A stretch of 64,000 nucleotides of DNA, taken from contig NZ_BLJA01000001.1 of assembly GCF_019972295.1 (NCBI RefSeq), positions 1,396,049-1,460,048 on the forward strand. Direction: 5' to 3'. A program made the position numbers and the translations under genes. Of the stretch, positions 1-64,000 are shown in pieces. Origin of the DNA: Geobacter sp. AOG2. GTDB lineage: Bacteria; Desulfobacterota; Desulfuromonadia; Geobacterales; Pseudopelobacteraceae. Each line of letters opens with the position of its first letter. Position 1 is the first letter of the stretch. The notes below the pieces were generated by a model that was not told the origin of the DNA, searched no databases, and worked only from the letters and a program-made list of their open reading frames with translations.

Positions 1-221
1 CACGGCAGGTTGTCATGGAAAATGCGCCGAGTCTGCGCAGATAAGTATTCCCGTAGTCGGACTTTAGAAACAGCATGAAGAATGTCACAGAGTTGAAGCC
101 GCCTCTTTTGAACCAGGCCAGGCCGCGCCCTCAACTATAACGAACTGCGTACCGCGCAAACAGACTAAAAGATGCTCATGAAAGCTGCATTTGTCGTTGT
201 TATTTATCTATCCTCTTCAGG

Positions 222-252
222 TATTATCAAAATGATCTATCTATTATCAAAA
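222..252. repeat. Direct repeat TATTATCAAAA, two copies 20 bp apart
   Basis: The 11-mer TATTATCAAAA occurs at 222-232 and again at 242-252, on the same face of the helix (20 bp, about two turns). It sits in the AT-rich leader of the exbB operon. A cooperative regulator site is possible but not shown. Confidence 0.5.
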
Positions 253-342
253 CGGTAAAGCATGCTTTTATTTACAGGCTCCTATCTGTTCAGGCGATAG
301 GGCTGAGGCTAAACAGGGTCAGTAGCTGATATATGTTGTTGT

Positions 343-397
343 ATAAATAATGTAATAACGTTGAGCGGTTGTAAAATAAATAATGTTTATTTACAGG
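343..397. repeat. Direct repeat ATAAATAATGT (33-bp period) with a second repeat TTTATTTACAGG
   Basis: ATAAATAATGT is present at 343-353 and 376-386, exactly 33 bp apart, each preceded within a few bases by GTTGTA. The 12-mer TTTATTTACAGG at 386-397 is also present at 267-278. These are direct observations; their role is unknown, but phased AT-rich repeats next to a promoter commonly bind regulators or architectural proteins. Confidence 0.5.
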
Positions 398-426
398 TAT
401 TTGTATTCTAGCGTTAATTTGGCATG

Positions 427-450
427 CGTTATGAATATATATTTATATCG
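427..450. promoter_or_regulatory. ModE-like palindromic operator
   Basis: The 24-bp palindrome reads CGTTATGAATAT / ATATTTATATCG, with two mismatched pairs between halves. The published ModE consensus CGnTATATA-N6-TATATnnCG also spans 24 bp from CG to CG. By eye the right half matches best, and about three conserved positions differ overall. It is nested within a further TCTAGC/GCTAGA inverted repeat (407-412 and 453-458). A possible -10 (TAGACT, 455-460) lies next to it, so binding could control the exbB operon promoter. The molybdate/tungstate link is inference. Confidence 0.5.
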
Positions 451-532
451 ATGCTAGACTCGCTGGTTATTCTGTTTGGCAACACGAAATTTCAGTATTA
501 CACGAGCTCATTTGTGAGCCTCCTTTTCATGT

Positions 533-560
533 GGTGGGGGAACAGTCCCCCCCTTTTTTA
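533..560 (+). terminator. Intrinsic terminator in the leader of the exbB operon
   Basis: GGGGG (536-540) pairs with CCCCC (547-551) across loop AACAGT, followed at once by a run of six T (554-559). A second small hairpin, GCTCA-TTTG-TGAGC (506-519), lies just upstream. The terminator sits between the likely promoter zone and the exbB start at 642. It could therefore act as an attenuator, or it could end a short upstream transcript. Confidence 0.6.
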
Positions 561-572
561 GACGCACTCAAG

Positions 573-610
573 CACCAGTCGAAATATAAATACATATATA
601 TCGACTGGTG
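573..610. promoter_or_regulatory. Perfect 10-bp inverted repeat just upstream of exbB
   Basis: CACCAGTCGA (573-582) and TCGACTGGTG (601-610) are perfect inverted copies separated by 18 AT-rich bases. There is no T-run after it, so it is not a terminator. It could be a dimeric regulator site or a 5' UTR stem ending 31 bases before the exbB start codon. Its CACCA could also pair with TGGTG in the upstream terminator, a possible antiterminator contact. Confidence 0.55.
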
Positions 611-641
611 CGATAACCCCACTCGGGAAAAAGGACAAGGG

Positions 642-1056
642 ATGGACTGGCTGAAAGTGGCAATCGATTACGGAGTCATCGGGCTTTTGATTATCTTGAG
701 CGTGGCTGCGGTGGGTATCGCCATTGAGCGAGGATTGTACTTCAAAAGGGTATGTATCGGTGACTTTACCTGTAAACGGGAACTGGAACTGGCCTTGACG
801 AGAAAACTGCATCTGATCGCCACGATCGGCAGTAATGCCCCCTATATCGGGCTCTTGGGCACGGTGCTCGGCATCATGCTGACCTTCGCCACCATGGGGC
901 AGGAGGGCATGATGGACAGCAGCCGGATCATGACCGGACTGGCCCTGGCCTTGAAGGCCACCGCTGTGGGACTCCTGGTGGCCATCCCATCGGTGACGCT
1001 TTACAACCTGTTGCTGCGCAACGCCAAGGAACTCCTTATGAAATGGGATATTCGTC

Positions 1057-1076
<20 letters not shown>
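642..1076 (+). CDS. exbB: ExbB/TolQ-family proton channel subunit (short form)
   Basis: This 144-residue protein is the proton-channel part of the ExbB-ExbD motor, which energises TonB from the inner membrane. Three hydrophobic segments are visible (about residues 8-28, 60-85 and 108-130). The conserved MotA/TolQ/ExbB core includes the GLLGTVLGIM motif and the TAVGLLVAIP segment. The start at 642 is chosen over a longer frame because AAGGACAAGG lies just before it and homology begins there. It is shorter than E. coli ExbB, like other minimal ExbB proteins. It overlaps exbD by 20 bases and opens a metal-uptake operon, so it probably serves the TonB encoded at 7716. Confidence 0.88.
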
Positions 1077-1448
<372 letters not shown>

Positions 1449-1452
<4 letters not shown>

Positions 1453-2459
1453 CCCAATGCCATTATTGCGAATGGCGGTGTCGTCTCGATGAAACGGCCA
1501 GTGGCCGTTGCCGGATGTACCTGGCGACTGACGGTGGCATCCGGGAGCGGTTCCCCGGCAGGTGGAGCGGCTATATGGTGGCGCGAATCGAGACCATACC
1601 GTTTTATCATGCTTGGCCCGGAAGTCGTTGCCTGACCATCGGGACCGTGGGGTGCAATTTTTCCTGCACCTACTGTTCCAACGCCTTCGTCGCCAAAAAG
1701 GACCCGCTTGATGTGCTTCCAACGCTCTATACCTTCACGCCGCATGAAATTGTGAACATGGCCGCCAAGCTGGGTTGTCACGCCATTGTTTTCAATGTCA
1801 ACGAACCCGCGGTTTCGTTGCCGACCCTCGAACAGGTCGCCGACGAGGCCCGGCGATCGGGGATTCACATGGGATGCCTCACCAACGGCTACACCACTGA
1901 AGAATCAACCGAGCTATTGGCCAAGATTTTTTCGTTTATCAACGTCAGCCTGAAAGGGCTGGCACCGGAATTCAACAGGGCCTGCATCGGCATCCCTTCT
2001 GCGGCGCCGGTGCTGCGCAATATCCGCCGGTTGGCGGAGTTATGCCACGTTGAAATCACCACGCCGATAATCCAGGGAATAAATGACAACGAGATCGGAG
2101 AAATAGCCGACTTCATAGCCGGGGTGGATCGGAATATCCCCTGGCATGTCCTGAGGCTTTTACCGGAAGACGAGATGAAAGCAGCGGATTATCCGGATAT
2201 CGAGACCATCAACAGAACCCTCGACTCGGTCCGGTCCAGGCTTGCCTATATCTACTTTCATAACTTCGTCGGTTCCGACTGGGTCAATACCGTTTGTCCA
2301 GCCTGCGGCGAGACGGTCATGGAACGTTTCAGTCTGGGGTGCGGCGGAGACCGGTTGCAGGCCTATTCCTGTGTAGATGGCCGCTGCCCGGAATGCCATG
2401 AGCCCATACGTCTCGCAGGTACCTTCACCTCCTGGAACTCCGGCGAGGCGACGTCATGA
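1449..2459 (+). CDS. Radical SAM enzyme, AmrS/PflA-like, with C-terminal zinc-ribbon cysteines
   Basis: This 336-residue protein has an N-terminal CHYCEWRC segment and then the radical SAM signature CNFSCTYC (CX3CX2C) after the sequence LTIGTVG. That arrangement is typical of the AmrS group (radical SAM protein of AmmeMemoRadiSam loci) and pyruvate-formate-lyase-activase relatives. The C-terminus adds CPAC and CPEC pairs, probably binding zinc. Neither Memo nor AMMECR1 genes are nearby, so the usual AmmeMemoRadiSam partners are absent. Placed within a TonB/ABC operon and ATGA-coupled on both sides, it may make or modify a metal ligand, or activate a partner protein; its substrate is unknown. 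Confidence 0.8.
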
Positions 2460-3598
2460 GCATCGCCATCATCGACGCCCGGGAATGGCAACAACAGTTT
2501 GATCTGCGGACAGGCATAAAGGCGGACGCCTCCGGCCCGCTCACCGACAAGGTGAAACGGATCATCGGGACACATTATTATCCCGGTGATATGGACCCGG
2601 CCAGCAACCGTTGGGTATCGGACATGGCGCTCAAGGTGATCGAGACGTATGCGCCCCAATTCGTTTTCCTGACCTATGCCCGCCAGTACTTTGTGGATCG
2701 ATTCGGCTCGCTGACGCAGTCGGAGCGCCGCGCCATGATTGCGGACGTCTTTGCCGAGACGGAGTACTTTGCCCGGCAGTCCGGCTGCGAGACCATGATC
2801 GTGGGCCGTGGCGGCATGATGCCGTTGGCCGGCGAGATCGATCTCACCAAGCTTAACGGATTGGCTACGTTGTCCCACTGGTCGGCGCGTTATGCGGGAT
2901 TGCACGGCCCGAGCGCCGCCGATCTGGAACTGCTGGCGGCGGACAAACACGTCGCGAGAATCGTGTCGCGGGCCGAATTCCTCGCCCTGTTCGCCGGGGA
3001 AGACGAGCAGGCGGGGCGTGTGCCCGATTACCTGCTCGTCGCCAAACCGGGGCACGCCTTCCGTGCTTTGGGCTGTACGATCCGGCGTTCTGTCATGATT
3101 CCCGAGGCCGGCGAATACATTCCGGTCATGGGTGACATCTTACCGGGTGGGGAGATCACCGCCATCAAGCCGGCCATCATGGATGCCCTCGGTCGGGGGA
3201 GACGTGTCGCTCTCATCGTCCTAGAGGGGGTCGGCATGGACGACTTTCCGGCGGAGGCCGTCCCTTGCCGCAACGGCAAAGGATGGTTTCACTACGAACC
3301 GGGTGATGCCCAGTATCTTACCATTACCGGTGGAACCCATCGGGTCTTCGACTATCCGCCGGGATACCGTTTTTACGCTGAAGATTCCGGCCACAAGGAA
3401 TATCCGCTGTCGGGATATTTCAACCGAATTCCAGCCGGGACCATCGGCGTCGATTTTCCAGGCAGAAGCATTGCCGTGGGCAATAAGAGCATGTTCATGC
3501 ACATGGTGGCCGGTACGGATATTTGCGTGGAGTGCTTTGCCCGGAACCTCTACAACCAAGGCACCCTAGCTGTGGTACATCGCGAGGATAAGGCATGA
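2456..3598 (+). CDS. Unrecognised 380-residue protein of the metal-uptake operon
   Basis: I do not recognise a family with confidence. The protein looks soluble and cytoplasmic, with no signal peptide or membrane helix. Notable segments are the strand-like VALIVLEGVGMDDFP (about residues 244-258), a Gly/His-containing stretch ITGGTHRVFDYPPG (about 284-297) and a late CVEC pair. The first two recall the alkaline-phosphatase/phosphodiesterase superfamily only weakly. It is ATGA-coupled to both the radical SAM gene and the DUF364 gene, so it must be produced in step with them and probably acts in the same pathway. It is a good candidate for a new enzyme or metallochaperone of this system. Confidence 0.75.
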   Translation: MSIAIIDAREWQQQFDLRTGIKADASGPLTDKVKRIIGTHYYPGDMDPASNRWVSDMALKVIETYAPQFVFLTYARQYFVDRFGSLTQSERRAMIADVFAETEYFARQSGCETMIVGRGGMMPLAGEIDLTKLNGLATLSHWSARYAGLHGPSAADLELLAADKHVARIVSRAEFLALFAGEDEQAGRVPDYLLVAKPGHAFRALGCTIRRSVMIPEAGEYIPVMGDILPGGEITAIKPAIMDALGRGRRVALIVLEGVGMDDFPAEAVPCRNGKGWFHYEPGDAQYLTITGGTHRVFDYPPGYRFYAEDSGHKEYPLSGYFNRIPAGTIGVDFPGRSIAVGNKSMFMHMVAGTDICVECFARNLYNQGTLAVVHREDKA

Positions 3599-4497
3599 CC
3601 GGTACAGCGGACGGAACGGGCGTCGAGCGTGTCGAAAACGCCGTACTTCTGGATGAAACGGCGGCGGTCCTGCGCCGATTGTATGGAGGAAGAGAGGCCG
3701 ATGTCCGCATCGCACGGGTAATCGTCGGGATATACTTCGTGGGGGTCATGCTGGACAACGGTCAGACCGGCATTGCCTATACACCGCCGGAAATCATCAA
3801 CCGGGGCAGCACCAGGCTGTTGGCCCGCGACACCCGGATGGTAAAAGGAATGCAGGTCAGTGAAGCACTGGACGGAGGCGTCTCGGGCGAATTTGCCGAG
3901 GTCATCCGGCTTGCCTTGTTGAACGCCCTTTCCGCCCCGCTGCTGACCAGCGGAGAGTACCTGATGGACAGCTCCGGTGGAGCCGGACCCACGGCGCTCT
4001 TCGCCGGCCGCCGGGTGTGCCTGGTGGGGGCAATCGTGCCGTTGATCAGGAAGATTAGCGGGCTGGCAGCCGAGATCATAGTCATAGATCACAAGCAGGA
4101 TACCCGGAAACTGTTACCGGAAGTCATCCTGAGCGACCCGGACGATGCCGCTTCCGCCTTGGCGGCGTGCGATACGGCAATCTTCACCGGCGCCGCCATG
4201 GCCAACGGGACCTTGGCGGGGTTGATCGCGATGGTCGGCCGCTCTGCTGCGATGGCTGTCGTCGGGCCGTCGGCCGGGTGCGTGCCGGACGCGCTTTTCC
4301 GCAGAAACGTCGCCATGACCGGAACCGCCATCATCAACGACGGCAACCGGGCCCTGGATATTCTGGCCGAGGGAGGCGGCGCCTACCAGTTGTACGGGAC
4401 CTGCGTCCGCAAGCTAAACCTGTTGAACGGCTCACGGCTGGAAGAGTTGGGCATACCATATCACGCAGTTCGAGGAGGGAACCTTCATGATGGATGA
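3595..4497 (+). CDS. DUF4213/DUF364 protein (putative heavy-metal chelation family)
   Basis: This 300-residue protein matches the two-part DUF4213-DUF364 architecture. The N-terminal enolase-like half includes VGIYFVGVMLDNGQTGIAYT. The C-terminal Rossmann-like half includes VCLVGAIVPLI, DTAIFTGAAMANGTL and VVGPSAGCVPDALF. A structural-genomics study of a Desulfitobacterium member proposed a role in heavy-metal chelation, and such genes often sit beside FecCD-type transporters. No signal peptide is seen, so it is probably cytoplasmic. It could bind or release the imported metal. The start is ATGA-coupled to the previous gene, and its 3' end overlaps the FmdE gene by 11 bases. Confidence 0.82.
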   Translation: MTGTADGTGVERVENAVLLDETAAVLRRLYGGREADVRIARVIVGIYFVGVMLDNGQTGIAYTPPEIINRGSTRLLARDTRMVKGMQVSEALDGGVSGEFAEVIRLALLNALSAPLLTSGEYLMDSSGGAGPTALFAGRRVCLVGAIVPLIRKISGLAAEIIVIDHKQDTRKLLPEVILSDPDDAASALAACDTAIFTGAAMANGTLAGLIAMVGRSAAMAVVGPSAGCVPDALFRRNVAMTGTAIINDGNRALDILAEGGGAYQLYGTCVRKLNLLNGSRLEELGIPYHAVRGGNLHDG

Positions 4498-5068
4498 TTA
4501 TCCGGCTCTGCTGGCCGAGGCGGGCAAATTTCACGGTGAGGTGTGCACCGGGATCGAGATCGGCACACGTATGACCATGTGCGGGCTCGCACGTATCGGC
4601 ATCAGCGACCCCAAGGGAACCGACCGGAAAAAGTTGATGGTGTTCGTCGAGGTGGACCGGTGCACAACTGATGCGATCATGGCGCTGACCGGCTGCAAAC
4701 CGGGCAAGCGAACCATGAAAATCCGCGATTATGGCAAGATGGCCGCTACATTCATCAACTTGGAGTCGGGCAAGGCAATCCGGGTCGTGACCCGGATGGG
4801 CCGCAAGCAGAACAGTGAAGCGCCGCGGGAGAAACCTGATTTCGCGGGAGCGCCGGAGAATGAGTTGTTCTCCATCATGGAAGTGGAGGTGCCGTTGAGG
4901 CCTGAGGATATGCCGGGGAAACCGTTGCGTCGGGTTATCTGCGACCGGTGTGGGGAGAGCGTGATGGACGGGCGCGAAGTAGAGCATCAGGGTGAGACCC
5001 TGTGCAAGCCATGCTTCGATGGTGCGGACTACTATCGCACTCCTGCATCCCGTGCGGTCAGTGCATGA
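4487..5068 (+). CDS. FmdE-family protein with C-terminal zinc ribbon
   Basis: This 193-residue protein has the FmdE domain in its first ~130 residues, including the signature FHGEVCTGIEIGTRM. A C-terminal zinc ribbon follows (CDRCGE...CKPC, about residues 150-180). FmdE was named from the molybdenum formylmethanofuran dehydrogenase operon of methanogens. In bacteria, family members are often found with metal-transport genes; the biochemical role is not settled. A strong GAGGAGG ribosome site precedes the ATGATG start. Its presence here, with a ModE-like operator upstream, is part of the case for molybdenum or tungsten handling. Confidence 0.85.
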   Translation: MMDDYPALLAEAGKFHGEVCTGIEIGTRMTMCGLARIGISDPKGTDRKKLMVFVEVDRCTTDAIMALTGCKPGKRTMKIRDYGKMAATFINLESGKAIRVVTRMGRKQNSEAPREKPDFAGAPENELFSIMEVEVPLRPEDMPGKPLRRVICDRCGESVMDGREVEHQGETLCKPCFDGADYYRTPASRAVSA

Positions 5069-5103
5069 ACTTGATGTAACTACAATAACAGGAGGAGGAT
5101 GAT

Positions 5104-7074
5104 ATGCGGAGGTTGGTTGCAGTAAGTCTGGCTCTCTGTCTGGGGGTGGCGGTTACGCCGGCAGCAGTTTGGGCAGCGGACGTCGAACAGGTGGAGATGG
5201 AGCGGATCGGGGTAAAGGCCAAACGGGATGTCCTCCCTGTGTATAGCCCGGTTGCCGCCACGGAAAGCACGAAACTAACTACGGAGATCATCGATAGTGA
5301 GGAGATAAAAGCCACCAACCCAGTGGATTTTTACGACCTAATCAGCCGCGGCGCCGGTATGCAGGAGAGCTTCCAAGGGCGCAAGATCATGAACTTCATG
5401 ACCGTCCGTCAGGGCGGCGGGCTGAATCTCATCCTCGATGGGATGTATATCCCCAGCACCCAGGCGTCCCGAATCCTTGCACAATTCCCCGTGGACGCCA
5501 TCGAGTCGGTCAGGATCATTCGCGATTCGACAAGCCTGTCACTGGGTCCGGTCAAGGCATTCGCCTCCTATGCCAGCGCTCCGAATGAGGGGTGTGTCGT
5601 CATCACCACCAAACGCGGCTACCGGCCCGATGGAGGGGTGGTAGCCCAGTATGGTTCCCTTGATACGCGCGAGTTTCAATTTTATCACGGCAACAAAATC
5701 GGCAACTTCGACTACCACCTGACCGGCACCTCGACCGGCACCAGCGGCAGGTCAGGTGAGTATGCCGACGCAAAATCCATGTCGTTTCTGTTCAGCAACG
5801 GTTACGAAGGACCGAAGCTCAAGGTGAGTTCCATGCTGTTTTACGACAACGGCAAGCGTGATTTCCAGATAGCCGACGGCACGAGTCCTGTCGCCACCAA
5901 CATCCCTCATTGGGGATACGATCCCTTGGAGGGGCTCTGGTTCTCCTTCAATGCCAGCCTGCTCTGGACACCGACCCAGATTACGTCCTTGAACTACGGC
6001 CATGGTATGGTCGAGGATACGGAGTGGACCAGCACCTATAATGGCACGACAGGTGTGGAAACCCCAAAATCCAGCCATCAGCGCGACAGTTCGGACAACT
6101 ACCACCTCTGGCACACTGCGGTCTTCGGCAACAACACGCTCAAGGCGGGCGGCCAGATGGTCTGGTGGCACGAACCGACCGGTTATGCCTCCTACGACGG
6201 CAATGAGCGCGAAGAAACCCTTATCGGCGGCTATATCCAGGACGAACACAAGTTCATGGGAGGCAGGCTTACCGTAGACGGTGGATTCAGAATAGACGCG
6301 GACTACATGACCACCGGCGTCGACAAATATTCTCCTACGATGGTGACGAACAAGAAGATGAAGAACGAATGGACCAAGCCGGTGTACGAAGTCAGCATCG
6401 GCACGGCCTACAAACTGGACCCGATTTACACGCTCAATGCCCGGTTCGGGTACACCCATGCCGACCTTGATTCCTATCTGGCCACGGTCGACAACAAGAA
6501 CCTGCCTGCCGAGGAACGCTTCAAGTACGAACTGGGGGTGGGAGCAACCTATCACCCCGCCTTCAACCCCACGGTGACGATCTTTTACTACGACATCAAG
6601 GACTCGAAGAATGTCGCGAAGACCCAGACGTATAGTTCCGGTGGGGTACAGTATACCTACAACGTGTTCGACTCGTACAACGAAGGGCAGTGGGGGGGCG
6701 AAGTTTCCGTCGGCGGCAGCGTCCCCTATGGATTCGACTACAAGGCCAACTATTCCCACAAAGAATCCACGGTTTCATCAAATAACAACAGTATGCCGCG
6801 TGACTCTGCCTCGTTCCTGGTCGGCCATACCTATGGACCACTGAAGACCAATGTATCCATGCGGTATGTGTCGGCCTACGACCAGGGCACCAGCACCCCT
6901 CACGGAAACCTGCTCAAGCTCGATGCCAATATCGGCTACGACTATAAGATCAATCAATTGAGCGGTCGCATCATGGTCTTTGGCCGCAACCTGATGGATG
7001 ACCGGTACAAGACCTCGCAAAATTACGCCGACGTCGGTACCACATTCGGGGTGCGCCTGGAAGCCGGTTTTTAG
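5104..7074 (+). CDS. TonB-dependent outer-membrane receptor
   Basis: This 656-residue protein has a clear signal peptide (residues 1-24, ending AVWAAD). A TonB-box-like segment follows, then a plug domain (about 45-170) with FYDLISRGAGMQESFQGRK and ESVRIIRDSTSLSLGP. The rest is a beta-barrel rich in alternating Tyr/aromatic strands, ending in a terminal Phe, as outer-membrane barrels do. Its size is similar to BtuB and small siderophore receptors. It would bring a scarce metal compound into the periplasm using the ExbBD-TonB motor of the same operon. A good GGAGGAGG ribosome site precedes the start. The ligand cannot be read from the sequence. Confidence 0.92.
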   Translation: MRRLVAVSLALCLGVAVTPAAVWAADVEQVEMERIGVKAKRDVLPVYSPVAATESTKLTTEIIDSEEIKATNPVDFYDLISRGAGMQESFQGRKIMNFMTVRQGGGLNLILDGMYIPSTQASRILAQFPVDAIESVRIIRDSTSLSLGPVKAFASYASAPNEGCVVITTKRGYRPDGGVVAQYGSLDTREFQFYHGNKIGNFDYHLTGTSTGTSGRSGEYADAKSMSFLFSNGYEGPKLKVSSMLFYDNGKRDFQIADGTSPVATNIPHWGYDPLEGLWFSFNASLLWTPTQITSLNYGHGMVEDTEWTSTYNGTTGVETPKSSHQRDSSDNYHLWHTAVFGNNTLKAGGQMVWWHEPTGYASYDGNEREETLIGGYIQDEHKFMGGRLTVDGGFRIDADYMTTGVDKYSPTMVTNKKMKNEWTKPVYEVSIGTAYKLDPIYTLNARFGYTHADLDSYLATVDNKNLPAEERFKYELGVGATYHPAFNPTVTIFYYDIKDSKNVAKTQTYSSGGVQYTYNVFDSYNEGQWGGEVSVGGSVPYGFDYKANYSHKESTVSSNNNSMPRDSASFLVGHTYGPLKTNVSMRYVSAYDQGTSTPHGNLLKLDANIGYDYKINQLSGRIMVFGRNLMDDRYKTSQNYADVGTTFGVRLEAGF

Positions 7075-7093
7075 ACCTGTCGGGGAGCGAGAC

Positions 7094-7711
7094 ATGAAGG
7101 AAACTGACGTTCCGGCATATAACCGAGTGGCCCTGAGCGCGAATGTGTCGATATATGCATTCTACGCCACCCGTATTCTCGAAAGGACTGGCATTTCAAT
7201 GGGGAAATGCCTGGACGTCGGCTGTGGCGGCGGCTATCTGGGATTGGCGTTGTCGCGGCTTTCAAACTTCGACTTCGTTTTCCTCGATCAGTCGCCGGCC
7301 ATGCTCCGCTGTGCCGAGACAAACATCCGTGCCGAAGGGCTCGCCGCCAGAAGCCGCATCGTCCAGGGTCGGGTTCAGGCCATCCCCCTGGATGACGCGT
7401 CCGTGAACCTGGTGGTGAGCAGGGGCTCGGTGCCGTTCTGGGATGACCTTCCGGCGGCATTCCGGGAGATTCACCGGGTATTGGCGCCCTTGGGACGGGC
7501 TTACGTAGGGGGTGGGCTCGGCCCTCCGGAACTGAGGGATGCGCTCCGGGAACAGGCCCGGCGGGAAGATCCCGGATGGCAGGGACGGGAACATGCCATC
7601 CCACGGCGTGACACGGCTGAATACCGGGAGGCGCTCAACGCCGCCGGCATAGCGAACTTTACGGTTACCCGTAGCGACGAGGGGACATGGATCGAATTCG
7701 GGAAAGGATAA
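7094..7711 (+). CDS. Class I SAM-dependent methyltransferase
   Basis: This 205-residue protein has the SAM-binding motif LDVGCGGGYLGLAL (motif I), the acidic end of strand 2 (FVFLDQSPAML) and the later LVVSRGSVPFWDD segment typical of small-molecule methyltransferases of the UbiE/Methyltransf_11 type. The start at 7094 follows GGGGAG closely and is preferred to an upstream frame overlapping the receptor gene. Lying between receptor and tonB, it may modify the transported ligand or a chelator; with the radical SAM enzyme it gives the operon two SAM-using proteins. The substrate is unknown. Confidence 0.85.
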   Translation: MKETDVPAYNRVALSANVSIYAFYATRILERTGISMGKCLDVGCGGGYLGLALSRLSNFDFVFLDQSPAMLRCAETNIRAEGLAARSRIVQGRVQAIPLDDASVNLVVSRGSVPFWDDLPAAFREIHRVLAPLGRAYVGGGLGPPELRDALREQARREDPGWQGREHAIPRRDTAEYREALNAAGIANFTVTRSDEGTWIEFGKG

Positions 7712-7715
7712 CAGG

Positions 7716-8492
7716 GTGAAGGCCGAAGGCAAGGCATATCTCATCTCGGCATGCCTGCATCTGGCGGTTGTGGGAGCCGCTGTCGCGAGCGCCACGTTCC
7801 CCAAGGCAACTCCTGCTCCGGTTCCGGTCGACGTTACGTTGCTCCCGGCAGAACAGCCAGATGGTGCGGCTCAGGGTGGCAACCCCGGAACAACCGCTCC
7901 GGCGGCAATCCATGCTCGACGCTTTCTCCCTGTCCCGATTCTTCCCCAACCGTCTCTTCGGGAAATCGTACCTGACAGTCCAAACACCCGGCCCGAGGTG
8001 ATGTCGACCGCACCGGAAGCCGCGCCGGTCGCTGTTGCCGCAATGCCGGAAACGGTTAATGTCGCGCCCGGCCCAGCGGTCGTCACCCTGGCCGCAGCCG
8101 GTCCCGTCTCCTCGCCGTCCGGTCATGGAAATGGTGGAAGCGGTGCCGGAGAAGGCCTGGATCTTGCCGGAACAGGCTCGGGGGCCCGGGGCGAAAGTAT
8201 CGAAAGCCTTCGGGAGGGTTACATCAGGAAGAATTACGGTTACATCCGCGACCTTATTAACAGTAATTTGCGCTATCCCGGAAAAGCTCGCCGCTTGGGG
8301 TGGAGCGGGGCTCTCAAGGTCGAATTCCTCGTGCTGGAAGATGGGTCCGTGCAGGCTATCCGGGTAGCCAAAAGCTCTGGAGTGCCGCTTCTGGACCGCA
8401 ACGCCGAGGATACGGTCCGAAGGAGCGCTCCTTTTCCCCGGCCCCCGGTCAGCGCCCGGCTGGTGATACCGGTGGAGTATGTGCTCGAATAG
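7716..8492 (+). CDS. tonB: TonB energy-transducing protein
   Basis: This 258-residue protein has an N-terminal anchor helix (about residues 7-27). A long Pro/Ala-rich periplasmic spacer follows, then a C-terminal TonB domain (about 165-258) with the conserved YPGKARRLGWSG and the strand VEFLVLEDGSVQAIRVAKSSG. It contacts the TonB box of the receptor and passes on energy from ExbBD. The start is GTG at 7716, four bases after the methyltransferase stop, with GGAAAGG upstream. A dedicated tonB in the same operon argues for a specialised import system. Confidence 0.9.
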   Translation: MKAEGKAYLISACLHLAVVGAAVASATFPKATPAPVPVDVTLLPAEQPDGAAQGGNPGTTAPAAIHARRFLPVPILPQPSLREIVPDSPNTRPEVMSTAPEAAPVAVAAMPETVNVAPGPAVVTLAAAGPVSSPSGHGNGGSGAGEGLDLAGTGSGARGESIESLREGYIRKNYGYIRDLINSNLRYPGKARRLGWSGALKVEFLVLEDGSVQAIRVAKSSGVPLLDRNAEDTVRRSAPFPRPPVSARLVIPVEYVLE

Positions 8493-8498
8493 GAAGGA

Positions 8499-9524
8499 AT
8501 GCTGGCATCTCTCATGAAATCGTTGAAACTTGTCATTTTTGCCCTGTTCTTCGTTGCTGTTGTCTTGGTGTCCCTAACCTTGGGGAAATACCCGCTACCC
8601 CTTGCCGAGATAACCGGCTTTCTGTTCTACAGGGTGTCCGGCTATGGCTCGTTCAGTACCGAACGTCTGCAACTGCTGGACAATCTCATTTTTGATATCC
8701 GCCTGCCACGGATCATGACGTCTGCGCTCATTGGTGCCGCATTGTCGGTGTCGGGGGCTTCCTATCAGGCCATGTTCATCAATCCCCTGGTGTCCCCGGG
8801 GATCCTCGGCGTTCTTGCCGGCGCCTCTTTCGGAGCGGCACTGGGGATGGTCTTCATGAAAACCTGGTATGCCGTGCAGATTTCCACCATCATCGGCGGC
8901 TTTGCCGCTGTGGCGGTCACCATCGGCATTGCTCGCGTTTACCGGATGCCCAGCACCATCATGCTGGTACTGGGTGGGATTATCAGCGGGGCGCTGTTCA
9001 GCGCGCTCCTCTCCATCGTCAAGTACCTATCAGATCCATACAATCAGTTGCCGGCCATCACCTTCTGGCTCATGGGGAACACCACCATGGCGGACCGTGA
9101 TATGGCCGTCAGGTGCGGCGTGCCGATCTGTCTCGGTATCATCTGCCTGATCTTCATGGCCCGCTACCTCAACGTACTCAGCATGGGGGACGAAGAGGCC
9201 CGCGCGTTGGGGGTCAACGTGGAACTGGTCAGGACGGCGGTCATCGTCTGCGCCACGGTCATCAGCACGCTGACCGTTGTGCTGGGCGGCATCATCAACT
9301 GGGTCGGCCTGATCATCCCGCACATCGTGCGGATGATGGTTGGCCCGGACAACGAAACGCTGCTGCCGGCATCGGTACTGGTGGGGGCCTCCTATCTGCT
9401 GGTGGTGGACGACATCTCGCGCCTGACGTTCAACGTGGAGATCCCCATCGGTATCGTCACAGCCCTGGTGGGCATCCCCTTTTTCATGGTGGTATTGAAG
9501 AACAGCCGGAAGGGGTGGCAGTGA
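8499..9524 (+). CDS. FecCD/BtuC-type ABC transporter permease
   Basis: This 341-residue integral membrane protein of the FecCD family has about ten hydrophobic helices. The family motifs are recognisable: LPRIMTSALIGAALSVSGASYQAMFINPLVSPGILG near the N-terminus and the GGIINWVGLIIPHIVRMMVG coupling region. It forms the inner-membrane channel of a type II importer for metal chelates, cobalamin or, as in the MolBC system, molybdate. The stated start (8499) lies very close to AGGAAGGA; the internal ATG at 8514 is an alternative. Its TGA overlaps the ATPase ATG by one base. Confidence 0.92.
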   Translation: MLASLMKSLKLVIFALFFVAVVLVSLTLGKYPLPLAEITGFLFYRVSGYGSFSTERLQLLDNLIFDIRLPRIMTSALIGAALSVSGASYQAMFINPLVSPGILGVLAGASFGAALGMVFMKTWYAVQISTIIGGFAAVAVTIGIARVYRMPSTIMLVLGGIISGALFSALLSIVKYLSDPYNQLPAITFWLMGNTTMADRDMAVRCGVPICLGIICLIFMARYLNVLSMGDEEARALGVNVELVRTAVIVCATVISTLTVVLGGIINWVGLIIPHIVRMMVGPDNETLLPASVLVGASYLLVVDDISRLTFNVEIPIGIVTALVGIPFFMVVLKNSRKGWQ

Positions 9525-10336
9525 TGGCGCTGATCGAAGTGCGGGACATCGCCTTCTCCTATCGCCGGCTGGAGGTTTTGAACAGTGTCGATCTCGACAT
9601 TAGGGAAGGAGCGGTAACGGCGCTGCTGGGGCCCAACGGCAGCGGCAAGACCACACTGCTCAAGCTGCTGATCGGACTTTTGAAGCCGACGCGGGGCAAT
9701 GTCCACCTGAACGGCGCGGATATCCGCACCCTCGGGCACCGGGAAGTGGCACGGCAGATGGCGTACGTGCCGCAAATGCACAAGGAGGCGTTTGCCTACC
9801 GAGTCGTCGACGTGGTGCTCATGGGGCGGATGCCGCACAAGGGCTTCTTTTCGCCGTATAGCGCCACGGACCGGCAGATCGCAAGCGAGGCTTTGGAAAA
9901 GCTCGGTATTGTGCGCCTCGCGGAACAACCCTATACCGAGATCAGCGGCGGGGAACGCCAATTGACCCTGATCGCACGCGCTATGACTCAGGGCGCGCGT
10001 GTTTTCGTCATGGATGAACCGACCAACGGCTTGGACTACGGCAACCAAATCCGCCTGCTGGAGCGGCTCAAAGGACTGGCGGCAGACGGGTACACGTTCG
10101 TTTTTTCCACCCACCACCCGGACCATGCCATGGCGGTCGCCGACCGGGTGGTCATGATGCGCGGCGGCAGCATCACCCATGACGGCACGGTGATAGAAAC
10201 GATCAACAGCAAAAACCTGCTGGAACTTTACAGCGTGGATGTCCGCCTTTGCCCGATTGAGCCGGGGGTTTCGGTTTGTATCCCGGCGTTGCGGTGGGAA
10301 CACGCGGCCAGGCACCCCGCGCAGAACACTTTATAA
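9524..10336 (+). CDS. FecE/BtuD-type ABC transporter ATP-binding protein
   Basis: This 270-residue ATPase of the importer has Walker A GPNGSGKTTLL, signature ISGGERQLTL, Walker B VFVMDEPTNGLD and the switch His in FSTHHPDH. The start at 9524 overlaps the permease stop (TGATG) and matches the beginning of family homology; a much longer open frame upstream merely shadows the permease gene. The C-terminal tail after residue 230 is probably family-specific. It works as a dimer with the permease. Confidence 0.93.
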   Translation: MALIEVRDIAFSYRRLEVLNSVDLDIREGAVTALLGPNGSGKTTLLKLLIGLLKPTRGNVHLNGADIRTLGHREVARQMAYVPQMHKEAFAYRVVDVVLMGRMPHKGFFSPYSATDRQIASEALEKLGIVRLAEQPYTEISGGERQLTLIARAMTQGARVFVMDEPTNGLDYGNQIRLLERLKGLAADGYTFVFSTHHPDHAMAVADRVVMMRGGSITHDGTVIETINSKNLLELYSVDVRLCPIEPGVSVCIPALRWEHAARHPAQNTL

Positions 10337-10355
10337 AATGGATCGGAGGAAAACA

Positions 10356-11393
10356 ATGAAATCATGCTTGGCAAGTATCATCCGGCTGTCGGCGCTGTTG
10401 GCACTGTCCATGGCTGGCACTTCACAGGCGCGGGAGATCACCGACATGGCGGGACGCACGGTGACGGTGCCGGACGTCATCAGGAAAGCCTATGCTCCGT
10501 CTCCCTACGGTTCCTACATGATGTACTCGGTTGCGCCGGAAAAACTGGCGGGGCTCATGTTCGCGCTCAAGGAGGAGGATAAGCCGTATCTGCATCCGAG
10601 CGTTCGTAATCTGCCGTTGATCGGGGGGTTTTCCGGCGAGTCGATGCAGACTAACATCGAGGTGCTGATGAGGGCAAAACCGGATGTCATCGTGATCTGG
10701 GCGGGAAAGGCGACTCCGTTTAATCGGAAGGCAGAAGAGGTTCTGAAAAAACTGAATATACCCTTTGTCTATGCCACGGTGGATACTCTGGACGACTATC
10801 CGGCCGCCTATGCATTTTTCGGCAAACTGATGGGCAAGGAGGCCAAAACGGCGAAAGAGGCTGAATACACGAGGAAAACGTTGCATGATGTGGATGCTGT
10901 GGTGCGGAAGATTCCCACCAGCCGAAGGCCGAAAGTCTACTATGCGGAAGGGGTGGATGGCCTCTCCACTGAATGTGACGACTCCATTCATGTACAACTT
11001 ATGAAACTCGCTGGCGACGTTGATGTACACCGTTGCCATACGTCGAACCACAAGGGGTTTGAAAAGATCTCCCTGGAGCAGGTCATCATGTACAACCCTG
11101 ACGTGATCGTGGCTCAAGAGAAAGTGTTCTATGATAAGATAAAGAGCGATCCGGCATGGCGTTCCGTCAAGGCGGTACGCGATGGGCGTGTCTACCTAGT
11201 GCCGCGCACCCCGTTCAACTGGTTTGACCGTCCCCCGTCATTCATGCGTATCCTCGGGTTGAAGTGGCTTATGAACTGCTTGTACCCGAAAGAATTTCCT
11301 CTCGATATCGTAAAGGAGACCAAGGAGTTCTACAAACTGTTCCTCGGGGTAACGCTTTCCAATGGGGATGTAAAAAAGATCGTCTACCGTTAG
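10356..11393 (+). CDS. Periplasmic substrate-binding protein of the FecB/TroA (class III) type
   Basis: This 345-residue protein has a signal peptide (residues 1-25, ending SQAR). Its mature start, EITDMAGRTVTVPD, is typical of FecB-type binding proteins, and the family motif MRAKPDVIVIWAG follows. A late RTPFNWFDRPPS segment is probably part of the ligand pocket. The fold is a two-lobed class III binding protein linked by a long helix, used for siderophores, haem, cobalamin and, in MolA of Haemophilus influenzae, molybdate/tungstate. GGAGGA precedes the start. It is the last gene of the operon, followed by a GC-rich hairpin. Confidence 0.9.
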   Translation: MKSCLASIIRLSALLALSMAGTSQAREITDMAGRTVTVPDVIRKAYAPSPYGSYMMYSVAPEKLAGLMFALKEEDKPYLHPSVRNLPLIGGFSGESMQTNIEVLMRAKPDVIVIWAGKATPFNRKAEEVLKKLNIPFVYATVDTLDDYPAAYAFFGKLMGKEAKTAKEAEYTRKTLHDVDAVVRKIPTSRRPKVYYAEGVDGLSTECDDSIHVQLMKLAGDVDVHRCHTSNHKGFEKISLEQVIMYNPDVIVAQEKVFYDKIKSDPAWRSVKAVRDGRVYLVPRTPFNWFDRPPSFMRILGLKWLMNCLYPKEFPLDIVKETKEFYKLFLGVTLSNGDVKKIVYR

Positions 11394-11411
11394 CCGGCAG
11401 GAACGAAACAG

Positions 11412-11433
11412 CCCCGGCGGAAACCCGCCGGGG
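11412..11433 (+). terminator. GC-rich hairpin after the metal-uptake operon
   Basis: CCCCGGCGG (11412-11420) pairs perfectly with CCGCCGGGG (11425-11433) around the loop AAAC. It lies 19 bases after the binding-protein stop codon. The downstream T-run is weak (TTCCTAT), so it may protect the transcript end or terminate with help from the second hairpin at 11547. Confidence 0.65.
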
Positions 11434-11441
11434 TTCCTATG

Positions 11442-11502
11442 TGTCGGTATTTGGCGGAAAACCGAGCGCCCAACGATTGGCACTCTGTCCATTACACCGA
11501 CA
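11442..11502. other. Nested inverted repeats (structured RNA-like block)
   Basis: TGTCGGT (11442-11448) is complementary to ACCGACA (11496-11502). Inside lie GAGCGCCCAA (11464-11473) and TTGGCACTC (11477-11485), which pair with one bulge. The outer stem of seven and about 61-nt span recall a cloverleaf, but T-arm and anticodon features of a tRNA are missing. Its function is unknown. Confidence 0.35.
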
Positions 11503-11546
11503 TGGCGCGGGGTGGGGCGGAGGCAGCACTGGCAGGCAAGAGAGAA

Positions 11547-11571
11547 GGGGGCTCACCACAGAGCCCCTTTC
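11547..11571 (+). terminator. Intrinsic terminator
   Basis: GGGGCTC (11548-11554) pairs with GAGCCCC (11561-11567) around ACCACA, followed by TTTCAGTTTT. This is probably the final stop for transcription from the upstream operon. Confidence 0.65.
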
Positions 11572-11959
11572 AGTTTTGAGTGCGCTCCATCAAAGATATA
11601 CTGTAAGGAGTTGGGGGAGTATCGGCGAACATAACCCCGCAAAAAGAAGGTGAACTTAAACCCGTGAAGTCACAGGTAGCGAAAGAGGGAAAATAAATAG
11701 ATGCCGGTTGCTGATTTCTCAGCCTATTGTAAGATGTTATACAACAAGTAACACCGTCAGGCAGACCGTCCTAAATTCGAGTTTCAGGTCAACGCCGGAT
11801 TAAAGTGCCTAATTTTAAATTGCTTTATCATTGTGTACGTGCAGGGAGGCTGACGCAGGCAGAATCGTCATCTTGTTGAGGAGACTCACTCCTCTCTTGA
11901 GAGGCTAGAGCATTTATTTTGGTCACCCTGTCCGGTACGGGTATTAAAAGGAGAGCTAA

Positions 11960-12943
11960 ATGTTCAAAGCGATCATGATTGAGAAAGACGAGGCGGGTTA
12001 CCGGGCAACTCTCAAAGAGTGTGATGAGGCACAATTGCCTGAAGGAGACGTAACCGTACGAGTAAGTCATTCAACCCTCAACTACAAAGATGGGCTTGCA
12101 ATTACTGGTCGGGGTCCTGTCGTTCGCGCGTTCCCGATGGTGCCCGGGATTGATTTGGCCGGTATTGTCGAGGAAACCGGCAACCCGGCGTATCGGGTCG
12201 GCGACACCGTGCTCCTGAACGGTTGGGGAGTAGGTGAAGGTCATTGGGGGGGGTTGGCTCAGAAGGCGCGCTTGAAAGGTGAATGGTTGGTTCCACTTCC
12301 TCCACAATTTACACCCCGGCAAGCCATGGCCATAGGTACCGCGGGCTATACTGCAATGCTGTGTGTGCTCGCTCTGGAGCGTTACGGCGTAACGCCGGAC
12401 AAGGGAGAAATCCTGGTCACTGGAGCTGCCGGCGGTGTTGGTAGCATCGCTGTGGCGATACTGTCAAAGCTCGGCTATACGGTTGTTGGCGTGAGCGGAC
12501 GGCCGGAGGAAACGGACTACATTAAAAGTCTGGGAGGCAGCGAGGTGCTGGAACGGTCAGTCTTTTCCTCTGCGGGTAAGCCTCTCGGGCGGGAACGCTG
12601 GGCCGGTGCGGTCGACGTCGTCGGCAGCCATACACTGGCTAACGTGTGCGCTACAACCAAGTACCGTGGTGTTGTGACCGCCTGTGGTCTTGCCGGTGGC
12701 ATGGATTTTCCGGCGACTGTCGCGCCTTTTATTCTTCGCGGGGTGACCCTCGCCGGCATCGACAGCGTGATGTGCCCGCGTAACGACCGTCTCATCGCTT
12801 GGCAACGTTTGGGCACGGACCTTGATATTTCTAAACTGAGCCTGATCACCAATGAGATTGGCCTCAGTGAAACCATTCCCATGGCAACAAAACTGTTGGA
12901 CGGTCAGGTTCGCGGGCGGATTGTCGTTGATGTGAATGCCTGA
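11960..12943 (+). CDS. acuI: AcuI/YhdH-type NADPH-dependent quinone/acryloyl-CoA reductase
   Basis: This 327-residue member of the medium-chain dehydrogenase/reductase family belongs to the YhdH/AcuI group, which includes NADPH-dependent acryloyl-CoA reductases. Visible motifs are YKDGLAITGRGPVV, the domain entry PGIDLAGIVEETG and the NADPH-binding VTGAAGGVGSIAVAIL. No zinc ligands of classical alcohol dehydrogenases are seen, as expected. AAAGGAGAG lies ideally before the start. It is alone in its transcript as far as can be seen. The true substrate in this organism is not known. Confidence 0.85.
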   Translation: MFKAIMIEKDEAGYRATLKECDEAQLPEGDVTVRVSHSTLNYKDGLAITGRGPVVRAFPMVPGIDLAGIVEETGNPAYRVGDTVLLNGWGVGEGHWGGLAQKARLKGEWLVPLPPQFTPRQAMAIGTAGYTAMLCVLALERYGVTPDKGEILVTGAAGGVGSIAVAILSKLGYTVVGVSGRPEETDYIKSLGGSEVLERSVFSSAGKPLGRERWAGAVDVVGSHTLANVCATTKYRGVVTACGLAGGMDFPATVAPFILRGVTLAGIDSVMCPRNDRLIAWQRLGTDLDISKLSLITNEIGLSETIPMATKLLDGQVRGRIVVDVNA

Positions 12944-13273
12944 CTTAATGCTATGTGTTCCGTCGCGTGTTACTCTGGGGCACATCCCCGTGACAAGTTT
13001 GGCATTACGGAGAGACCCTGTGAACACGGCCAGTCCAGGCCGCATTTGCCCCTGTAATTTCGTCTGTCGCGAGTGATATTGTCCCGATTGCAGCAACATT
13101 GCTGGCGTCTCCATCCCAAGTTGCTTACGTCTTATCTTTTTCAGCACTCGGAACAGTAGTTGTTTTTAGGAGAATTGCGGCATACGCTGGTGGCATGTCC
13201 ATGGCTGAAATGGCTGTGCGTGCCGTATTCTGGAGATGCTGCAACTGGCTCTGTTTCGCCACGAGGAGATGGT
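12944..13273. other. 330-bp gap before ldh, nothing recognised
   Basis: No family feature or strong hairpin was found. An open frame reading into ldh from 13160 has no homology before residue 39, so I treat it as leader. Confidence 0.6.
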
Positions 13274-14227
13274 ATGAAAGTCGGTATTGTCGGAGGTGGT
13301 TTTGTTGGGGCGACCGCGGCATACGCTATGGTGATGGGGGGAGTCGGCCGGGAGATCGTACTGATCGACAAGAATGAAGCCCGCAGCCGCGCTGAGGCGA
13401 ACGATATTTACCATGCCGTTCCCTTTGCCCGGCCGCTGAAAGTGACCAGCGGCGGTTATGCCGACCTGAAGGGGAGCCGCGCCGTCATCATCGCCGCCGG
13501 TGTCAACCAGAAGCCGGGCGAGAGCCGATTGGAACTTCTGCAACGCAATGCTGCCGTGTTTCGTGATGTTGTGCCGGAGGTACTTGCCCATGCTCCTGAC
13601 GCCGTACTGGTGATCGCCACCAACCCGGTGGATGTGATGACCCACTTGGCGGCGCGCTACGCGAAGGTTCACGGAGTTTCGTCAAGCAGGGTCCTCGGTT
13701 CCGGCACCATGCTTGATACCGCCCGCTTTCGTACCCTCCTGGGAAGCCACCTTGGTGTGGACCCGCACCATGTCCACGGCTACGTGCTTGGGGAACATGG
13801 CGATTCCGAGGTGTTGACTTGGTCGCTGGTGACGGTTGGGGGGATTCCCTTGAAAGAGTTTTGCCGTTTGCGCGGCGTTCAGTTTGATGTCGACCAGCGG
13901 CTAAGGATCGATCACAGCGTGCGCGGGGCTGCCTATGCCATCATCAAGGGGAAGGGGGCCACCTATTACGGGGTCGGCAGCGCGTTGGCGCGCATTGTCG
14001 ATGTGATTCTCTGTGATCAGCGGGCCATCCTTACCGTCTGCACCCCTCTGTCTGAATCGTGGACGGAAGGCGACGTGACCGTCTCGCTACCTCACTTGGT
14101 GGGTGAGGCGGGAGTGCTGGCGACCTTTTCGCCGGTCCTGACTCCTGAGGAGGAATCGTCGCTCCAGGCCAGTGCCGCAGTGGTCCGCAGTGCCATCGAA
14201 GGGTTGGATGTGCCGCCCAAGACATAA
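13274..14227 (+). CDS. ldh: L-lactate dehydrogenase
   Basis: This 317-residue NAD-dependent enzyme of the lactate/malate dehydrogenase family has the N-terminal dinucleotide motif [17 protein letters not shown]. The active-site loop [19 protein letters not shown] carries Gln at the specificity position (lactate rather than malate). The catalytic His is in [10 protein letters not shown] and the substrate-binding Arg in the [14 protein letters not shown] segment. It interconverts pyruvate and L-lactate. The start at 13274 follows GAGGAGATGGT directly and begins at the Rossmann fold, so the longer upstream frame is rejected. No lactate permease is adjacent. Confidence 0.9.
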
Positions 14228-14408
14228 AATACGGTCAAGATAACGCTTTGGCTTGGCACAAGAGTATCCATCGTAGTCTCGCGTGGTCTGTCATTTATAA
14301 AAGTTTATGCTGAACGTGGCGGATTTCGTTGTCAGTATTTTTCTTGTCCTTCGCACACCTTTTTCAATTTCGTCCTTAATACCACGATTTTGGCCATCAT
14401 TGCTGCCC

Positions 14409-15296
14409 CTATGCCGACTTAGCTGTGGGATTGCACCAAGCTATAACGGTAGCCACGATCTTGTCGAAGGCTTCGGTCGTTGGCGACGCAGTTAGGTGTT
14501 CCACGAACGGCAATCCTTTGTCCCCTGCGGAGACCAGGGCCGGATCGAGCGGGATCCTTCCCAAAAACGGAACATTCATCTCTCCGGCCATGTTGCTGCC
14601 GCCGCCACTTTTGAAGATATCGATGCTTTCGCCGCAATGGGGACAGACAAAACCACTCATGTTTTCCACCACCCCGATCACCGGCAACTTTACTTGGCGA
14701 CAGAAGGTGACTGACTTACGAACATCGTTGAGTGCTACATCCTGTGGAGTGGTTACGACGATGGCGCTGGCGGCACCCTCCAACAGTTGGATCACTGACA
14801 GCGGCTCGTCTCCGGTCCCCGGCGGGCAGTCGACGATTAGATAATCAAGATCGCCCCACTCGACGGCAGTCAGAAGTTGCTTGATGACGCCATGCTTGGC
14901 AGGGCCGCGCCAAATCATTGCTTCGTCCTGATCCTTTAAGAACAACCCAACGGACATCACTTTAAGGTTTGGGTTATAGGCGGCCGGCTCAATGCGGGTA
15001 CCACCGGTTGGCGTAAGCTGTCTTTCAATGCCGAGAAGTGTCGGGATGCTCGGCCCGTGGAGGTCCACGTCGAGAAGACCGGTTTTTTGGCCTTGAAGAG
15101 AGAGGGCTACCGCCAGGTTCGTTGCTACGGAACTCTTGCCCACACCACCTTTGCCGGACAGGACAACGATCTTGTGTCCGATCTTGACCAGGTTTTCCTG
15201 CAGGTCAAGTTGCTCCTTCAGTTCCCGAAGACGTCGCGTCTCTTCTGCGCCCCAGCAAGCTTCGCCGACAGTACTGCCATGATGTTCGCTGCTCAC
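14409..15296 (-). CDS. mrp: Mrp/ApbC-type P-loop ATPase, Fe-S cluster carrier
   Basis: This 295-residue cytoplasmic protein has a deviant Walker A (LSGKGGVGKSSVATNLA), DVDLHGPSIP, the DCPPGTGDEPL motif and a CPHC pair near residue 225 that can hold a bridging [4Fe-4S] cluster between two subunits. It delivers clusters to apo-proteins. The start is GTG (15296) with AAGGGAG upstream. It lies 126 bases downstream of an IscU/NifU-like scaffold gene on the same strand, so scaffold and carrier probably form one Fe-S assembly operon under the twin operators near 15870. Confidence 0.92.
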   Translation of the reverse strand: MSSEHHGSTVGEACWGAEETRRLRELKEQLDLQENLVKIGHKIVVLSGKGGVGKSSVATNLAVALSLQGQKTGLLDVDLHGPSIPTLLGIERQLTPTGGTRIEPAAYNPNLKVMSVGLFLKDQDEAMIWRGPAKHGVIKQLLTAVEWGDLDYLIVDCPPGTGDEPLSVIQLLEGAASAIVVTTPQDVALNDVRKSVTFCRQVKLPVIGVVENMSGFVCPHCGESIDIFKSGGGSNMAGEMNVPFLGRIPLDPALVSAGDKGLPFVEHLTASPTTEAFDKIVATVIAWCNPTAKSA

Positions 15297-15422
15297 ATGT
15301 GCTCCCTTCTGTAATTACTTATGAAACGGCTCTGCCGGGAGATATCCTTTGACTCACCCCTCGGCATACACATTTTTTGACTGTTTGCCACTTCCAAACG
15401 TTTAAGGGGGTAACCTGCTAAA

Positions 15423-15821
15423 TTAAACAACCGGGCGTGCTTCTCCAGCGACAGTTGCCCGGTATTGCTGTACCGCCGCATGTAATGCCGAAGCCGCCAT
15501 GTTCGAACAGTGCATCTTTTCCTCCGGCAATCCCCCCAAAGCTGTGGCTATTCCTTGGTCATTGATGGTGAGAATTTCATCTAGATTTTTGCCCATGACC
15601 AGTTCTGTGGCTATCGAGGATGTCGCGATAGCTGCGCCACATCCTTTGATGAGAAACTTGATGTCGTAAATGACGTCATTTTCAATCTTGATAAAAAAGA
15701 CAAGGGCATCGCCACAGTTCGGATCGCCCGTCTGTACCACCACATTGGCATCCTCCAGAGATCCAACATTGCGCGGATTTTGGACATGATCCAATACCTT
15801 CGCTGAATACAATTCACTCAC
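15423..15821 (-). CDS. IscU/NifU-type Fe-S cluster scaffold
   Basis: This 132-residue protein has the NifU N-terminal fold with all three scaffold cysteines: C36 in GDPNCGD, C61 in IKGCGAAIATSS and C105 in MHCSNMA. It assembles Fe-S clusters for transfer. It starts with GTG (15821) after AAGGAAT. No cysteine desulfurase (IscS/NifS) is adjacent in this window, so sulfur must come from elsewhere. Its promoter is flanked by two palindromes, suggesting strong, possibly redox- or stress-responsive, repression. Confidence 0.9.
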   Translation of the reverse strand: MSELYSAKVLDHVQNPRNVGSLEDANVVVQTGDPNCGDALVFFIKIENDVIYDIKFLIKGCGAAIATSSIATELVMGKNLDEILTINDQGIATALGGLPEEKMHCSNMAASALHAAVQQYRATVAGEARPVV

Positions 15822-15840
15822 TGAGCGATTCCTTTCGTAT

Positions 15841-15854
15841 TGTGTATATGCACA
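15841..15854. promoter_or_regulatory. Palindromic operator 1 of the scaffold-mrp operon
   Basis: TGTGTATATGCACA is an almost perfect palindrome of the form TGTG-N6-CACA. It lies just downstream of the predicted -10 of the minus-strand promoter, about 20 bases before the scaffold start. Read on the minus strand it extends to ATTATGTG on one side, a half-site resembling the palindrome in front of the MarR gene at 58937. Confidence 0.6.
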
Positions 15855-15882
15855 TAATTACATTCGTATATCTGTATGTCAA
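15854..15882 (-). promoter_or_regulatory. Predicted sigma-70 promoter of the scaffold-mrp operon
   Basis: On the minus strand a perfect -35 TTGACA (15882-15877) is followed after 17 bases by AATTAT (15859-15854, four of six matches to TATAAT). The two TGTG-N6-CACA palindromes sit immediately on either side of it. Confidence 0.55.
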
Positions 15883-15890
15883 TTAAATTT

Positions 15891-15904
15891 TGTGCATAAA
15901 CACA
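15891..15904. promoter_or_regulatory. Palindromic operator 2 of the scaffold-mrp operon
   Basis: TGTGCATAAACACA is a second TGTG-N6-CACA palindrome whose centre is exactly 50 bp from operator 1. It lies just upstream of the -35 box. On the minus strand it extends to ATAATGTG. Two sites flanking a promoter suit repression by one or two dimers. Confidence 0.6.
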
Positions 15905-16190
15905 TTATGGATTCCGTTAGCAGTATAAAAAAGATATACTGGACCACGTTCTTGTTGGCTGGATCGTGAGCTCCAAAATATGAAATAATATCTAGAAGTT
16001 AGTGATTCTTGCCTTTTGCATGGCACGCGAGGCATAAAAGTCATATTTCTTCACGGAACCGTCTCAGTGGAGAATAAACATGTCCCTCTGTCATTACAGC
16101 ACCTTGACAGCCAGAGAATGGGAGAGATAATTTTTTCCTGATAGGCGCTGCCATAGCAGGGAGGTGTGGGTAAACTGCCAAGAGAAGAAT

Positions 16191-16226
16191 CCACTGCAGA
16201 AATAAACTGATTTCTGCGGGAAGTGG
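16191..16226 (+). promoter_or_regulatory. Hairpin in the rubrerythrin leader
   Basis: GCAGAAAT (16196-16203) and ATTTCTGC (16210-16217) form a perfect 8-bp stem around AAACTG. It is extended by CCACT/AGTGG (16191-16195 and 16222-16226) with GGGA bulged on one side. It ends about 54 bases before the rubrerythrin start. It could be an operator or a 5' UTR structure; no T-run follows, so it is not a terminator. Confidence 0.45.
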
Positions 16227-16279
16227 TTAAGGAGCTTTTGTCTTGATTAAGTAAAGAAACCATCAAAGGAGGAATGACG

Positions 16280-16816
16280 ATGCCTGAACTCAAAGGAACA
16301 AAAACAGAAAAAAACCTCATGGATGCATTTGCCGGAGAATCGCAAGCCCGCAACAAGTATACTTACTTTGCCTCGGTTGCTAAGAAGGAGGGGTATGAAA
16401 AAGTGGCGGCCATCTTCCTCGAGACAGCCGAAAATGAAAAGGAGCATGCCAAACTCCATTTCAAGTACCTCAACGGGATAGGCTCAACTGCCGACAATTT
16501 GAGAGCTGCTGCGGCCGGTGAACTCGAAGAATGTACCGACATGTACCCGCGAATGGCCAGTGAAGCCCGGGAAGAGGGATTCCCCGAAATCGCCTTTGTG
16601 CTGGAGTCAATAGGTAAAATCGAAAAAGCTCATAAGGAACGCTACCAGAAACTACTCGAGGAGTTGGAAACAAATACCCTCTTTGCCAAAGATGAGCCGG
16701 TACGCTGGAGATGCCGTAATTGCGGCCACGTCCATGAAGGTCCGGAAGCCCTCAAAATCTGCCCTGTCTGCAAACATCCCCAGGCATATTTTGAGTTGGT
16801 GGAAGAGCATTACTGA
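16280..16816 (+). CDS. rbr: Rubrerythrin
   Basis: This 178-residue oxidative-stress protein reduces hydrogen peroxide in anaerobes. The N-terminal ferritin-like domain supplies diiron ligands (FAGESQARNKY, ENEKEHAK, the MASEAREEGF helix and IEKAHKERY). The C-terminal rubredoxin-type domain has CRNCGH and CPVCKH for one Fe(Cys)4 site. The ATG at 16280 is preferred over the one at 16274 because AAAGGAGGA ends only at 16273. The next gene encodes a rubredoxin-flavoprotein fusion, a plausible electron donor. Confidence 0.93.
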   Translation: MPELKGTKTEKNLMDAFAGESQARNKYTYFASVAKKEGYEKVAAIFLETAENEKEHAKLHFKYLNGIGSTADNLRAAAAGELEECTDMYPRMASEAREEGFPEIAFVLESIGKIEKAHKERYQKLLEELETNTLFAKDEPVRWRCRNCGHVHEGPEALKICPVCKHPQAYFELVEEHY

Positions 16817-16884
16817 GGGCATCGAACAGTCTGGACCATTTTAAGCAAACCGATGGAGGAATCTCCGGGAACGGGACAAGCGCT

Positions 16885-18363
16885 ATGAAAGCTTGGAAAT
16901 GCGAGATTTGTGGCTACATTCATAACGGTGAAGGGCCTCCAAGCCCTTGCCCGGTTTGTGGTGCAGATCAAGGTTTGTTCAGTTTAATGGAAATCCAACG
17001 TGAGATCGCTATCCCGGCAACGTCCGGTGCCTGGCAATGCGGAATATGTGACTACCTGCACCAGGGACCGGAACCGCCGGCAAGTTGTCCGGTCTGTGGC
17101 TCGCCGGGTAATCTCTTCAGGCCCCAGGCTGGTAAGCATCCAAACTCCACCTATAACACCGACATTCGCCATGTCATTATACTGGGGGCCGGCATTGCCG
17201 GTATAACCGCGGCTGGCGAAGCCCGACGCAGCTCGCCGGATGTAAAAATCACCGTCCTGTCACGAGAACCGGCCCCCCCTTACTTCCGCCTTAACCTGAC
17301 GCGTTTTCTGGCCGGTGATATAAAAGAATCTGAAATCTGCATGCGGCCGCAACAATGGTTTGACGAGCAGCATATTGATTTTCTGGTGGCAGATGCCACG
17401 GGGCTTGACCGGGAAAAGCGGCAGGTCTGCTTGCGTGATGGAAGAACGCTTGCATATGACCGGCTCGTTTTGGCTAATGGCGCGCATCCGTTCATCCCCC
17501 CTTTACCCGGGGCAACACGCGAAGGCGTTCATGTATTGAGGACCCGGGAAGATGCCAATGCCATTTTGGCCAGACTTGTCTCAGTAAAAAATGTTGTCTG
17601 TATCGGTGGTGGGTTGTTGGGGCTTGAATCGGCTGGCGCCCTTGCTCGCCATGGTTTGAATGTCACGGTCGTCGAGGGGTTTTCCTGGTTATTGCCGCGA
17701 CAGTTGCCCCCTCGGGCAGGACTGCTTTTACAGCAAAGGCTTGAGTCTCAGGGACTCATTGTTCGTTGTGGGGTGCAGGTGATGGAACTGACTGGTGACG
17801 AGAGTGTGCATGGCGTTTTGTTGAACAATGGGGAAGAGTTGCCGGCTGATCTTGTTGTCATTGCCGCAGGCGTCCGTCCCAACAGCCATATTGCCCGGCA
17901 GAGCGGTCTGAAAGTCCATAATGGTGTTATTGTCGATGACTGGATGTACACATCCGACCCGGCGATTCTTGCCGCCGGAGATGTTGCGGAACATCTTGGC
18001 AAACTTTATGGCATCTGGCCAGCCAGCTATGCCCAAGGTATAATCGCCGGAGTCAATGCAGTCGGAGGGCAGGCCGAATTTAATGGTGTGGCACCTTCAA
18101 ATCGAATCAAGGTACTTGATATTGACTTGTTCAGTATCGGCCAGATCCAACAAGAAGATGCCAGTACGATGTGTTATGAGGATGTTCACGGAGACAATTA
18201 CCGCGCATTATTCTGTCGGGACGGGCAACTTGTCGGAGCAGTCCTTTACGGTGATACGAACCTTGCTGGATTACTCAAGGAGATAGTGGAAAGCCGCCGG
18301 CAGGTTTCCGAATGTCCGGAACTAGGCCAGTTAATAGATAAATCCAATATGTTGAAGCTGTAA
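16885..18363 (+). CDS. Double rubredoxin-NAD(P)H:rubredoxin oxidoreductase fusion flavoprotein
   Basis: This 492-residue fusion begins with two rubredoxin-like domains: CEICGY...CPVCG (about residues 5-26) and CGICDY...CPVCG (about 52-72). An FAD/NAD(P)H pyridine nucleotide-disulfide oxidoreductase follows, with HVIILGAGIAGITAAGEA, VVCIGGGLLGLESAGAL and DPAILAAGDVAEH. It has no redox-active disulfide of the thioredoxin-reductase kind. It would pass electrons from NAD(P)H through FAD to its own iron sites and on to rubrerythrin encoded 70 bases upstream. The ribosome site is weak; GGAGGA lies about 25 bases before the ATG. Confidence 0.88.
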   Translation: MKAWKCEICGYIHNGEGPPSPCPVCGADQGLFSLMEIQREIAIPATSGAWQCGICDYLHQGPEPPASCPVCGSPGNLFRPQAGKHPNSTYNTDIRHVIILGAGIAGITAAGEARRSSPDVKITVLSREPAPPYFRLNLTRFLAGDIKESEICMRPQQWFDEQHIDFLVADATGLDREKRQVCLRDGRTLAYDRLVLANGAHPFIPPLPGATREGVHVLRTREDANAILARLVSVKNVVCIGGGLLGLESAGALARHGLNVTVVEGFSWLLPRQLPPRAGLLLQQRLESQGLIVRCGVQVMELTGDESVHGVLLNNGEELPADLVVIAAGVRPNSHIARQSGLKVHNGVIVDDWMYTSDPAILAAGDVAEHLGKLYGIWPASYAQGIIAGVNAVGGQAEFNGVAPSNRIKVLDIDLFSIGQIQQEDASTMCYEDVHGDNYRALFCRDGQLVGAVLYGDTNLAGLLKEIVESRRQVSECPELGQLIDKSNMLKL

Positions 18364-18446
18364 TCCGTGGTGTTGTCCCGCACAGAATTCCGAAGATCTC
18401 ATTACTTTGCTTCGCCATCATAAAAGCAAACCCTATCGGACCCCCG

Positions 18447-20141
18447 TTAAACCTCCGTGCCATCTTTCCGGTTCCCCCCGGATTGGCGGGTATGGTTGCC
18501 TGTTTGAAAAATCCTAATAGCATCAGGCACATAATCATCGGACAGATAGGTCTCGGGAATGGTTGTTCTGCTTCCGTCTCTGATCTGTGAATAGTGCGGA
18601 GACATGATTTCGACCCCGGCTTCGTTGAACTTATCCTGAATGTTCTGGTGGAGCAAAGAATAGGTCTTCGCCATAATCGAAGGCTTATCGGTATAGGCAT
18701 TCAGTTGGTAACGGACGTAGAAGTCATCCAAGCCGGTCTGAAATACGAAAGGGGCAGGAATCTCCAGGATGCTTTCCGTAGCGACTGCCGCAGATATCAG
18801 GAGTTCGTGTATCTGGCGCCAGGGGGCATCATAACCGATGGTGACGGTAGTGTGAAGGATGAGGCCGTATGCCTGGGCCGAGGAACTGTAGTTGGTGATG
18901 TGGCTGCTAAGGACCATGGCGTTCGGAATGGTGATGTCGATGTTCTTGATAGTGCGGACACGCGTTACCAGCAGGGTTTTCTCCACCACGTCGCCCTCCG
19001 TTTCGGCAATCTTAACCCGGTCTCCCAGCTTGAACGCCCTCATATAGGTAAGAATGACCCCGGCGACGACGTTAGCGACGGCAGAAGTTGAGCCAAGGGA
19101 AAATAGCACACCGAGGAAGACGGAGATGCCCTTGAAGGCGGGCGAATCTGATCCGGGAAGGTAGGGGAAGGCCACTACCGCGGCAAACGCGATGATCAGA
19201 AAGCGGACGATCTTGAAGGAAGGGTCGGCCCAGTCAGGATAGAACCCGGGGAGAGTGATGGTCTGTTTCTCGATTTCCTTGAAAAAGAAACGAGTGAATT
19301 TGATGATGTAATGAGTGATGATCAGGATGACAATAATGAAGAAAAGATTGGGCATGGCGGATATAACCGCGTGTCCGCTCTTCTCAGCCGGAATCAGGAC
19401 ATAATCCAAGAGTGTCGGCGTAAGGCCCCTTGTCCAGGGGAAAAAACTGAGGACGAGGGGAATATACAGGTAGAGAAGGCCCAGGATAACGAGGAGCCTT
19501 ACCCATTTTGCCGCTCCGATGAGTATAGCTGCGATGCGCTCTTCCTGGATGATTTCAATTGATTGGAATCGAATTGAGCGGATGCGGGTACCCCGCCAGG
19601 ACACTACCTTTGCAACATATTTGGGATAAATGTGTCTGATAAAGATGATAAGGGCAAAAAGAACAATTGTTGCCGCAACGGCATACAGCCCCCCGATCAG
19701 GAGGCTGTTCAAGCTGTATTCCCTGTTGTGGTTTACGAGTGCAGCACGGATTTTCCGGACCAGATCTTCTGCCAGCTCTTTGCGTGGCTTCCCCTCGGCT
19801 TTGGAATCGCTCTCCGTGACGGACATCAAGACGGTGTCGCCAACCAGGATGTCAGTTGTGGCTTCACCGTCAATAGTTGTGATGGAGTCGGTACGAAACA
19901 GCGGGTCTTTGAGTATATTGGCAAGACGGCCGGAAATGGCGCGAGCCCTGTCTGCCGGGGTAAAGGAAAGAACTCGCTCCTTGATGTTGAAAATGGTTTT
20001 CCCATCTAAAACTACCTGCCCTTCGGGAAGTTGGGCCGTTACCGGGACGACCGGCTTGTTCGTTGTCGGCTTAGAATCGGCAAACGCACAAGTACCCACG
20101 AGGACGAAAAAAGCGGTTACAGCAAAGATTTTCTTGACCAC
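18447..20141 (-). CDS. MscS-family mechanosensitive channel with signal peptide and extra N-terminal region
   Basis: This 564-residue protein has a cleavable signal peptide (VVKKIFAVTAFFVLVGTCAFA), a periplasmic region of about 120 residues, several membrane helices, and the MscS core: pore helix with VFLGVLFSLGSTSAVANVVAGVILTYMRAFKLGDRVKIAETEGDV and the beta-domain with IPNAMVLSSHITNYS. It releases solutes on hypo-osmotic shock. The GTG start at 20141 has GAGGAG six bases upstream and the signal peptide directly after it, so the longer frame to 20219 is rejected. A second, shorter MscS lies at 35457. Confidence 0.85.
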   Translation of the reverse strand: MVKKIFAVTAFFVLVGTCAFADSKPTTNKPVVPVTAQLPEGQVVLDGKTIFNIKERVLSFTPADRARAISGRLANILKDPLFRTDSITTIDGEATTDILVGDTVLMSVTESDSKAEGKPRKELAEDLVRKIRAALVNHNREYSLNSLLIGGLYAVAATIVLFALIIFIRHIYPKYVAKVVSWRGTRIRSIRFQSIEIIQEERIAAILIGAAKWVRLLVILGLLYLYIPLVLSFFPWTRGLTPTLLDYVLIPAEKSGHAVISAMPNLFFIIVILIITHYIIKFTRFFFKEIEKQTITLPGFYPDWADPSFKIVRFLIIAFAAVVAFPYLPGSDSPAFKGISVFLGVLFSLGSTSAVANVVAGVILTYMRAFKLGDRVKIAETEGDVVEKTLLVTRVRTIKNIDITIPNAMVLSSHITNYSSSAQAYGLILHTTVTIGYDAPWRQIHELLISAAVATESILEIPAPFVFQTGLDDFYVRYQLNAYTDKPSIMAKTYSLLHQNIQDKFNEAGVEIMSPHYSQIRDGSRTTIPETYLSDDYVPDAIRIFQTGNHTRQSGGNRKDGTEV

Positions 20142-20272
20142 GGGCGCTCCTCTAGGGCAGCTCTCTTTCATTGACACACGGGAACCCATTGATTTTCCGA
20201 CAGTCAAAGCGCATGGCATATCTGCCTTTGAAAATAGTTTATACTTATTTTACGGAGTAATGAAAACCGGGA

Positions 20273-21328
20273 TTACTTGTAGAGTTTGACTGTTTTGCGC
20301 AACATCCAGAAAATAGTGGCAATCCCGCCGATCAGGGTAACGATGAACATGAACATCGGCGAGTATTGTGGGATCACCCTCAGCATATCCGGAGTGAAAA
20401 ACGGCTTCAGATAGCCGCCGCGAGCCGCATCGCGCATGAAAGCCATGACAAAAACCAATGGGAATGTCAGGGAGGCGCTTAAGACAATTTTTTTTCTGAA
20501 TCCTGCCCCCAAGACGGCAACGGTCAAAAGCATACCAATGACAAACAAAGTCGTTGCCGCCGGATTTCCACCCATGAACAGGAGCATCACCGGACGAGGC
20601 AGCCTGAGAAGAAACCAGGAACCGATCACGAACTGCACCATCGTAAAAGATATGAACACCTTCATGCCGACTTCAGCCGCGCGTGCAGCGAGTTGTGTAT
20701 CGTGCCGTCCCTTGAACCGGCCATAGAGGGCAACGAACAGCCCCCCCACGGCCAAACCGCCAGTGACGAGATGAAGATAGCGGGGCCAGATTACTGCGCT
20801 GCCGACATTCAGAATGGTGCCGCCCGGATTCCTGAAATAGGCGCTCCAACGCGGTGGTTCCAGCATAAGGGACATGTTGTTACTGAAGAAAAAGGCAATT
20901 CCCAGCAAGATGACCAGCGCCAGACCAATCAGGAACGTACCTCCCTTACCGAGCGAGGCAAACCGGAAATCGTAGATATAGACCGCATAATAGGCAACGA
21001 TCAGGAGCAGGGGTACGCTTAGCCAGAAAACCGCCATCAACACCGAGCTGGTATAAAGGAAATTTCCGAAAAGCACCTGGATAAATAGCAGGGCCGCCAC
21101 CCCCAGGTTGATGGTGAAAGCGATCAGAAATGGGAGCACCTTGGCCAGTTCATGGGCCAGCCTGAGATTGGTTTCGCCTCCCTTAATTCTGGCGTACAGG
21201 GATATGGCCGTGCTGCCGAGCATGGCATTCATCAGGAGCAGATGGAGTGGGAACACAAGCATCAAGAAAACCTGGAACCAGCCCCAGGCAACCGGAATGG
21301 TGTCGGGGGCTGGAATAAGCGCATTCAT
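20273..21328 (-). CDS. CydA-related integral membrane subunit (second subunit)
   Basis: This 351-residue protein has about nine hydrophobic helices. By eye it resembles the membrane part of the upstream gene and of CydA: His29 in an early helix, His186 in RYLHLVTGGLAVGG (compare E. coli CydA KFVHTVASGYVTG, the b558 ligand His), and MRDAARGGYL, which parallels TREAARRPYV of its neighbour. It looks like a CydA paralogue rather than CydB. It is ATGA-coupled to the c-haem subunit with an excellent AAGGAGGTG site. Together they probably form a bd-superfamily complex; whether it reduces oxygen or transfers electrons elsewhere is unclear. Confidence 0.72.
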   Translation of the reverse strand: MNALIPAPDTIPVAWGWFQVFLMLVFPLHLLLMNAMLGSTAISLYARIKGGETNLRLAHELAKVLPFLIAFTINLGVAALLFIQVLFGNFLYTSSVLMAVFWLSVPLLLIVAYYAVYIYDFRFASLGKGGTFLIGLALVILLGIAFFFSNNMSLMLEPPRWSAYFRNPGGTILNVGSAVIWPRYLHLVTGGLAVGGLFVALYGRFKGRHDTQLAARAAEVGMKVFISFTMVQFVIGSWFLLRLPRPVMLLFMGGNPAATTLFVIGMLLTVAVLGAGFRKKIVLSASLTFPLVFVMAFMRDAARGGYLKPFFTPDMLRVIPQYSPMFMFIVTLIGGIATIFWMLRKTVKLYK

Positions 21329-23106
21329 TCTACACCTCCTTGCAGTGATGATGACAGGAACGTTGCCAGGGCATCCTTGTCAGCCGGCGGCGCACTCAAT
21401 GGCGGCATGATGCCACCCCGCAACTTGTCGAGCATGTCGAGTGTGCTTCTGATGCGCTGTCGATCCCAGCCAGCTAGTTTCGGCAGGAGCGGGTTGCCTC
21501 CTCCACGCAAGGTGTGGCACATGGAACAGTGCTGCTCGAAGATCTCCTTGCCGCGGCCGGGGGCCACAGTAGCCGCTGCCGGCTGTTGGCTGTTAAGCGA
21601 AACGATGAAATCTGCCAGAGCCTCTTTATCCGCTGCTGTCCCCTGATAATCCGGCATTGCAGGGTTGAGGGCGCTCAACTTTTCGAGGCCTTTTCTGACC
21701 TTGGCCCGGTCCCATCCTTTTGTCAGGGAGCGGATACGGTTTTGATCGTGACAGGCTGTGCAATGTGCTTCGAACAATTCCTGTCCGTTACCGCCGCCTG
21801 GAGCGTTGCCTTCGGTAATCGTTTTCCCCTGGAGTCCCTCGACAATGTAGGCGGCCAATGCCCGTGCTTCGGCCTCGTTTCCGGCGAAGGGCGGCATGAA
21901 ATACCGGGTATCGTGGATTGTTTTGAGGTAGGCCAGCATGGCGGGATAGGACATCGCTTTGGTGCGGGTTAGTATATTGTTGTTAATTCCGCCAATGCTG
22001 TGGCAAGCGTAGCACTGGTTTATGAACAATTCCTTGCCTGTCTCCAGCAGGCTTTCCTCCTGAAGATCCTTGTGTTGTATCCAGCGGGCGGTGTGAAGGA
22101 AGCCGATCTGTTTCAGGCCTGTCGCCTCAGCCTTGAGGATCGCGTTGGAGTACATCACATTGTTGATCACATAGGGGCGCCGCGCCGCCTCTCGGGTCCA
22201 CTCGAACGCCCCCATGAACAAAAATGCGCTGACAAAGACGAATAGTGCCGTCGGTCGGGAATGGAGAGATGGCCGTAGGATGGCAAGGACCAGCGTCAGC
22301 ACGGCAAGGGCGATCAGCGCCCAGAAGCCGACCTGTAACGCCCGCTGTATAGTCGGCGATGTACCGGCTATCAGAGCCCGCGCCGGCGGCGGGGTACTGG
22401 AGTAATACCATATTCCGCAAGGAATGGCGGCCAGGTATGAGGCAAGCACCCACTTTGCGGAGAACCTGGTCATGGTTAGTTTGGTGGCCATATCCTTCAG
22501 GAATGCGCTGGTGAGGAATGCATATACCCCGGCCAGCATGCAGGCAACGGCGGTCCTGAAAAAGAGCGACGGCCAAAAGAGAGGATTGAAGAAGCCGGAC
22601 CAGAAGGAGCCGTTTTCCAGCCAGGCGCCGGGGGAGAGCATGAAGTTGATGATTCCGTTGATCAGCAATAGGCTGAACCAGGCGGCGATGAAATAAATCC
22701 AGCCCACTGTTTGGTGGTTTCGGTCGTCCATTCGGCCAAACGTATAAAAATAGACGAGGATCGCCACGATTTCGACCAGGAAGAAAACCCACTCGGTGGC
22801 CCATCCGAAGACGAAGATGTGGATCAGGAGTGAGGTGGCGGCCGGGTGGACAAGGGAGATGACGAACCAGATAGCGACACCGGTCACACCTCCGGCAACC
22901 AGGGTCATCAGCATGAAAAACTTGGTGTGTGATCGGGTAAAATCAAGGATCGCCGGGTTCTTCTCGCGGAGTCCCTTGCGCTCGGCGAACACCAGATAGA
23001 GCCCGCCACCAACAGCAAAATGGGAGATGAAAACGTGAATAATCGCAACGATGGCGATCAGTAGCCCACCGCCGACTTCGGGGATATACCAAACCGGATA
23101 GTTCAC
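21325..23106 (-). CDS. CydA-like membrane protein with three C-terminal c-type haem domains
   Basis: This 593-residue protein starts at GTG (GAGGAG upstream). The first ~315 residues form about eight helices of the cytochrome bd subunit I type: His24/His29 in IIHVFISHF, E105 and E112 in TEWVFFLVE, and TREAARRPYV resembling the CydA TEVGRQPW motif. The position matching the b558 ligand His186 is Arg184 here. The periplasmic C-terminus has three CXXCH haem sites (CYACH 365, CTACH 449, CSMCH 527). It fits the c-haem-bearing branches of the bd superfamily, which take electrons from or give them to cytochrome c rather than relying only on quinol. Confidence 0.75.
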   Translation of the reverse strand: MNYPVWYIPEVGGGLLIAIVAIIHVFISHFAVGGGLYLVFAERKGLREKNPAILDFTRSHTKFFMLMTLVAGGVTGVAIWFVISLVHPAATSLLIHIFVFGWATEWVFFLVEIVAILVYFYTFGRMDDRNHQTVGWIYFIAAWFSLLLINGIINFMLSPGAWLENGSFWSGFFNPLFWPSLFFRTAVACMLAGVYAFLTSAFLKDMATKLTMTRFSAKWVLASYLAAIPCGIWYYSSTPPPARALIAGTSPTIQRALQVGFWALIALAVLTLVLAILRPSLHSRPTALFVFVSAFLFMGAFEWTREAARRPYVINNVMYSNAILKAEATGLKQIGFLHTARWIQHKDLQEESLLETGKELFINQCYACHSIGGINNNILTRTKAMSYPAMLAYLKTIHDTRYFMPPFAGNEAEARALAAYIVEGLQGKTITEGNAPGGGNGQELFEAHCTACHDQNRIRSLTKGWDRAKVRKGLEKLSALNPAMPDYQGTAADKEALADFIVSLNSQQPAAATVAPGRGKEIFEQHCSMCHTLRGGGNPLLPKLAGWDRQRIRSTLDMLDKLRGGIMPPLSAPPADKDALATFLSSSLQGGVE

Positions 23107-23175
23107 AAACTCCTCCAGACAGAAAGCTGATGTTAACCTAATCAGGTTTTATTGCCAACTACAGATCATTTCGGG

Positions 23176-26100
23176 TTATGTGCGGCGACAATCCTGCACC
23201 AGCATCTCTAAACCCCTCAGGGGAAGTTCGACTCCTTCTATACGGTTATTTAATGCAACGCCAAGTTCGTGAACCTCTTTCTGGATCAGGAAACAGCGCA
23301 ACATAATTTCCAGTTCAGCTCTGTCCATCGGCACAAGGGGAGTATTTTTCAAGGTATGCAGATATGCCTTTAAATAGGAGCCGCTTACGTATATATACCA
23401 GGCGTTCAACCACGGTTCGAGCATGGCCGTGTCGTCAGGATGGCTGGCGCCGTGATGGAGCAGGATTGTCATGGCGGCATAGTGAAAAGAGTGGATCATC
23501 CCCGCCACATCACGTAACGGTGAACGTTTCAGTCTCCGTTCGCTTAGCGGGTACGCCGGTTCACCTTCAAAGTCAATAAAAACGAAGTCCTTGCCCGTGA
23601 AAAGAGCCTGGCCCAGATGTAGATCACCATGAATCCGGCATTTCATGGCGGAAAGCGCCCGCCCGGTAATTTTATGCAGACAGTCGATTATCTCCTTTTC
23701 GGAGGCCAATACCAGAGAAGCCCGGCGCTGGACGTCTTCCGACAGATAGGTGAGATTGAGCATCAAGGTGCGGAAATTTTTTCGGACGAGCCCGCTCATG
23801 GATTGATAGATTGAACGCTGGTATAAGCTGGAAAATTCTTCAACACTCCAGTTGGAATCGGCAGAATCGGAAGCCAGTGCCCGATGCATTTCCGCCGTTC
23901 TGCGGCCGAGCAGCAGGGCCATTTCCAGGTGCAGGCCGCGCACGAGATTGCGAAACTGGTTTGGAATGCCGTTATCGAGAACCTCAATAAGGGTTGGGAG
24001 GCAGGCCGGCAGTGAAGGCAAGTCATGACGGTGTGATAACAGGTGCTCAACAAATTGCGTCAGGCTGGTCAATGTATTGTGCCAGGCATCACCATGGCCG
24101 GAAACGTACGTTTGCAGCACGCCGAAATCATAGTTTTTTGCGTGTCCTGTACGGTATTCAATTCTGCCGGCATACGCCGGAACGTTACGGAAACTGCTTT
24201 TTCCGGCGAGGAAGCGTAGTATCTCCTGCTCCGGGTTTATTCCCTCCTCCAGTTTCCGGTATATTTTCAACAGTAGGCGGTCCCCATAGAGGATAGTGGT
24301 GTTGTTCTGCTCGACCGCGGTAATCCTGCTGGGAAACAGTTCCGACTTGTGAGAAAAACTCTTCATCAACCCCCTGCCGCGCATACCGACGAGGACTGAA
24401 CCGGTTGTGCTGTGCACTTTCGTTCGCTCTCTCATGAGATCAAAAAGCAGGATCCTGAATTCCTCAAAATAAACAGCATCACACAGAAAACCTTGTATTT
24501 CTCCAATATTCAGCTCAGCTATGGTCGCCAGAGGATGCCGTTCCGCCATTGTTTGCACCTGATCGTTTGAAAGCCACGTCATGGGTATCTGGTATATTTC
24601 CGGCTCAGCATCGCTATAGGTGACTTTGATAAAGGTCAGCAGAACTATTTGGTCCTCTTGTTTTAATGGGCAATTGTCAATTACGCTGATCTTTCGGATG
24701 CCCCTTCCTTTTCCGAAAAACCAGAAAACTCGCTGCAAATAATGAGGTAGTACGGCATTGCACAATGATTCTCCAGCGGCACCTTTCAGGACTGTCCACC
24801 AAGGCTGTCCATCCTGAAGATAAAGCTTCAGGCATTCGACTCCACATTGTTCGACCCTCGCCTCGGTTCTGCGCAAAGCAAACCAGAAATAGTCGTATTG
24901 TCCCATGGTAAAATGGTAGCGGGTTCCCTGTATCATGGGAAAGCGATTTCTGCTGAAGACTTCTTCAGGGATCATGCCTGCGTAACGGGAAAGGTCGACG
25001 GAAGCAGTCTGGGCAAAACGTGAGAGGTTTATGGCAACCAACAGGTTTTCGTCTTCGTAACTGCGGACGAACGTTAATACTTTTGGATTGTCGGATGGTA
25101 GCATTTCCAGACTGCCGCAGCCAAAGGCCTTGAAACGCTTGCGCATTGCTATGGTTCGACGCATCCACCACAGGAGCGAAGATGAATTCCGTTCCTGGTT
25201 TTCCACGTTGATGGATTCAAAATGATATTCCGGTTCGATAATTACCGGCAGAAAGAGTTTTTGGGGGCTGGCCTGGGAAAAGCCCGCATTACGGTCAGGG
25301 TTCCACTGCATTGGTGTCCGGACTCCGTTGCGGTCGCCCAGGAAGTAGTTGTCGCCCATGCCTATTTCATCACCGTAATAAATGATAGGCGTCCCCGGCA
25401 TGGAGAAGAGTAGCATGTTCATCAATTCTATTTTTCTTCGATTGTTACCCATCAGCGGCGCAAGCCGGCGACGGATGCCGAGATTGATTCTCGCCCTTGG
25501 ATCGGAGGCATAGACCCGGTACATGTAGTCCCGTTCTTCATCCGTTACCATCTCCAGGGTTAATTCATCATGATTGCGGAGAAATATGGCCCACTGGCAC
25601 CCTTCCGGGATGTCCGGTGTCTGGTCGAGAATATCGACTATCGGGAAACGATCTTCCATTTCGATAGCCATGAACATGCGGGGCATCAGCGGAAAATGGA
25701 ACGCCATATTGCTTTCGTCACCGTTGCCAAAATATGCTGCGGCATCCTCCGGCCACTGGTTGGCCTCTGAAAGTAGCAGGCGATTTTTAAAGGAACCATC
25801 CATGTGCGCCCGGAGTTTCTTGAGGAATTCGTGGGTTTCGGGAAGATTTTCGCAATTGGTCCCCTCCCGTTCGAACAGGTAGGGAACGGCATCGAGCCGT
25901 ACTCCGTCAACTCCCATCTGCATCCAGAAGTCGATAACCCGGAGCATTTCGGATTGGACTTTCGGGTTGTCGAAATTAAGATCAGGCTGATGGGAATAGA
26001 AACGATGCCAATAGTATGCCTTTGCCAGAGGGTCCCACGTCCAATTTGATGTTTCGAAGTCTTTGAAAATAATGCGTGTTTCACGATACTTTTCGGGTGT

Positions 26101-26520
26101 GTCGCTCCAGACATAATAGTCCCGGTGAATTGATCCCGCTTTTGCCCGTCGGGCGCGCTGGAACCACGGGTGCTGATCCGAGGTGTGGTTCAACACCAAT
26201 TCCGTGATTATCCGGATGCCGCGGTCATGTGCGGCGCGCAGAAGATGCCTGAACTCGCGGAGGCTGTTATAGGTGGGGTTGACGTTGAAATAGTCGGATA
26301 TATCGTAGCCGTCATCCCGCTGCGGAGAAGGATAGAAAGGGAGGAGCCAAATCGCCGTTACACCAAGTTGATGCAGGTAGTCAAGCTTACCGATCAGCCC
26401 GCGAAAATCACCCACGCCATCTGCATCCGAGTCGGCAAAAGCCTTGATGTGCAGTTGATAAATGATAGCATCCCTATACCACAGGGGGCTGTCCTCCAAG
26501 GGAAAACCGGCTTGATTCAT
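23176..26520 (-). CDS. treS: Trehalose synthase-maltokinase fusion (TreS-Pep2)
   Basis: This 1114-residue fusion has an N-terminal GH13 trehalose synthase (about 1-550) with the catalytic Asp in GVRLDAVPYL, Glu in LLLSEANQWP and Asp in LRNHDELTLE. The C-terminal maltokinase domain (about 570-1114) has CRIHGDLHLGQ and FVFIDFEGEP. It interconverts maltose and trehalose and can make maltose 1-phosphate, the substrate of GlgE. No glgE is in this window. The ATG at 26520 overlaps the malQ stop as ATGA, with GGGGGGA upstream. It is the last gene of the treZ-GH57-treY-malQ-treS operon. Confidence 0.92.
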   Translation of the reverse strand: MNQAGFPLEDSPLWYRDAIIYQLHIKAFADSDADGVGDFRGLIGKLDYLHQLGVTAIWLLPFYPSPQRDDGYDISDYFNVNPTYNSLREFRHLLRAAHDRGIRIITELVLNHTSDQHPWFQRARRAKAGSIHRDYYVWSDTPEKYRETRIIFKDFETSNWTWDPLAKAYYWHRFYSHQPDLNFDNPKVQSEMLRVIDFWMQMGVDGVRLDAVPYLFEREGTNCENLPETHEFLKKLRAHMDGSFKNRLLLSEANQWPEDAAAYFGNGDESNMAFHFPLMPRMFMAIEMEDRFPIVDILDQTPDIPEGCQWAIFLRNHDELTLEMVTDEERDYMYRVYASDPRARINLGIRRRLAPLMGNNRRKIELMNMLLFSMPGTPIIYYGDEIGMGDNYFLGDRNGVRTPMQWNPDRNAGFSQASPQKLFLPVIIEPEYHFESINVENQERNSSSLLWWMRRTIAMRKRFKAFGCGSLEMLPSDNPKVLTFVRSYEDENLLVAINLSRFAQTASVDLSRYAGMIPEEVFSRNRFPMIQGTRYHFTMGQYDYFWFALRRTEARVEQCGVECLKLYLQDGQPWWTVLKGAAGESLCNAVLPHYLQRVFWFFGKGRGIRKISVIDNCPLKQEDQIVLLTFIKVTYSDAEPEIYQIPMTWLSNDQVQTMAERHPLATIAELNIGEIQGFLCDAVYFEEFRILLFDLMRERTKVHSTTGSVLVGMRGRGLMKSFSHKSELFPSRITAVEQNNTTILYGDRLLLKIYRKLEEGINPEQEILRFLAGKSSFRNVPAYAGRIEYRTGHAKNYDFGVLQTYVSGHGDAWHNTLTSLTQFVEHLLSHRHDLPSLPACLPTLIEVLDNGIPNQFRNLVRGLHLEMALLLGRRTAEMHRALASDSADSNWSVEEFSSLYQRSIYQSMSGLVRKNFRTLMLNLTYLSEDVQRRASLVLASEKEIIDCLHKITGRALSAMKCRIHGDLHLGQALFTGKDFVFIDFEGEPAYPLSERRLKRSPLRDVAGMIHSFHYAAMTILLHHGASHPDDTAMLEPWLNAWYIYVSGSYLKAYLHTLKNTPLVPMDRAELEIMLRCFLIQKEVHELGVALNNRIEGVELPLRGLEMLVQDCRRT

Positions 26521-28010
26521 TGACAAATCCCCCCTTTTGCTGTCCTGCTGTAACGTTCAAGCTGACCCCGGAAGGATAAAGCCAGGTTGCACGGCAGCAT
26601 ATCCCAGGAAAAACGCCATTCCCAATTTCCATGGGCGGTGCCGGGAATATTCATGCGTGCTTCGGAGCCCAGATGCAAAACATCCTGAAAAGGCATGATA
26701 GCCGTATCGGCAACCGACATCAAGGCGGCACGAATCAGGTCGCCGACCCCATCCCGTCCCGAAGTGCCGAGGTATGCATGCATCTCCCGGCGTTCAGCTT
26801 CTGAAAGAGAGCCATACCACCCTTTTGTGGTGTTGTTGTCGTGCGTACCGGTATAAACAATCCCGTGTTTCACATGATTGTGGGGCAGGTCACGGTCATC
26901 GAGCTTGTCATCAAAGGCGAACTGAAGAATCTTCATGCCGGGAAAATTATATCGGTCACGTAGCGCCAGTACTTCAGGGGTGATCACTCCCAGGTCTTCT
27001 GCAATTATCGGTAGCGGTCCCAAGGCCTTGTGCAACATATCGAACAGTCGTTCGCCAGGCCCTTTGACCCAGACACCCTCACGTGCGGTTTGTGCCTGTG
27101 CCGGCACCTGCCAGGCAGCCTCAAACCCGCGGAAATGATCAACCCGCACAATATCGAAAAGTTCACGTGCCGCTCTGAACCGTGCAATCCACCACCGGTA
27201 CCCGGTCTTCTCCAGAGCATCCCAATCATAGAGCGGATTACCCCACAGTTGACCGGTAGCGCTAAAGTAATCCGGTGGGACGCCTGCTACAACGGTCGGG
27301 TTACCGTGATCATCCAGAAGGAATAGCTCACGATGGCTCCAAACCTCGGCTGAGTCATAGGCCACGAAAATGGGGATGTCGCCGATTATCGCGATACCAC
27401 GGGCATTGGCATACCGGCGGAGCGCGCTCCATTGCCTGAAAAATTGCCATTGCAAATATTCTTGAAGCGCTATTTCGTGGGCAAGTTCAATTGTCGGCCT
27501 GTCGCACACGGCATCTGTTTCGCCGTTTGGCCACTGATTCCATACCGCTCCGTTGTAGCGTCGTTTGAGAGCCATGAACCGGGCATAATCATGGAGCCAC
27601 GGAGTCGAATTGCAAAACATACGGAATTCAACGGCGCGATCCGATTCCGGCTGCGCCAGAAAGACTTCTCCGGCTTTACGAAGCAGCGCCGTTTTCTCTG
27701 CGGTTACTGCACCGAAATCAACCCGGTTCCCAGAGAAGGTATCCTGATGCGAGGCCGGGGCAAGATCGCCCTCCCGGGCAAGCTGTTCCAGATCTATCAG
27801 TAACGGATTACCCCCAAAAGCCGAGAAGGCGGAATAGGGTGAGTTCCCGAAGGCCGGCGGCGCCAACGGGAGAACTTGCCAGTATGACATGCCCATGGCG
27901 TGGAGCAGGTCGATAAAACTTCGAGCATCCGCTCCCAGAGCGCCGATGCCGCCCGGTCCCGGCAGCGATGTCGGATGCAGCAAAATTCCGCAGCCACGTG
28001 TATTCAGCAT
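26517..28010 (-). CDS. malQ: 4-alpha-glucanotransferase (amylomaltase)
   Basis: This GH77 enzyme of about 497 residues starts with RGCGILLHPTSLPGPGGIG. The catalytic Asp is in VRVDHFRGFEAAW, the acid/base Glu in IIAEDLGVIT and the transition-state Asp in YTGTHDNNTTKGWY. It shuffles alpha-1,4-glucan chains, lengthening maltodextrins for TreY. I prefer the ATG at 28010, where family homology begins. A TTG at 28085, overlapping the treY stop as TTGA, is an alternative that adds 25 residues. Confidence 0.92.
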   Translation of the reverse strand: MLNTRGCGILLHPTSLPGPGGIGALGADARSFIDLLHAMGMSYWQVLPLAPPAFGNSPYSAFSAFGGNPLLIDLEQLAREGDLAPASHQDTFSGNRVDFGAVTAEKTALLRKAGEVFLAQPESDRAVEFRMFCNSTPWLHDYARFMALKRRYNGAVWNQWPNGETDAVCDRPTIELAHEIALQEYLQWQFFRQWSALRRYANARGIAIIGDIPIFVAYDSAEVWSHRELFLLDDHGNPTVVAGVPPDYFSATGQLWGNPLYDWDALEKTGYRWWIARFRAARELFDIVRVDHFRGFEAAWQVPAQAQTAREGVWVKGPGERLFDMLHKALGPLPIIAEDLGVITPEVLALRDRYNFPGMKILQFAFDDKLDDRDLPHNHVKHGIVYTGTHDNNTTKGWYGSLSEAERREMHAYLGTSGRDGVGDLIRAALMSVADTAIMPFQDVLHLGSEARMNIPGTAHGNWEWRFSWDMLPCNLALSFRGQLERYSRTAKGGICQ

Positions 28011-28081
28011 CTGAACCCCGTTACACTTGTGATTGACTGTCCGGCAATCTGAAAAATCCCACTGGTCATAGGTTTGTCCTT

Positions 28082-31066
28082 TCAATCAAGCTGTTCCAGC
28101 ATAGCCACCGGAAATGACGCCAGAATATCTTTGAGTGCCAGGCTCGGCTGACCGGTCTGGCGATCAAGGGTTAACTGTTCTCCCGTGAAGATGTTGCGAT
28201 ACCTGCCGACGAGGTTACCGAAGGGTTGATTGATGCGGGTATCGCCCCAGACCTGTGGCCCAAGAGGCAGCTCATTGTAGTCATGGTGCAGGAGACGGCT
28301 GAACAGCCTTGGCGCCACCACGATGACCGAACGATTGTTGATAGAGCGCTCGAATGCACAGACATGCTCTTGGCATGACCCCTCCACAACGAGTGGCAGA
28401 TATCTGCCGGATTCGAACAGTTCACGGTTTTCCCGGCGAACGTTGAGTGCCTTGCGGGTCAGGTACAACTTTATGCGGCCGTCGTAGCGGTTCGCAACCA
28501 CCTCACGCGCCGTTTCCATGGCTCCGGTACTCGATTCCATCCGAATCAGGTCATCCAGCAGCCTTCTTCGTAAACCGAAATCCACCGGGCGGCGGTTGTC
28601 GGGGTCGACCAGGCTGAAGTCCCATAACTCATTTCCCTGGTAGAAATCGGGGATTCCCGGCGAGGCAATCTTGAGAAGGGTTTGGGAGAGGGAATTACAT
28701 ATTCCGCAGGCAGTGGTCAATCTCTGGAATTCGGCAAAGTCGCTCAGAAAATTGTTGTGACTGGATTTGGTGAGAATCAAGTCGATGAAATACATCACCG
28801 CGTCCTCATGCAGTGAGTTGGGGCTGATCCAGCTTGTATGCACCTTGGCTTCGCGCATGGCCTTCAACATGTACCCCTTGATCCTGGCACGGAATTCCGC
28901 AAACTCATCATCGCCCGGATTGCAGATAGGCCAGGCACCCACCAGCGTCTGATATAGCAGATATTCTTCATTGCGGCTTGGGGCGGGTTTGCCGTCCACA
29001 ATCATTTTGAGCTTTCGGTTCTGGCGGCCCCAGCGTGAAAGCGCCTCCCTCCACAGCTCGGGGATCTCAGAGAGCACGTTGATTCTGGCGCGGACATCTT
29101 CACTTCGCTTGGTATCATGGGTTGATGTAGTCAGCATCGCCAAGGGACGGTTCTTGTACCGTTCGATATTCTGGCCGTGGAATGCCTCCATGGTGATGCC
29201 AAACCGCTCGGGGCTTCCGCCAACCTCATTCAGGGAGGCAAGTCGGTTGTAGATGTAAAATGCGGTGTCTTCGATCCCCTTGGCCATGACCGGACCGGTT
29301 ATCTGCTGAAACCGCTTCACAAAATCAACCCACGCCGTTTTATGCTCGTTGGTCATGTTGCCGGGGAAACGGAGCAGGAGGACATCCCGGATAAACTCAA
29401 AAACAGATGCGCTGGTGGCGGGGTTTTGTCGCTTTGCCCGGCCGATGGCCGATTCTAGGTATTGCCGGTCCCGTTCAGGAACATCAAAACTGTTGATATA
29501 GGTACGGTACACCGGGAAATAGGCTATTACCTCCACAATGGCCTTGATCAGGCTGTTGAGCGTAAAGTCCCGCGTATGCCGGTTCTGTTCGGATATTTTG
29601 TTCAGGTAGTGCCCCAGGGTGTTGATTTCACTCGACATGGTGGCCTGCATGACAAGCTTTTTCTTGTCGTAGACCACCTCCGGGAAATCTATTCGGTGCT
29701 GCAGGAAGCGGGTATACAACGTTTCAAATGCTTTGGCATTGGACGTATCCACAAACAAGCCGTTCACCTGGTTGACAAAGTCGTAGCCGGTGGTGCCGAA
29801 TACCTGCCAACCATCCGGCAGCTTCTCGCCTTTCAGAAGGATTTTTTCCCCAACAATATAAAACGGTTTGTACGAAGGGTCTGCGGCAACAATCAGATCA
29901 TATTTTTCATGTGCGGCAGTTTCAGTATCCTCTTCATTGCCCGTAAGCTGAAGCTCGTCGGGGGCGCCACCATACATCTGATTGAAACAGCCCGATTGAA
30001 GCCGTCTGATATAGTCTTCCGGATCCTGCAAGCCGTCGGCGTGGTCAATGCGCAAGCCATTGATCTTTCCCGTTGCCACGAGCGAAAAGATCAGCCGGTG
30101 GGTCAGTTCGAAAACGGCAGGGTCCTCCATCCTGATGGCACCGAGGGAGTTTATATCGAAGAATCTACGGTAGTTGATCTCCTCGGTAGCGACGCGCCAA
30201 TGGGAAATGCGATAGACCTGCTCACGAAGCAGCGCGTCCAACTGGTCAAAACTGCGCGGGTTGCCTTTAGTCCCGTTGAAGCTAACCACATTGCCGTCAA
30301 TGAACTCCCTGATAGCCCCGCTGTTTTGGTACAGATTCCAGAGGCGCCGCTTGACGACCTCCTTTTCGCGATAGCGTTCTGTGATCAACTCCGGATTTTG
30401 TTCCGTGGTGGGCGGCAGGTGCCGGAGCGCCGTTACGATGCTCATGAGTTCCTGAAACTGTGGAGCGGCCGGGGAGAGTTCCTGTTCCAGTCCTTCGATG
30501 CCGAGTGTCAGGATATTGCTGTAGGTTTTTGGAATAATCGGAAGCTTGTGGTCGTAGTAGCAGGTGAAAAAAGATCCCTCCTCGAAGCATATCTGCAATT
30601 CCCTGTTTTCGAGTATGGTGCCGTACTGGTCGCCCAGGATGGGGATCAGAATCTTGTTTTCCAGCTCTTTCTTGACCGGATGCCAGTCGATATCAAAGAC
30701 ATTTGCGTAAGAAGAGCTGGGGCCATTTTCCAGTACATCCATCCAGAAAGCGTTCCCTTGCCCTTCGATGCACATATGATTCGGGACAATATCGAGGATT
30801 TGTCCCATCCCCCATTGTTTCAGTTCGCCGACCAACGCGTCGAATTCATCCTCGGAGCCGATTTCAGGGTTCAGACTGTTCTGGTCCAGGATGTCATAAC
30901 CGTGGAGGCTGCCTTCCCGTGCCTTGAAGTAAGGTGATGCATAGATGTGGCTGATGCCGATGGCATGCAGATAGGGAATGATTTCCCTGGCATCGTTGAA
31001 GCGGAAGTGCGAATTGAACTGAAGGCGGTAGGTTGCTGCCGGTACTCTAAGCCCCGTGCCGTTCAT
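28082..31066 (-). CDS. treY: Maltooligosyltrehalose synthase
   Basis: This 994-residue GH13 enzyme converts the reducing end of a maltodextrin to a trehalose linkage. The start, VPAATYRLQFNSHFRF, and the motifs GLRIDHADGLQDPEDY (nucleophile Asp), FYIVGEKILLKGEKLPDGW (acid/base Glu) and TSTHDTKRSEDVRARI are diagnostic. It is longer than the roughly 720-residue archaeal enzymes. The start is ATGA-coupled to the GH57 gene, with GGGAGGA upstream. TreZ, encoded two genes upstream, releases the trehalose. Confidence 0.95.
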   Translation of the reverse strand: MNGTGLRVPAATYRLQFNSHFRFNDAREIIPYLHAIGISHIYASPYFKAREGSLHGYDILDQNSLNPEIGSEDEFDALVGELKQWGMGQILDIVPNHMCIEGQGNAFWMDVLENGPSSSYANVFDIDWHPVKKELENKILIPILGDQYGTILENRELQICFEEGSFFTCYYDHKLPIIPKTYSNILTLGIEGLEQELSPAAPQFQELMSIVTALRHLPPTTEQNPELITERYREKEVVKRRLWNLYQNSGAIREFIDGNVVSFNGTKGNPRSFDQLDALLREQVYRISHWRVATEEINYRRFFDINSLGAIRMEDPAVFELTHRLIFSLVATGKINGLRIDHADGLQDPEDYIRRLQSGCFNQMYGGAPDELQLTGNEEDTETAAHEKYDLIVAADPSYKPFYIVGEKILLKGEKLPDGWQVFGTTGYDFVNQVNGLFVDTSNAKAFETLYTRFLQHRIDFPEVVYDKKKLVMQATMSSEINTLGHYLNKISEQNRHTRDFTLNSLIKAIVEVIAYFPVYRTYINSFDVPERDRQYLESAIGRAKRQNPATSASVFEFIRDVLLLRFPGNMTNEHKTAWVDFVKRFQQITGPVMAKGIEDTAFYIYNRLASLNEVGGSPERFGITMEAFHGQNIERYKNRPLAMLTTSTHDTKRSEDVRARINVLSEIPELWREALSRWGRQNRKLKMIVDGKPAPSRNEEYLLYQTLVGAWPICNPGDDEFAEFRARIKGYMLKAMREAKVHTSWISPNSLHEDAVMYFIDLILTKSSHNNFLSDFAEFQRLTTACGICNSLSQTLLKIASPGIPDFYQGNELWDFSLVDPDNRRPVDFGLRRRLLDDLIRMESSTGAMETAREVVANRYDGRIKLYLTRKALNVRRENRELFESGRYLPLVVEGSCQEHVCAFERSINNRSVIVVAPRLFSRLLHHDYNELPLGPQVWGDTRINQPFGNLVGRYRNIFTGEQLTLDRQTGQPSLALKDILASFPVAMLEQLD

Positions 31067-33513
31067 AGATATCCTCCCGCCGCCGTCAGCACTGCCGGTA
31101 TATTGAAATAGAGCAACTGCCCAAGGTCCGTGACCGTTTTACACCACGTATCCCGGTCGGTCTCTCCAAGACCGGGCCGGAGTCTCGCTGCGCAGGATCG
31201 CAGAAAATCCCAGTACATGTTCTGCGTCTGCCAAAGATTTACCTCTGCCGGGAGTAGCACAATTGTCTGGGCCAGCAGGTGAACCTCGGCCAACCGCTGG
31301 CTGTTTTCCGGTTCCGCCAACAGTGCGGCCATGGCGCCTTCCAGTCTGCGGCGGATGGTGAACTCAAGTGCTACGGTATCCATTCCAACATTCCATCTTC
31401 CGATCTCGTCGATGATCTCACCGAGTCTGACAATGTCGACCATGTCCGAGGCGAAAATTTTTTGCAACTCAAGATTGAGAGCGGTCTCGGCGGTAGTCAT
31501 AAAGCGGTGCGGCACCGGCATACCGGTTTCTTTCAGAAAGCTCATCAGGTTTCTGCTGTTTTCGTAGAGAGTTATGAATTTATCTTCAAACTCCTGAAGC
31601 GTGCCGGCAATGATGAGCTGCAGGATATGACGCTGCTCATCCCGGAAAAGATCCTTGAGCGAGTAGGTGTGCATGCCGAAATGCGTGTCCATTAGCCTTA
31701 TGATGGTGGCGAAATCACCTTCTTTGAACGCGGCTGCAACCTCCTGCTTCATGATCAGGTAAGCCTCTTCGCCCAAATAGGAACGGACCCCGCAGTTCAG
31801 GGCATGGCCGCCGAAGTACAGGGTACAGAGGCTTATCCGGTCGGCTTTGCGGGTGATTGAGGAACGGATGAATATCCTGCCGATCGCCAGTTTCATTTGA
31901 CCGGAATCAATGATCAGCAAATCTTCACGGGAGGCTCGATAACTGAAAATGTCGGTTTCTTCCCCATAGTCCTCGAAGACGGAGCTTACGGCGTAGTGTG
32001 CACCAACCTTTATCAAATAAATCTTTGCCGGCTCAACCAGTCTCGCGTAGATGTCCGCTCCATGCCCCTGTTTGGAGATATTGCTCCTGGCCAGGGACAA
32101 CCGCTCCAAAAAAGCGTCTTCAACGCCCTGAAGGCAGTACCTTTCAGCTAACTGCATTGCACGGCCGGCATACTGGAGAATCTGAACCGTTTCCAGCCCT
32201 GACGGTTCGTCAAAAAACCACCCGCAACTGGTGTACATGAGCATGGCATGTCGCTGCATCTCCAGCAAGCAGAGAACCGCGACGGTTGTATCTTCATCAA
32301 GTGGGTGCAGGGAATGTCTGAGCAAAAAGGCGGCGACATTTTCCTCGGAGCGGTCAAGCATGACGCTGATGTAATCATCACGCGCCTCCCACGCGTCCTT
32401 CATGTGATTTTCCATGCCGCCCTCATAACAGACGGCCAACTGTTCGCTGAGCCAGTCCATGGCCTCCCGTAGCGGTCGTCGCCATTGCTGATTCCAACCA
32501 TTATTCCCGCCCGAGTTGCAACCGCAATCGCTCCGCCAGCGCTCGATGCCGTGCATGCAGCTCCAAGAGGTATTTTCCATAATCTGCACTTCGTGGGTTG
32601 GCGGGTGCAATTCCAGATATTCTCCATAGTTGGTAAGGCGTGCCAGTCCGTTTCCTTCGAGGTGGTTCAGGGCATGCCCCAACGCCATCTCGCCGAAGAC
32701 GTGGTGATGACCATAGGTTTCGCCATCCGTGGCGATATGTACCAACTGATGGTGGTTACGGTGGGCTGAAAAGCCGGACATGAGACGGGCGGCAAATTGC
32801 TCGCCATTGCTCAATAGTTTTTCAAAGGCCACTGCTTGGGAAATGGGACCATCGTAGAAGAAAATGGCGATACTTCGCCCGGATGGAAGCCGGCAAAGAT
32901 ACGCTTGGGAAGGGTCGATGCGCGAGCCGGAAACGTCCTTCCACCGGCCGGAGTCGATCCTCCGCACCCGTACTGCCTGGTGGGGAGCGAGCAGGGTGAA
33001 ACGGATGCCCGCCTTGGCCAATACCTCCAGGGTTTCCGTATCTACGGCGGTTTCCGCCAGCCACATTCCCTCGGGGAAGCGTTGGAAGCGATGCTCAAAA
33101 TCCCTGATTCCCCAATGTACCTGCGTCTCCTTATCACGCAGGGTGGCAAGTGGCATGATGATATGGTTGTAGACCTGGGCCATGGCCGCGCCGTGGCCGG
33201 AACGCCACGCGATGCTCTGGAGGTCGGCCGCCAGGATCGCCTGGTAGGTGTCGGGAGCAAATTTTTCCATCCAGGAGAGCAGGGTGGGGCCGAAATTGAA
33301 GCTGATGCGGGCATAGTTGCTGACAATCCCCATGATGCGTCCCTCACCGTCAAGATTGCGTGAGGCTGCATTGGGGGCGTAACACTCGGAGGTAATCCTC
33401 TCATTCCAGTCGTGATAGGGATAGGCGGAATCCTGAATCTCGACGGCCTCCAACCAGGGGTTTTCGCGAGGGGGTTGGTAGAAGTGGCCATGTATGCAAA
33501 GAAATCGTTCCAT
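31063..33513 (-). CDS. GH57-family glycoside hydrolase (alpha-amylase/branching-type)
   Basis: This 816-residue protein starts with the GH57 motif CIHGHFYQPPRENPW. It has the probable catalytic Glu in FPEGMWLAETAVD and Asp in HIATDGETYGHHH. A DUF3536-type C-terminal half follows. GH57 members act on alpha-glucans as amylases, amylopullulanases or branching enzymes; the exact activity is not readable. Its place between treZ and treY suggests it supplies or trims maltodextrins, a job done elsewhere by the debranching enzyme TreX, which is absent here. The ATG at 33513 follows GGAAGGA, one base after the treZ stop. Confidence 0.85.
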   Translation of the reverse strand: MERFLCIHGHFYQPPRENPWLEAVEIQDSAYPYHDWNERITSECYAPNAASRNLDGEGRIMGIVSNYARISFNFGPTLLSWMEKFAPDTYQAILAADLQSIAWRSGHGAAMAQVYNHIIMPLATLRDKETQVHWGIRDFEHRFQRFPEGMWLAETAVDTETLEVLAKAGIRFTLLAPHQAVRVRRIDSGRWKDVSGSRIDPSQAYLCRLPSGRSIAIFFYDGPISQAVAFEKLLSNGEQFAARLMSGFSAHRNHHQLVHIATDGETYGHHHVFGEMALGHALNHLEGNGLARLTNYGEYLELHPPTHEVQIMENTSWSCMHGIERWRSDCGCNSGGNNGWNQQWRRPLREAMDWLSEQLAVCYEGGMENHMKDAWEARDDYISVMLDRSEENVAAFLLRHSLHPLDEDTTVAVLCLLEMQRHAMLMYTSCGWFFDEPSGLETVQILQYAGRAMQLAERYCLQGVEDAFLERLSLARSNISKQGHGADIYARLVEPAKIYLIKVGAHYAVSSVFEDYGEETDIFSYRASREDLLIIDSGQMKLAIGRIFIRSSITRKADRISLCTLYFGGHALNCGVRSYLGEEAYLIMKQEVAAAFKEGDFATIIRLMDTHFGMHTYSLKDLFRDEQRHILQLIIAGTLQEFEDKFITLYENSRNLMSFLKETGMPVPHRFMTTAETALNLELQKIFASDMVDIVRLGEIIDEIGRWNVGMDTVALEFTIRRRLEGAMAALLAEPENSQRLAEVHLLAQTIVLLPAEVNLWQTQNMYWDFLRSCAARLRPGLGETDRDTWCKTVTDLGQLLYFNIPAVLTAAGGYL

Positions 33514-33514
33514 T

Positions 33515-35386
33515 TTATTCCTTCCGACAGACGAGTACGGCGTATGGCGCAAGCGATATGATCACCGTATCGTCAGCGTTGTCGATCCGAATGCGGGGGG
33601 TGTGCGCGTCGGCCGACGTTGTCGAGTCGAGCGCAATCCGCCACGCAGGCTGTTTGCCGGGCAGGTGGACGTTCTGGCGCTCTGCGCTGAAATTGAGCAG
33701 GCAGAGCACCTGATCGCCATGGTAGCTGCGTCTGACGGCGAGGACCTGTTGTTCCCCGTATTCAACTATTTCCATACTATTTCTGTCCAAGCGGGCGAGC
33801 GGCGCCAAATCCTTTCGCAGTTGTATCAAATGCCGGTAGAAACCGAACAGATCCGCATGGTCTCCCTGCCGGTGCAATGCCGGGTTGAGCCGGGCTGCCA
33901 GGAAAGTCTCCTCTGCCTGTGGGTCGGGAATCTCCCCAGGCTGGTTGAAAGCGGCGAACTCTCGTTGCCTCCCCATCCTGACCGCTTCCACCAGATCTGC
34001 ATCGTCATGGCTCACAAAATAGGGAAAGCGAGCCGGCTCTGCATATTCCTCCCCCATGAAGAGCAGCGGTAGGTAAGGAGAAAGCAGTACCGTGGCGGCT
34101 GCAAGTTTGAGTTGTGCCAAAGTGAGATACTCCTGCAAGCGCTCCCCGCGCATGCGGTTCCCCACTTGATCGTGATTCTGTGCACATACAACCAACTGGC
34201 TTGGGGGCCGGTCCGCGCACGAACTGCCGTGATGTCGCCTTCTGAATGTGGAGTACGTCCCATTGAGCACAAATCCTTCACGATAGGCCTTCACCAGGCA
34301 GGAAAACGGTCCGAAATCGGCATAATAGCCGTTCCGGTCACCGGTTAAGAGAGCCCGCAAGGCGTGGTGGAAATCGTCGTTCCACTGGGCGTCAAGGCCG
34401 AATCCACCCTGTGCAGGAGGGGTGATCACCCGCACATCGTTCAGGTCGCTTTCGGCGATAACGTGGACCCGGCGGCCGAGAGCAGCGGCTTGGCAGTGCA
34501 CCGCCTCCGTAAGTTCCTGAAGAATGTGGCGGGCGCTGAAGTCGTAGATGCCATGGATGGCATCGAGCCGCAAGGCGTCAATATGATATTCACTAACCCA
34601 GTAAAGGGCATTGGATATGAAGTGATGGCGGACCGGGTCGCTGTCGGGGCCATCGAAGTTGATCGCATCACCCCAAGGGGTATGGTAGCGATCCGTGAAG
34701 TAGGGGGCAAAGGCGTGAAGGTAGTTGCCTTCCGGCCCCAGGTGGTTGTAGACCACATCGAGGATCACGGCGAGCCCCCTGACGTGACAGGCATCGACCA
34801 ATCGTTTCAGCTCAAGGGGGCCTCCATAGCTGTTCTGGGGCGCAAAGGAGAAGGTTCCGTCGTAGCCCCAGTTGCGACTGCCGGGAAACTGAGCTACCGG
34901 CATAAGCTCCAGTGCGGTTATGCCGAGATCGCACAGGTAGTCCAGGCGCGGGATGATCCCGCCAAAGGTGCCGTCCGGGCTAAAGACGCCCACATGGAGC
35001 TCGTACATGACGTACTGTTCCTGCGGTATACCGCACCATTCGCGATCATGCCATTGGTAGCGATCCGGGGCCACAACCTGTGATGGACCGTGCACGCCCT
35101 CCGGTTGGAAGCGCGACGCGGGATCGGGGCGTTCGATGGTGTCATCCAGCAGGTAGCGGTAGAGGTCGCCTTCCACGGTATCGGCGACAATACCACTGAA
35201 GTAACCGTTCCCTTCGGAGGAAAGGGGGACCGAGGCCCGACCGCGCCCCGGCATGGCAACGGCGATTTTTCGTGCCCGGGGTGCCCAGACTCGGAAACGC
35301 GTAGATCCATCAGGAAGTGGGGTGGCACCGAGATCGAGTTGCCAGGCACTTTTCGTCCCTATGGAAGCTCTCTCCCTGTCAGCCAT
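33515..35386 (-). CDS. treZ: Maltooligosyltrehalose trehalohydrolase
   Basis: This 623-residue GH13 enzyme has an N-terminal beta-sandwich (WQLDLGATPLPDGSTRFRVWAP) and a catalytic barrel with the nucleophile Asp in ALRLDAIHGIYD, Glu in HVIAESDLND and Asp in CAQNHDQVGNR. It cleaves maltooligosyltrehalose to trehalose. It is the first gene of the five-gene trehalose/maltodextrin operon, with AAGGGAGAG before the ATG. A TATAAT (minus strand, 35427-35422) 36 bases upstream may be its -10 box, although no good -35 is seen. Confidence 0.93.
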   Translation of the reverse strand: MADRERASIGTKSAWQLDLGATPLPDGSTRFRVWAPRARKIAVAMPGRGRASVPLSSEGNGYFSGIVADTVEGDLYRYLLDDTIERPDPASRFQPEGVHGPSQVVAPDRYQWHDREWCGIPQEQYVMYELHVGVFSPDGTFGGIIPRLDYLCDLGITALELMPVAQFPGSRNWGYDGTFSFAPQNSYGGPLELKRLVDACHVRGLAVILDVVYNHLGPEGNYLHAFAPYFTDRYHTPWGDAINFDGPDSDPVRHHFISNALYWVSEYHIDALRLDAIHGIYDFSARHILQELTEAVHCQAAALGRRVHVIAESDLNDVRVITPPAQGGFGLDAQWNDDFHHALRALLTGDRNGYYADFGPFSCLVKAYREGFVLNGTYSTFRRRHHGSSCADRPPSQLVVCAQNHDQVGNRMRGERLQEYLTLAQLKLAAATVLLSPYLPLLFMGEEYAEPARFPYFVSHDDADLVEAVRMGRQREFAAFNQPGEIPDPQAEETFLAARLNPALHRQGDHADLFGFYRHLIQLRKDLAPLARLDRNSMEIVEYGEQQVLAVRRSYHGDQVLCLLNFSAERQNVHLPGKQPAWRIALDSTTSADAHTPRIRIDNADDTVIISLAPYAVLVCRKE

Positions 35387-35456
35387 GTTCTCTCCCTTTG
35401 AGTGATGTATGGGCCTTAATTATTATATTGCGAATAGTATTGTACCAGATTTTGAA

Positions 35457-36518
35457 TTAGTCTCTTGTCTCACTTGTCTCACTTGTCTCACTTGTCTCGC
35501 CCTTAATGTGAACAGTCCGGATGGGGAAAGGAATTTCGATCCCTTCATCGCGATAACGGCGATGCAACTTTTTGATAAACTCGTGTTTGAGGAGATACTG
35601 GTCTACATATTCCACGCAGCGCAGGATTACCGTAAAATTTATACTGAAGTCGGCAAAGGTATGGTAGCGGATGAAAGGCTCGAAAGCATGGATGCCTCCT
35701 TGAACGTCCTGCAGCGCCTCCCGCGCCACTTCGATAGTTACCCGTTCAACTTCCTCCAGGTTGCTGTCATAGCTCACGCCGACTTGGACAAGCAGACCCA
35801 TTTCCGTATCGGGGAGGTGGTAGTTGGTGACGATGGCCCCGGCAAGTTTGGAATTGGGGACCAACACCATATTGTTGGGCAAGGTTTGAACCACCGTATT
35901 ACGCCAGGTGATGTCGGTGACATACCCCTCCTCGCCGCCGTCCAGGCGTATGTAGTCGCCTTGACGAATTTGCCGGGTGGCAATGATGTGCAGACCGGAA
36001 AAAATATTTGACAAGGTATCCTGCAGAGCCAACGCTACTGCAAGTCCACCCACGCCGAGGGCGGTCAGAATCGGCGTGATGGAGATGCCAAGGGATTGCA
36101 GAATGATCAGGGCGCCCATTGAAAAGGCAATGGCCTTGGCCAAGTTTATGAAGATTGACGTGGCGGGGAGTACGGCTTTTTTGGCATAGTGCGACACAAA
36201 CCCAGCGGCCAAACGCATCAGGAACACCGTGATCAGCAGCAGGAAAAGAACGAGAAGCAGCTTGCCTGAAATGTCGCGTATTCGGCCATTCAGGTGAAGA
36301 AACTGGGATACGCCATAGCTGCCTGCCAGAAAACAGGCGTAGAAGGTGAGGCCCCTGAGAGAGGTGATTATGATCTCGTCACCCTCCCAGGCCGTGCGTC
36401 GTGTCAAGGCTTCGAGGCGGTGCAGGACAAATTTTTCCATGATCAAGCCAATGACTGCGCTCGCTACCAATAGACAGGCTGACGTAAGCAACATATTCAA
36501 CGTATCTGCCGTTACCAT
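35457..36518 (-). CDS. MscS-family mechanosensitive channel (short form)
   Basis: This protein of about 353 residues has four to five membrane helices, then the MscS pore and beta-domain: ILTALGVGGLAVALALQDTLSNIFSGLHIIATRQIRQGDYIRL and LPNNMVLVPNSKLAGAIVTNY. The C-terminus ends in a GETSETSETSETRD tail encoded by a 9-bp tandem repeat. The start is uncertain: ATG 36518 has only a weak ribosome site, and a TTG at 36557 would add 13 residues. It lies between the trehalose operon and the acetyl-beta-lysine genes, fitting a role in releasing these solutes during osmotic downshift. Confidence 0.85.
   Translation of the reverse strand: MVTADTLNMLLTSACLLVASAVIGLIMEKFVLHRLEALTRRTAWEGDEIIITSLRGLTFYACFLAGSYGVSQFLHLNGRIRDISGKLLLVLFLLLITVFLMRLAAGFVSHYAKKAVLPATSIFINLAKAIAFSMGALIILQSLGISITPILTALGVGGLAVALALQDTLSNIFSGLHIIATRQIRQGDYIRLDGGEEGYVTDITWRNTVVQTLPNNMVLVPNSKLAGAIVTNYHLPDTEMGLLVQVGVSYDSNLEEVERVTIEVAREALQDVQGGIHAFEPFIRYHTFADFSINFTVILRCVEYVDQYLLKHEFIKKLHRRYRDEGIEIPFPIRTVHIKGETSETSETSETRD
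35465..35500. repeat. 9-bp tandem repeat in the 3' end of mscS
   Basis: TTGTCTCAC occurs three times in direct tandem (35465, 35474, 35483), and a fourth unit has one change (TTGTCTCGC, 35492). On the coding strand each unit encodes Ser-Glu-Thr. Slippage would change tail length without breaking the reading frame. Confidence 0.8.
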
Positions 36519-36596
36519 ATCATGTATCCGAAACAGTAGGTCATACGATCCTCCCAAAACGCGAACAATAGAACGTGGCTGTACGGTTTATCCTGA

Positions 36597-37448
36597 TTAC
36601 GGCGCCACTTGGTCAGGGACGGTTTTGTACCAGACATTCATACTTTCCAGGTTGCCGGAAATATTGGTGTTGTTTGTGAGGGTACCGCCATACCGATAGC
36701 CGCTCCGGGCAAAGGTGACGTTCATGCCGAAGGAGTAAGCCCGGGCAATGGTAAAGAATAGTCGGACTCCACGTGATTGTGCTATTTTTTGCACTTGCTG
36801 CAGCAGATGAAGGGCAAAGCCGTGACCGCGATATTCGGGCAGGGTCGCAAAATCGGTCATCTCTGCCGACCGGGATGAAGAATCTATTTCAGCGGAGGCC
36901 AGGGCGACGATCCGTTCCCCCTTCCAGATGCCGAAAAACACAGTGCCGCCATGCATGGCCGCCTGGAGAAAACCGGGCTCGTGGATAGGGAACGGGTAGG
37001 TAGCGAACACCTCGCGATAGACCTCCGCCATCCTGACGGTGTCTTCTTCACGGGCCATCCGCATGGTGAAGTCTCCCGGGAGTTCTTTGACTCGGTATGA
37101 GGGTTCCTGCGCCCGGGCAACCGCCAGGACCTCTTGGACAAGCTGCGGTTGAGGTTCAAGCTTGCGGGCATCGGTGAAGTACTTCCCCATAAAACAGGCG
37201 GCGACCCCATCGGGGAAAAAATCCGGTATCGATGCCTCTACTTCGTACCCAGCGGCAACAAAGCGGGCTACACTCCATCTCGGGACCTTTGCGAATACCT
37301 TGGAATAGCCGCGAGAACAGGCCAGTCGGTCCAGATACTCGGCAAAGTCGGTGGCATCGTCAGCGTGGAGCTTCATCAGGTAGACCCGGTCGTTGGTTGG
37401 TCCATGCTGGATGATGGAGCGGCCTATGGTTTTGATCATATCACTCAT
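36597..37448 (-). CDS. ablB: Beta-lysine N6-acetyltransferase
   Basis: This 283-residue GNAT-fold protein has the acetyl-CoA region [20 protein letters not shown] in its second half and the N-terminal extension typical of AblB. It acetylates beta-lysine to N-epsilon-acetyl-beta-lysine, a compatible solute known from methanogens and some bacteria. The ATG overlaps the ablA stop by eight bases, and GGAGGAACC precedes it. The adjacent lysine 2,3-aminomutase makes the precursor, so the assignment rests on both sequence and context. Confidence 0.9.
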
Positions 37449-38754
37449 GGTTCCTCCGTTTCATTCGGTCATTATCCTCCGGGGTGAGGGAAATGGCGTC
37501 GTCAAAGTCCGACAGAAGCCGCTCGATGCCGATCGCAGCGTACTCCTCCGTTCCCTCCAAGCTGAGTTCCAACTTGCAGTCGGAGCAGTTTCGGTCGCAA
37601 AAAACCGGTTCGTAGTTGTCCGGCTCCTGGTAGGTGGTGATTACACCCTCATAATTGCGCAGCACTACCTTGTTTGTGGCGAGGGTGATCAAGTAGTTGG
37701 GCATGACCGGGATTTTTCCACCGCCGCCGGGTGCGTCGATGACGTAGGTCGGGACGGCAAAGCCGCTGGTATGACCGATGAGGCTTTCCATGATTTCCAT
37801 CCCCTTTCCTACCGGGGTACGAAAGTGGGAAAGCCCTTCCGACAGGTCGCACTGGTAGAGATAATAGGGGCGGACCCGATTTTCCACAAGACGCTGCACC
37901 AGCGTTTTAATGATCATGGGACAGTCATTCAGTCCGGCCAGCAGTACGGTCTGATTGCCCAGGGGGATGCCGGCGTCGGCCAGACGGGTCAGGGCTTCCC
38001 TGGCAGAGGAGGTGATCTCCCGCGGATGGTTGAAATGGGTGTTGAGCCAAAGGGGGTGGTGCTTTTTAAGGACGCTGACCAGACGGTCGGTAATTCGGTA
38101 GGGAAGAACCACCGGCATGCGGCTGCCGATACGGATCACCTGGACATGCGGTATGGCGCGCAATTCGCCGAGAATCCAGTCCAGATAGTCGTCGGAGAGC
38201 ATGAGCGGGTCTCCGCCCGACAGGAGGACATCGCGCACTACCGGGGTCCCGCGGATATAGTCCAACCCCTTGGCAATCTCCTCGCGGCCCGGAATGGAGT
38301 CCCGATCACCCACCTTCCTTTTCCGGGTGCAGTGTCGGCAGTACATGGAACAGGTATTACTGATGTGGAACAACACCCGGTCCGGGTAACGGTGGGTGAT
38401 GCCGGGGGCTGGGCTGTCGGCATCCTCGTCCAAGGGGTCGGTATGGTCGCAAGAGGTAACCCGCAACTCCTGGGGCGACGGGAACGATTGCCGGAATATC
38501 GGGTCGGTGGCGTAATTGGCCCGGTCGATCAGCGACAGGTAGTAGGGGGTGATGGAGAGGGGAAATTTGGCGATAGTTTCTTGGATGCTCGTTTTCTCCA
38601 CATCGGTAAAGGAAACGCCTATCAACCGCTCGAAGGTGCCGATATCATTGATGGAGTGGGCAAGCTGCCACTTCCAATCCTTCCAGTTCGATATGCCGGG
38701 ATTTTTGCCTATTTTTTCTGCTATGGTCTGCTGTTTTTTCGTATAGATGGTCAT
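37441..38754 (-). CDS. ablA: Lysine 2,3-aminomutase
   Basis: This 437-residue radical SAM, PLP-dependent enzyme has [14 protein letters not shown] (CX3CX2C cluster), [12 protein letters not shown], and the PLP lysine in [26 protein letters not shown] zinc-type motif lies near the C-terminus. It converts L-lysine to beta-lysine. AAAGGAG precedes the ATG. With ablB it forms the two-gene acetyl-beta-lysine osmolyte pathway, next to the trehalose operon and an MscS channel. Confidence 0.95.
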
Positions 38755-38844
38755 TCATGCTCCTTTCTCGGGGGAAATTCTGGCACTTTCCGCAGGTGAA
38801 TAAAAATGCCTGAGTGTATTTTCTGCCATGTCATTCATGCCGAC

Positions 38845-40263
38845 TTATTTCCGGTGCTTCTTCTTGGTAGATGCGGACTTCTTTGTTTTCTTGCCGCCTT
38901 TGGAAGCTGGCCCGTGCTTCTTTTTCTTTATGGATTTGCCCTTCTTTTTTTTGTGATGCCGCGTACTCTGCTTCTTAAGCTTGTGGGCCTTTTGCCATTT
39001 AATAGCCGAAACCCTGGACTGTTCAATGCGCAGGTTATCCAACAGCCCGCTTGATGCAAACAGCTTGGGATCAGCCTTTTTTGCAGCCTCCAGATATTCC
39101 TGCGCCTGTTCCAGATTGCCTTGCTCCAGGTAGACTCTCCCCAGACCCTTCATGGCTTTGGCGAAATCTTTTTTGAGTTCGAGTGCTTTTCGGTACTCGG
39201 CTATGGAAGCGTCGAATTCTTTTCTGAAGTCGTACAACAATCCCAGCTTGAAGTGGCTGTTCGGGTCGTCGGGGAAAAGTTCCACTCCTTCCTGTACAAT
39301 AGCCAACAGCTTTTCATAGTTCTTCTGCTTCACGTAAAGGGTGATCAGGGTGTTTCGGGTTGAGACGTCGTTCTTGTTCAACTGGAGTGCCGATCGGTAC
39401 TGGTCGGTGGCTTCCGCATCCTTTCCCTGCTTCTGGTAAAGCGTCGCCAACTCCTTGTGCGCTTCGGCATTTTCCGGGGCAAGAGAGATCGTCTCCTTAT
39501 ACTCTTCGGTGGCCTCCCGATATTTCTTGCTTCTCCAATAGGCACGCGCCAGCTTGAAGTGCAGCAGCGGGTTGTCACTGTATTCGTTCAGAAGCTCTCG
39601 GTATTCCCGGATGGCTTGGGTGAAATTGCCCCTCAGGGTGAAGATATCCGCCAAGTGTCGCCGCGCATCGCCATTTTTGGGATCTATCTGCACCGCCTGC
39701 CGGTAGTGCGTTTCCGCTTCGTCCAACTTCCCCTGCCGCTCATACAGCACGCCGAGCTTATAATGAATGGTGCTGTTCATGTCGCCCTTGCCAAGCAATT
39801 GCTGGTAGAGCTCGACGGCCTGTTCATCACGTCCTGCGGCCATATTGGCATTTGCCAGCTTTTGCAGGATATCTGGCCGGTTGGGGTTATCAGGGAGTGC
39901 TGCTTGATATGCTCTGATGGCCTTGTCGTATTCCTTGGCCAACATATGCGCGTCACCCTGCCGGATATAGTTGTCGGGGGTAATGGCCCAGACCATTCCC
40001 GCCAACGCTTGGCGGTATTCGAAACTGGCTCGTTCATGATTTCCCTCACGTTCAAAGCGCATTCCTTTCACCACGTGTCCGGGAGCGCCATCGGGACAAA
40101 GTCGCAGCACCCGGTCCTCTTCTCCAGCCAGTTTAATCCCCGTAAGCCCGGGAAGTGTGGATACGATTGCGCCCGCTTCGCGGCAATGGTCCGTATTTTC
40201 GCTAAATCCGCAGGTGGCGACGGCCAGCGCAAGCAGAGAAAGAGTTTTGGTAATTATCTTCAT
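38845..40263 (-). CDS. TPR-repeat protein with lysine-rich tail
   Basis: This 472-residue protein has a signal-type N-terminus (MKIITKTLSLLALAVATC). At least nine tetratricopeptide repeats follow between about residues 70 and 400, and then a strongly basic tail of about 50 residues with runs of Lys (HHKKKKGKSIKKKKHG). TPR arrays hold protein complexes together; the basic tail could bind nucleic acid or acidic envelope polymers. The function is unknown. The ATG at 40263 with AAAGGAAATTTG is chosen over a longer frame. Export is likely but a lipobox is not clear. Confidence 0.8.
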   Translation of the reverse strand: MKIITKTLSLLALAVATCGFSENTDHCREAGAIVSTLPGLTGIKLAGEEDRVLRLCPDGAPGHVVKGMRFEREGNHERASFEYRQALAGMVWAITPDNYIRQGDAHMLAKEYDKAIRAYQAALPDNPNRPDILQKLANANMAAGRDEQAVELYQQLLGKGDMNSTIHYKLGVLYERQGKLDEAETHYRQAVQIDPKNGDARRHLADIFTLRGNFTQAIREYRELLNEYSDNPLLHFKLARAYWRSKKYREATEEYKETISLAPENAEAHKELATLYQKQGKDAEATDQYRSALQLNKNDVSTRNTLITLYVKQKNYEKLLAIVQEGVELFPDDPNSHFKLGLLYDFRKEFDASIAEYRKALELKKDFAKAMKGLGRVYLEQGNLEQAQEYLEAAKKADPKLFASSGLLDNLRIEQSRVSAIKWQKAHKLKKQSTRHHKKKKGKSIKKKKHGPASKGGKKTKKSASTKKKHRK

Positions 40264-41073
40264 CAAATTTCCTTTCAAGCTGCCTGGCTTATTCCACGGC
40301 ATGGACAGGGTAACATTGTGAGCTCGCCTGCCAAGTCCAGACATATGTGATACGGGGCTTCCGTGCCGATCGGTCGGTGTAACAGATGTGCGAATTCGTC
40401 ACCAGAGGACTATGCCGGGGTGATCGTTGGTTCGCCTAGGGAAGAAACATGATGGAATGCTTGCTGCTACTGGTCATGAACCTGCCGAATCATTCTGCGC
40501 GGCCACGTTTTGCTCTCTGTGTGTGTTGTGGACGGCTGCTGCCGGAGAGTCCCTATTAGTTATATTAATAATTGGTGTACATAATAGTTGCATACAAATT
40601 AAATTGTGTCAACTCCTGGGAGTGTGATATTGGAATAACATTTTAAAATATATGGTTTATTTGATGTGGTGACGGCTATTGCAATCAAAGGGGAGTGAAC
40701 GTCAATCAAGCGAAAGTAATCAGGATGTTCCAGACGTGATGGCATGAGGTAAAATAAATTCATACGTGTCGGCATTTCTCCCGGCTTTTGGTTTTGGGAA
40801 GGAGTTGGTCTGTTGATGTCTGATTACCTGCCGAGATTTTGGTAATTGATTTCGGATGAGATGGTCATTTTTTAGGCTTCAATTATTTGTTGTCATTGAA
40901 ATTACGTTGAAATTCACTTTTGCGTGATGTAGAAGGGGAAGGGACGGGCAAAGAAGGAAATCCGATGAGCGATCGTTGGCCTATGGCCCTTCCCGAATGA
41001 GGTGAAGGTGCCTGAAAAAGGGTAACTGATTCACTTACCCATTTGTTCCACAGAACAAACCTGAGGAGGTTCT
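40264..41073. other. 810-bp gap between divergent genes
   Basis: No gene is supported. A 36-codon frame at 40449-40559 has a weak GGGAAG before its ATG and no recognised family. The region 40560-40930 is AT-rich and probably holds promoters. A 12-bp palindrome ACTCC-TG-GGAGT lies at 40612-40623. Confidence 0.55.
41042..41059. promoter_or_regulatory. Inverted repeat in front of the SPFH gene
   Basis: TTTGTTC (41042-41048) and GAACAAA (41053-41059) are perfect inverted copies around CACA. They lie directly upstream of the GAGGAGG ribosome site. This could be an operator or a small mRNA hairpin that affects translation. Confidence 0.45.
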
Positions 41074-42207
41074 ATGTCCCAGTTCATGGAAGTTGTAGAA
41101 TTTCTCGACCCGGGCGGCGATGATATGGTCCATCGTGTCCCGGAAGAGGGCTCCGGCGAACTGAAGTTCGGCGCCATGTGCATCGTCCGCGACTCCCAGG
41201 CTGCGGTGTTCTTCAAGGACGGCAAGGGAATGGACGTGCTCGGCCCCGGCCGCCACATGCTTTCCACCGGAAATCTCCCGATCCTGACCAAGATGTTAAT
41301 GCTGCCCTGGGGGTTCGAGAGCATCTTCAAGGCCGAGGTCTACTTCGTTAACCAAAAGGTATTTATCGGACAGAAGTGGGGGACACGGGATCCTGTGGCG
41401 TTCAAGGATAGTGAACTCGGGATGGTGCGGCTTCGGGCCTTCGGTACCTACACCCTTCATATCACTCAGCCGCTTCTCTTCGTGAACTCCCTGGTGGGGA
41501 CCCAGGGGGTCTACACCACGGAGGCGATCACCGATTACCTGCGCGACGTGATCGTGTCCCGTCTGAACGATTTATTGGGTGAACGTCTGGATACCATCTT
41601 GGACCTGCCCAAGAGTTATGACGAACTGGCCATGGCCATCAAGGGCCGATTGGCGGGGGATTTCGGGCGCTATGGCCTGGAGTTGCAGGAATTCTATGTC
41701 AACTCCATCACCCCTCCGGAGGAGGTGCAGAAGATGATCGACCAACGCTCCCAGTTGGAGGCGCTGGGCGACATGGACCGCTTCATGAAGTTCAAGGCGG
41801 CGATGGCGCTGGGCGACGCGGCCAAGACGGAAGGTAGCGGCGGGATACTGGCGGCCGGGGTCGGGATGGGCGCCGGTGCAGGCCTGGGCATGATGCTTCC
41901 TGGGATGGTCTACAAGACCCTCACCCCGGAGAACGGCTCGCCGGAAAGCATCGCGGCTCGGGGAGCGGTGAACTGCCCCAAGTGCCACGCCGATGTTCCC
42001 CTGGACGGCCGATTCTGTCCCAAGTGCGGCCACCAGATGGTGGTCACGAACCGGTGCCCGGCCTGCGGCAAGGATCTGCCGGCCGAGGCCAATTTCTGCA
42101 TGGTCTGTGGCCTGAACCTGAAGCAGAGGCCGAGCTGTCCCACCTGCAATGTTGACCTGCCGCCGGGTACGAAGTTCTGTACCGGCTGCGGCGAGAAACT
42201 GGCCTGA
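41074..42207 (+). CDS. SPFH-domain protein with C-terminal zinc ribbons
   Basis: This 377-residue protein has an SPFH/band-7-like domain (about 35-240), of the YdjI group once called virion-core-like. A Gly-rich hydrophobic stretch follows (about 255-285), then three zinc ribbons: CPKC...CPKC, CPAC...CMVC and CPTC...CTGC. SPFH proteins form membrane-associated scaffolds, and YdjI in Bacillus works with a PspA protein in membrane stress. There is no pspA here. A strong GAGGAGG lies upstream. The next gene encodes another zinc-ribbon protein eight bases downstream, so the two probably act together. Confidence 0.8.
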   Translation: MSQFMEVVEFLDPGGDDMVHRVPEEGSGELKFGAMCIVRDSQAAVFFKDGKGMDVLGPGRHMLSTGNLPILTKMLMLPWGFESIFKAEVYFVNQKVFIGQKWGTRDPVAFKDSELGMVRLRAFGTYTLHITQPLLFVNSLVGTQGVYTTEAITDYLRDVIVSRLNDLLGERLDTILDLPKSYDELAMAIKGRLAGDFGRYGLELQEFYVNSITPPEEVQKMIDQRSQLEALGDMDRFMKFKAAMALGDAAKTEGSGGILAAGVGMGAGAGLGMMLPGMVYKTLTPENGSPESIAARGAVNCPKCHADVPLDGRFCPKCGHQMVVTNRCPACGKDLPAEANFCMVCGLNLKQRPSCPTCNVDLPPGTKFCTGCGEKLA

Positions 42208-42214
42208 GGGTCCC

Positions 42215-43690
42215 ATGCCGTTGAGCGTTGCCACTACCTGCCCCTCGTGCGGCGGCTCCTTGGAGTTCACCCACGGCTCCGTCGCCGTCCGGTGCGGGTT
42301 TTGCGGCTCCAGCCACCTGGTCACCGGACACGGCCGGATCCTCTCCTACGTTATTCCGGAACGGATCGATCTGCAGGGTGCCGTGGAGCGTGTACAAGCG
42401 AGGCTGGAGTCCAGAGAGGGGATATGGCAGATACGAGAGGCAACCCTCTTCTTTGTGCCGTTTTACCACTTCACCGGACAGGACCTCTACTGGCGTGTGG
42501 AAGAGGAGGATACGAACAACGATAAAGAGCCGGGCTTTTGGACGAAACCATTGAGCGGCCTAGAGTTGAAGGACCTCTGGGGATATCCGGGCGAGACGCC
42601 GGGGCAGGACACCCCGCGCTTGGCGGAAAAGAGGTTTGAAATGGCCTCCCGGCACATCGACCGGACCCTGCCAGCCCTGGACGCCACGGAATTACGGGTG
42701 AGTTCCCTGGGACTCCGCCCCGAAGTGCTGAAACTCAGCCTCTTCCAGAAGGAGGCGGTTGCGAAGCGGGGGCAGATATCTCCGGTGCAGGCCGCGGGAG
42801 AGGACCTGGAGCCGCAAGGCTACGCCCCGGTCCGGCCTGAGGGAATCATCGCCCGCGAGGTTATCGGCAAGACCCGGAGCATCATCCACTTCCCCTTCTG
42901 GATCGTCGAGGTCGCCGGCGGCGGGAATGGGGGTGTGATCGCTGTTGTGGATGGGGTAAGCGGCGACATAACCAACGACGCGGCTTCTCCCGGCCTGCTG
43001 GACAGCCTGGTGGCGCGGGACGGAAACCCTTTCGAGACCGTGGGGATGCGGCCCCTGAAATGCCCCGATTGCGGGGTGGACCTGCCGGTACGGACGCTGG
43101 ACGTGATCTTTTTCTGCGCCGGGTGCGGCAAGGCCTGGCAGATCCAGGATACGGAGATGCAGCAGGTTCCCTATTCCTGCATCCCGCGGAGGGGAACAGC
43201 GGACGGCGGTGAGTACTTCCCCTTTTGGGTTATGGAAGCGCGCATGGTTTCCAACGGCCGGGAGATCGGGAACAAATTCGAGCTGACCCAACTTGCACCC
43301 GGCCTCCGGGTACCTCGGGAGGCGGACCGGCAGATTCCGCTCCGGTTATTCGTCCCCGCCTTCCGGATCGACAATCTGAACATCCTTTCCCGGTTGGCGG
43401 GAAACTTCACGCGCACCCAACCGATCTGGGAGGATGGGCCACTACCGAGGGGAACGGTCCCTGCCCGGGGGTGTTTCATTTCACCTCAAGACGTCCGGGA
43501 ACTAGCCCCCTTGGTCCTGTTCACCCTTGTCCCCAAGGGCAATAAAAAGGCGTTGAAGTTCGCCCTGGAGGCCCAGGTGGAAGTGAAGGGAACTGAGCTT
43601 GTCCTCGTTCCGTTTGCAAGGTCCGCGATGGACTATACCGATGAGGTGACCGGACAGTCCCTGCCTATAGCTGCACTCAGAGAGGGATAA
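42215..43690 (+). CDS. Zinc-ribbon protein, partner of the SPFH protein
   Basis: This 491-residue protein has an N-terminal zinc ribbon (CPSCGG...CGFCGS), another in the middle (CPDCGVDLPVRTLDVIFFCAGCG), and a repeated beta-rich design in which blocks such as VIPERIDLQ, HFPFWIVEVAGGG and YFPFWVMEARM recur. No membrane helix or signal peptide is evident. I do not know its biochemical role. The start at 42215 with GAGGG upstream is chosen over a frame running inside the SPFH gene. Coupling to the SPFH gene suggests a membrane-stress or scaffold complex. Confidence 0.75.
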   Translation: MPLSVATTCPSCGGSLEFTHGSVAVRCGFCGSSHLVTGHGRILSYVIPERIDLQGAVERVQARLESREGIWQIREATLFFVPFYHFTGQDLYWRVEEEDTNNDKEPGFWTKPLSGLELKDLWGYPGETPGQDTPRLAEKRFEMASRHIDRTLPALDATELRVSSLGLRPEVLKLSLFQKEAVAKRGQISPVQAAGEDLEPQGYAPVRPEGIIAREVIGKTRSIIHFPFWIVEVAGGGNGGVIAVVDGVSGDITNDAASPGLLDSLVARDGNPFETVGMRPLKCPDCGVDLPVRTLDVIFFCAGCGKAWQIQDTEMQQVPYSCIPRRGTADGGEYFPFWVMEARMVSNGREIGNKFELTQLAPGLRVPREADRQIPLRLFVPAFRIDNLNILSRLAGNFTRTQPIWEDGPLPRGTVPARGCFISPQDVRELAPLVLFTLVPKGNKKALKFALEAQVEVKGTELVLVPFARSAMDYTDEVTGQSLPIAALREG

Positions 43691-43801
43691 TCCAGATATC
43701 TGAGGTGATTCGTGTTAAAGTAGACAGGAATTTATAGAACAGATTATAAATAGTATTCTTTTCCCGGTTCTCGATAGAATGTGTCTGATGGCGGACATGA
43801 C

Positions 43802-45049
43802 ATGAGTTTATTTGAAATTACATCCATATTGATGGTGCTGACGGCGCTGTTCAGTTACCTCAATTATCGCATTCTCCGCATGCCGACCACCATCGGGGTG
43901 ATGTTCATCGCCTTAATGGTCTCACTTGGAATTGTCGCACTCGGTGCTGTCGGCATGGAAATCGGACAAAAACAACTGGCCCTGGTTCTGGAAACCATCG
44001 ATTTCAATCAGGCGCTGTTGCACGGCATGTTGTCGTTTCTGCTCTTCGCCGGGGCTTTGCATATCAAACTCGATGATCTGGCGAGCCAAAAGTGGGCCAT
44101 CACCGTGCTGGCAACCGCAGGCGTTATTGCCTCTACCTTTATCGTCGGTGGCCTTACCTGGGGCGTTTTGGGTCTTCTTGGCATCCCTGCGTCGTTCATT
44201 TACTGCCTTCTGTTCGGGGCGCTGATCTCTCCGACCGACCCGGTGGCGGTAATCGGTATTCTCAAAACAGCGGGAGTCCCCCAAAGTCTTGAAACTAAAA
44301 TCGCCGGGGAATCGCTCTTCAACGACGGTATCGGCGTAGTTGTGTTTCTGATCATCCTTGAGCTGACGGCGGGGGGTGGTGATGTTACCGTGGGAAGAGT
44401 GGCGCTGCTTTTTTTTGAGGAGGCTATTGGCGGCGCCTTACTGGGGTTGGCGATCGGAGCGTTTGCTTATCAGTTGCTCAAAAGGGTTAACAACTACAAA
44501 GTGGAAGTGATCATAACCTTGGCCCTGGTTATGGGTGGTTATGCCCTGGCTGACCGGATTCATACCTCCGGGCCGATTGCTATTGTGGTGGCGGGTCTGC
44601 TGATCGGCAACCACGGCCGGACCTTCGCCATGTCGGAAGTTACCCGCGCCCGCCTCGATGAGTTTTGGGAACTGGTCGACGAGATTCTCAATGCCCTGCT
44701 CTTCATGCTTATCGGCCTGGAAGTACTGATTATGCCCTTTACGCGGGCGCTGCTCATTGCCGGAGTGCTGGCGATCATTATCACCCTGTTTGCCCGGTGG
44801 GCAAGCGTAGCCGGGGCAGTGTTCTTCATGCGGCCATTCAGGTCATTCAATACGGGGGCGGTCGGTATTATGACTTGGGGAGGATTACGCGGAGGAATAT
44901 CGGTGGCCTTGGCGCTCTCGATTCCTACGGTGCCTGAACGGGCAACCATTATCACCATTACCTACATTATCGTGGTATTCTCCATAGTCATTCAAGGTAT
45001 GACCTTGGGGAGGCTGGTTGATCGCATCTATCCCGATGGTCAAGGATAG
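43802..45049 (+). CDS. CPA1-family Na+/H+ antiporter
   Basis: This protein of about 415 residues has roughly 12 membrane helices. The CPA1/NhaP hallmarks are visible: [18 protein letters not shown], the ion-binding pair in [14 protein letters not shown], and [15 protein letters not shown]. It exports Na+ (or K+) in exchange for protons. The ATG at 43802 is preferred to a GTG at 43781 because the membrane helix begins right after it. It is followed by a lipoprotein, a DUF389 membrane protein and Kup, forming an ion-homeostasis group. Confidence 0.9.
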
Positions 45050-45077
45050 ATCACGAACTTAAACAAGGAGTCCGGAC

Positions 45078-45701
45078 ATGAAAAGAGTAAGTAAAAAACT
45101 TAGACTGGCACCGATTGTCATATTTATCTTGATAGGCGGCATGATGCTTGCCAGTGGATGTGCCCGCTATGCGCGCAATGTAAATGCTCTCTATGAACCT
45201 GCGGCGACTGCCCGTGGCGGGAGCGGTGAGGTGTATGTCGTCATCCCGGCAACCCAGAATACTCAGTCGCCGGATATCAAATGGGTGCTCGGCAAGGTCA
45301 CGGATAATGACAATAATCAGATCGACGAGGTGTTCAGTCCCCGTTCTCCGGCGGAGATCGTTCAGTCGGCGTTCGGCCTGGAGCTGAGGAAGGCTGGTTA
45401 TACCGTTATCCCTTCCGTTACGCGTCCAGGTGGCGACCATTTGGTAATTGACCTTACCAAAACGGAGATCAAGTTGGACCAAACCTCCGCCATTGCGGAT
45501 ATCAAGGCAAAATGCCGGGTGCAGGTGAAGATGGATGCGTTGAGGAATGGTCAGATGATCAAACGGCTTCAGTATGAGGCCACCTCCTCGAAAACCGATA
45601 TCAAGGATCGTGACCTGCTGGCCGCAAGTGTGCTTCAGGATGCTCTGCAGTCGGTCATGCTACAGGCCGTACCTGACCTGGTCGGGTTGTTCAATCGGTG
45701 A
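45078..45701 (+). CDS. Lipoprotein of unknown function (YajG-like)
   Basis: This 207-residue protein has a lipoprotein signal peptide with lipobox LASGC (Cys28). The mature part resembles YajG-type lipoproteins: SPAEIVQSAFGLELRKAGYTVI, HLVIDLTKTEIKLD and DLLAASVLQDALQSVMLQAVP. Function unknown. AAGGAG precedes the start. It sits 19 bases before a DUF389 gene and may be its envelope partner. Confidence 0.8.
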   Translation: MKRVSKKLRLAPIVIFILIGGMMLASGCARYARNVNALYEPAATARGGSGEVYVVIPATQNTQSPDIKWVLGKVTDNDNNQIDEVFSPRSPAEIVQSAFGLELRKAGYTVIPSVTRPGGDHLVIDLTKTEIKLDQTSAIADIKAKCRVQVKMDALRNGQMIKRLQYEATSSKTDIKDRDLLAASVLQDALQSVMLQAVPDLVGLFNR

Positions 45702-45720
45702 AGCAATTCAGGAGACATGT

Positions 45721-47340
45721 ATGCTGCGTGCTTATCTGAAGCTGATGGCCCATAACATGTCGACCTCGATCGATGCGGCCGTGGCGCGTATTGAGCATAA
45801 TGCCGTCATCAAGGATCTGACCGGCCGCGCCGACCTGTCGGGCAGTTACCTGCTGATGATTGTCTTCTCTTGTTTGGTGGCGCTGTTGGGGTTGCTCACC
45901 AACAGCGTGGCGGTGGTGATCGGCGCCATGCTGATCTCTCCCCTCATGGGGCCGATTTTTTCGGCGGCCTTGGCTTTCAGTCTGGGAGATCTGCAATTGG
46001 CCAGAAAGGCGATGAAAATTATCATCGTCAGTATCCTCCTGTCGGTGTTGATCGCCGCCTTTTTCACGATCCTCTCGCCGCTCAAGGCGCAAACCCAGGA
46101 GATCGTTTCCCGAACCCGCCCCAATATCTATGACCTCCTGATTGCAGTATTCGCCGGTGCAGCGGGCGCCTATGCCCTCTGCACCAGGGTGAATTACCTG
46201 TTTGTCACCACCGGTGTTGCCGTGGCCACTGCGGTCATTCCCCCTCTCAGTGTGGTCGGATACGGGATCGGCACCGGCCAGGCCGCCATCGCCTTGGGCG
46301 GTTTTCTGTTGTTTTTCACAAACCTGGTGGCCATAGTGATCAGTTCTGTCATCGTCTTCCACATATTCAAGTTTCGGGCAAGCATGGTGGAAGAGGCTCG
46401 CTACCCGGTCCGCAGACGAATCCAGATTCTGGGAGCCGTGCTGGCGTTCATATCGGTACCGCTCGTCTATACATTAGTAACGGATGTAAAAAAAGTGAAC
46501 CTCACCAGTCGGGTTGAGCGGGTGCTGAGAAGTAAGCTGGACCGCAAGGATCACTCCCGGATGACCGATTTTTCCTTCCAACAGCGGGGCGATGGATTGA
46601 CCGTCGCGGCTTCGGTCAACACGACCAGGTTTTATAACGTATCAACGGAAAAGCGGATCGAAGGCGACCTGAAGACGGCACTGAAAAGACCGGTTCAGCT
46701 TGACCTGGAACAGGTAATCGTCAAAACCGGTCGTGTGGAACCCCTGAACCTGATGCCGCGTATTCCGCTCATTGCCCCCCCGCCACCACAGGCGGAAACC
46801 CTTGCCACCCTCCGGGAAAAGGCCGTCAACCGTGTCAAGGAAGGTTGTGAAGAACTGCGGGCATTCGTCAAGCCGTACCCCATCGTGCAATGTGGCATCC
46901 GTTTTTCCGATCAAGGGGCGCCTATCACCGTGGTAATGGCCATTGGGCGGGATTATCCCTTTTCCGAAGAGGAACGACGCTGGCTGAGGGTGGCGTTGGA
47001 AAAGAAACTCGGTGAACCGCTGGAATTGGATCTGGAGACGGTCCCGTTCTTGCCTCCCATTGGAGTTGGGGAGGACGGGAAACTGGATGAGGCGAGCCGG
47101 AAGGCCCTTGCGGTTCTCAAGCAGGTTGTCGAAAACGACAGTGAGCCGCAAATCATGATTACGGCGCCGCGCAGTGTGCGACAAAACCACGCTCTTAAAA
47201 TTCGTGATGTCGCGGCCGTCAAGGAGTATCTGGTCGAGGTGCTGGGGATTCCCGCGGCAGTCATCACCCATGGACCGGATAGCGGCTCGGATCTGCGCGT
47301 ACGGGTCGAACCGGTCCGTTTGCCGAACCAGAGGCAGTAG
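45721..47340 (+). CDS. DUF389-family membrane protein
   Basis: This 539-residue protein has an N-terminal DUF389 domain of about six helices, with the family signature LTNSVAVVIGAMLISPLMGPI and VATAVIPPLSVVGYGI. A soluble C-terminal half (about 250-539) with repeated alpha/beta units follows, ending in a segment (about 440-530) resembling OmpA/BON-like folds. Function unknown. The ATG at 45721 with AGGAGA upstream is used. Its neighbours suggest a role in ion balance or envelope stress. Confidence 0.82.
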   Translation: MLRAYLKLMAHNMSTSIDAAVARIEHNAVIKDLTGRADLSGSYLLMIVFSCLVALLGLLTNSVAVVIGAMLISPLMGPIFSAALAFSLGDLQLARKAMKIIIVSILLSVLIAAFFTILSPLKAQTQEIVSRTRPNIYDLLIAVFAGAAGAYALCTRVNYLFVTTGVAVATAVIPPLSVVGYGIGTGQAAIALGGFLLFFTNLVAIVISSVIVFHIFKFRASMVEEARYPVRRRIQILGAVLAFISVPLVYTLVTDVKKVNLTSRVERVLRSKLDRKDHSRMTDFSFQQRGDGLTVAASVNTTRFYNVSTEKRIEGDLKTALKRPVQLDLEQVIVKTGRVEPLNLMPRIPLIAPPPPQAETLATLREKAVNRVKEGCEELRAFVKPYPIVQCGIRFSDQGAPITVVMAIGRDYPFSEEERRWLRVALEKKLGEPLELDLETVPFLPPIGVGEDGKLDEASRKALAVLKQVVENDSEPQIMITAPRSVRQNHALKIRDVAAVKEYLVEVLGIPAAVITHGPDSGSDLRVRVEPVRLPNQRQ

Positions 47341-47345
47341 ACTTA

Positions 47346-49253
47346 ATGGAACCTTCAACGCTCGCAACCGAAACGCGGGAGGAACGTCCAACCAGGCGCA
47401 ATATAACGGGCCTCGCCCTCACGGCGTTGGGAGTGGTCTACGGCGACATCGGTACCAGCCCACTCTATGCCCTGCGTGAATGTTTTTACGGGATCAAACC
47501 CCTCAACGCCAGTGTTGCCAACGTGCTCGGCGTCTTGTCGCTGATTTTCTGGTCCCTGATGATCGTCATCTCGTTCAAGTATCTGGTGCTCTTGATGCGT
47601 GCCGACAATCGTGGGGAAGGCGGTATCCTGGCACTCCTGGCCCTACTCAACCCCTGGCAGAAGAAATCGCGGCGCAACACTTTGCTGGTCGGACTGGGGC
47701 TCTTCGGCGCGGCCCTGCTCTACGGCGACGGCGTCATCACGCCGGCCATCTCGGTCCTTTCAGCAATCGAGGGACTCCATCTGGCCTCACCAGCCTTCGG
47801 GCACTACGTGATACCCCTCACCTGCCTTGTCCTGATGCTGTTGTTTTACTTCCAGAAACGCGGAACCGGCAGTGTGGGGGCGGTCTTCGGGCCGGTCATG
47901 GTCATCTGGTTCATCTGCCTTGCGATCCTCGGTTTGCGGGGGATCATCGGCGAGCCCCGGGTGCTGGCCGCCGTCAATCCGCTCCATGCGGCGCGTTTTT
48001 TCCGGGACAACGGTTGGCACGGCTTCATGGTGCTCGGTTCGGTATTCCTGGTCGTCACCGGTGGCGAAGCCCTTTACGCGGATATGGGCCACTTTGGACG
48101 TCTGCCTATCCGCTGGGCGTGGTTCGGGTGCGTTTTGCCGGCGTTGCTGCTCAACTATTTCGGTCAAGGAGCACTCATGCTGGGACATCCCGCACAGGGT
48201 GTTCACCCCTTCTACCAGTTGGCGCCGCCTTGGGCGCTCTATCCGCTCATCCTGCTTGCCACCTTGGCCACTATCATCGCCTCCCAGGCCGTTATTTCCG
48301 GTGCTTTTTCCCTTACCCGACAAGCGGTCCAGTTGGACCAGTGCCCCCATGTGCGTATCGTTCAAACCTCCTCGGAGGAGATCGGCCAGGTCTACGTGCC
48401 GGCTGTGAACTGGTGCTTGATGTTGACCACCATTGCATTGGTGCTCGGATTCCGTTCCTCCGGCAATCTTGCCGCTGCCTACGGCGTGGCCGTCACGACC
48501 ACTATGGTCATTACCACGGTGCTGGTCTTTTTTCTGATGCGTGAACGATGGCACTGGGGGCTACCCGCCTCCGTGCTGGCCGCGCTGCTATTCCTCACCG
48601 TCGATCTGTCCTTCTTTTGCGCGAACATGCTGAAGATCTCATCCGGGGGCTGGTTCCCGCTGACGGCGGGTGTGGCGGTCTTCATTTTCATGACCACATG
48701 GAGCAGGGGGCGGGGGATCCTTGACAGTCACCTTTACCACCGGAATGTGGCGATGGAGGCGTTTCTGCAGGAAATTGCACAGAGCCCCCCCTATCGTTTA
48801 CCGGGAACGGCGGTATTCATGACCGGCCGTCCGCAAGGCACCCCTCCGGTGCTTATCCACCACCTGACCCATAACCGGGTACTCCACGAACAGGTTATCC
48901 TTTTGACCGTTATCACTCGGGAGGTACCACGGGTATCGGCGACTGATCGGTTGGCGGTCACCAAGCTAACCGAAGGATTCGCGCGAGTGATAGTCTACTA
49001 TGGATTTATGCAGAGTCCCAATATTCCAGTAGCGTTACGTCAATGTGAACCCTATGGCCTGATAACCGACTCCGAGACGACGACATTCTATCTGGGGCGT
49101 GAGACGCCCATCCCCACCCCGAAGGTCCCGGGCATGTCCATCTGGCGGGAAAAACTCTTCGCCTTCATGACGCGCAACTCCCAACAGGCAACCGCCTTCT
49201 TTAATATCCCCCCGGACCGGGTTGTCGAAATCGGTCAACAGGTGGAGATATGA
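47346..49253 (+). CDS. kup: Kup-type K+ transporter
   Basis: This 635-residue protein has 12 membrane helices in the first ~450 residues. The Kup signatures are LTALGVVYGDIGTSPLYALRE, GLGLFGAALLYGDGVITPAISVLSAIEGL and VTGGEALYADMGHFGR. The C-terminal cytoplasmic domain is typical. It takes up K+ with protons, the first response to osmotic upshift. It starts five bases after the DUF389 stop and ends the ion-homeostasis group. Confidence 0.95.
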   Translation: MEPSTLATETREERPTRRNITGLALTALGVVYGDIGTSPLYALRECFYGIKPLNASVANVLGVLSLIFWSLMIVISFKYLVLLMRADNRGEGGILALLALLNPWQKKSRRNTLLVGLGLFGAALLYGDGVITPAISVLSAIEGLHLASPAFGHYVIPLTCLVLMLLFYFQKRGTGSVGAVFGPVMVIWFICLAILGLRGIIGEPRVLAAVNPLHAARFFRDNGWHGFMVLGSVFLVVTGGEALYADMGHFGRLPIRWAWFGCVLPALLLNYFGQGALMLGHPAQGVHPFYQLAPPWALYPLILLATLATIIASQAVISGAFSLTRQAVQLDQCPHVRIVQTSSEEIGQVYVPAVNWCLMLTTIALVLGFRSSGNLAAAYGVAVTTTMVITTVLVFFLMRERWHWGLPASVLAALLFLTVDLSFFCANMLKISSGGWFPLTAGVAVFIFMTTWSRGRGILDSHLYHRNVAMEAFLQEIAQSPPYRLPGTAVFMTGRPQGTPPVLIHHLTHNRVLHEQVILLTVITREVPRVSATDRLAVTKLTEGFARVIVYYGFMQSPNIPVALRQCEPYGLITDSETTTFYLGRETPIPTPKVPGMSIWREKLFAFMTRNSQQATAFFNIPPDRVVEIGQQVEI

Positions 49254-49384
49254 ACAGAGTGACGTTATCCTCCGCACGTCTGTAAGGAAACACCGGGGCG
49301 GGTATCGCCAGAACAAGATACTGATTTGGGGAAAGTGTTACGATTTGTGTACCCAGGTTTGCTTGCGGTGTTGGGTTCAGGCCT

Positions 49385-49819
49385 TTATGCGCCTAATATC
49401 CTAGCAATTTCTTTCATACCTTTGGATACATGTGAAAGCCTGTTTTGTGGGAGAATTTCAAGTTTTCTGGCCAGCATGCCTTCTGCAACTTCAGGTACCT
49501 TGTCAACAACGATTCTACCCTCAGCAGTAAGATCAATTTCAACCACTCTCTTGTCTTCTGTTGATCTCCGCCGTTGTACCAATCCTTTCGATGCGAGGCG
49601 ATCCAGAATTCCCACAACCGTCGCCGGGTGCAGGTACATCTGACGTGCCAAGTCAGACACCTTGATCGGTGCGCTGCTGGCCACTATCTTTATCACCCAG
49701 AGTTGGTGTCCGGTCAGCCCGGTTTCTTTTTCCGCATTTTTTGAATACTCGTTTATCGCTTTGATGGACCGCCTCAAATTGTCGATCACCTCGGAAATGG
49801 TGTTGGCGCTATTTCCCAT
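49385..49819 (-). CDS. MarR-family transcriptional regulator (copy 1)
   Basis: This 144-residue winged-helix protein has the recognition region VSDLARQMYLHPATVVGILDRLASKGLVQRRRSTEDKRVVEIDLT, typical of MarR. It is clearly paralogous to the MarR encoded at 58422 (long shared stretches such as DLAR-MYLHPATVVGI-DRL). Members bind palindromes as dimers and release them on binding small molecules or oxidation. Its own promoter region (49820-49920) is AT-rich, without a palindrome as clean as that of copy 2. It is divergent from the Pal-like gene. Confidence 0.9.
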   Translation of the reverse strand: MGNSANTISEVIDNLRRSIKAINEYSKNAEKETGLTGHQLWVIKIVASSAPIKVSDLARQMYLHPATVVGILDRLASKGLVQRRRSTEDKRVVEIDLTAEGRIVVDKVPEVAEGMLARKLEILPQNRLSHVSKGMKEIARILGA

Positions 49820-50049
49820 GCTTTCTCCTGAAAATAGATATTGACAAATGTAATTAGTAGTGCAAATAATTTAACCACCAATCAAATGATATCATAATTA
49901 TTTTGTAGAGGTGAATTTAATTTTTAAACATTTAAGCCGCTGAATTGATGGAGCTTGTGACGTATGGAGTATTGATGCGCGCGGGTGTTTTGGCGTTTTG
50001 TGGATCGGCAGAAGTCGAAGCTGTAGCATACTACTAAAAGGAGAAGAAC

Positions 50050-50616
50050 ATGAAGACGATGGTCGGCTTTTGTGTCGTTGGGGCTTTAGGAGCATTGGTT
50101 GTCAGTGGCTGTGCCAAGGAGAATGTGGTCAAAAAGGATGAGGCGATTGCCCCCTCCGCGACCACTCAGGTAAAACAATCAGACGTTAAAACAACGAAGA
50201 GCATTGCTGCCACCCCTGCGAAACCGGTTCAGGAAAGCGTCAAAACAGCACCGGCAAAGGTCGAGCCTCAACCATTGACCACGGCGCTTGAGAAGATTTA
50301 CTTTGATTTCGATTCCTATGCACTTTCCGACCAGGCACGTAAGACATTGACGGATAATGTCGGCTATCTGCGCAAGAACGCTGCTGCCAAGCTGCGTATC
50401 GAGGGTAATTGCGACGAGCGCGGTTCTGCCGAATACAATATTGCGCTTGGTGAAAAACGGGCCAAAACAGCCATGAAATATCTCGTTACCATGGGTATTC
50501 CGGCGGACCGCCTGACAACTATCAGCTATGGCAAGGAGAAGCCTGCGGACCCTGGCCATAATGAATCAGCCTGGGCAAAGAACCGCCGCGACGATTTCAC
50601 GATAGTATCGAAATAA
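50050..50616 (+). CDS. pal: Pal/OmpA-type peptidoglycan-associated lipoprotein
   Basis: This 188-residue protein has a lipoprotein signal (lipobox VVSGC, Cys21), a Lys/Ala/Pro-rich linker, and an OmpA-like peptidoglycan-binding domain (about 80-188) with IYFDFDSYALS and the NCDERGSAEYNIALGEKRA motif containing the binding Asp and Arg. It ties the outer membrane to the cell wall. No tolB lies nearby, so it may be a stand-alone paralogue. A strong terminator follows. Confidence 0.88.
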   Translation: MKTMVGFCVVGALGALVVSGCAKENVVKKDEAIAPSATTQVKQSDVKTTKSIAATPAKPVQESVKTAPAKVEPQPLTTALEKIYFDFDSYALSDQARKTLTDNVGYLRKNAAAKLRIEGNCDERGSAEYNIALGEKRAKTAMKYLVTMGIPADRLTTISYGKEKPADPGHNESAWAKNRRDDFTIVSK

Positions 50617-50626
50617 TTGCAATAAT

Positions 50627-50668
50627 AGCCCCTCCTCCAAGGTTCGCAGGTGAACCGGAGGAGGGGCT
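50627..50668 (+). terminator. Long hairpin after pal
   Basis: AGCCCCTCCTCC (50627-50638) pairs with GGAGGAGGGGCT (50657-50668). An inner GGTTC/GAACC stem lies between them. It starts 10 bases after the pal stop and is followed by a weak T-rich stretch. Confidence 0.75.
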
Positions 50669-50791
50669 TCTCATCTCCAATTTTCCCATAAGGCCTTATA
50701 CGAACAAAATCTATCGAACAGCACAGCATGTCATGCCTTTTGTGTCTATTTATATTCAGGCGCACATCTGAGTCATATAGGATCGTGAATA

Positions 50792-52063
50792 ATGCGTTTT
50801 CGTCAGCGTACATATCTGCAAATTACCATTTGGGTTGCTGCGGCACTTGTTGGAGGAGCAGCAGTATTGTATGCGCGGCTCATCGAAGTCACGCAAAATT
50901 TTTATTTTATACTTGCACACGGGCACCCATACTTGGTTGCACTCAGCACTCCAGCACTATTTGTTGCGGCAACGCTGGTCGTAGAGAAGTTCGGCCCAGC
51001 TGCGAAAGGCAGCGGGATTCCGCAAGTCCTTGAAGTGATAGAACACTCTCACAGCCACATCCAAGAGAATCGTGAGCCGCCCTGGCACAACCCGTTGGTA
51101 TCGCTACGCACGGCAGCGGTGAAAGTAGTATCAAGCGTCCTCGGTATACTTGGGGGCGCGTCAATCGGACGGGAAGGACCGACCGTGCAGATTGCAGCAT
51201 CAATATTTACCTGGGCTGGACGAGTAACCCGCCCGATCCTCCCCCGCATTGATTTCCAATCTTTTCTTACTGCTGGAGCAGCAGCAGGTGTTGCTGCGGC
51301 GTTCAACGCCCCCCTTGCCGGCATCACCTTTGCTATCGAGGAAATTACCGAAGGCCTGCTTGGCCAATACCGGGAAATGATCATGCTTGCAGTCATTCTT
51401 TCCGGTATTGTGTCGATGGCGCTTGCCGGAAATTATTTGTACTTCGGTCACCCTGTGGTGTCGAACTTCACTGCGGTCATTATGCCCGAGACAATTGTCC
51501 TTGGAATATGCGGCGGACTCCTCGGCGGTCTTTTCGCACGCTTGCTGGCGTTCCCGAAATTGATTCGATTACCGGAGCAAAGCTGGAAGCGCGCGTTGCT
51601 TTGTGGAGTCGCATGCGCATTAATCGGACTTTACAGTGACGCCACAACGGCTGGCTCCGGATATGAGATTACTCGAAAGGTTTTGGAAAGCGCATCGGTT
51701 GAGCAATATCCGTTCTTTTTCAGTATCGGAAAGTTCTGTACTACGGTTCTGTCATACTTGTCGGGTATGGCCGGCGGAATATTTTCGCCGTGCCTGGCAA
51801 TCGGTGCGGGTATCGGGTTCAGTGTTGCCAAGATCTTCTTTCTCACGAATTTCAAGGTCTGCGGGCTGCTTGGCATGGTCGGTTTCTTTTCCGGGGTTAT
51901 TCAAGCGCCGCTTACGGCAGTAATCATCGTTATGGAGATGACTGACGAACACATCCTGATTATCCCGTTCATGGTCACCGCATTTCTTGCTCGCGGCATC
52001 GGTAAACAATTTATGCCGATCCCTCTGTATCGTTTTCTTGCGGATAAAAATCGGAAGGGTTAA
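50792..52063 (+). CDS. ClC-family chloride channel/exchanger (no CBS domain)
   Basis: This 423-residue protein has the ClC ion-path motifs KGSGIPQ, GGASIGREGPTVQ (gating Glu) and GGIFSPCLAIGAG. The FAIEEITE segment supplies the internal proton Glu of H+/Cl- exchangers, so exchange is more likely than a passive channel. It has about 16 helical segments and no CBS pair. A second ClC lies at 56517. It probably helps acid or osmotic response. No clear ribosome site is seen before the ATG. Confidence 0.9.
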   Translation: MRFRQRTYLQITIWVAAALVGGAAVLYARLIEVTQNFYFILAHGHPYLVALSTPALFVAATLVVEKFGPAAKGSGIPQVLEVIEHSHSHIQENREPPWHNPLVSLRTAAVKVVSSVLGILGGASIGREGPTVQIAASIFTWAGRVTRPILPRIDFQSFLTAGAAAGVAAAFNAPLAGITFAIEEITEGLLGQYREMIMLAVILSGIVSMALAGNYLYFGHPVVSNFTAVIMPETIVLGICGGLLGGLFARLLAFPKLIRLPEQSWKRALLCGVACALIGLYSDATTAGSGYEITRKVLESASVEQYPFFFSIGKFCTTVLSYLSGMAGGIFSPCLAIGAGIGFSVAKIFFLTNFKVCGLLGMVGFFSGVIQAPLTAVIIVMEMTDEHILIIPFMVTAFLARGIGKQFMPIPLYRFLADKNRKG

Positions 52064-52152
52064 GTTCGTGCGGCGACTGCTGATCACAATATCAGGAATC
52101 GTTTTGTGGGCGCGCAGATTAATCTAACTATCTGGATGGAAAAGGGTCACAA

Positions 52153-53514
52153 ATGTTATCGAAAAAACGGACATTGACGCTGGTCGCGCTGTTATTGTCC
52201 GCAATAACCCTCAGCTCCTGTGCCGGCGTCACGGTGCTGACGGCCGAGCGGCCAAGGGATGAAGCCTTCCGCACCATACTGAGAAAGGAAGCTTCCACAC
52301 TCAATATACCGATTGAAACATCGACGGTCGAACTCGCCAAAGTTCTGAACGAGACGATCCGCAGAGAGCTCTACAAAGGCACGGCCAATAGCTGGGGATT
52401 GACCGCGGACTTGGTCCGCAACGGTTCGATCTCTGTCAGCGCCGCCGATAACTACCTTTATGTGACCCTGCCGATCTCCATGTCACTCAGCTACGGTATG
52501 TTCGAAACCACGGCCATTCCCCTTAAACTGAAATTCAAGGTTACAGCCGGCATTACTCCCGACTGGCGACTTCATGCGGAGATTTATTACCAAGGATTGA
52601 GCGATCTACTTGCCGAGGAGGTCGCGATTGGGCCGTTGTCGATCAAGCCCCGCAGCATTGTGGAAGGAATTACCCAGCCGGTGCAGAGGCTGTTGTCCGA
52701 TCTGATCGCACAAAAGATCAATGACCTGATCCCCCTGAAGGCCCAGGTTGCCAAGGCGTGGAATACTGTCCAGAGGCCGATCATGCTTGATAAAAGTTAC
52801 AATGCCTGGCTGAAGTTAACCCCACGGGAGATTATGTTATATCCGTTGTCCGCCCAGAACAACAAGGTACGGTTGAGTGTGGGCATCAGCACGTTCGCCG
52901 AATTGGTAGTGGGCCCTGAACCTGCTTCCCAATCTTTGCTTCCCCTGCCCAATCTCAAGCTGGTCAACGCGTTCGACAAGACTTTTCGCATTGCTCTGAA
53001 TGCGGATCTTTTCTACAAGGATCTGCGGGCCATTGCAGCGCCACTTTTGCTCAACAAGAAATTTGACTCTGACGGTAAGAGTATCATTATCAAAAATTTC
53101 GACCTGTATGGCAACGGGGACGATCTTGTCGTCAAACTGGAGACCCAGGGTTCGCTTGACGGCGTATTCTACCTGACGGCTAAACCGGTATACAATCCAA
53201 AGACCAATGTCTTTTCCGTAGAGGATGTGGACTTTGACATGCAGACCAAGAGCCTGCTCCTGCAGTCGGCCGATTGGTTTTTGCACGGTACCATCAGAAG
53301 CGTGATCCAGGACAAGCTCAACATGAACCTGAACCGGCAATTGGAACAATCACGTCAGATGGCTGGGAAGGCGCTTGCCCGGGTGCCGCTGGCGGATCAC
53401 GTTTTTTTGAAAGGTGATATTAAGGACCTGAAGTTTAACGATGTGATCGTACAGCGTGACAAAATATCTATACGGGTTTACACCGAGGGAGAATCAGCCA
53501 TCATGTTTCAATAG
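52153..53514 (+). CDS. DUF4403-family lipoprotein
   Basis: This 453-residue protein has a lipoprotein signal (lipobox LSSC, Cys23). A long beta-rich mature part matches the DUF4403 type, with two similar halves: INDLIPLKAQVAKAWNTVQRPIML and LNMNLNRQLEQSR amphipathic segments. The fold may be of the lipid-binding TULIP/BPI kind, but this is inference. Function unknown; probably in the outer-membrane inner leaflet or periplasm. Confidence 0.75.
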   Translation: MLSKKRTLTLVALLLSAITLSSCAGVTVLTAERPRDEAFRTILRKEASTLNIPIETSTVELAKVLNETIRRELYKGTANSWGLTADLVRNGSISVSAADNYLYVTLPISMSLSYGMFETTAIPLKLKFKVTAGITPDWRLHAEIYYQGLSDLLAEEVAIGPLSIKPRSIVEGITQPVQRLLSDLIAQKINDLIPLKAQVAKAWNTVQRPIMLDKSYNAWLKLTPREIMLYPLSAQNNKVRLSVGISTFAELVVGPEPASQSLLPLPNLKLVNAFDKTFRIALNADLFYKDLRAIAAPLLLNKKFDSDGKSIIIKNFDLYGNGDDLVVKLETQGSLDGVFYLTAKPVYNPKTNVFSVEDVDFDMQTKSLLLQSADWFLHGTIRSVIQDKLNMNLNRQLEQSRQMAGKALARVPLADHVFLKGDIKDLKFNDVIVQRDKISIRVYTEGESAIMFQ

Positions 53515-53578
53515 TACTTTCTTTTGGGACGGATAGAGCGTTAACGCTTTCACCAACAGGCGAAACCTCTATTCGCGT

Positions 53579-53584
53579 TATAAT
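53579..53584 (+). promoter_or_regulatory. Predicted -10 box of the PpcA-like cytochrome gene
   Basis: A perfect TATAAT lies 48 bases before the cytochrome start. The -35 region is weak. A palindrome AGCG-TTAA-CGCT (53537-53548) lies 30 bases upstream and may be an operator or the end of the previous transcript. Confidence 0.45.
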
Positions 53585-53632
53585 CCGTTTCGCAAATAAT
53601 TTTGCAGCACAAAATCGAAAGGAGAGAAGAAT

Positions 53633-53905
53633 ATGAAAAAAACAGTAGTCGCCATGCTTGCCATTGTAGCTTTTGCCGGTACCGCCTTTGCCGCCGACGT
53701 TTTGGAGTTTCCTGCTTCAATGGGCAAAGTGGCCTTTCCACACAAAAAACATCAAGAGCTTCTTAAAGACTGTAAGAAATGCCACGCTAAGGCACCCGGC
53801 AAGATTGAGGGATTCGGCAAGGAATGGGCTCACAAGACTTGTAAGGGATGCCATTCCGAGATGAAAAAAGGGCCGACCTCTTGCAAAGATTGTCACAAGA
53901 AGTAA
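53633..53905 (+). CDS. ppcA: Periplasmic triheme cytochrome c7 (PpcA family)
   Basis: This 90-residue protein has a signal peptide (residues 1-20, ending AFA). The mature ~70-residue chain has three CXXCH haem sites (C47-H51, C70-H74, C84-H88) and distal ligands in FPHKKH and WAHKTC. The segments PGKIEGFGKEWAH and KKGPTSCKDCHKK are very close to Geobacter PpcA-type cytochromes, which carry electrons across the periplasm to outer-surface metal-reducing conduits. AAAGGAGAG precedes the start, and a strong terminator follows. It is monocistronic. Confidence 0.95.
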   Translation: MKKTVVAMLAIVAFAGTAFAADVLEFPASMGKVAFPHKKHQELLKDCKKCHAKAPGKIEGFGKEWAHKTCKGCHSEMKKGPTSCKDCHKK

Positions 53906-53937
53906 ACACTCGACAGTAACTCCAGATACAGCAAGGG

Positions 53938-53967
53938 AAAAGGTGGCGCTCAGGCGTCACCTTTTTT
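53938..53967 (+). terminator. Intrinsic terminator after the PpcA-like gene
   Basis: AAAAGGTG-G-CGC pairs with GCG-T-CACCTTTT around TCAG, with a six-T run at 53962-53967. Strong and correctly placed. Confidence 0.85.
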
Positions 53968-54013
53968 GTTAACATCCTTAAATATAACGCATATTTTGTT
54001 TTAAAGTAGACTC

Positions 54014-54041
54014 TTGACAAATTAATTCGTTATGAAATAAT
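54014..54041 (+). promoter_or_regulatory. Predicted sigma-70 promoter of the membrane-protein gene at 54073
   Basis: TTGACA (54014-54019) and AATAAT (54036-54041) are 16 bases apart. The ATG follows 31 bases later. Confidence 0.5.
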
Positions 54042-54072
54042 TGGTCTATAAATAAATTGACAACGAAGACCC

Positions 54073-54798
54073 ATGACAATGGCAACCGGCAGCAAAAAAA
54101 CATTTTTTTTCAGGATAAGTGAGTTTCAGACCTTCTACCTGAGCTTCACGACGATCTTCCTTTGTACCGGCTTTTTCTATAACTTCGTGTTTTTCCGCCT
54201 GTTCAACATTCGGGCCGAGTTATTTTTTACGCTTCAGGATTATCTCGCTTCCAGTATTGAAAAGGTCTATCTGATCGTAGTTGCCATTCTTCTCGCCTCT
54301 GGCGGCAGCCATGTGATCAGATATTTGTTAAAGGAACAAAAAAAACTCTTGGGACATCGCCTGTTCCAGGGGTTTCTTTACTTGTTCCCTTTGCTCCTCT
54401 TTGTCGCAGGGCTTATTGTTATCATGAAGCTTGATAACCCGACCGGCTATTATCTTCTATCCTTCTCCGTCTATATTACCTGCGACTATCTATTGTTCAA
54501 AATAATCTTCAAAGGCAATCACGAATCCTACTCAAGATTTTTTATTCTGACGGTACTGCTGCTTTACCTCCTTCTTATCGGATCAACTATAATTATAGAT
54601 CGGGATGCCGTGTATAAAGAACCCCTTAATGAGTTAAAACGCTATAGAATCAGTTTTTCTGACAGAGTCCATTTAAAACAGGCACCGTTAGTTCTTCTTG
54701 AGGCAAATAGCAGTTATTATTTCTTCTACGATAAACAAACACGGCAGTCTATTGTCATGAGAAAAGAGATGATCGATTATGTTGAGAATATACATTGA
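54073..54798 (+). CDS. Five-helix membrane protein, unrecognised
   Basis: This 241-residue protein has five strongly hydrophobic helices (about 22-44, 64-86, 96-116, 121-142 and 152-171), then a 70-residue soluble tail with aromatic and basic residues (YYFFYDKQTRQSIVMRKEM). No family is recognised. It is AT-richer than its neighbours and has its own promoter. A second ATG two codons in (54079) is an alternative start. It may serve the adjacent periplasmic protease, but that is only position. Confidence 0.7.
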   Translation: MTMATGSKKTFFFRISEFQTFYLSFTTIFLCTGFFYNFVFFRLFNIRAELFFTLQDYLASSIEKVYLIVVAILLASGGSHVIRYLLKEQKKLLGHRLFQGFLYLFPLLLFVAGLIVIMKLDNPTGYYLLSFSVYITCDYLLFKIIFKGNHESYSRFFILTVLLLYLLLIGSTIIIDRDAVYKEPLNELKRYRISFSDRVHLKQAPLVLLEANSSYYFFYDKQTRQSIVMRKEMIDYVENIH

Positions 54799-54918
54799 TT
54801 TGATACTTTAAATATGGTCCTTTTTTTGTCTTCTACAACCGGACAGGTTTTAATTATAATGGAAAGGTACACGTGATTACTACCAGGACATAATAACGAG
54901 CTCTAAAGGAGGTCCATT

Positions 54919-56358
54919 ATGAGAAAGTCAAGAGTAGTGCAATTCGGCGTGGCAGGATTCATTTCATTACTTATGTTGTTTTCTCTGGCCACCCTGGGGT
55001 GCAGCGAGAACAAGGCAAAGACCCAATTCATTGGATTCCCCCAATCGTTTGCCGATCTTGCCGAGAAGGTGAAGCCCGCCGTAGTAAACATCAGCACCAC
55101 CTCCACCATCACCGTTCCCGGCAACCCGTTTCACCAGTTTTTCGGACCGAACCAGGGGGGGCAGAATGACCCGTTCGGTGATTTTTTCAACCATTTTTTT
55201 GATCAGACGCCGAACCGGAAGATGAAACAACAGAGTCTCGGTTCCGGCTTCATCATCAACAAAGACGGCTACATTATCACTAATAACCATGTGGTGAATA
55301 ACGCCGATGAAATCAAGGTCAAACTTTCAGACGGCAGGGAATTCAAGGCCAAGGTTATTGGTCGTGACAGTAAGACCGACCTTGCGTTGATAAAAATATC
55401 TTCAACCTTCGAGAACTTGCCGGTCCTGGCCCTCGGTGATTCGGAAAAGATGCGGGTCGGCGACTGGGTGATTGCGGTCGGGAACCCGTTCGGCCTGGAA
55501 CAGACGGTCACCCAGGGGATCATCAGCGCCACCGGCCGGACGATCGGTTCCGGTCCCTATGACGATTTTCTCCAGACAGACGCACCGATCAATCCGGGGA
55601 ACAGCGGCGGGCCGCTCGTCAATCTCAAGGGCGAGGTCATCGGCATCAACACCGCCATAATCCCCGGCGGCCAGGGGATCGGTTTTGCCATACCGAGCGC
55701 GCTTGCTAAAACCATCACAGCCCAACTTAAAGAGAAGGGCAAAGTGGTGCGCGGCTGGATCGGGGTGACGATCCAAAATGTCACCCCCGAGTTGGCCCAA
55801 TCCTTTGGCATGAAAGAGGCGAAGGGCGCCCTGGTGGGAGATGTCGTCAAGGGCGGTCCAGCAGAAAAGGGCGGAATAAGGACCGGTGACATTATTGTCA
55901 CCTTTGACGGGAAGAACGTCAAAACCTCCAACGATCTGCCCCGTCTCGTTGCCGAAACGGCGGTGGGCAAAAGTGTTGACATCACGGTCATTCGTGAGGG
56001 CAAGGAGGTGCATGCCTCCGTCAAGGTGGAAGAATTGACCGAGGAAAAGGTCGCCGCCCAGTCCAGTGCCCCGGTACAGAGTTTCGGTATGAAGGTTGAC
56101 AACATTACGCCTCAGATCCGTCAGCAACTGGGAACTACCGAAAAAACAGGGGTTGTTGTGGTGAGTGTGGAGCAGGGCAGCTTGGCCGATGAGGCCGGGA
56201 TCCAACAAGGCGACGTCATTAAACAGGTAAACCGGAAGAACGTCGGGAACGTGGCGGATTACAATACCGCACTTGGCAAGAGTGGCGCGGGACAGCCGGT
56301 GCTGCTGCTGGTAAAACGGGGAAAACAAACCTTCTTCGTTACCATGGAAAGGCAATGA
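54919..56358 (+). CDS. degP: DegP/HtrA-type periplasmic serine protease
   Basis: This 479-residue protein has an N-terminal export signal (possibly lipidated at Cys28, though the lipobox TLGC is not ideal). A trypsin-like domain carries the triad H124 (TNNHVV), D154 (SKTDLALIK) and S229 (GNSGGP). Two PDZ domains follow (about 265-350 and 385-475). It degrades or refolds damaged envelope proteins. AAAGGAGG precedes the start. Its neighbours (ClC, Pal, DUF4403) suggest envelope stress. Confidence 0.94.
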   Translation: MRKSRVVQFGVAGFISLLMLFSLATLGCSENKAKTQFIGFPQSFADLAEKVKPAVVNISTTSTITVPGNPFHQFFGPNQGGQNDPFGDFFNHFFDQTPNRKMKQQSLGSGFIINKDGYIITNNHVVNNADEIKVKLSDGREFKAKVIGRDSKTDLALIKISSTFENLPVLALGDSEKMRVGDWVIAVGNPFGLEQTVTQGIISATGRTIGSGPYDDFLQTDAPINPGNSGGPLVNLKGEVIGINTAIIPGGQGIGFAIPSALAKTITAQLKEKGKVVRGWIGVTIQNVTPELAQSFGMKEAKGALVGDVVKGGPAEKGGIRTGDIIVTFDGKNVKTSNDLPRLVAETAVGKSVDITVIREGKEVHASVKVEELTEEKVAAQSSAPVQSFGMKVDNITPQIRQQLGTTEKTGVVVVSVEQGSLADEAGIQQGDVIKQVNRKNVGNVADYNTALGKSGAGQPVLLLVKRGKQTFFVTMERQ

Positions 56359-56516
56359 CGTTTGATAACACAGTCCGTTCCTGAGACAATCGCCATAGGG
56401 AACAAAAATGGTACGGGATACATGTTATCATCTGTTTTGAGGAGCATGTCAAATGCCACCGTCTCGCCATGAATAGCGGCTGCATATCGTGATCATGAGA
56501 CGAAAAAGGAACGGCA

Positions 56517-58310
56517 ATGAGTGACATTCTGGAAAGAAGGGAGTATGGGCCTTTCGTATTGGCCCTACTCTCTTTTCTCACCGGCATCATTGCCGGTTGC
56601 GGAGCATTCCTGTTTCGATCTTTGATTGCTTGTTTTCATAATCTGTTTTTTTACGGCACGTTTTCATTTTCTTATGATGCCAATATCCATATGGCCCCAA
56701 GCCCTTGGGGAGCACTTATAATTTTCGTTCCGGTTATCGGTGCTGTCATTGTCGTATATTTGGTCAGGAATTTTGCTCCAGAAGCAAAGGGACATGGGGT
56801 CCCTGAGGTGATGGATGCAATCTACTACAATAGTGGAGTCATCCGGCCCATGGTTGCAGTCGTGAAATCGCTTGCTTCCGCCATTTCAATAGGCAGTGGC
56901 GGTTCTGTGGGGCGGGAGGGTCCGATTGCCCAGATAGGGTCAGCCTTTGGATCCACACTTGGACAAATGCTGCGGGTCAGTCTTTGGCAATGTAACGTCC
57001 TTATCGCCGCAGGAGCGGGAGGTGGTATCGCCGCAACATTCAATACCCCTCTGGGCGGCCTTCTCTTTGCGGTTGAAATACTGCTCTATGAGGTAAGCGT
57101 CAGAACCCTGGTCCCGGTAATTATTGCCACCGCATCGGCAACTTATATCGGTCAGCTCTTTTTTGGCACTTATCCGGCTTTTAAAATTCCAGCCCTTGAA
57201 TCCCCCTTCTTTCATCTCGACAATCCGCCAGTACTTATCGCCTATATTGGGTTGGGTATTACGATGGGGGTGGTATCAGCCATCTTCATAAGAACTTTCT
57301 ATGGTATCGAGGACCTCTTTGAAAGACGGTTCCCCGGCAATGACTATGTACGCCACATAACCGGAATGTTCATTGTCGGCTTCATGTTCATGATACTTAT
57401 GAGGTATACAGGACACTATTACATTGAAGGAGTCGGCTACGCAACGATTCAGGACATCCTTACGATGACCCTTCATGGGGCGGGCTTTCTTCTCATTTTG
57501 TTGGCGATGAAACTGGTTGCTACGGCCCTCACGATCGGATCAGGTGGTTCAGGAGGAATTTTCTCACCGTCCCTATTTATCGGGGCAGCCTTCGGAGGGG
57601 CCTATGGTATCGTTATCAATCAATTTTTTCCGAACATGGGGATAATAGCTCCCGCATTTGTCGTGGCGGGAATGGCTGGAAGCGTTGGTGGGGTGACTGG
57701 GGCGGCCCTGACAGCAATCGTGATGACTCTGGAGATGACCCTTGACTACAGCGTGGTGATTCCTGTGACTATAACCGTCGCAATCAGCTTTGGTGTAAGG
57801 AAACTCCTCTGCAGGGAGAGCATCTACACCATGAAGCTTGCCAGACGTGGCCATGTGATGCCGGATGCGCTTCATTCGACTCTTCATAACCTGAGAAGGG
57901 CGGAAGAGATTATGGAGACTCGGTTCACCGCGATACCACCGGGTCTTTCCATTCACAAACTGGCTGAGCTGGTTCAGGATGAGCCCGATACTCAGTGGTT
58001 TCTCATCACAGACGCGGAAGAACTGGTTGGCCTGTTATCGCGGGAAGCGGCCCTCGAAGCGGTGGTCTCCAGGTCGGGTGCGGAAAATGTGGAATCCGCC
58101 TCATCGCTTAGTTTTATAATCGTGAGGGAAGATATTCTATTTTACAATATCATTGTGCGGATGCACCTTGCCAATGCCGCAGCGGCATTAGTGGTTCGGG
58201 ATGAAGCATTGCAGCCTGGAAACGTGGTTGGCGTTATCGGCAACACCCAGATAACCAAAACGGTTGCCCAAGGAGCTGAATTTTTTCCGGTTCTGTCGGG
58301 CGGCAGATAA
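56517..58310 (+). CDS. ClC-family chloride channel/exchanger with C-terminal CBS-type domain
   Basis: This 597-residue protein has the ClC motifs KGHGVPE, GSGGSVGREGPIAQIG and GSGGSGGIFSPSLFIGA in the first ~440 residues. A soluble domain with CBS-like units follows (about 460-590; FTAIPPGLSIHKLAELVQ, WFLITDAEELVGLLSREAAL), which usually senses nucleotides or ionic strength. The segment FAVEILLYEVS has a single Glu where ClC 1 has two. It is a paralogue, not a copy, of the ClC at 50792. Confidence 0.9.
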   Translation: MSDILERREYGPFVLALLSFLTGIIAGCGAFLFRSLIACFHNLFFYGTFSFSYDANIHMAPSPWGALIIFVPVIGAVIVVYLVRNFAPEAKGHGVPEVMDAIYYNSGVIRPMVAVVKSLASAISIGSGGSVGREGPIAQIGSAFGSTLGQMLRVSLWQCNVLIAAGAGGGIAATFNTPLGGLLFAVEILLYEVSVRTLVPVIIATASATYIGQLFFGTYPAFKIPALESPFFHLDNPPVLIAYIGLGITMGVVSAIFIRTFYGIEDLFERRFPGNDYVRHITGMFIVGFMFMILMRYTGHYYIEGVGYATIQDILTMTLHGAGFLLILLAMKLVATALTIGSGGSGGIFSPSLFIGAAFGGAYGIVINQFFPNMGIIAPAFVVAGMAGSVGGVTGAALTAIVMTLEMTLDYSVVIPVTITVAISFGVRKLLCRESIYTMKLARRGHVMPDALHSTLHNLRRAEEIMETRFTAIPPGLSIHKLAELVQDEPDTQWFLITDAEELVGLLSREAALEAVVSRSGAENVESASSLSFIIVREDILFYNIIVRMHLANAAAALVVRDEALQPGNVVGVIGNTQITKTVAQGAEFFPVLSGGR

Positions 58311-58421
58311 GTGTGAAAGATTCGGGAGGCTGCTTTTCGTTGGCATTAAGGGGTAATGTTGGTGGTGCCAGCTTAGAATTATAGTAGAGCAAAGTCCTCA
58401 TAGATAGTTTTAACGAGTTGT

Positions 58422-58913
58422 CTACAAAGGCTTAGGCACATTTACCTCGGGTGACATAATCAATTGAGGAGGAATTTCCTGTGCCCCCAAAATCTTAACA
58501 AACTGTTCCAGTCCGTCGTATATGTTTATCAGTTGCGCGTCCGTTAGAGCTTCAAGTCCACCGACAAGAAGTTCTTGGGCCACATTTGGAGATTGGCTGA
58601 CTTTTTCGTTCCCGAGAGGGGTAAGCGCAAGTTCGACAACCCGCCTGTCCTTGGTTGACCTTGTCCTTTCGACCAACCCCCTTGCTTCGAGTCGATCAAT
58701 AATACCGACAACCGTCGCAGGATGTAAATACATCTTGCGAGCCAAATCAGAAAGCTTGATCGGAGCAATTTCGGACATCACTTTGATCGCCCAAAGTTGC
58801 GGTCCGGTTAACCCCGTCTCGTGTTCGGCCCTTTTCGACTGTTCATTGACGACCTGAAATACGCGCCGCAAATTATCGATTATGCCCGCCACCAGTTCCG
58901 GTGTAGCTTTCAT
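58422..58913 (-). CDS. MarR-family transcriptional regulator (copy 2)
   Basis: This winged-helix protein of about 163 residues has the recognition region LSDLARKMYLHPATVVGIIDRLEARGLVERTRSTKDRRVVELALT. It is paralogous to the MarR at 49385, with an extra C-terminal tail. The ATG at 58913, preceded by AGGGAG, is preferred to a GTG at 58934. A perfect 8-bp inverted repeat (58937-58957) lies 23 bases upstream and is a good autoregulatory operator. Confidence 0.9.
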   Translation of the reverse strand: MKATPELVAGIIDNLRRVFQVVNEQSKRAEHETGLTGPQLWAIKVMSEIAPIKLSDLARKMYLHPATVVGIIDRLEARGLVERTRSTKDRRVVELALTPLGNEKVSQSPNVAQELLVGGLEALTDAQLINIYDGLEQFVKILGAQEIPPQLIMSPEVNVPKPL

Positions 58914-58936
58914 TCCAAACTCCCTTGCCAACACGT

Positions 58937-58957
58937 ATTATGTTTCAATAACATAAT
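58937..58957. promoter_or_regulatory. Palindromic operator in front of MarR copy 2
   Basis: ATTATGTT (58937-58944) and AACATAAT (58950-58957) are perfect inverted copies around TCAAT. Size and position suit a MarR dimer. The half-site ATTATGT also occurs in the operator of the Fe-S scaffold operon near 15850. Confidence 0.65.
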
Positions 58958-59034
58958 TTCAGTCTGTTACACAATCATGCGATTTTTAAAATATTTTCAA
59001 AAAGGAACTCTCCCACGGCTTGCTACGAGGAGGT

Positions 59035-59826
59035 TCATTCCTCATGCGTGCTTTCACCTTCAAATCGATGTAATTCCAGAATTCCGATCATTGAATTGAG
59101 GAGTCCGGTCAGTTCCGATTGCTTGGAAAGATAATACGGCGCAGCCGTCTGATCGTCCTCGCCGATATGAATGCCGAATACATCGACATTTCTCAGTCGA
59201 AAGACCTCTTCGTCGGTCACATCATCTCCGAAAAATATTGCCCTTTTTAACCCGAAGATATCCATGGCGGCCACAAGTGCCTCTCCTTTGGTAAAGGCTT
59301 CCATTGGTAACAGGTTGATCACATATTTGCCGCCTATCCTCCTTGGGCTGGGCTTGAGGTCCCTAATCGCGGCATCTATAAGCGAGAGGGTGTTCGCCTG
59401 GTCGGTTGCCTTGCGATAATGGATGGAAAGCGATGCCCCCTTGAACTCGATTTCCACTCCATTTATGCCGTTAAGACGCTCATGGAGCTGATCTTGCCAG
59501 GCACTGCTCCATTGCCTGAATTGAGGATTCTGCAGATATGAATCAGCCGGCCATTCTGCACCGTGGTTGCCGATGACCAATTGCGGTTCAACACCGAGAA
59601 TGTCCAAGGCATCTTGTCGCGCTCTCCCCGTAATAACGCAGAACTTCGCCAGTTTGACAAATTTATCCAAAGTAGTTCGCATCGGTTCGACAATCCGGGC
59701 TGCGGAATAATCGTCAACTATCGGTGCCAGCGTGCCGTCGAGGTCGAAGGCGAACAGGGTGTCAGGAGCCACATAGCCGGCAAGGGCAGCAAGTCCCTCC
59801 GAATGAAATAAGTATGATGAAGTCAT
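59035..59826 (-). CDS. otsB: Trehalose-6-phosphate phosphatase
   Basis: This 263-residue HAD-superfamily enzyme has the nucleophile motif FAFDLDGTLAPIVDD, the CVITGRAR motif II region, and FFGDDVTDEEVF with the Mg2+-binding acids. It removes phosphate from trehalose 6-phosphate. The ATG at 59826 overlaps the otsA stop (59823) and has GGGAGGAAAGG upstream. It is expressed with the membrane-fused otsA. Confidence 0.93.
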   Translation of the reverse strand: MTSSYLFHSEGLAALAGYVAPDTLFAFDLDGTLAPIVDDYSAARIVEPMRTTLDKFVKLAKFCVITGRARQDALDILGVEPQLVIGNHGAEWPADSYLQNPQFRQWSSAWQDQLHERLNGINGVEIEFKGASLSIHYRKATDQANTLSLIDAAIRDLKPSPRRIGGKYVINLLPMEAFTKGEALVAAMDIFGLKRAIFFGDDVTDEEVFRLRNVDVFGIHIGEDDQTAAPYYLSKQSELTGLLNSMIGILELHRFEGESTHEE

Positions 59827-62072
59827 CCTTTCCTCCCTATCCTGGTAGCTAATTTTTCCCGCTGGCGAACACGGGCCGCATCCAGAAGCATCCTGCCGGC
59901 CCATCGGTAGACATTGAAATCGCGAACCAGCGCCCGCATACTGTGCATGCGTTCGCGTTGCTCGAAGTCGGGCATGGTGAGCGCGCGATACAGCGCCTCA
60001 GCCGTCTGTTCGATATGGTAGGGGTTAACGATGAGCGCTTCGTGCAATTCATGGGCAGCACCGGTAAACTGACTTAGGATCAGCACCCCCAGCTCATCGT
60101 CACGGGAGGCTACAAATTCTTTCGCCACCAGATTCATCCCGTCGTGAAGACTTGTCACCATGCAGACGTCCGCTGCCCGGTAGTAATGGTTCACCTCTTC
60201 GGGTTCGTGATGTTCCGCTTTGAGGTAGATCGGTTGCCAGCTCCCGTACGAGAAGCGTTGGTTGATGCTTGTGGCCAAGCCCCGGACCTGTGATTCGAAC
60301 GCTTGGTAGTCTTCAAGTGCCGAGCGGGTTGGTGCAGCAATCTGGATAAAGGTAAAGCGTCCCGCCATCTCGGGATAGAGTTCCAACAGCTTTTCAACGG
60401 CTCTGAAGCGCTCAAGTATTCCTTTTGTATAGTCCATCCGATCCACGCCGAGCCCTATTTTGTGATCCGGCAGGAGCCCAAACGCCTTGCGTATTTTCGC
60501 CCGGCAACTCTCAACGGTCGGCTGCGAATCTCGCCAGGGCGGGGGCCACTGGATCGAGATCGGATAGCTTTCCACCATCGTCAGTTTGCCGTGACGGGAA
60601 ATCGTGGAAGATTCGTGCTCGATGCGTGTTTCCAGGTAGCGGTCCACGGTTTCAAGAAAGTTCTTGCAATGGAAGGGGGTATGGAATCCAAGAATTGTGC
60701 TGCCGAGCATCCCCTGCAATAACGCCTCTCTCCAGGGGCAGATGCCAAAGGATTCCGGGTTGGGCCAGGGGATGTGCCAGAAGGTGATAATAGTTGCCTT
60801 GGGGAGCGCTTTACGGATCATTCCCGGTAGCAGTGCAAGGTGATAGTCCTGAACCAGAATAACCGGATCGTCGCTGTCCGCTTCTTTGGCCACCGCGTCG
60901 GCAAATCGCTGATTGATGGCCACATATTGTTTCCAATCGCTGGAACGGAAAATGGGGCGTACGTGAGCAATATGGCAGAGCGGCCAAAGCCCCTCATTGG
61001 CAAAGCCGTAGTAATAACCGTTTTCCTCTTCTTTGGTTAGCCAGATCCGCCGTAGCGTATATTCGGGGTGCTCCGGGGGAACCTGAACCCGATCATGGCG
61101 ATCAACAGTCTCACGGTCGCCCGAACCGCTGCCATGGGCGATCCAGGTGCCGGAACAGGCCCGCATGACCGGTTCAACTGCCGTCACCAAGCCGCTTGCG
61201 GGGCGATTGACCTCGATCCGTTCCTCTTTTTTGATATGGATGTATGGTTCTCGATTGGATACGACGATAATCCGTTCACCGGTGAGTTGTTTATGCAGGA
61301 GTTGCCGTAGGGAGTCAGGACTCCATGTAATGGTCGCGTCATCGGCAAATCGCCGCTCGGTATCGATCGCCCGTAGGAGTGTGCGCAGATCCCCCACGAG
61401 CGGCTGTAATTCAGAAGCTACCGCAGGTTGGGAAAACGGCTTGAGTATGCCTTCGCCGCGCAGCATGGCCCGTACGCCGTCCATCCAACCGCGCCAGCTC
61501 AGATGAGCGACAAATACCGTGATGACTGAGATGACAACCCCGAGTAGCGCAAAGACGATAATAATATATTTGCGGGTATCGGCACTGCGGCGCTCGACGA
61601 AACTCATGTCGTGAACGAGAATCAGGGAGCCGTTTTTTTGTCCCCCATCCTGTACCATTGGATAAACGGCCACATGAACCGACCCTTGGGGAAGTTGGTG
61701 AAGAGGAGGACTTACCGACTTATCGTCTTTTAATACGGCAGATGAGCAGGAAAGGGATTCCGGAAAGGTCGGCGTGCGATAGAGAAGCTTGCCATCGCCA
61801 TCACAGTAACCAAGAGCCAGCAGGCGCTCGTCCTGTATGACCCGGAGCAGAAGGGCATTGATCTTGGCTTTGTTTCCCTGCTGGAGAAGCTCGGCCAGCG
61901 GGTCATGCAGCGTGTTGGCAATCAGGCGGGAGCGGATATCCATATCACGAATGGCCCAACGCATGGTAAGCTTGTCAACCAGGGGTACCACCGCATAGGC
62001 AAGTAGTGTCAGTGCGATGACGAGAGGCAAGATGAAGCGCAGTGACAGGCGAAGGGATCGTAGAGTCGACAT
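59823..62072 (-). CDS. otsA: Membrane-anchored trehalose-6-phosphate synthase with N-terminal sensor-like module
   Basis: This 749-residue protein is unusual. Residues 12-34 and 168-190 are membrane helices flanking a periplasmic domain of about 130 residues, as in sensor kinases and chemoreceptors. A linker (191-260) leads to a complete GT20 synthase (about 266-740) with VVSNREPY, VQDYHLALLPG, FWHIPWPNPESF, GVDRMDYTKGILERF and SLHDGMNLVAKEF. E. coli OtsA (474 residues) is only the catalytic part. It joins UDP-glucose and glucose 6-phosphate, and the module may tune activity to an external signal; this is inference. The otsB gene follows with an overlap. Confidence 0.92.
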   Translation of the reverse strand: MSTLRSLRLSLRFILPLVIALTLLAYAVVPLVDKLTMRWAIRDMDIRSRLIANTLHDPLAELLQQGNKAKINALLLRVIQDERLLALGYCDGDGKLLYRTPTFPESLSCSSAVLKDDKSVSPPLHQLPQGSVHVAVYPMVQDGGQKNGSLILVHDMSFVERRSADTRKYIIIVFALLGVVISVITVFVAHLSWRGWMDGVRAMLRGEGILKPFSQPAVASELQPLVGDLRTLLRAIDTERRFADDATITWSPDSLRQLLHKQLTGERIIVVSNREPYIHIKKEERIEVNRPASGLVTAVEPVMRACSGTWIAHGSGSGDRETVDRHDRVQVPPEHPEYTLRRIWLTKEEENGYYYGFANEGLWPLCHIAHVRPIFRSSDWKQYVAINQRFADAVAKEADSDDPVILVQDYHLALLPGMIRKALPKATIITFWHIPWPNPESFGICPWREALLQGMLGSTILGFHTPFHCKNFLETVDRYLETRIEHESSTISRHGKLTMVESYPISIQWPPPWRDSQPTVESCRAKIRKAFGLLPDHKIGLGVDRMDYTKGILERFRAVEKLLELYPEMAGRFTFIQIAAPTRSALEDYQAFESQVRGLATSINQRFSYGSWQPIYLKAEHHEPEEVNHYYRAADVCMVTSLHDGMNLVAKEFVASRDDELGVLILSQFTGAAHELHEALIVNPYHIEQTAEALYRALTMPDFEQRERMHSMRALVRDFNVYRWAGRMLLDAARVRQREKLATRIGRKG

Positions 62073-62973
62073 TACCGTATTCTCCTCTTAAGTGGGTAGT
62101 CGCAGCATTTGATGAACCGGATGGCGGCGTTGGTTAATCCGGCCATACTGTGGCTCTCGACAAAATTACCTCCTGTTTTCATGTTAAAACGTCAAGGCGC
62201 CTGGCAATGAGACCTTATCGACTATACCGCGCCAGTAGGTGCTTGGACTGCGGTCCTGCTTCGGTGAACCGCCCACATGGACAAGAAGTACATGGAGATA
62301 CCCATAGGTTCAAACGGCGAGGGCGTTCTCGGGGGCAACGAAGTCGTGTTTCTCGACTTAGCGAAAAAAGGAACCTCCGGCGTCCGGAGCCAGCAGCAAC
62401 CTTTGCCGATAACCGACTATTCGTTCTGCTTTCTTGGAATATGGTCGATTGCCTGGAACACCCGGCTCTAAGTTGTCGTTAATTTCCAAGGTCCCCGCTT
62501 CATTGTCCCCGAGTACAACTACTGAAACCGGCCAACATATTAATTGGTGTTACCAATTATTGGTATATAAATGATAATGGTATATCGTTATCCCGTCAAG
62601 GTTTGATTTGGCGACACAACCCAGCTTGTGTAAGATACTTGCTATGTATTATACTGAAATTATTATTTTTTACATATTGTCGTGATGCGGAACTAAAGAT
62701 GGAACGTTATGCGTTTTAGCGAATAAAACACTACACATCACCGGAACTGTGAATAGTAAAGAGGTATTTGCGATGACGCATCATGGCATTGCTGCCCTAC
62801 CAGCCAGGGGGCAGGCCCCCCACAGTAGCGTCTGCTTGCTACAATGATTAAGATGACGGATGTTTAATCGGTCTACAACATTGACATTTGGACCTCCTTG
62901 TGCCAAGCCTAGCATGGCAGTCGAACCATGGCCGACTGATAACTAAAAAATCGGTGATGAGGAAAATAGATCC
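62073..62973. other. 900-bp gap, no supported gene
   Basis: Several short open frames (for example 62277-62471 and 62150-62482) overlap each other and match nothing I know. A 24-codon frame at 62773-62847 has AGAGG before its ATG but no family and low credibility. The stretch 62520-62700 is AT-rich, with an inverted repeat at 62542, and 62807-62821 is a GGGGG/CCCCC hairpin. It may be degenerate former coding DNA plus the panE promoter. Confidence 0.5.
62542..62558. promoter_or_regulatory. Inverted repeat AATTGGT-GTT-ACCAATT
   Basis: This is a perfect 7-bp inverted repeat with a 3-base spacer. It is followed by two TGGTATAT copies about 18 bases apart (62561 and 62579). It has the look of a small-regulator operator, but no gene starts nearby except panE 416 bases away. 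Confidence 0.4.
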
Positions 62974-63894
62974 ATGAAGATTGGGGTTATTGGGGCCGGG
63001 GCCGTCGGCCTCTATTACGGAAGTCTCTTGCAGCGTGCCGGCCATGATGTGCGTTTTTTACTGCGGCGGGATTATGACGCCATTACCAGGTCCGGCCTGA
63101 CCGTCAACTCCCCGCGAGGGAATTTTCATCTTGACCAGGTCCAAGGGTTTCACAATTCCTGCGACATAGGGACTGTCGATCTGGTCCTTGTGGCACTAAA
63201 GGCTTTTGCCAATCAACATCTGGTGGAGATGGTGCGCCCGCTCTTGGGAAACAGCACCGCGCTTTTGACCATCCAGAACGGTCTCGGCAACGAAGAATTG
63301 CTGGCAGACGCCTTTGGCGGTGATCGTGTCCTAGGCGGAGTGGCCATGATCGGCGTTACCCGCGGCGAGCCGGGTGTGGTGAACCATATGGCGCTCGGCT
63401 CCATCCGGCTGGGGGAGTTCAACGGCGGACGTTCGTCGCGAAGTGAGCAACTGGCAACCATGTTCACTACCGCCGGCGTTATCTGCGAGGCGGTAGCCGA
63501 CCTCCGAAAGATTCGCTGGGAAAAGTTGGTATGGAATATCCCCTTCAACGGTTTGTGCGCCTTGACCAACCAGACCCCCGGTAAGCTGTTGGCCAATCCT
63601 GCCACCCGATGTCTGGTTGTGGAAATTATGGATGAGGTCATCTCCGGAGGCAACGCCCAAGGCTTGTCCGAGCCGATCTCCCGGGAATACGGCGAAGAGA
63701 TGCTGACCAGTACGGTCCGACATACCAGCGACTACCGGCCCAGCATGATGGTTGACCGGCTTGAGGGGCGTCCTTTGGAACTGGAGGCGATCTATCGGAT
63801 ACCGTTGCTTTATGCGGCACGACACGGGGTAAATATGGTCCGGGTCGGAATGCTCCGTGCCCTGTTGGACTTGGGGGAACCGGTTAATCCGTAA
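62974..63894 (+). CDS. panE: 2-dehydropantoate 2-reductase (ApbA/PanE family)
   Basis: This 306-residue NADPH-dependent enzyme has the Rossmann motif MKIGVIGAGAVGLYYG, the conserved TIQNGLGNEE and the catalytic Lys in KIRWEKLVWNIPFNGLCAL. It reduces ketopantoate to pantoate for coenzyme A. The family also contains other 2-ketoacid reductases, so the substrate is probable rather than certain. GATGAGGA lies about 10 bases before the ATG. No other pan gene is adjacent. Confidence 0.85.
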   Translation: MKIGVIGAGAVGLYYGSLLQRAGHDVRFLLRRDYDAITRSGLTVNSPRGNFHLDQVQGFHNSCDIGTVDLVLVALKAFANQHLVEMVRPLLGNSTALLTIQNGLGNEELLADAFGGDRVLGGVAMIGVTRGEPGVVNHMALGSIRLGEFNGGRSSRSEQLATMFTTAGVICEAVADLRKIRWEKLVWNIPFNGLCALTNQTPGKLLANPATRCLVVEIMDEVISGGNAQGLSEPISREYGEEMLTSTVRHTSDYRPSMMVDRLEGRPLELEAIYRIPLLYAARHGVNMVRVGMLRALLDLGEPVNP

Positions 63895-63909
63895 CGTCCG
63901 TTTGCGGCC

Positions 63910-63950
63910 ATCCTCACACCTTTTACTTGACAATGATCAGGTGTAAGGAT
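63910..63950. promoter_or_regulatory. Long inverted repeat around a -35 box
   Basis: ATCCTCACACCT (63910-63921) and AGGTGTAAGGAT (63939-63950) are inverted copies with one mismatch, separated by 17 bases. A perfect TTGACA (63927-63932) lies inside. It may be the operator of a promoter reading rightwards out of the window. As a panE terminator it lacks a T-run. Confidence 0.45.
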
Positions 63951-64000
63951 AGCTATCTGTACTGATATTGTTAGTGGTTAAACTCTGGTGTTTGCACGGG

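Follow-up and report, generated by a model that had tools for sequence, protein, structure and literature searches.

A trehalose-6-phosphate synthase of Geobacter sp. AOG2 with a predicted Cache receptor module at its N terminus

A 64,000-nucleotide stretch of the Geobacter sp. AOG2 genome (the window) encodes a 749-residue trehalose-6-phosphate (T6P) synthase whose GT20 domain is preceded by a receptor-type membrane module. We propose that the protein is probably a one-component receptor-enzyme whose T6P synthesis would be adjusted by a signal from outside. Computation established the domain architecture, the Cache fold, an intact active site, the partnership with otsB, and conservation across phyla. 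Judging from sequence matches, hundreds of bacteria in several phyla keep the fusion.

RESULTS

Gene and domain layout

The synthase open reading frame (ORF; 62072-59823, minus strand) starts with ATG, and the bases 5′ of it, AAGAGGAGA, resemble a ribosome binding site. Hydropathy analysis revealed two clear membrane segments, with peaks at residues 14 to 32 and 170 to 188. Because the start of the protein is rich in arginine, its N terminus is predicted to be cytoplasmic. Residues 1 to 265 were modeled with AlphaFold together with 56 homologues (mean pLDDT of 86.9), and a full-length model was in agreement. The model contains helices at residues 2 to 65 and 68 to 81, strands at 84 to 91, 96 to 99, 124 to 127, 130 to 140, and 146 to 155, and further helices at 157 to 204, 220 to 247, and 252 to 263; residues 68 to 155 make up a mixed alpha/beta domain.

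The initial annotation had described two membrane helices enclosing a periplasmic domain of ~130 residues, followed by a linker of ~70 residues and an intact GT20 domain. This layout was confirmed throughout: hydropathy and the AlphaFold helices agree on both membrane helices, the periplasmic domain spans residues 35 to 166, ~74 residues separate the second helix (TM2) from GT20, and every catalytic residue tested is present. A chance fusion or a frame error was ruled out, since full-length homologues include the N-terminal part and the periplasmic part is under purifying selection (see below). Features are listed in Table 1.

Table 1. Features of the synthase gene and otsB, in window coordinates
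Feature	Residues	Position	Strand	Basis
Membrane receptor-type T6P synthase, whole gene	749 aa	59823..62072	-	ORF, GT20 match, full-length homologues
Transmembrane helix 1 (TM1)	12-34	61971..62039	-	Hydropathy; AlphaFold helix 2-65
Periplasmic single Cache/extracytoplasmic PAS domain (predicted)	35-166	61575..61970	-	AlphaFold; WalK, CusS, CitA fold matches
Cys90, invariant in 56 aligned subfamily I members	90	61803..61805	-	Alignment
Cys109, invariant in 56 aligned subfamily I members	109	61746..61748	-	Alignment
Transmembrane helix 2 (TM2)	167-191	61500..61574	-	Hydropathy; AlphaFold helix 157-204
Degenerate HAMP-like helix-loop-helix	192-247	61332..61499	-	AlphaFold helices; sister-subfamily HAMP alignment
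Conserved pre-catalytic helix W250/P252/L255/L259	248-265	61278..61331	-	Alignment
GT20 T6P synthase domain	266-737	59862..61277	-	Pfam; catalytic residues invariant
otsB, T6P phosphatase		59035..59826	-	Pfam PF02358, E 1e-19

The GT20 domain and its product

Residues 267 to 731 match Pfam GT20 (PF00982; E value of 1.9e-122; 409.8 bits, against a curated cutoff of 32.5). This is the sole GT20 match of the AOG2 genome, and T6P synthases in the PDB are relatives of the domain. R274, W363, D409, H433, R545, K550, D644, N647, and E652 are all there and do not vary across 56 homologues; we take the tested sites to equate to R9, W85, D130, H154, R262, K267, D361, and E369 of E. coli OtsA. The NCBIfam OtsA equivalog TIGR02400 scores 415 bits, below its curated cutoff of 564.85, and the protein therefore belongs to GT20 but not to the curated OtsA equivalog.

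That shortfall (415 versus 565 bits) would fit a GT20 domain that makes another product, such as glucosylglycerol phosphate, or that acts as a noncatalytic regulator. We regard either role as very unlikely, given that the tested catalytic residues are all present and invariant, that the OtsA profile outscores the glucosylglycerol-phosphate synthase profile (415 versus 303 bits), and that otsB comes next with a 4-base overlap. The otsB start codon shares the bases ATGA with the synthase stop.

Neighboring genes were surveyed at the loci of the best 80 of at least 583 relatives. An ORF of the OtsB cluster was present at 48 of these 80 loci, and 20 downstream OtsB copies had the same 4-base overlap as in AOG2. 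A GH15 enzyme occurred at 41 of the 80; a representative matched Glyco_hydro_15 and a trehalase-like N-terminal domain. Neighbors of both kinds are as expected for trehalose metabolism.

Several other elements lie near the AOG2 pair. A MarR-family regulator (58422-58934, minus strand) is encoded downstream of otsB, beside the synthase-otsB pair, and a related MarR-type regulator is found at a few related loci; in two relatives, the stretches directly upstream of the synthase gene (otsA) align with each other over ~420 bases and seem to encode a MarR-like protein. A CLC-type chloride channel gene (56517-58310, plus strand) adjoins the trehalose pair, and such a gene adjoins otsA at several related loci too. 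The maltooligosyltrehalose synthase TreY is encoded at 28094-31042 (minus strand), flanked by two weaker matches, so that the genome has a second trehalose route ~30 kb from otsA-otsB. In the long otsA leader (62072-62600, minus strand), a site resembling a promoter (62599-62571) and a hairpin resembling a terminator (62389-62375) were seen, along with a Shine-Dalgarno-like AGGAGG that precedes a short TTG frame near 62163; sites of these kinds are about as frequent as chance. A search of this leader against Rfam gave no match.

The periplasmic domain

Over the periplasmic domain, pLDDT values were mostly 85 to 96, falling to about 71 near residues 111 to 120. A profile of the N-terminal module matched nothing meaningful among PDB sequences, and fold comparison was therefore needed. 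Using Foldseek and VIA-align, we found the WalK sensor domain (Z score of 12.3, rmsd of 2.6 over 122 residues), with CusS (Z score of 10.5) and CitA (Z score of 10.1) also near. On the strength of the model and these matches, the periplasmic part is confidently predicted to be ordered and to adopt a single Cache sensor fold. Disorder in this part, which the initial annotation had named as grounds for refuting its reading, was thus not borne out. The annotation had also suggested structure prediction for dCache/HAMP-like folds. The Cache assignment stood, as a single domain; a double Cache was ruled out, as the periplasmic part has only ~130 residues and forms a single alpha/beta domain, and the HAMP-like helices are present in degenerate form.

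Neither Pfam Cache model (sCache_3_2 or dCache_3) scored above its curated cutoff in the AOG2 synthase, and members of a sister subfamily (subfamily II; the AOG2 protein belongs to subfamily I) gave subthreshold matches to both (E values of 1.1e-4 and 5.2e-5, respectively). The CzcS/SilS/CopS kinase profile TIGR01386 matches residues 6 to 191 of the AOG2 synthase (E value of 6.6e-6), and the NCBIfam WalK profile is colinear with sister-subfamily members over TM1-Cache-TM2-HAMP (E values of 2.2e-11 to 7.3e-5). The receptor-like nature of the membrane module, as first described, is thus upheld by fold and, through the sister subfamily, by sequence; the HAMP part is degenerate here.

D81, R83, C90, C109, and D155 are invariant in 56 aligned subfamily I members. 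The two cysteines, which may be disulfide or metal partners, are not kept in subfamily II, though the module is common to both. Compared with the enzyme, the periplasmic part has diverged more quickly (median identity of 45% versus 68%). Its dN/dS ratio of about 0.15 to 0.18, compared with 0.04 to 0.08 for the enzyme, indicates purifying selection, all these figures being rough because silent sites are near saturation.

Among the nearest characterized relatives of the module, the cues sensed are small molecules, metals, or the state of the cell wall. As the initial annotation suggested, the receptor-enzyme could in particular be an osmosensor, a narrower version whose likelihood overlaps with that of the general proposal; it would perceive osmolarity or membrane tension directly and switch trehalose synthesis on. 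The output is an osmolyte pathway, and a role in osmotolerance is proposed for the Geobacter enzyme (PMC2700814). Even so, we think this version rather unlikely: WalK and heavy-metal sensor kinases are the nearest relatives by profile, the invariant cysteines would fit a redox or metal cue no less than an osmotic one, and nothing beyond the product points to an osmolarity cue. Moreover, Cache and PAS domains are described as sensors of small molecules (PMC4822843).

The linker and the pre-catalytic helix

AlphaFold places a helix-loop-helix after TM2 in the AOG2 synthase. Pfam HAMP was not found in any of the 56 subfamily I members, and in single comparisons a subfamily I profile of residues 192 to 247 matched HAMP with an E value of 0.006, versus 0.012 for a control helix. 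A HAMP assignment from this subfamily alone was dropped, being indistinguishable from the control. The sister-subfamily profile aligned with HAMP domains from the AOG2 genome over 48 of 53 columns (E value of 2.1e-6), and the two subfamilies combined gave an E value of 1.7e-5. This alignment of the sister subfamily with genuine HAMP domains supports a HAMP ancestry for the linker, with the AOG2 copy apparently degenerate. Matches to Pfam Adeno_E3B among the 56 members look like membrane-helix artifacts.

Between the linker and GT20 lies a conserved helix in which W250, L255, and L259 are invariant and P252 is at least 90% conserved among the 56 members; W250 and L255 are also invariant across both subfamilies. 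Residues 248 to 265 are a possible coupling element.

Distribution and history of the fusion

Within the taxonomic family of AOG2, 39 of 76 genomes had a match, and all matches but one cover the module, fragments included; the exception (G025) is a soluble bifunctional enzyme. Across the phylum, GT20 occurs in 165 of 395 genomes and the module in about 31. A scan of GTDB genomes returned at least 583 relatives, the best 80 of which are about 56 to 85% identical and near full length, N-terminal part included. Record labels comprise Geobacter, Burkholderiales, Nitrospira, Deltaproteobacteria (Myxococcota), Acidobacteria, Bdellovibrionota, and Gemmatimonadetes; many fusion-carrying records are metagenome bins.

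In a tree of 64 GT20 domains, subfamily I, subfamily II (present in the same phylum as AOG2), and a homologue from an Aminobacter plasmid formed one clade (support of 100/97), with soluble and bifunctional GT20 enzymes falling outside. The phylum's soluble and bifunctional GT20 enzymes, of which about 48 were examined, showed no N-terminal membrane helix. The Aminobacter homologue (L202, 3962-5782; 606 residues) has one membrane helix, neither Cache nor HAMP, and a similar version of the pre-catalytic motif; its place in the tree is next to subfamily I, within the membrane clade. Since subfamily II, which lies outside that pairing, has the full module, loss of Cache and HAMP in Aminobacter is the simpler reading.

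This homologue demonstrates that the enzyme can be membrane-anchored and lack a sensor, which makes it a natural case for telling the two roles apart, and anchoring accordingly stays a rival: the N-terminal module could serve mainly to place trehalose synthesis on the inner membrane, where an exporter, the GH15 enzyme, or the envelope would be close by, with sensing lost or minor. That a protein beside subfamily I has retained the pre-catalytic motif along with a single membrane helix is in keeping with such a role, as is the degenerate HAMP signature of the window's subfamily. An anchor, however, has no need of a ~130-residue Cache domain with five invariant residues under purifying selection, and the module, cysteines aside, is kept in both subfamilies. 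We therefore consider anchoring unlikely as the main function.

Relatives of the module with other outputs

The module profile was run on two genome sets, 198 from the phylum to which a Nitrospira member belongs and 300 from the order of a Janthinobacterium member. Strong matches occurred in 42 and 21 genomes, respectively, the great majority lying in frames about as long as the synthase or longer, with a few shorter. Elsewhere in both genome sets there were weak matches (E values of 1e-4 to 1e-7). Ten of these weak regions were opened and, judged from their sequence rather than by profile search, read as histidine kinases, diguanylate-type (c-di-GMP) enzymes, and one HD-GYP receptor. Among the regions examined, the next relatives of the module thus appear to be signal receptors. 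In AOG2's own genome, the module was not found on another output at an E value of 1 or better.

A 761-residue frame (G748) first taken as a third synthase type reads as an NtrY-like kinase. Six weak relatives of the module (L252, L253, L254, L257, L258, and L259) are receptors with periplasmic CxxCH-type motifs, heme c-like from sequence; the AOG2 synthase has no such motif.

DISCUSSION

We favor a receptor-enzyme because a sensor fold, kinase-profile matches, and HAMP homology by way of the sister subfamily are combined with a full active site, and because these proteins form one module-keeping clade, the periplasmic domain is under purifying selection, and the soluble and bifunctional GT20 proteins examined from the phylum have no N-terminal membrane helix. 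A HAMP that Pfam does not see and the sensorless Aminobacter homologue weigh against it. In the proposed mechanism, the single Cache domain, held by the two membrane helices, would respond to an external cue, which would pass through TM2, the degenerate HAMP-like helix pair, and helix 248 to 265 to GT20. T6P output would then be raised or lowered, and OtsB from the overlapping gene would convert T6P to trehalose. Signaling as a dimer, control of enzyme activity, and the direction of the effect are presumed in this scheme. We lean slightly toward the broader prediction that these proteins are a multiphylum class of one-component receptors with a carbohydrate-biosynthetic output, on which the external signal would act directly, without a kinase, second messenger, or transcription step. 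Given the MarR-type regulator gene beside the AOG2 pair, transcription may nonetheless play a part.

Known outputs of Cache receptors are histidine kinases, chemotaxis, cyclases, and c-di-GMP. In a survey of Cache domains, outputs were all known signal transduction ones, bar one family, and trehalose is not mentioned in its main text (PMC4822843). In PMC2700814, GSU2337 of Geobacter sulfurreducens is presented as a T6P synthase in which one domain shares 37% identity with the M. tuberculosis enzyme, paired with the phosphatase GSU2336; osmotolerance is inferred there, and the passage on this pair mentions neither a membrane or sensor part nor an experiment. By its description, GSU2337 is probably an orthologue of the AOG2 synthase, and no other paper naming a probable orthologue was found. 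Our search, mostly of nonsubscription papers, found no account of a T6P synthase fused to a membrane or sensor part and no experiments on any fusion member.

If the receptor-enzyme reading is right, an outside signal directly controls a metabolic pathway, in a widely conserved system with an osmolyte-making output. One protein and a coupled enzyme assay would make a compact, assayable system for transmembrane signaling, and the annotation of hundreds of genes, likely now plain T6P synthase, would be corrected.

Compared with known systems, the AOG2 protein shares the GT20 domain, the catalytic residues, and the otsB partner with soluble OtsA, whose relatives in the phylum lack a membrane helix ahead of GT20, and adds a 265-residue receptor module. 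Bifunctional OtsA-OtsB fusions likewise bring GT20 and phosphatase together, as the AOG2 otsA-otsB pair does, but their fused partner is the phosphatase; they have no sensor and fall outside the membrane clade. CusS/CzcS metal-sensing kinases resemble the module by fold and through TIGR01386 and differ in output. The WalK (YycG) histidine kinase has the TM1-Cache-TM2-HAMP order in common, together with the closest fold and the sister-subfamily profile match; its output is HisKA/HATPase, whereas that of the AOG2 synthase is GT20, reached through a HAMP that is degenerate in its subfamily.
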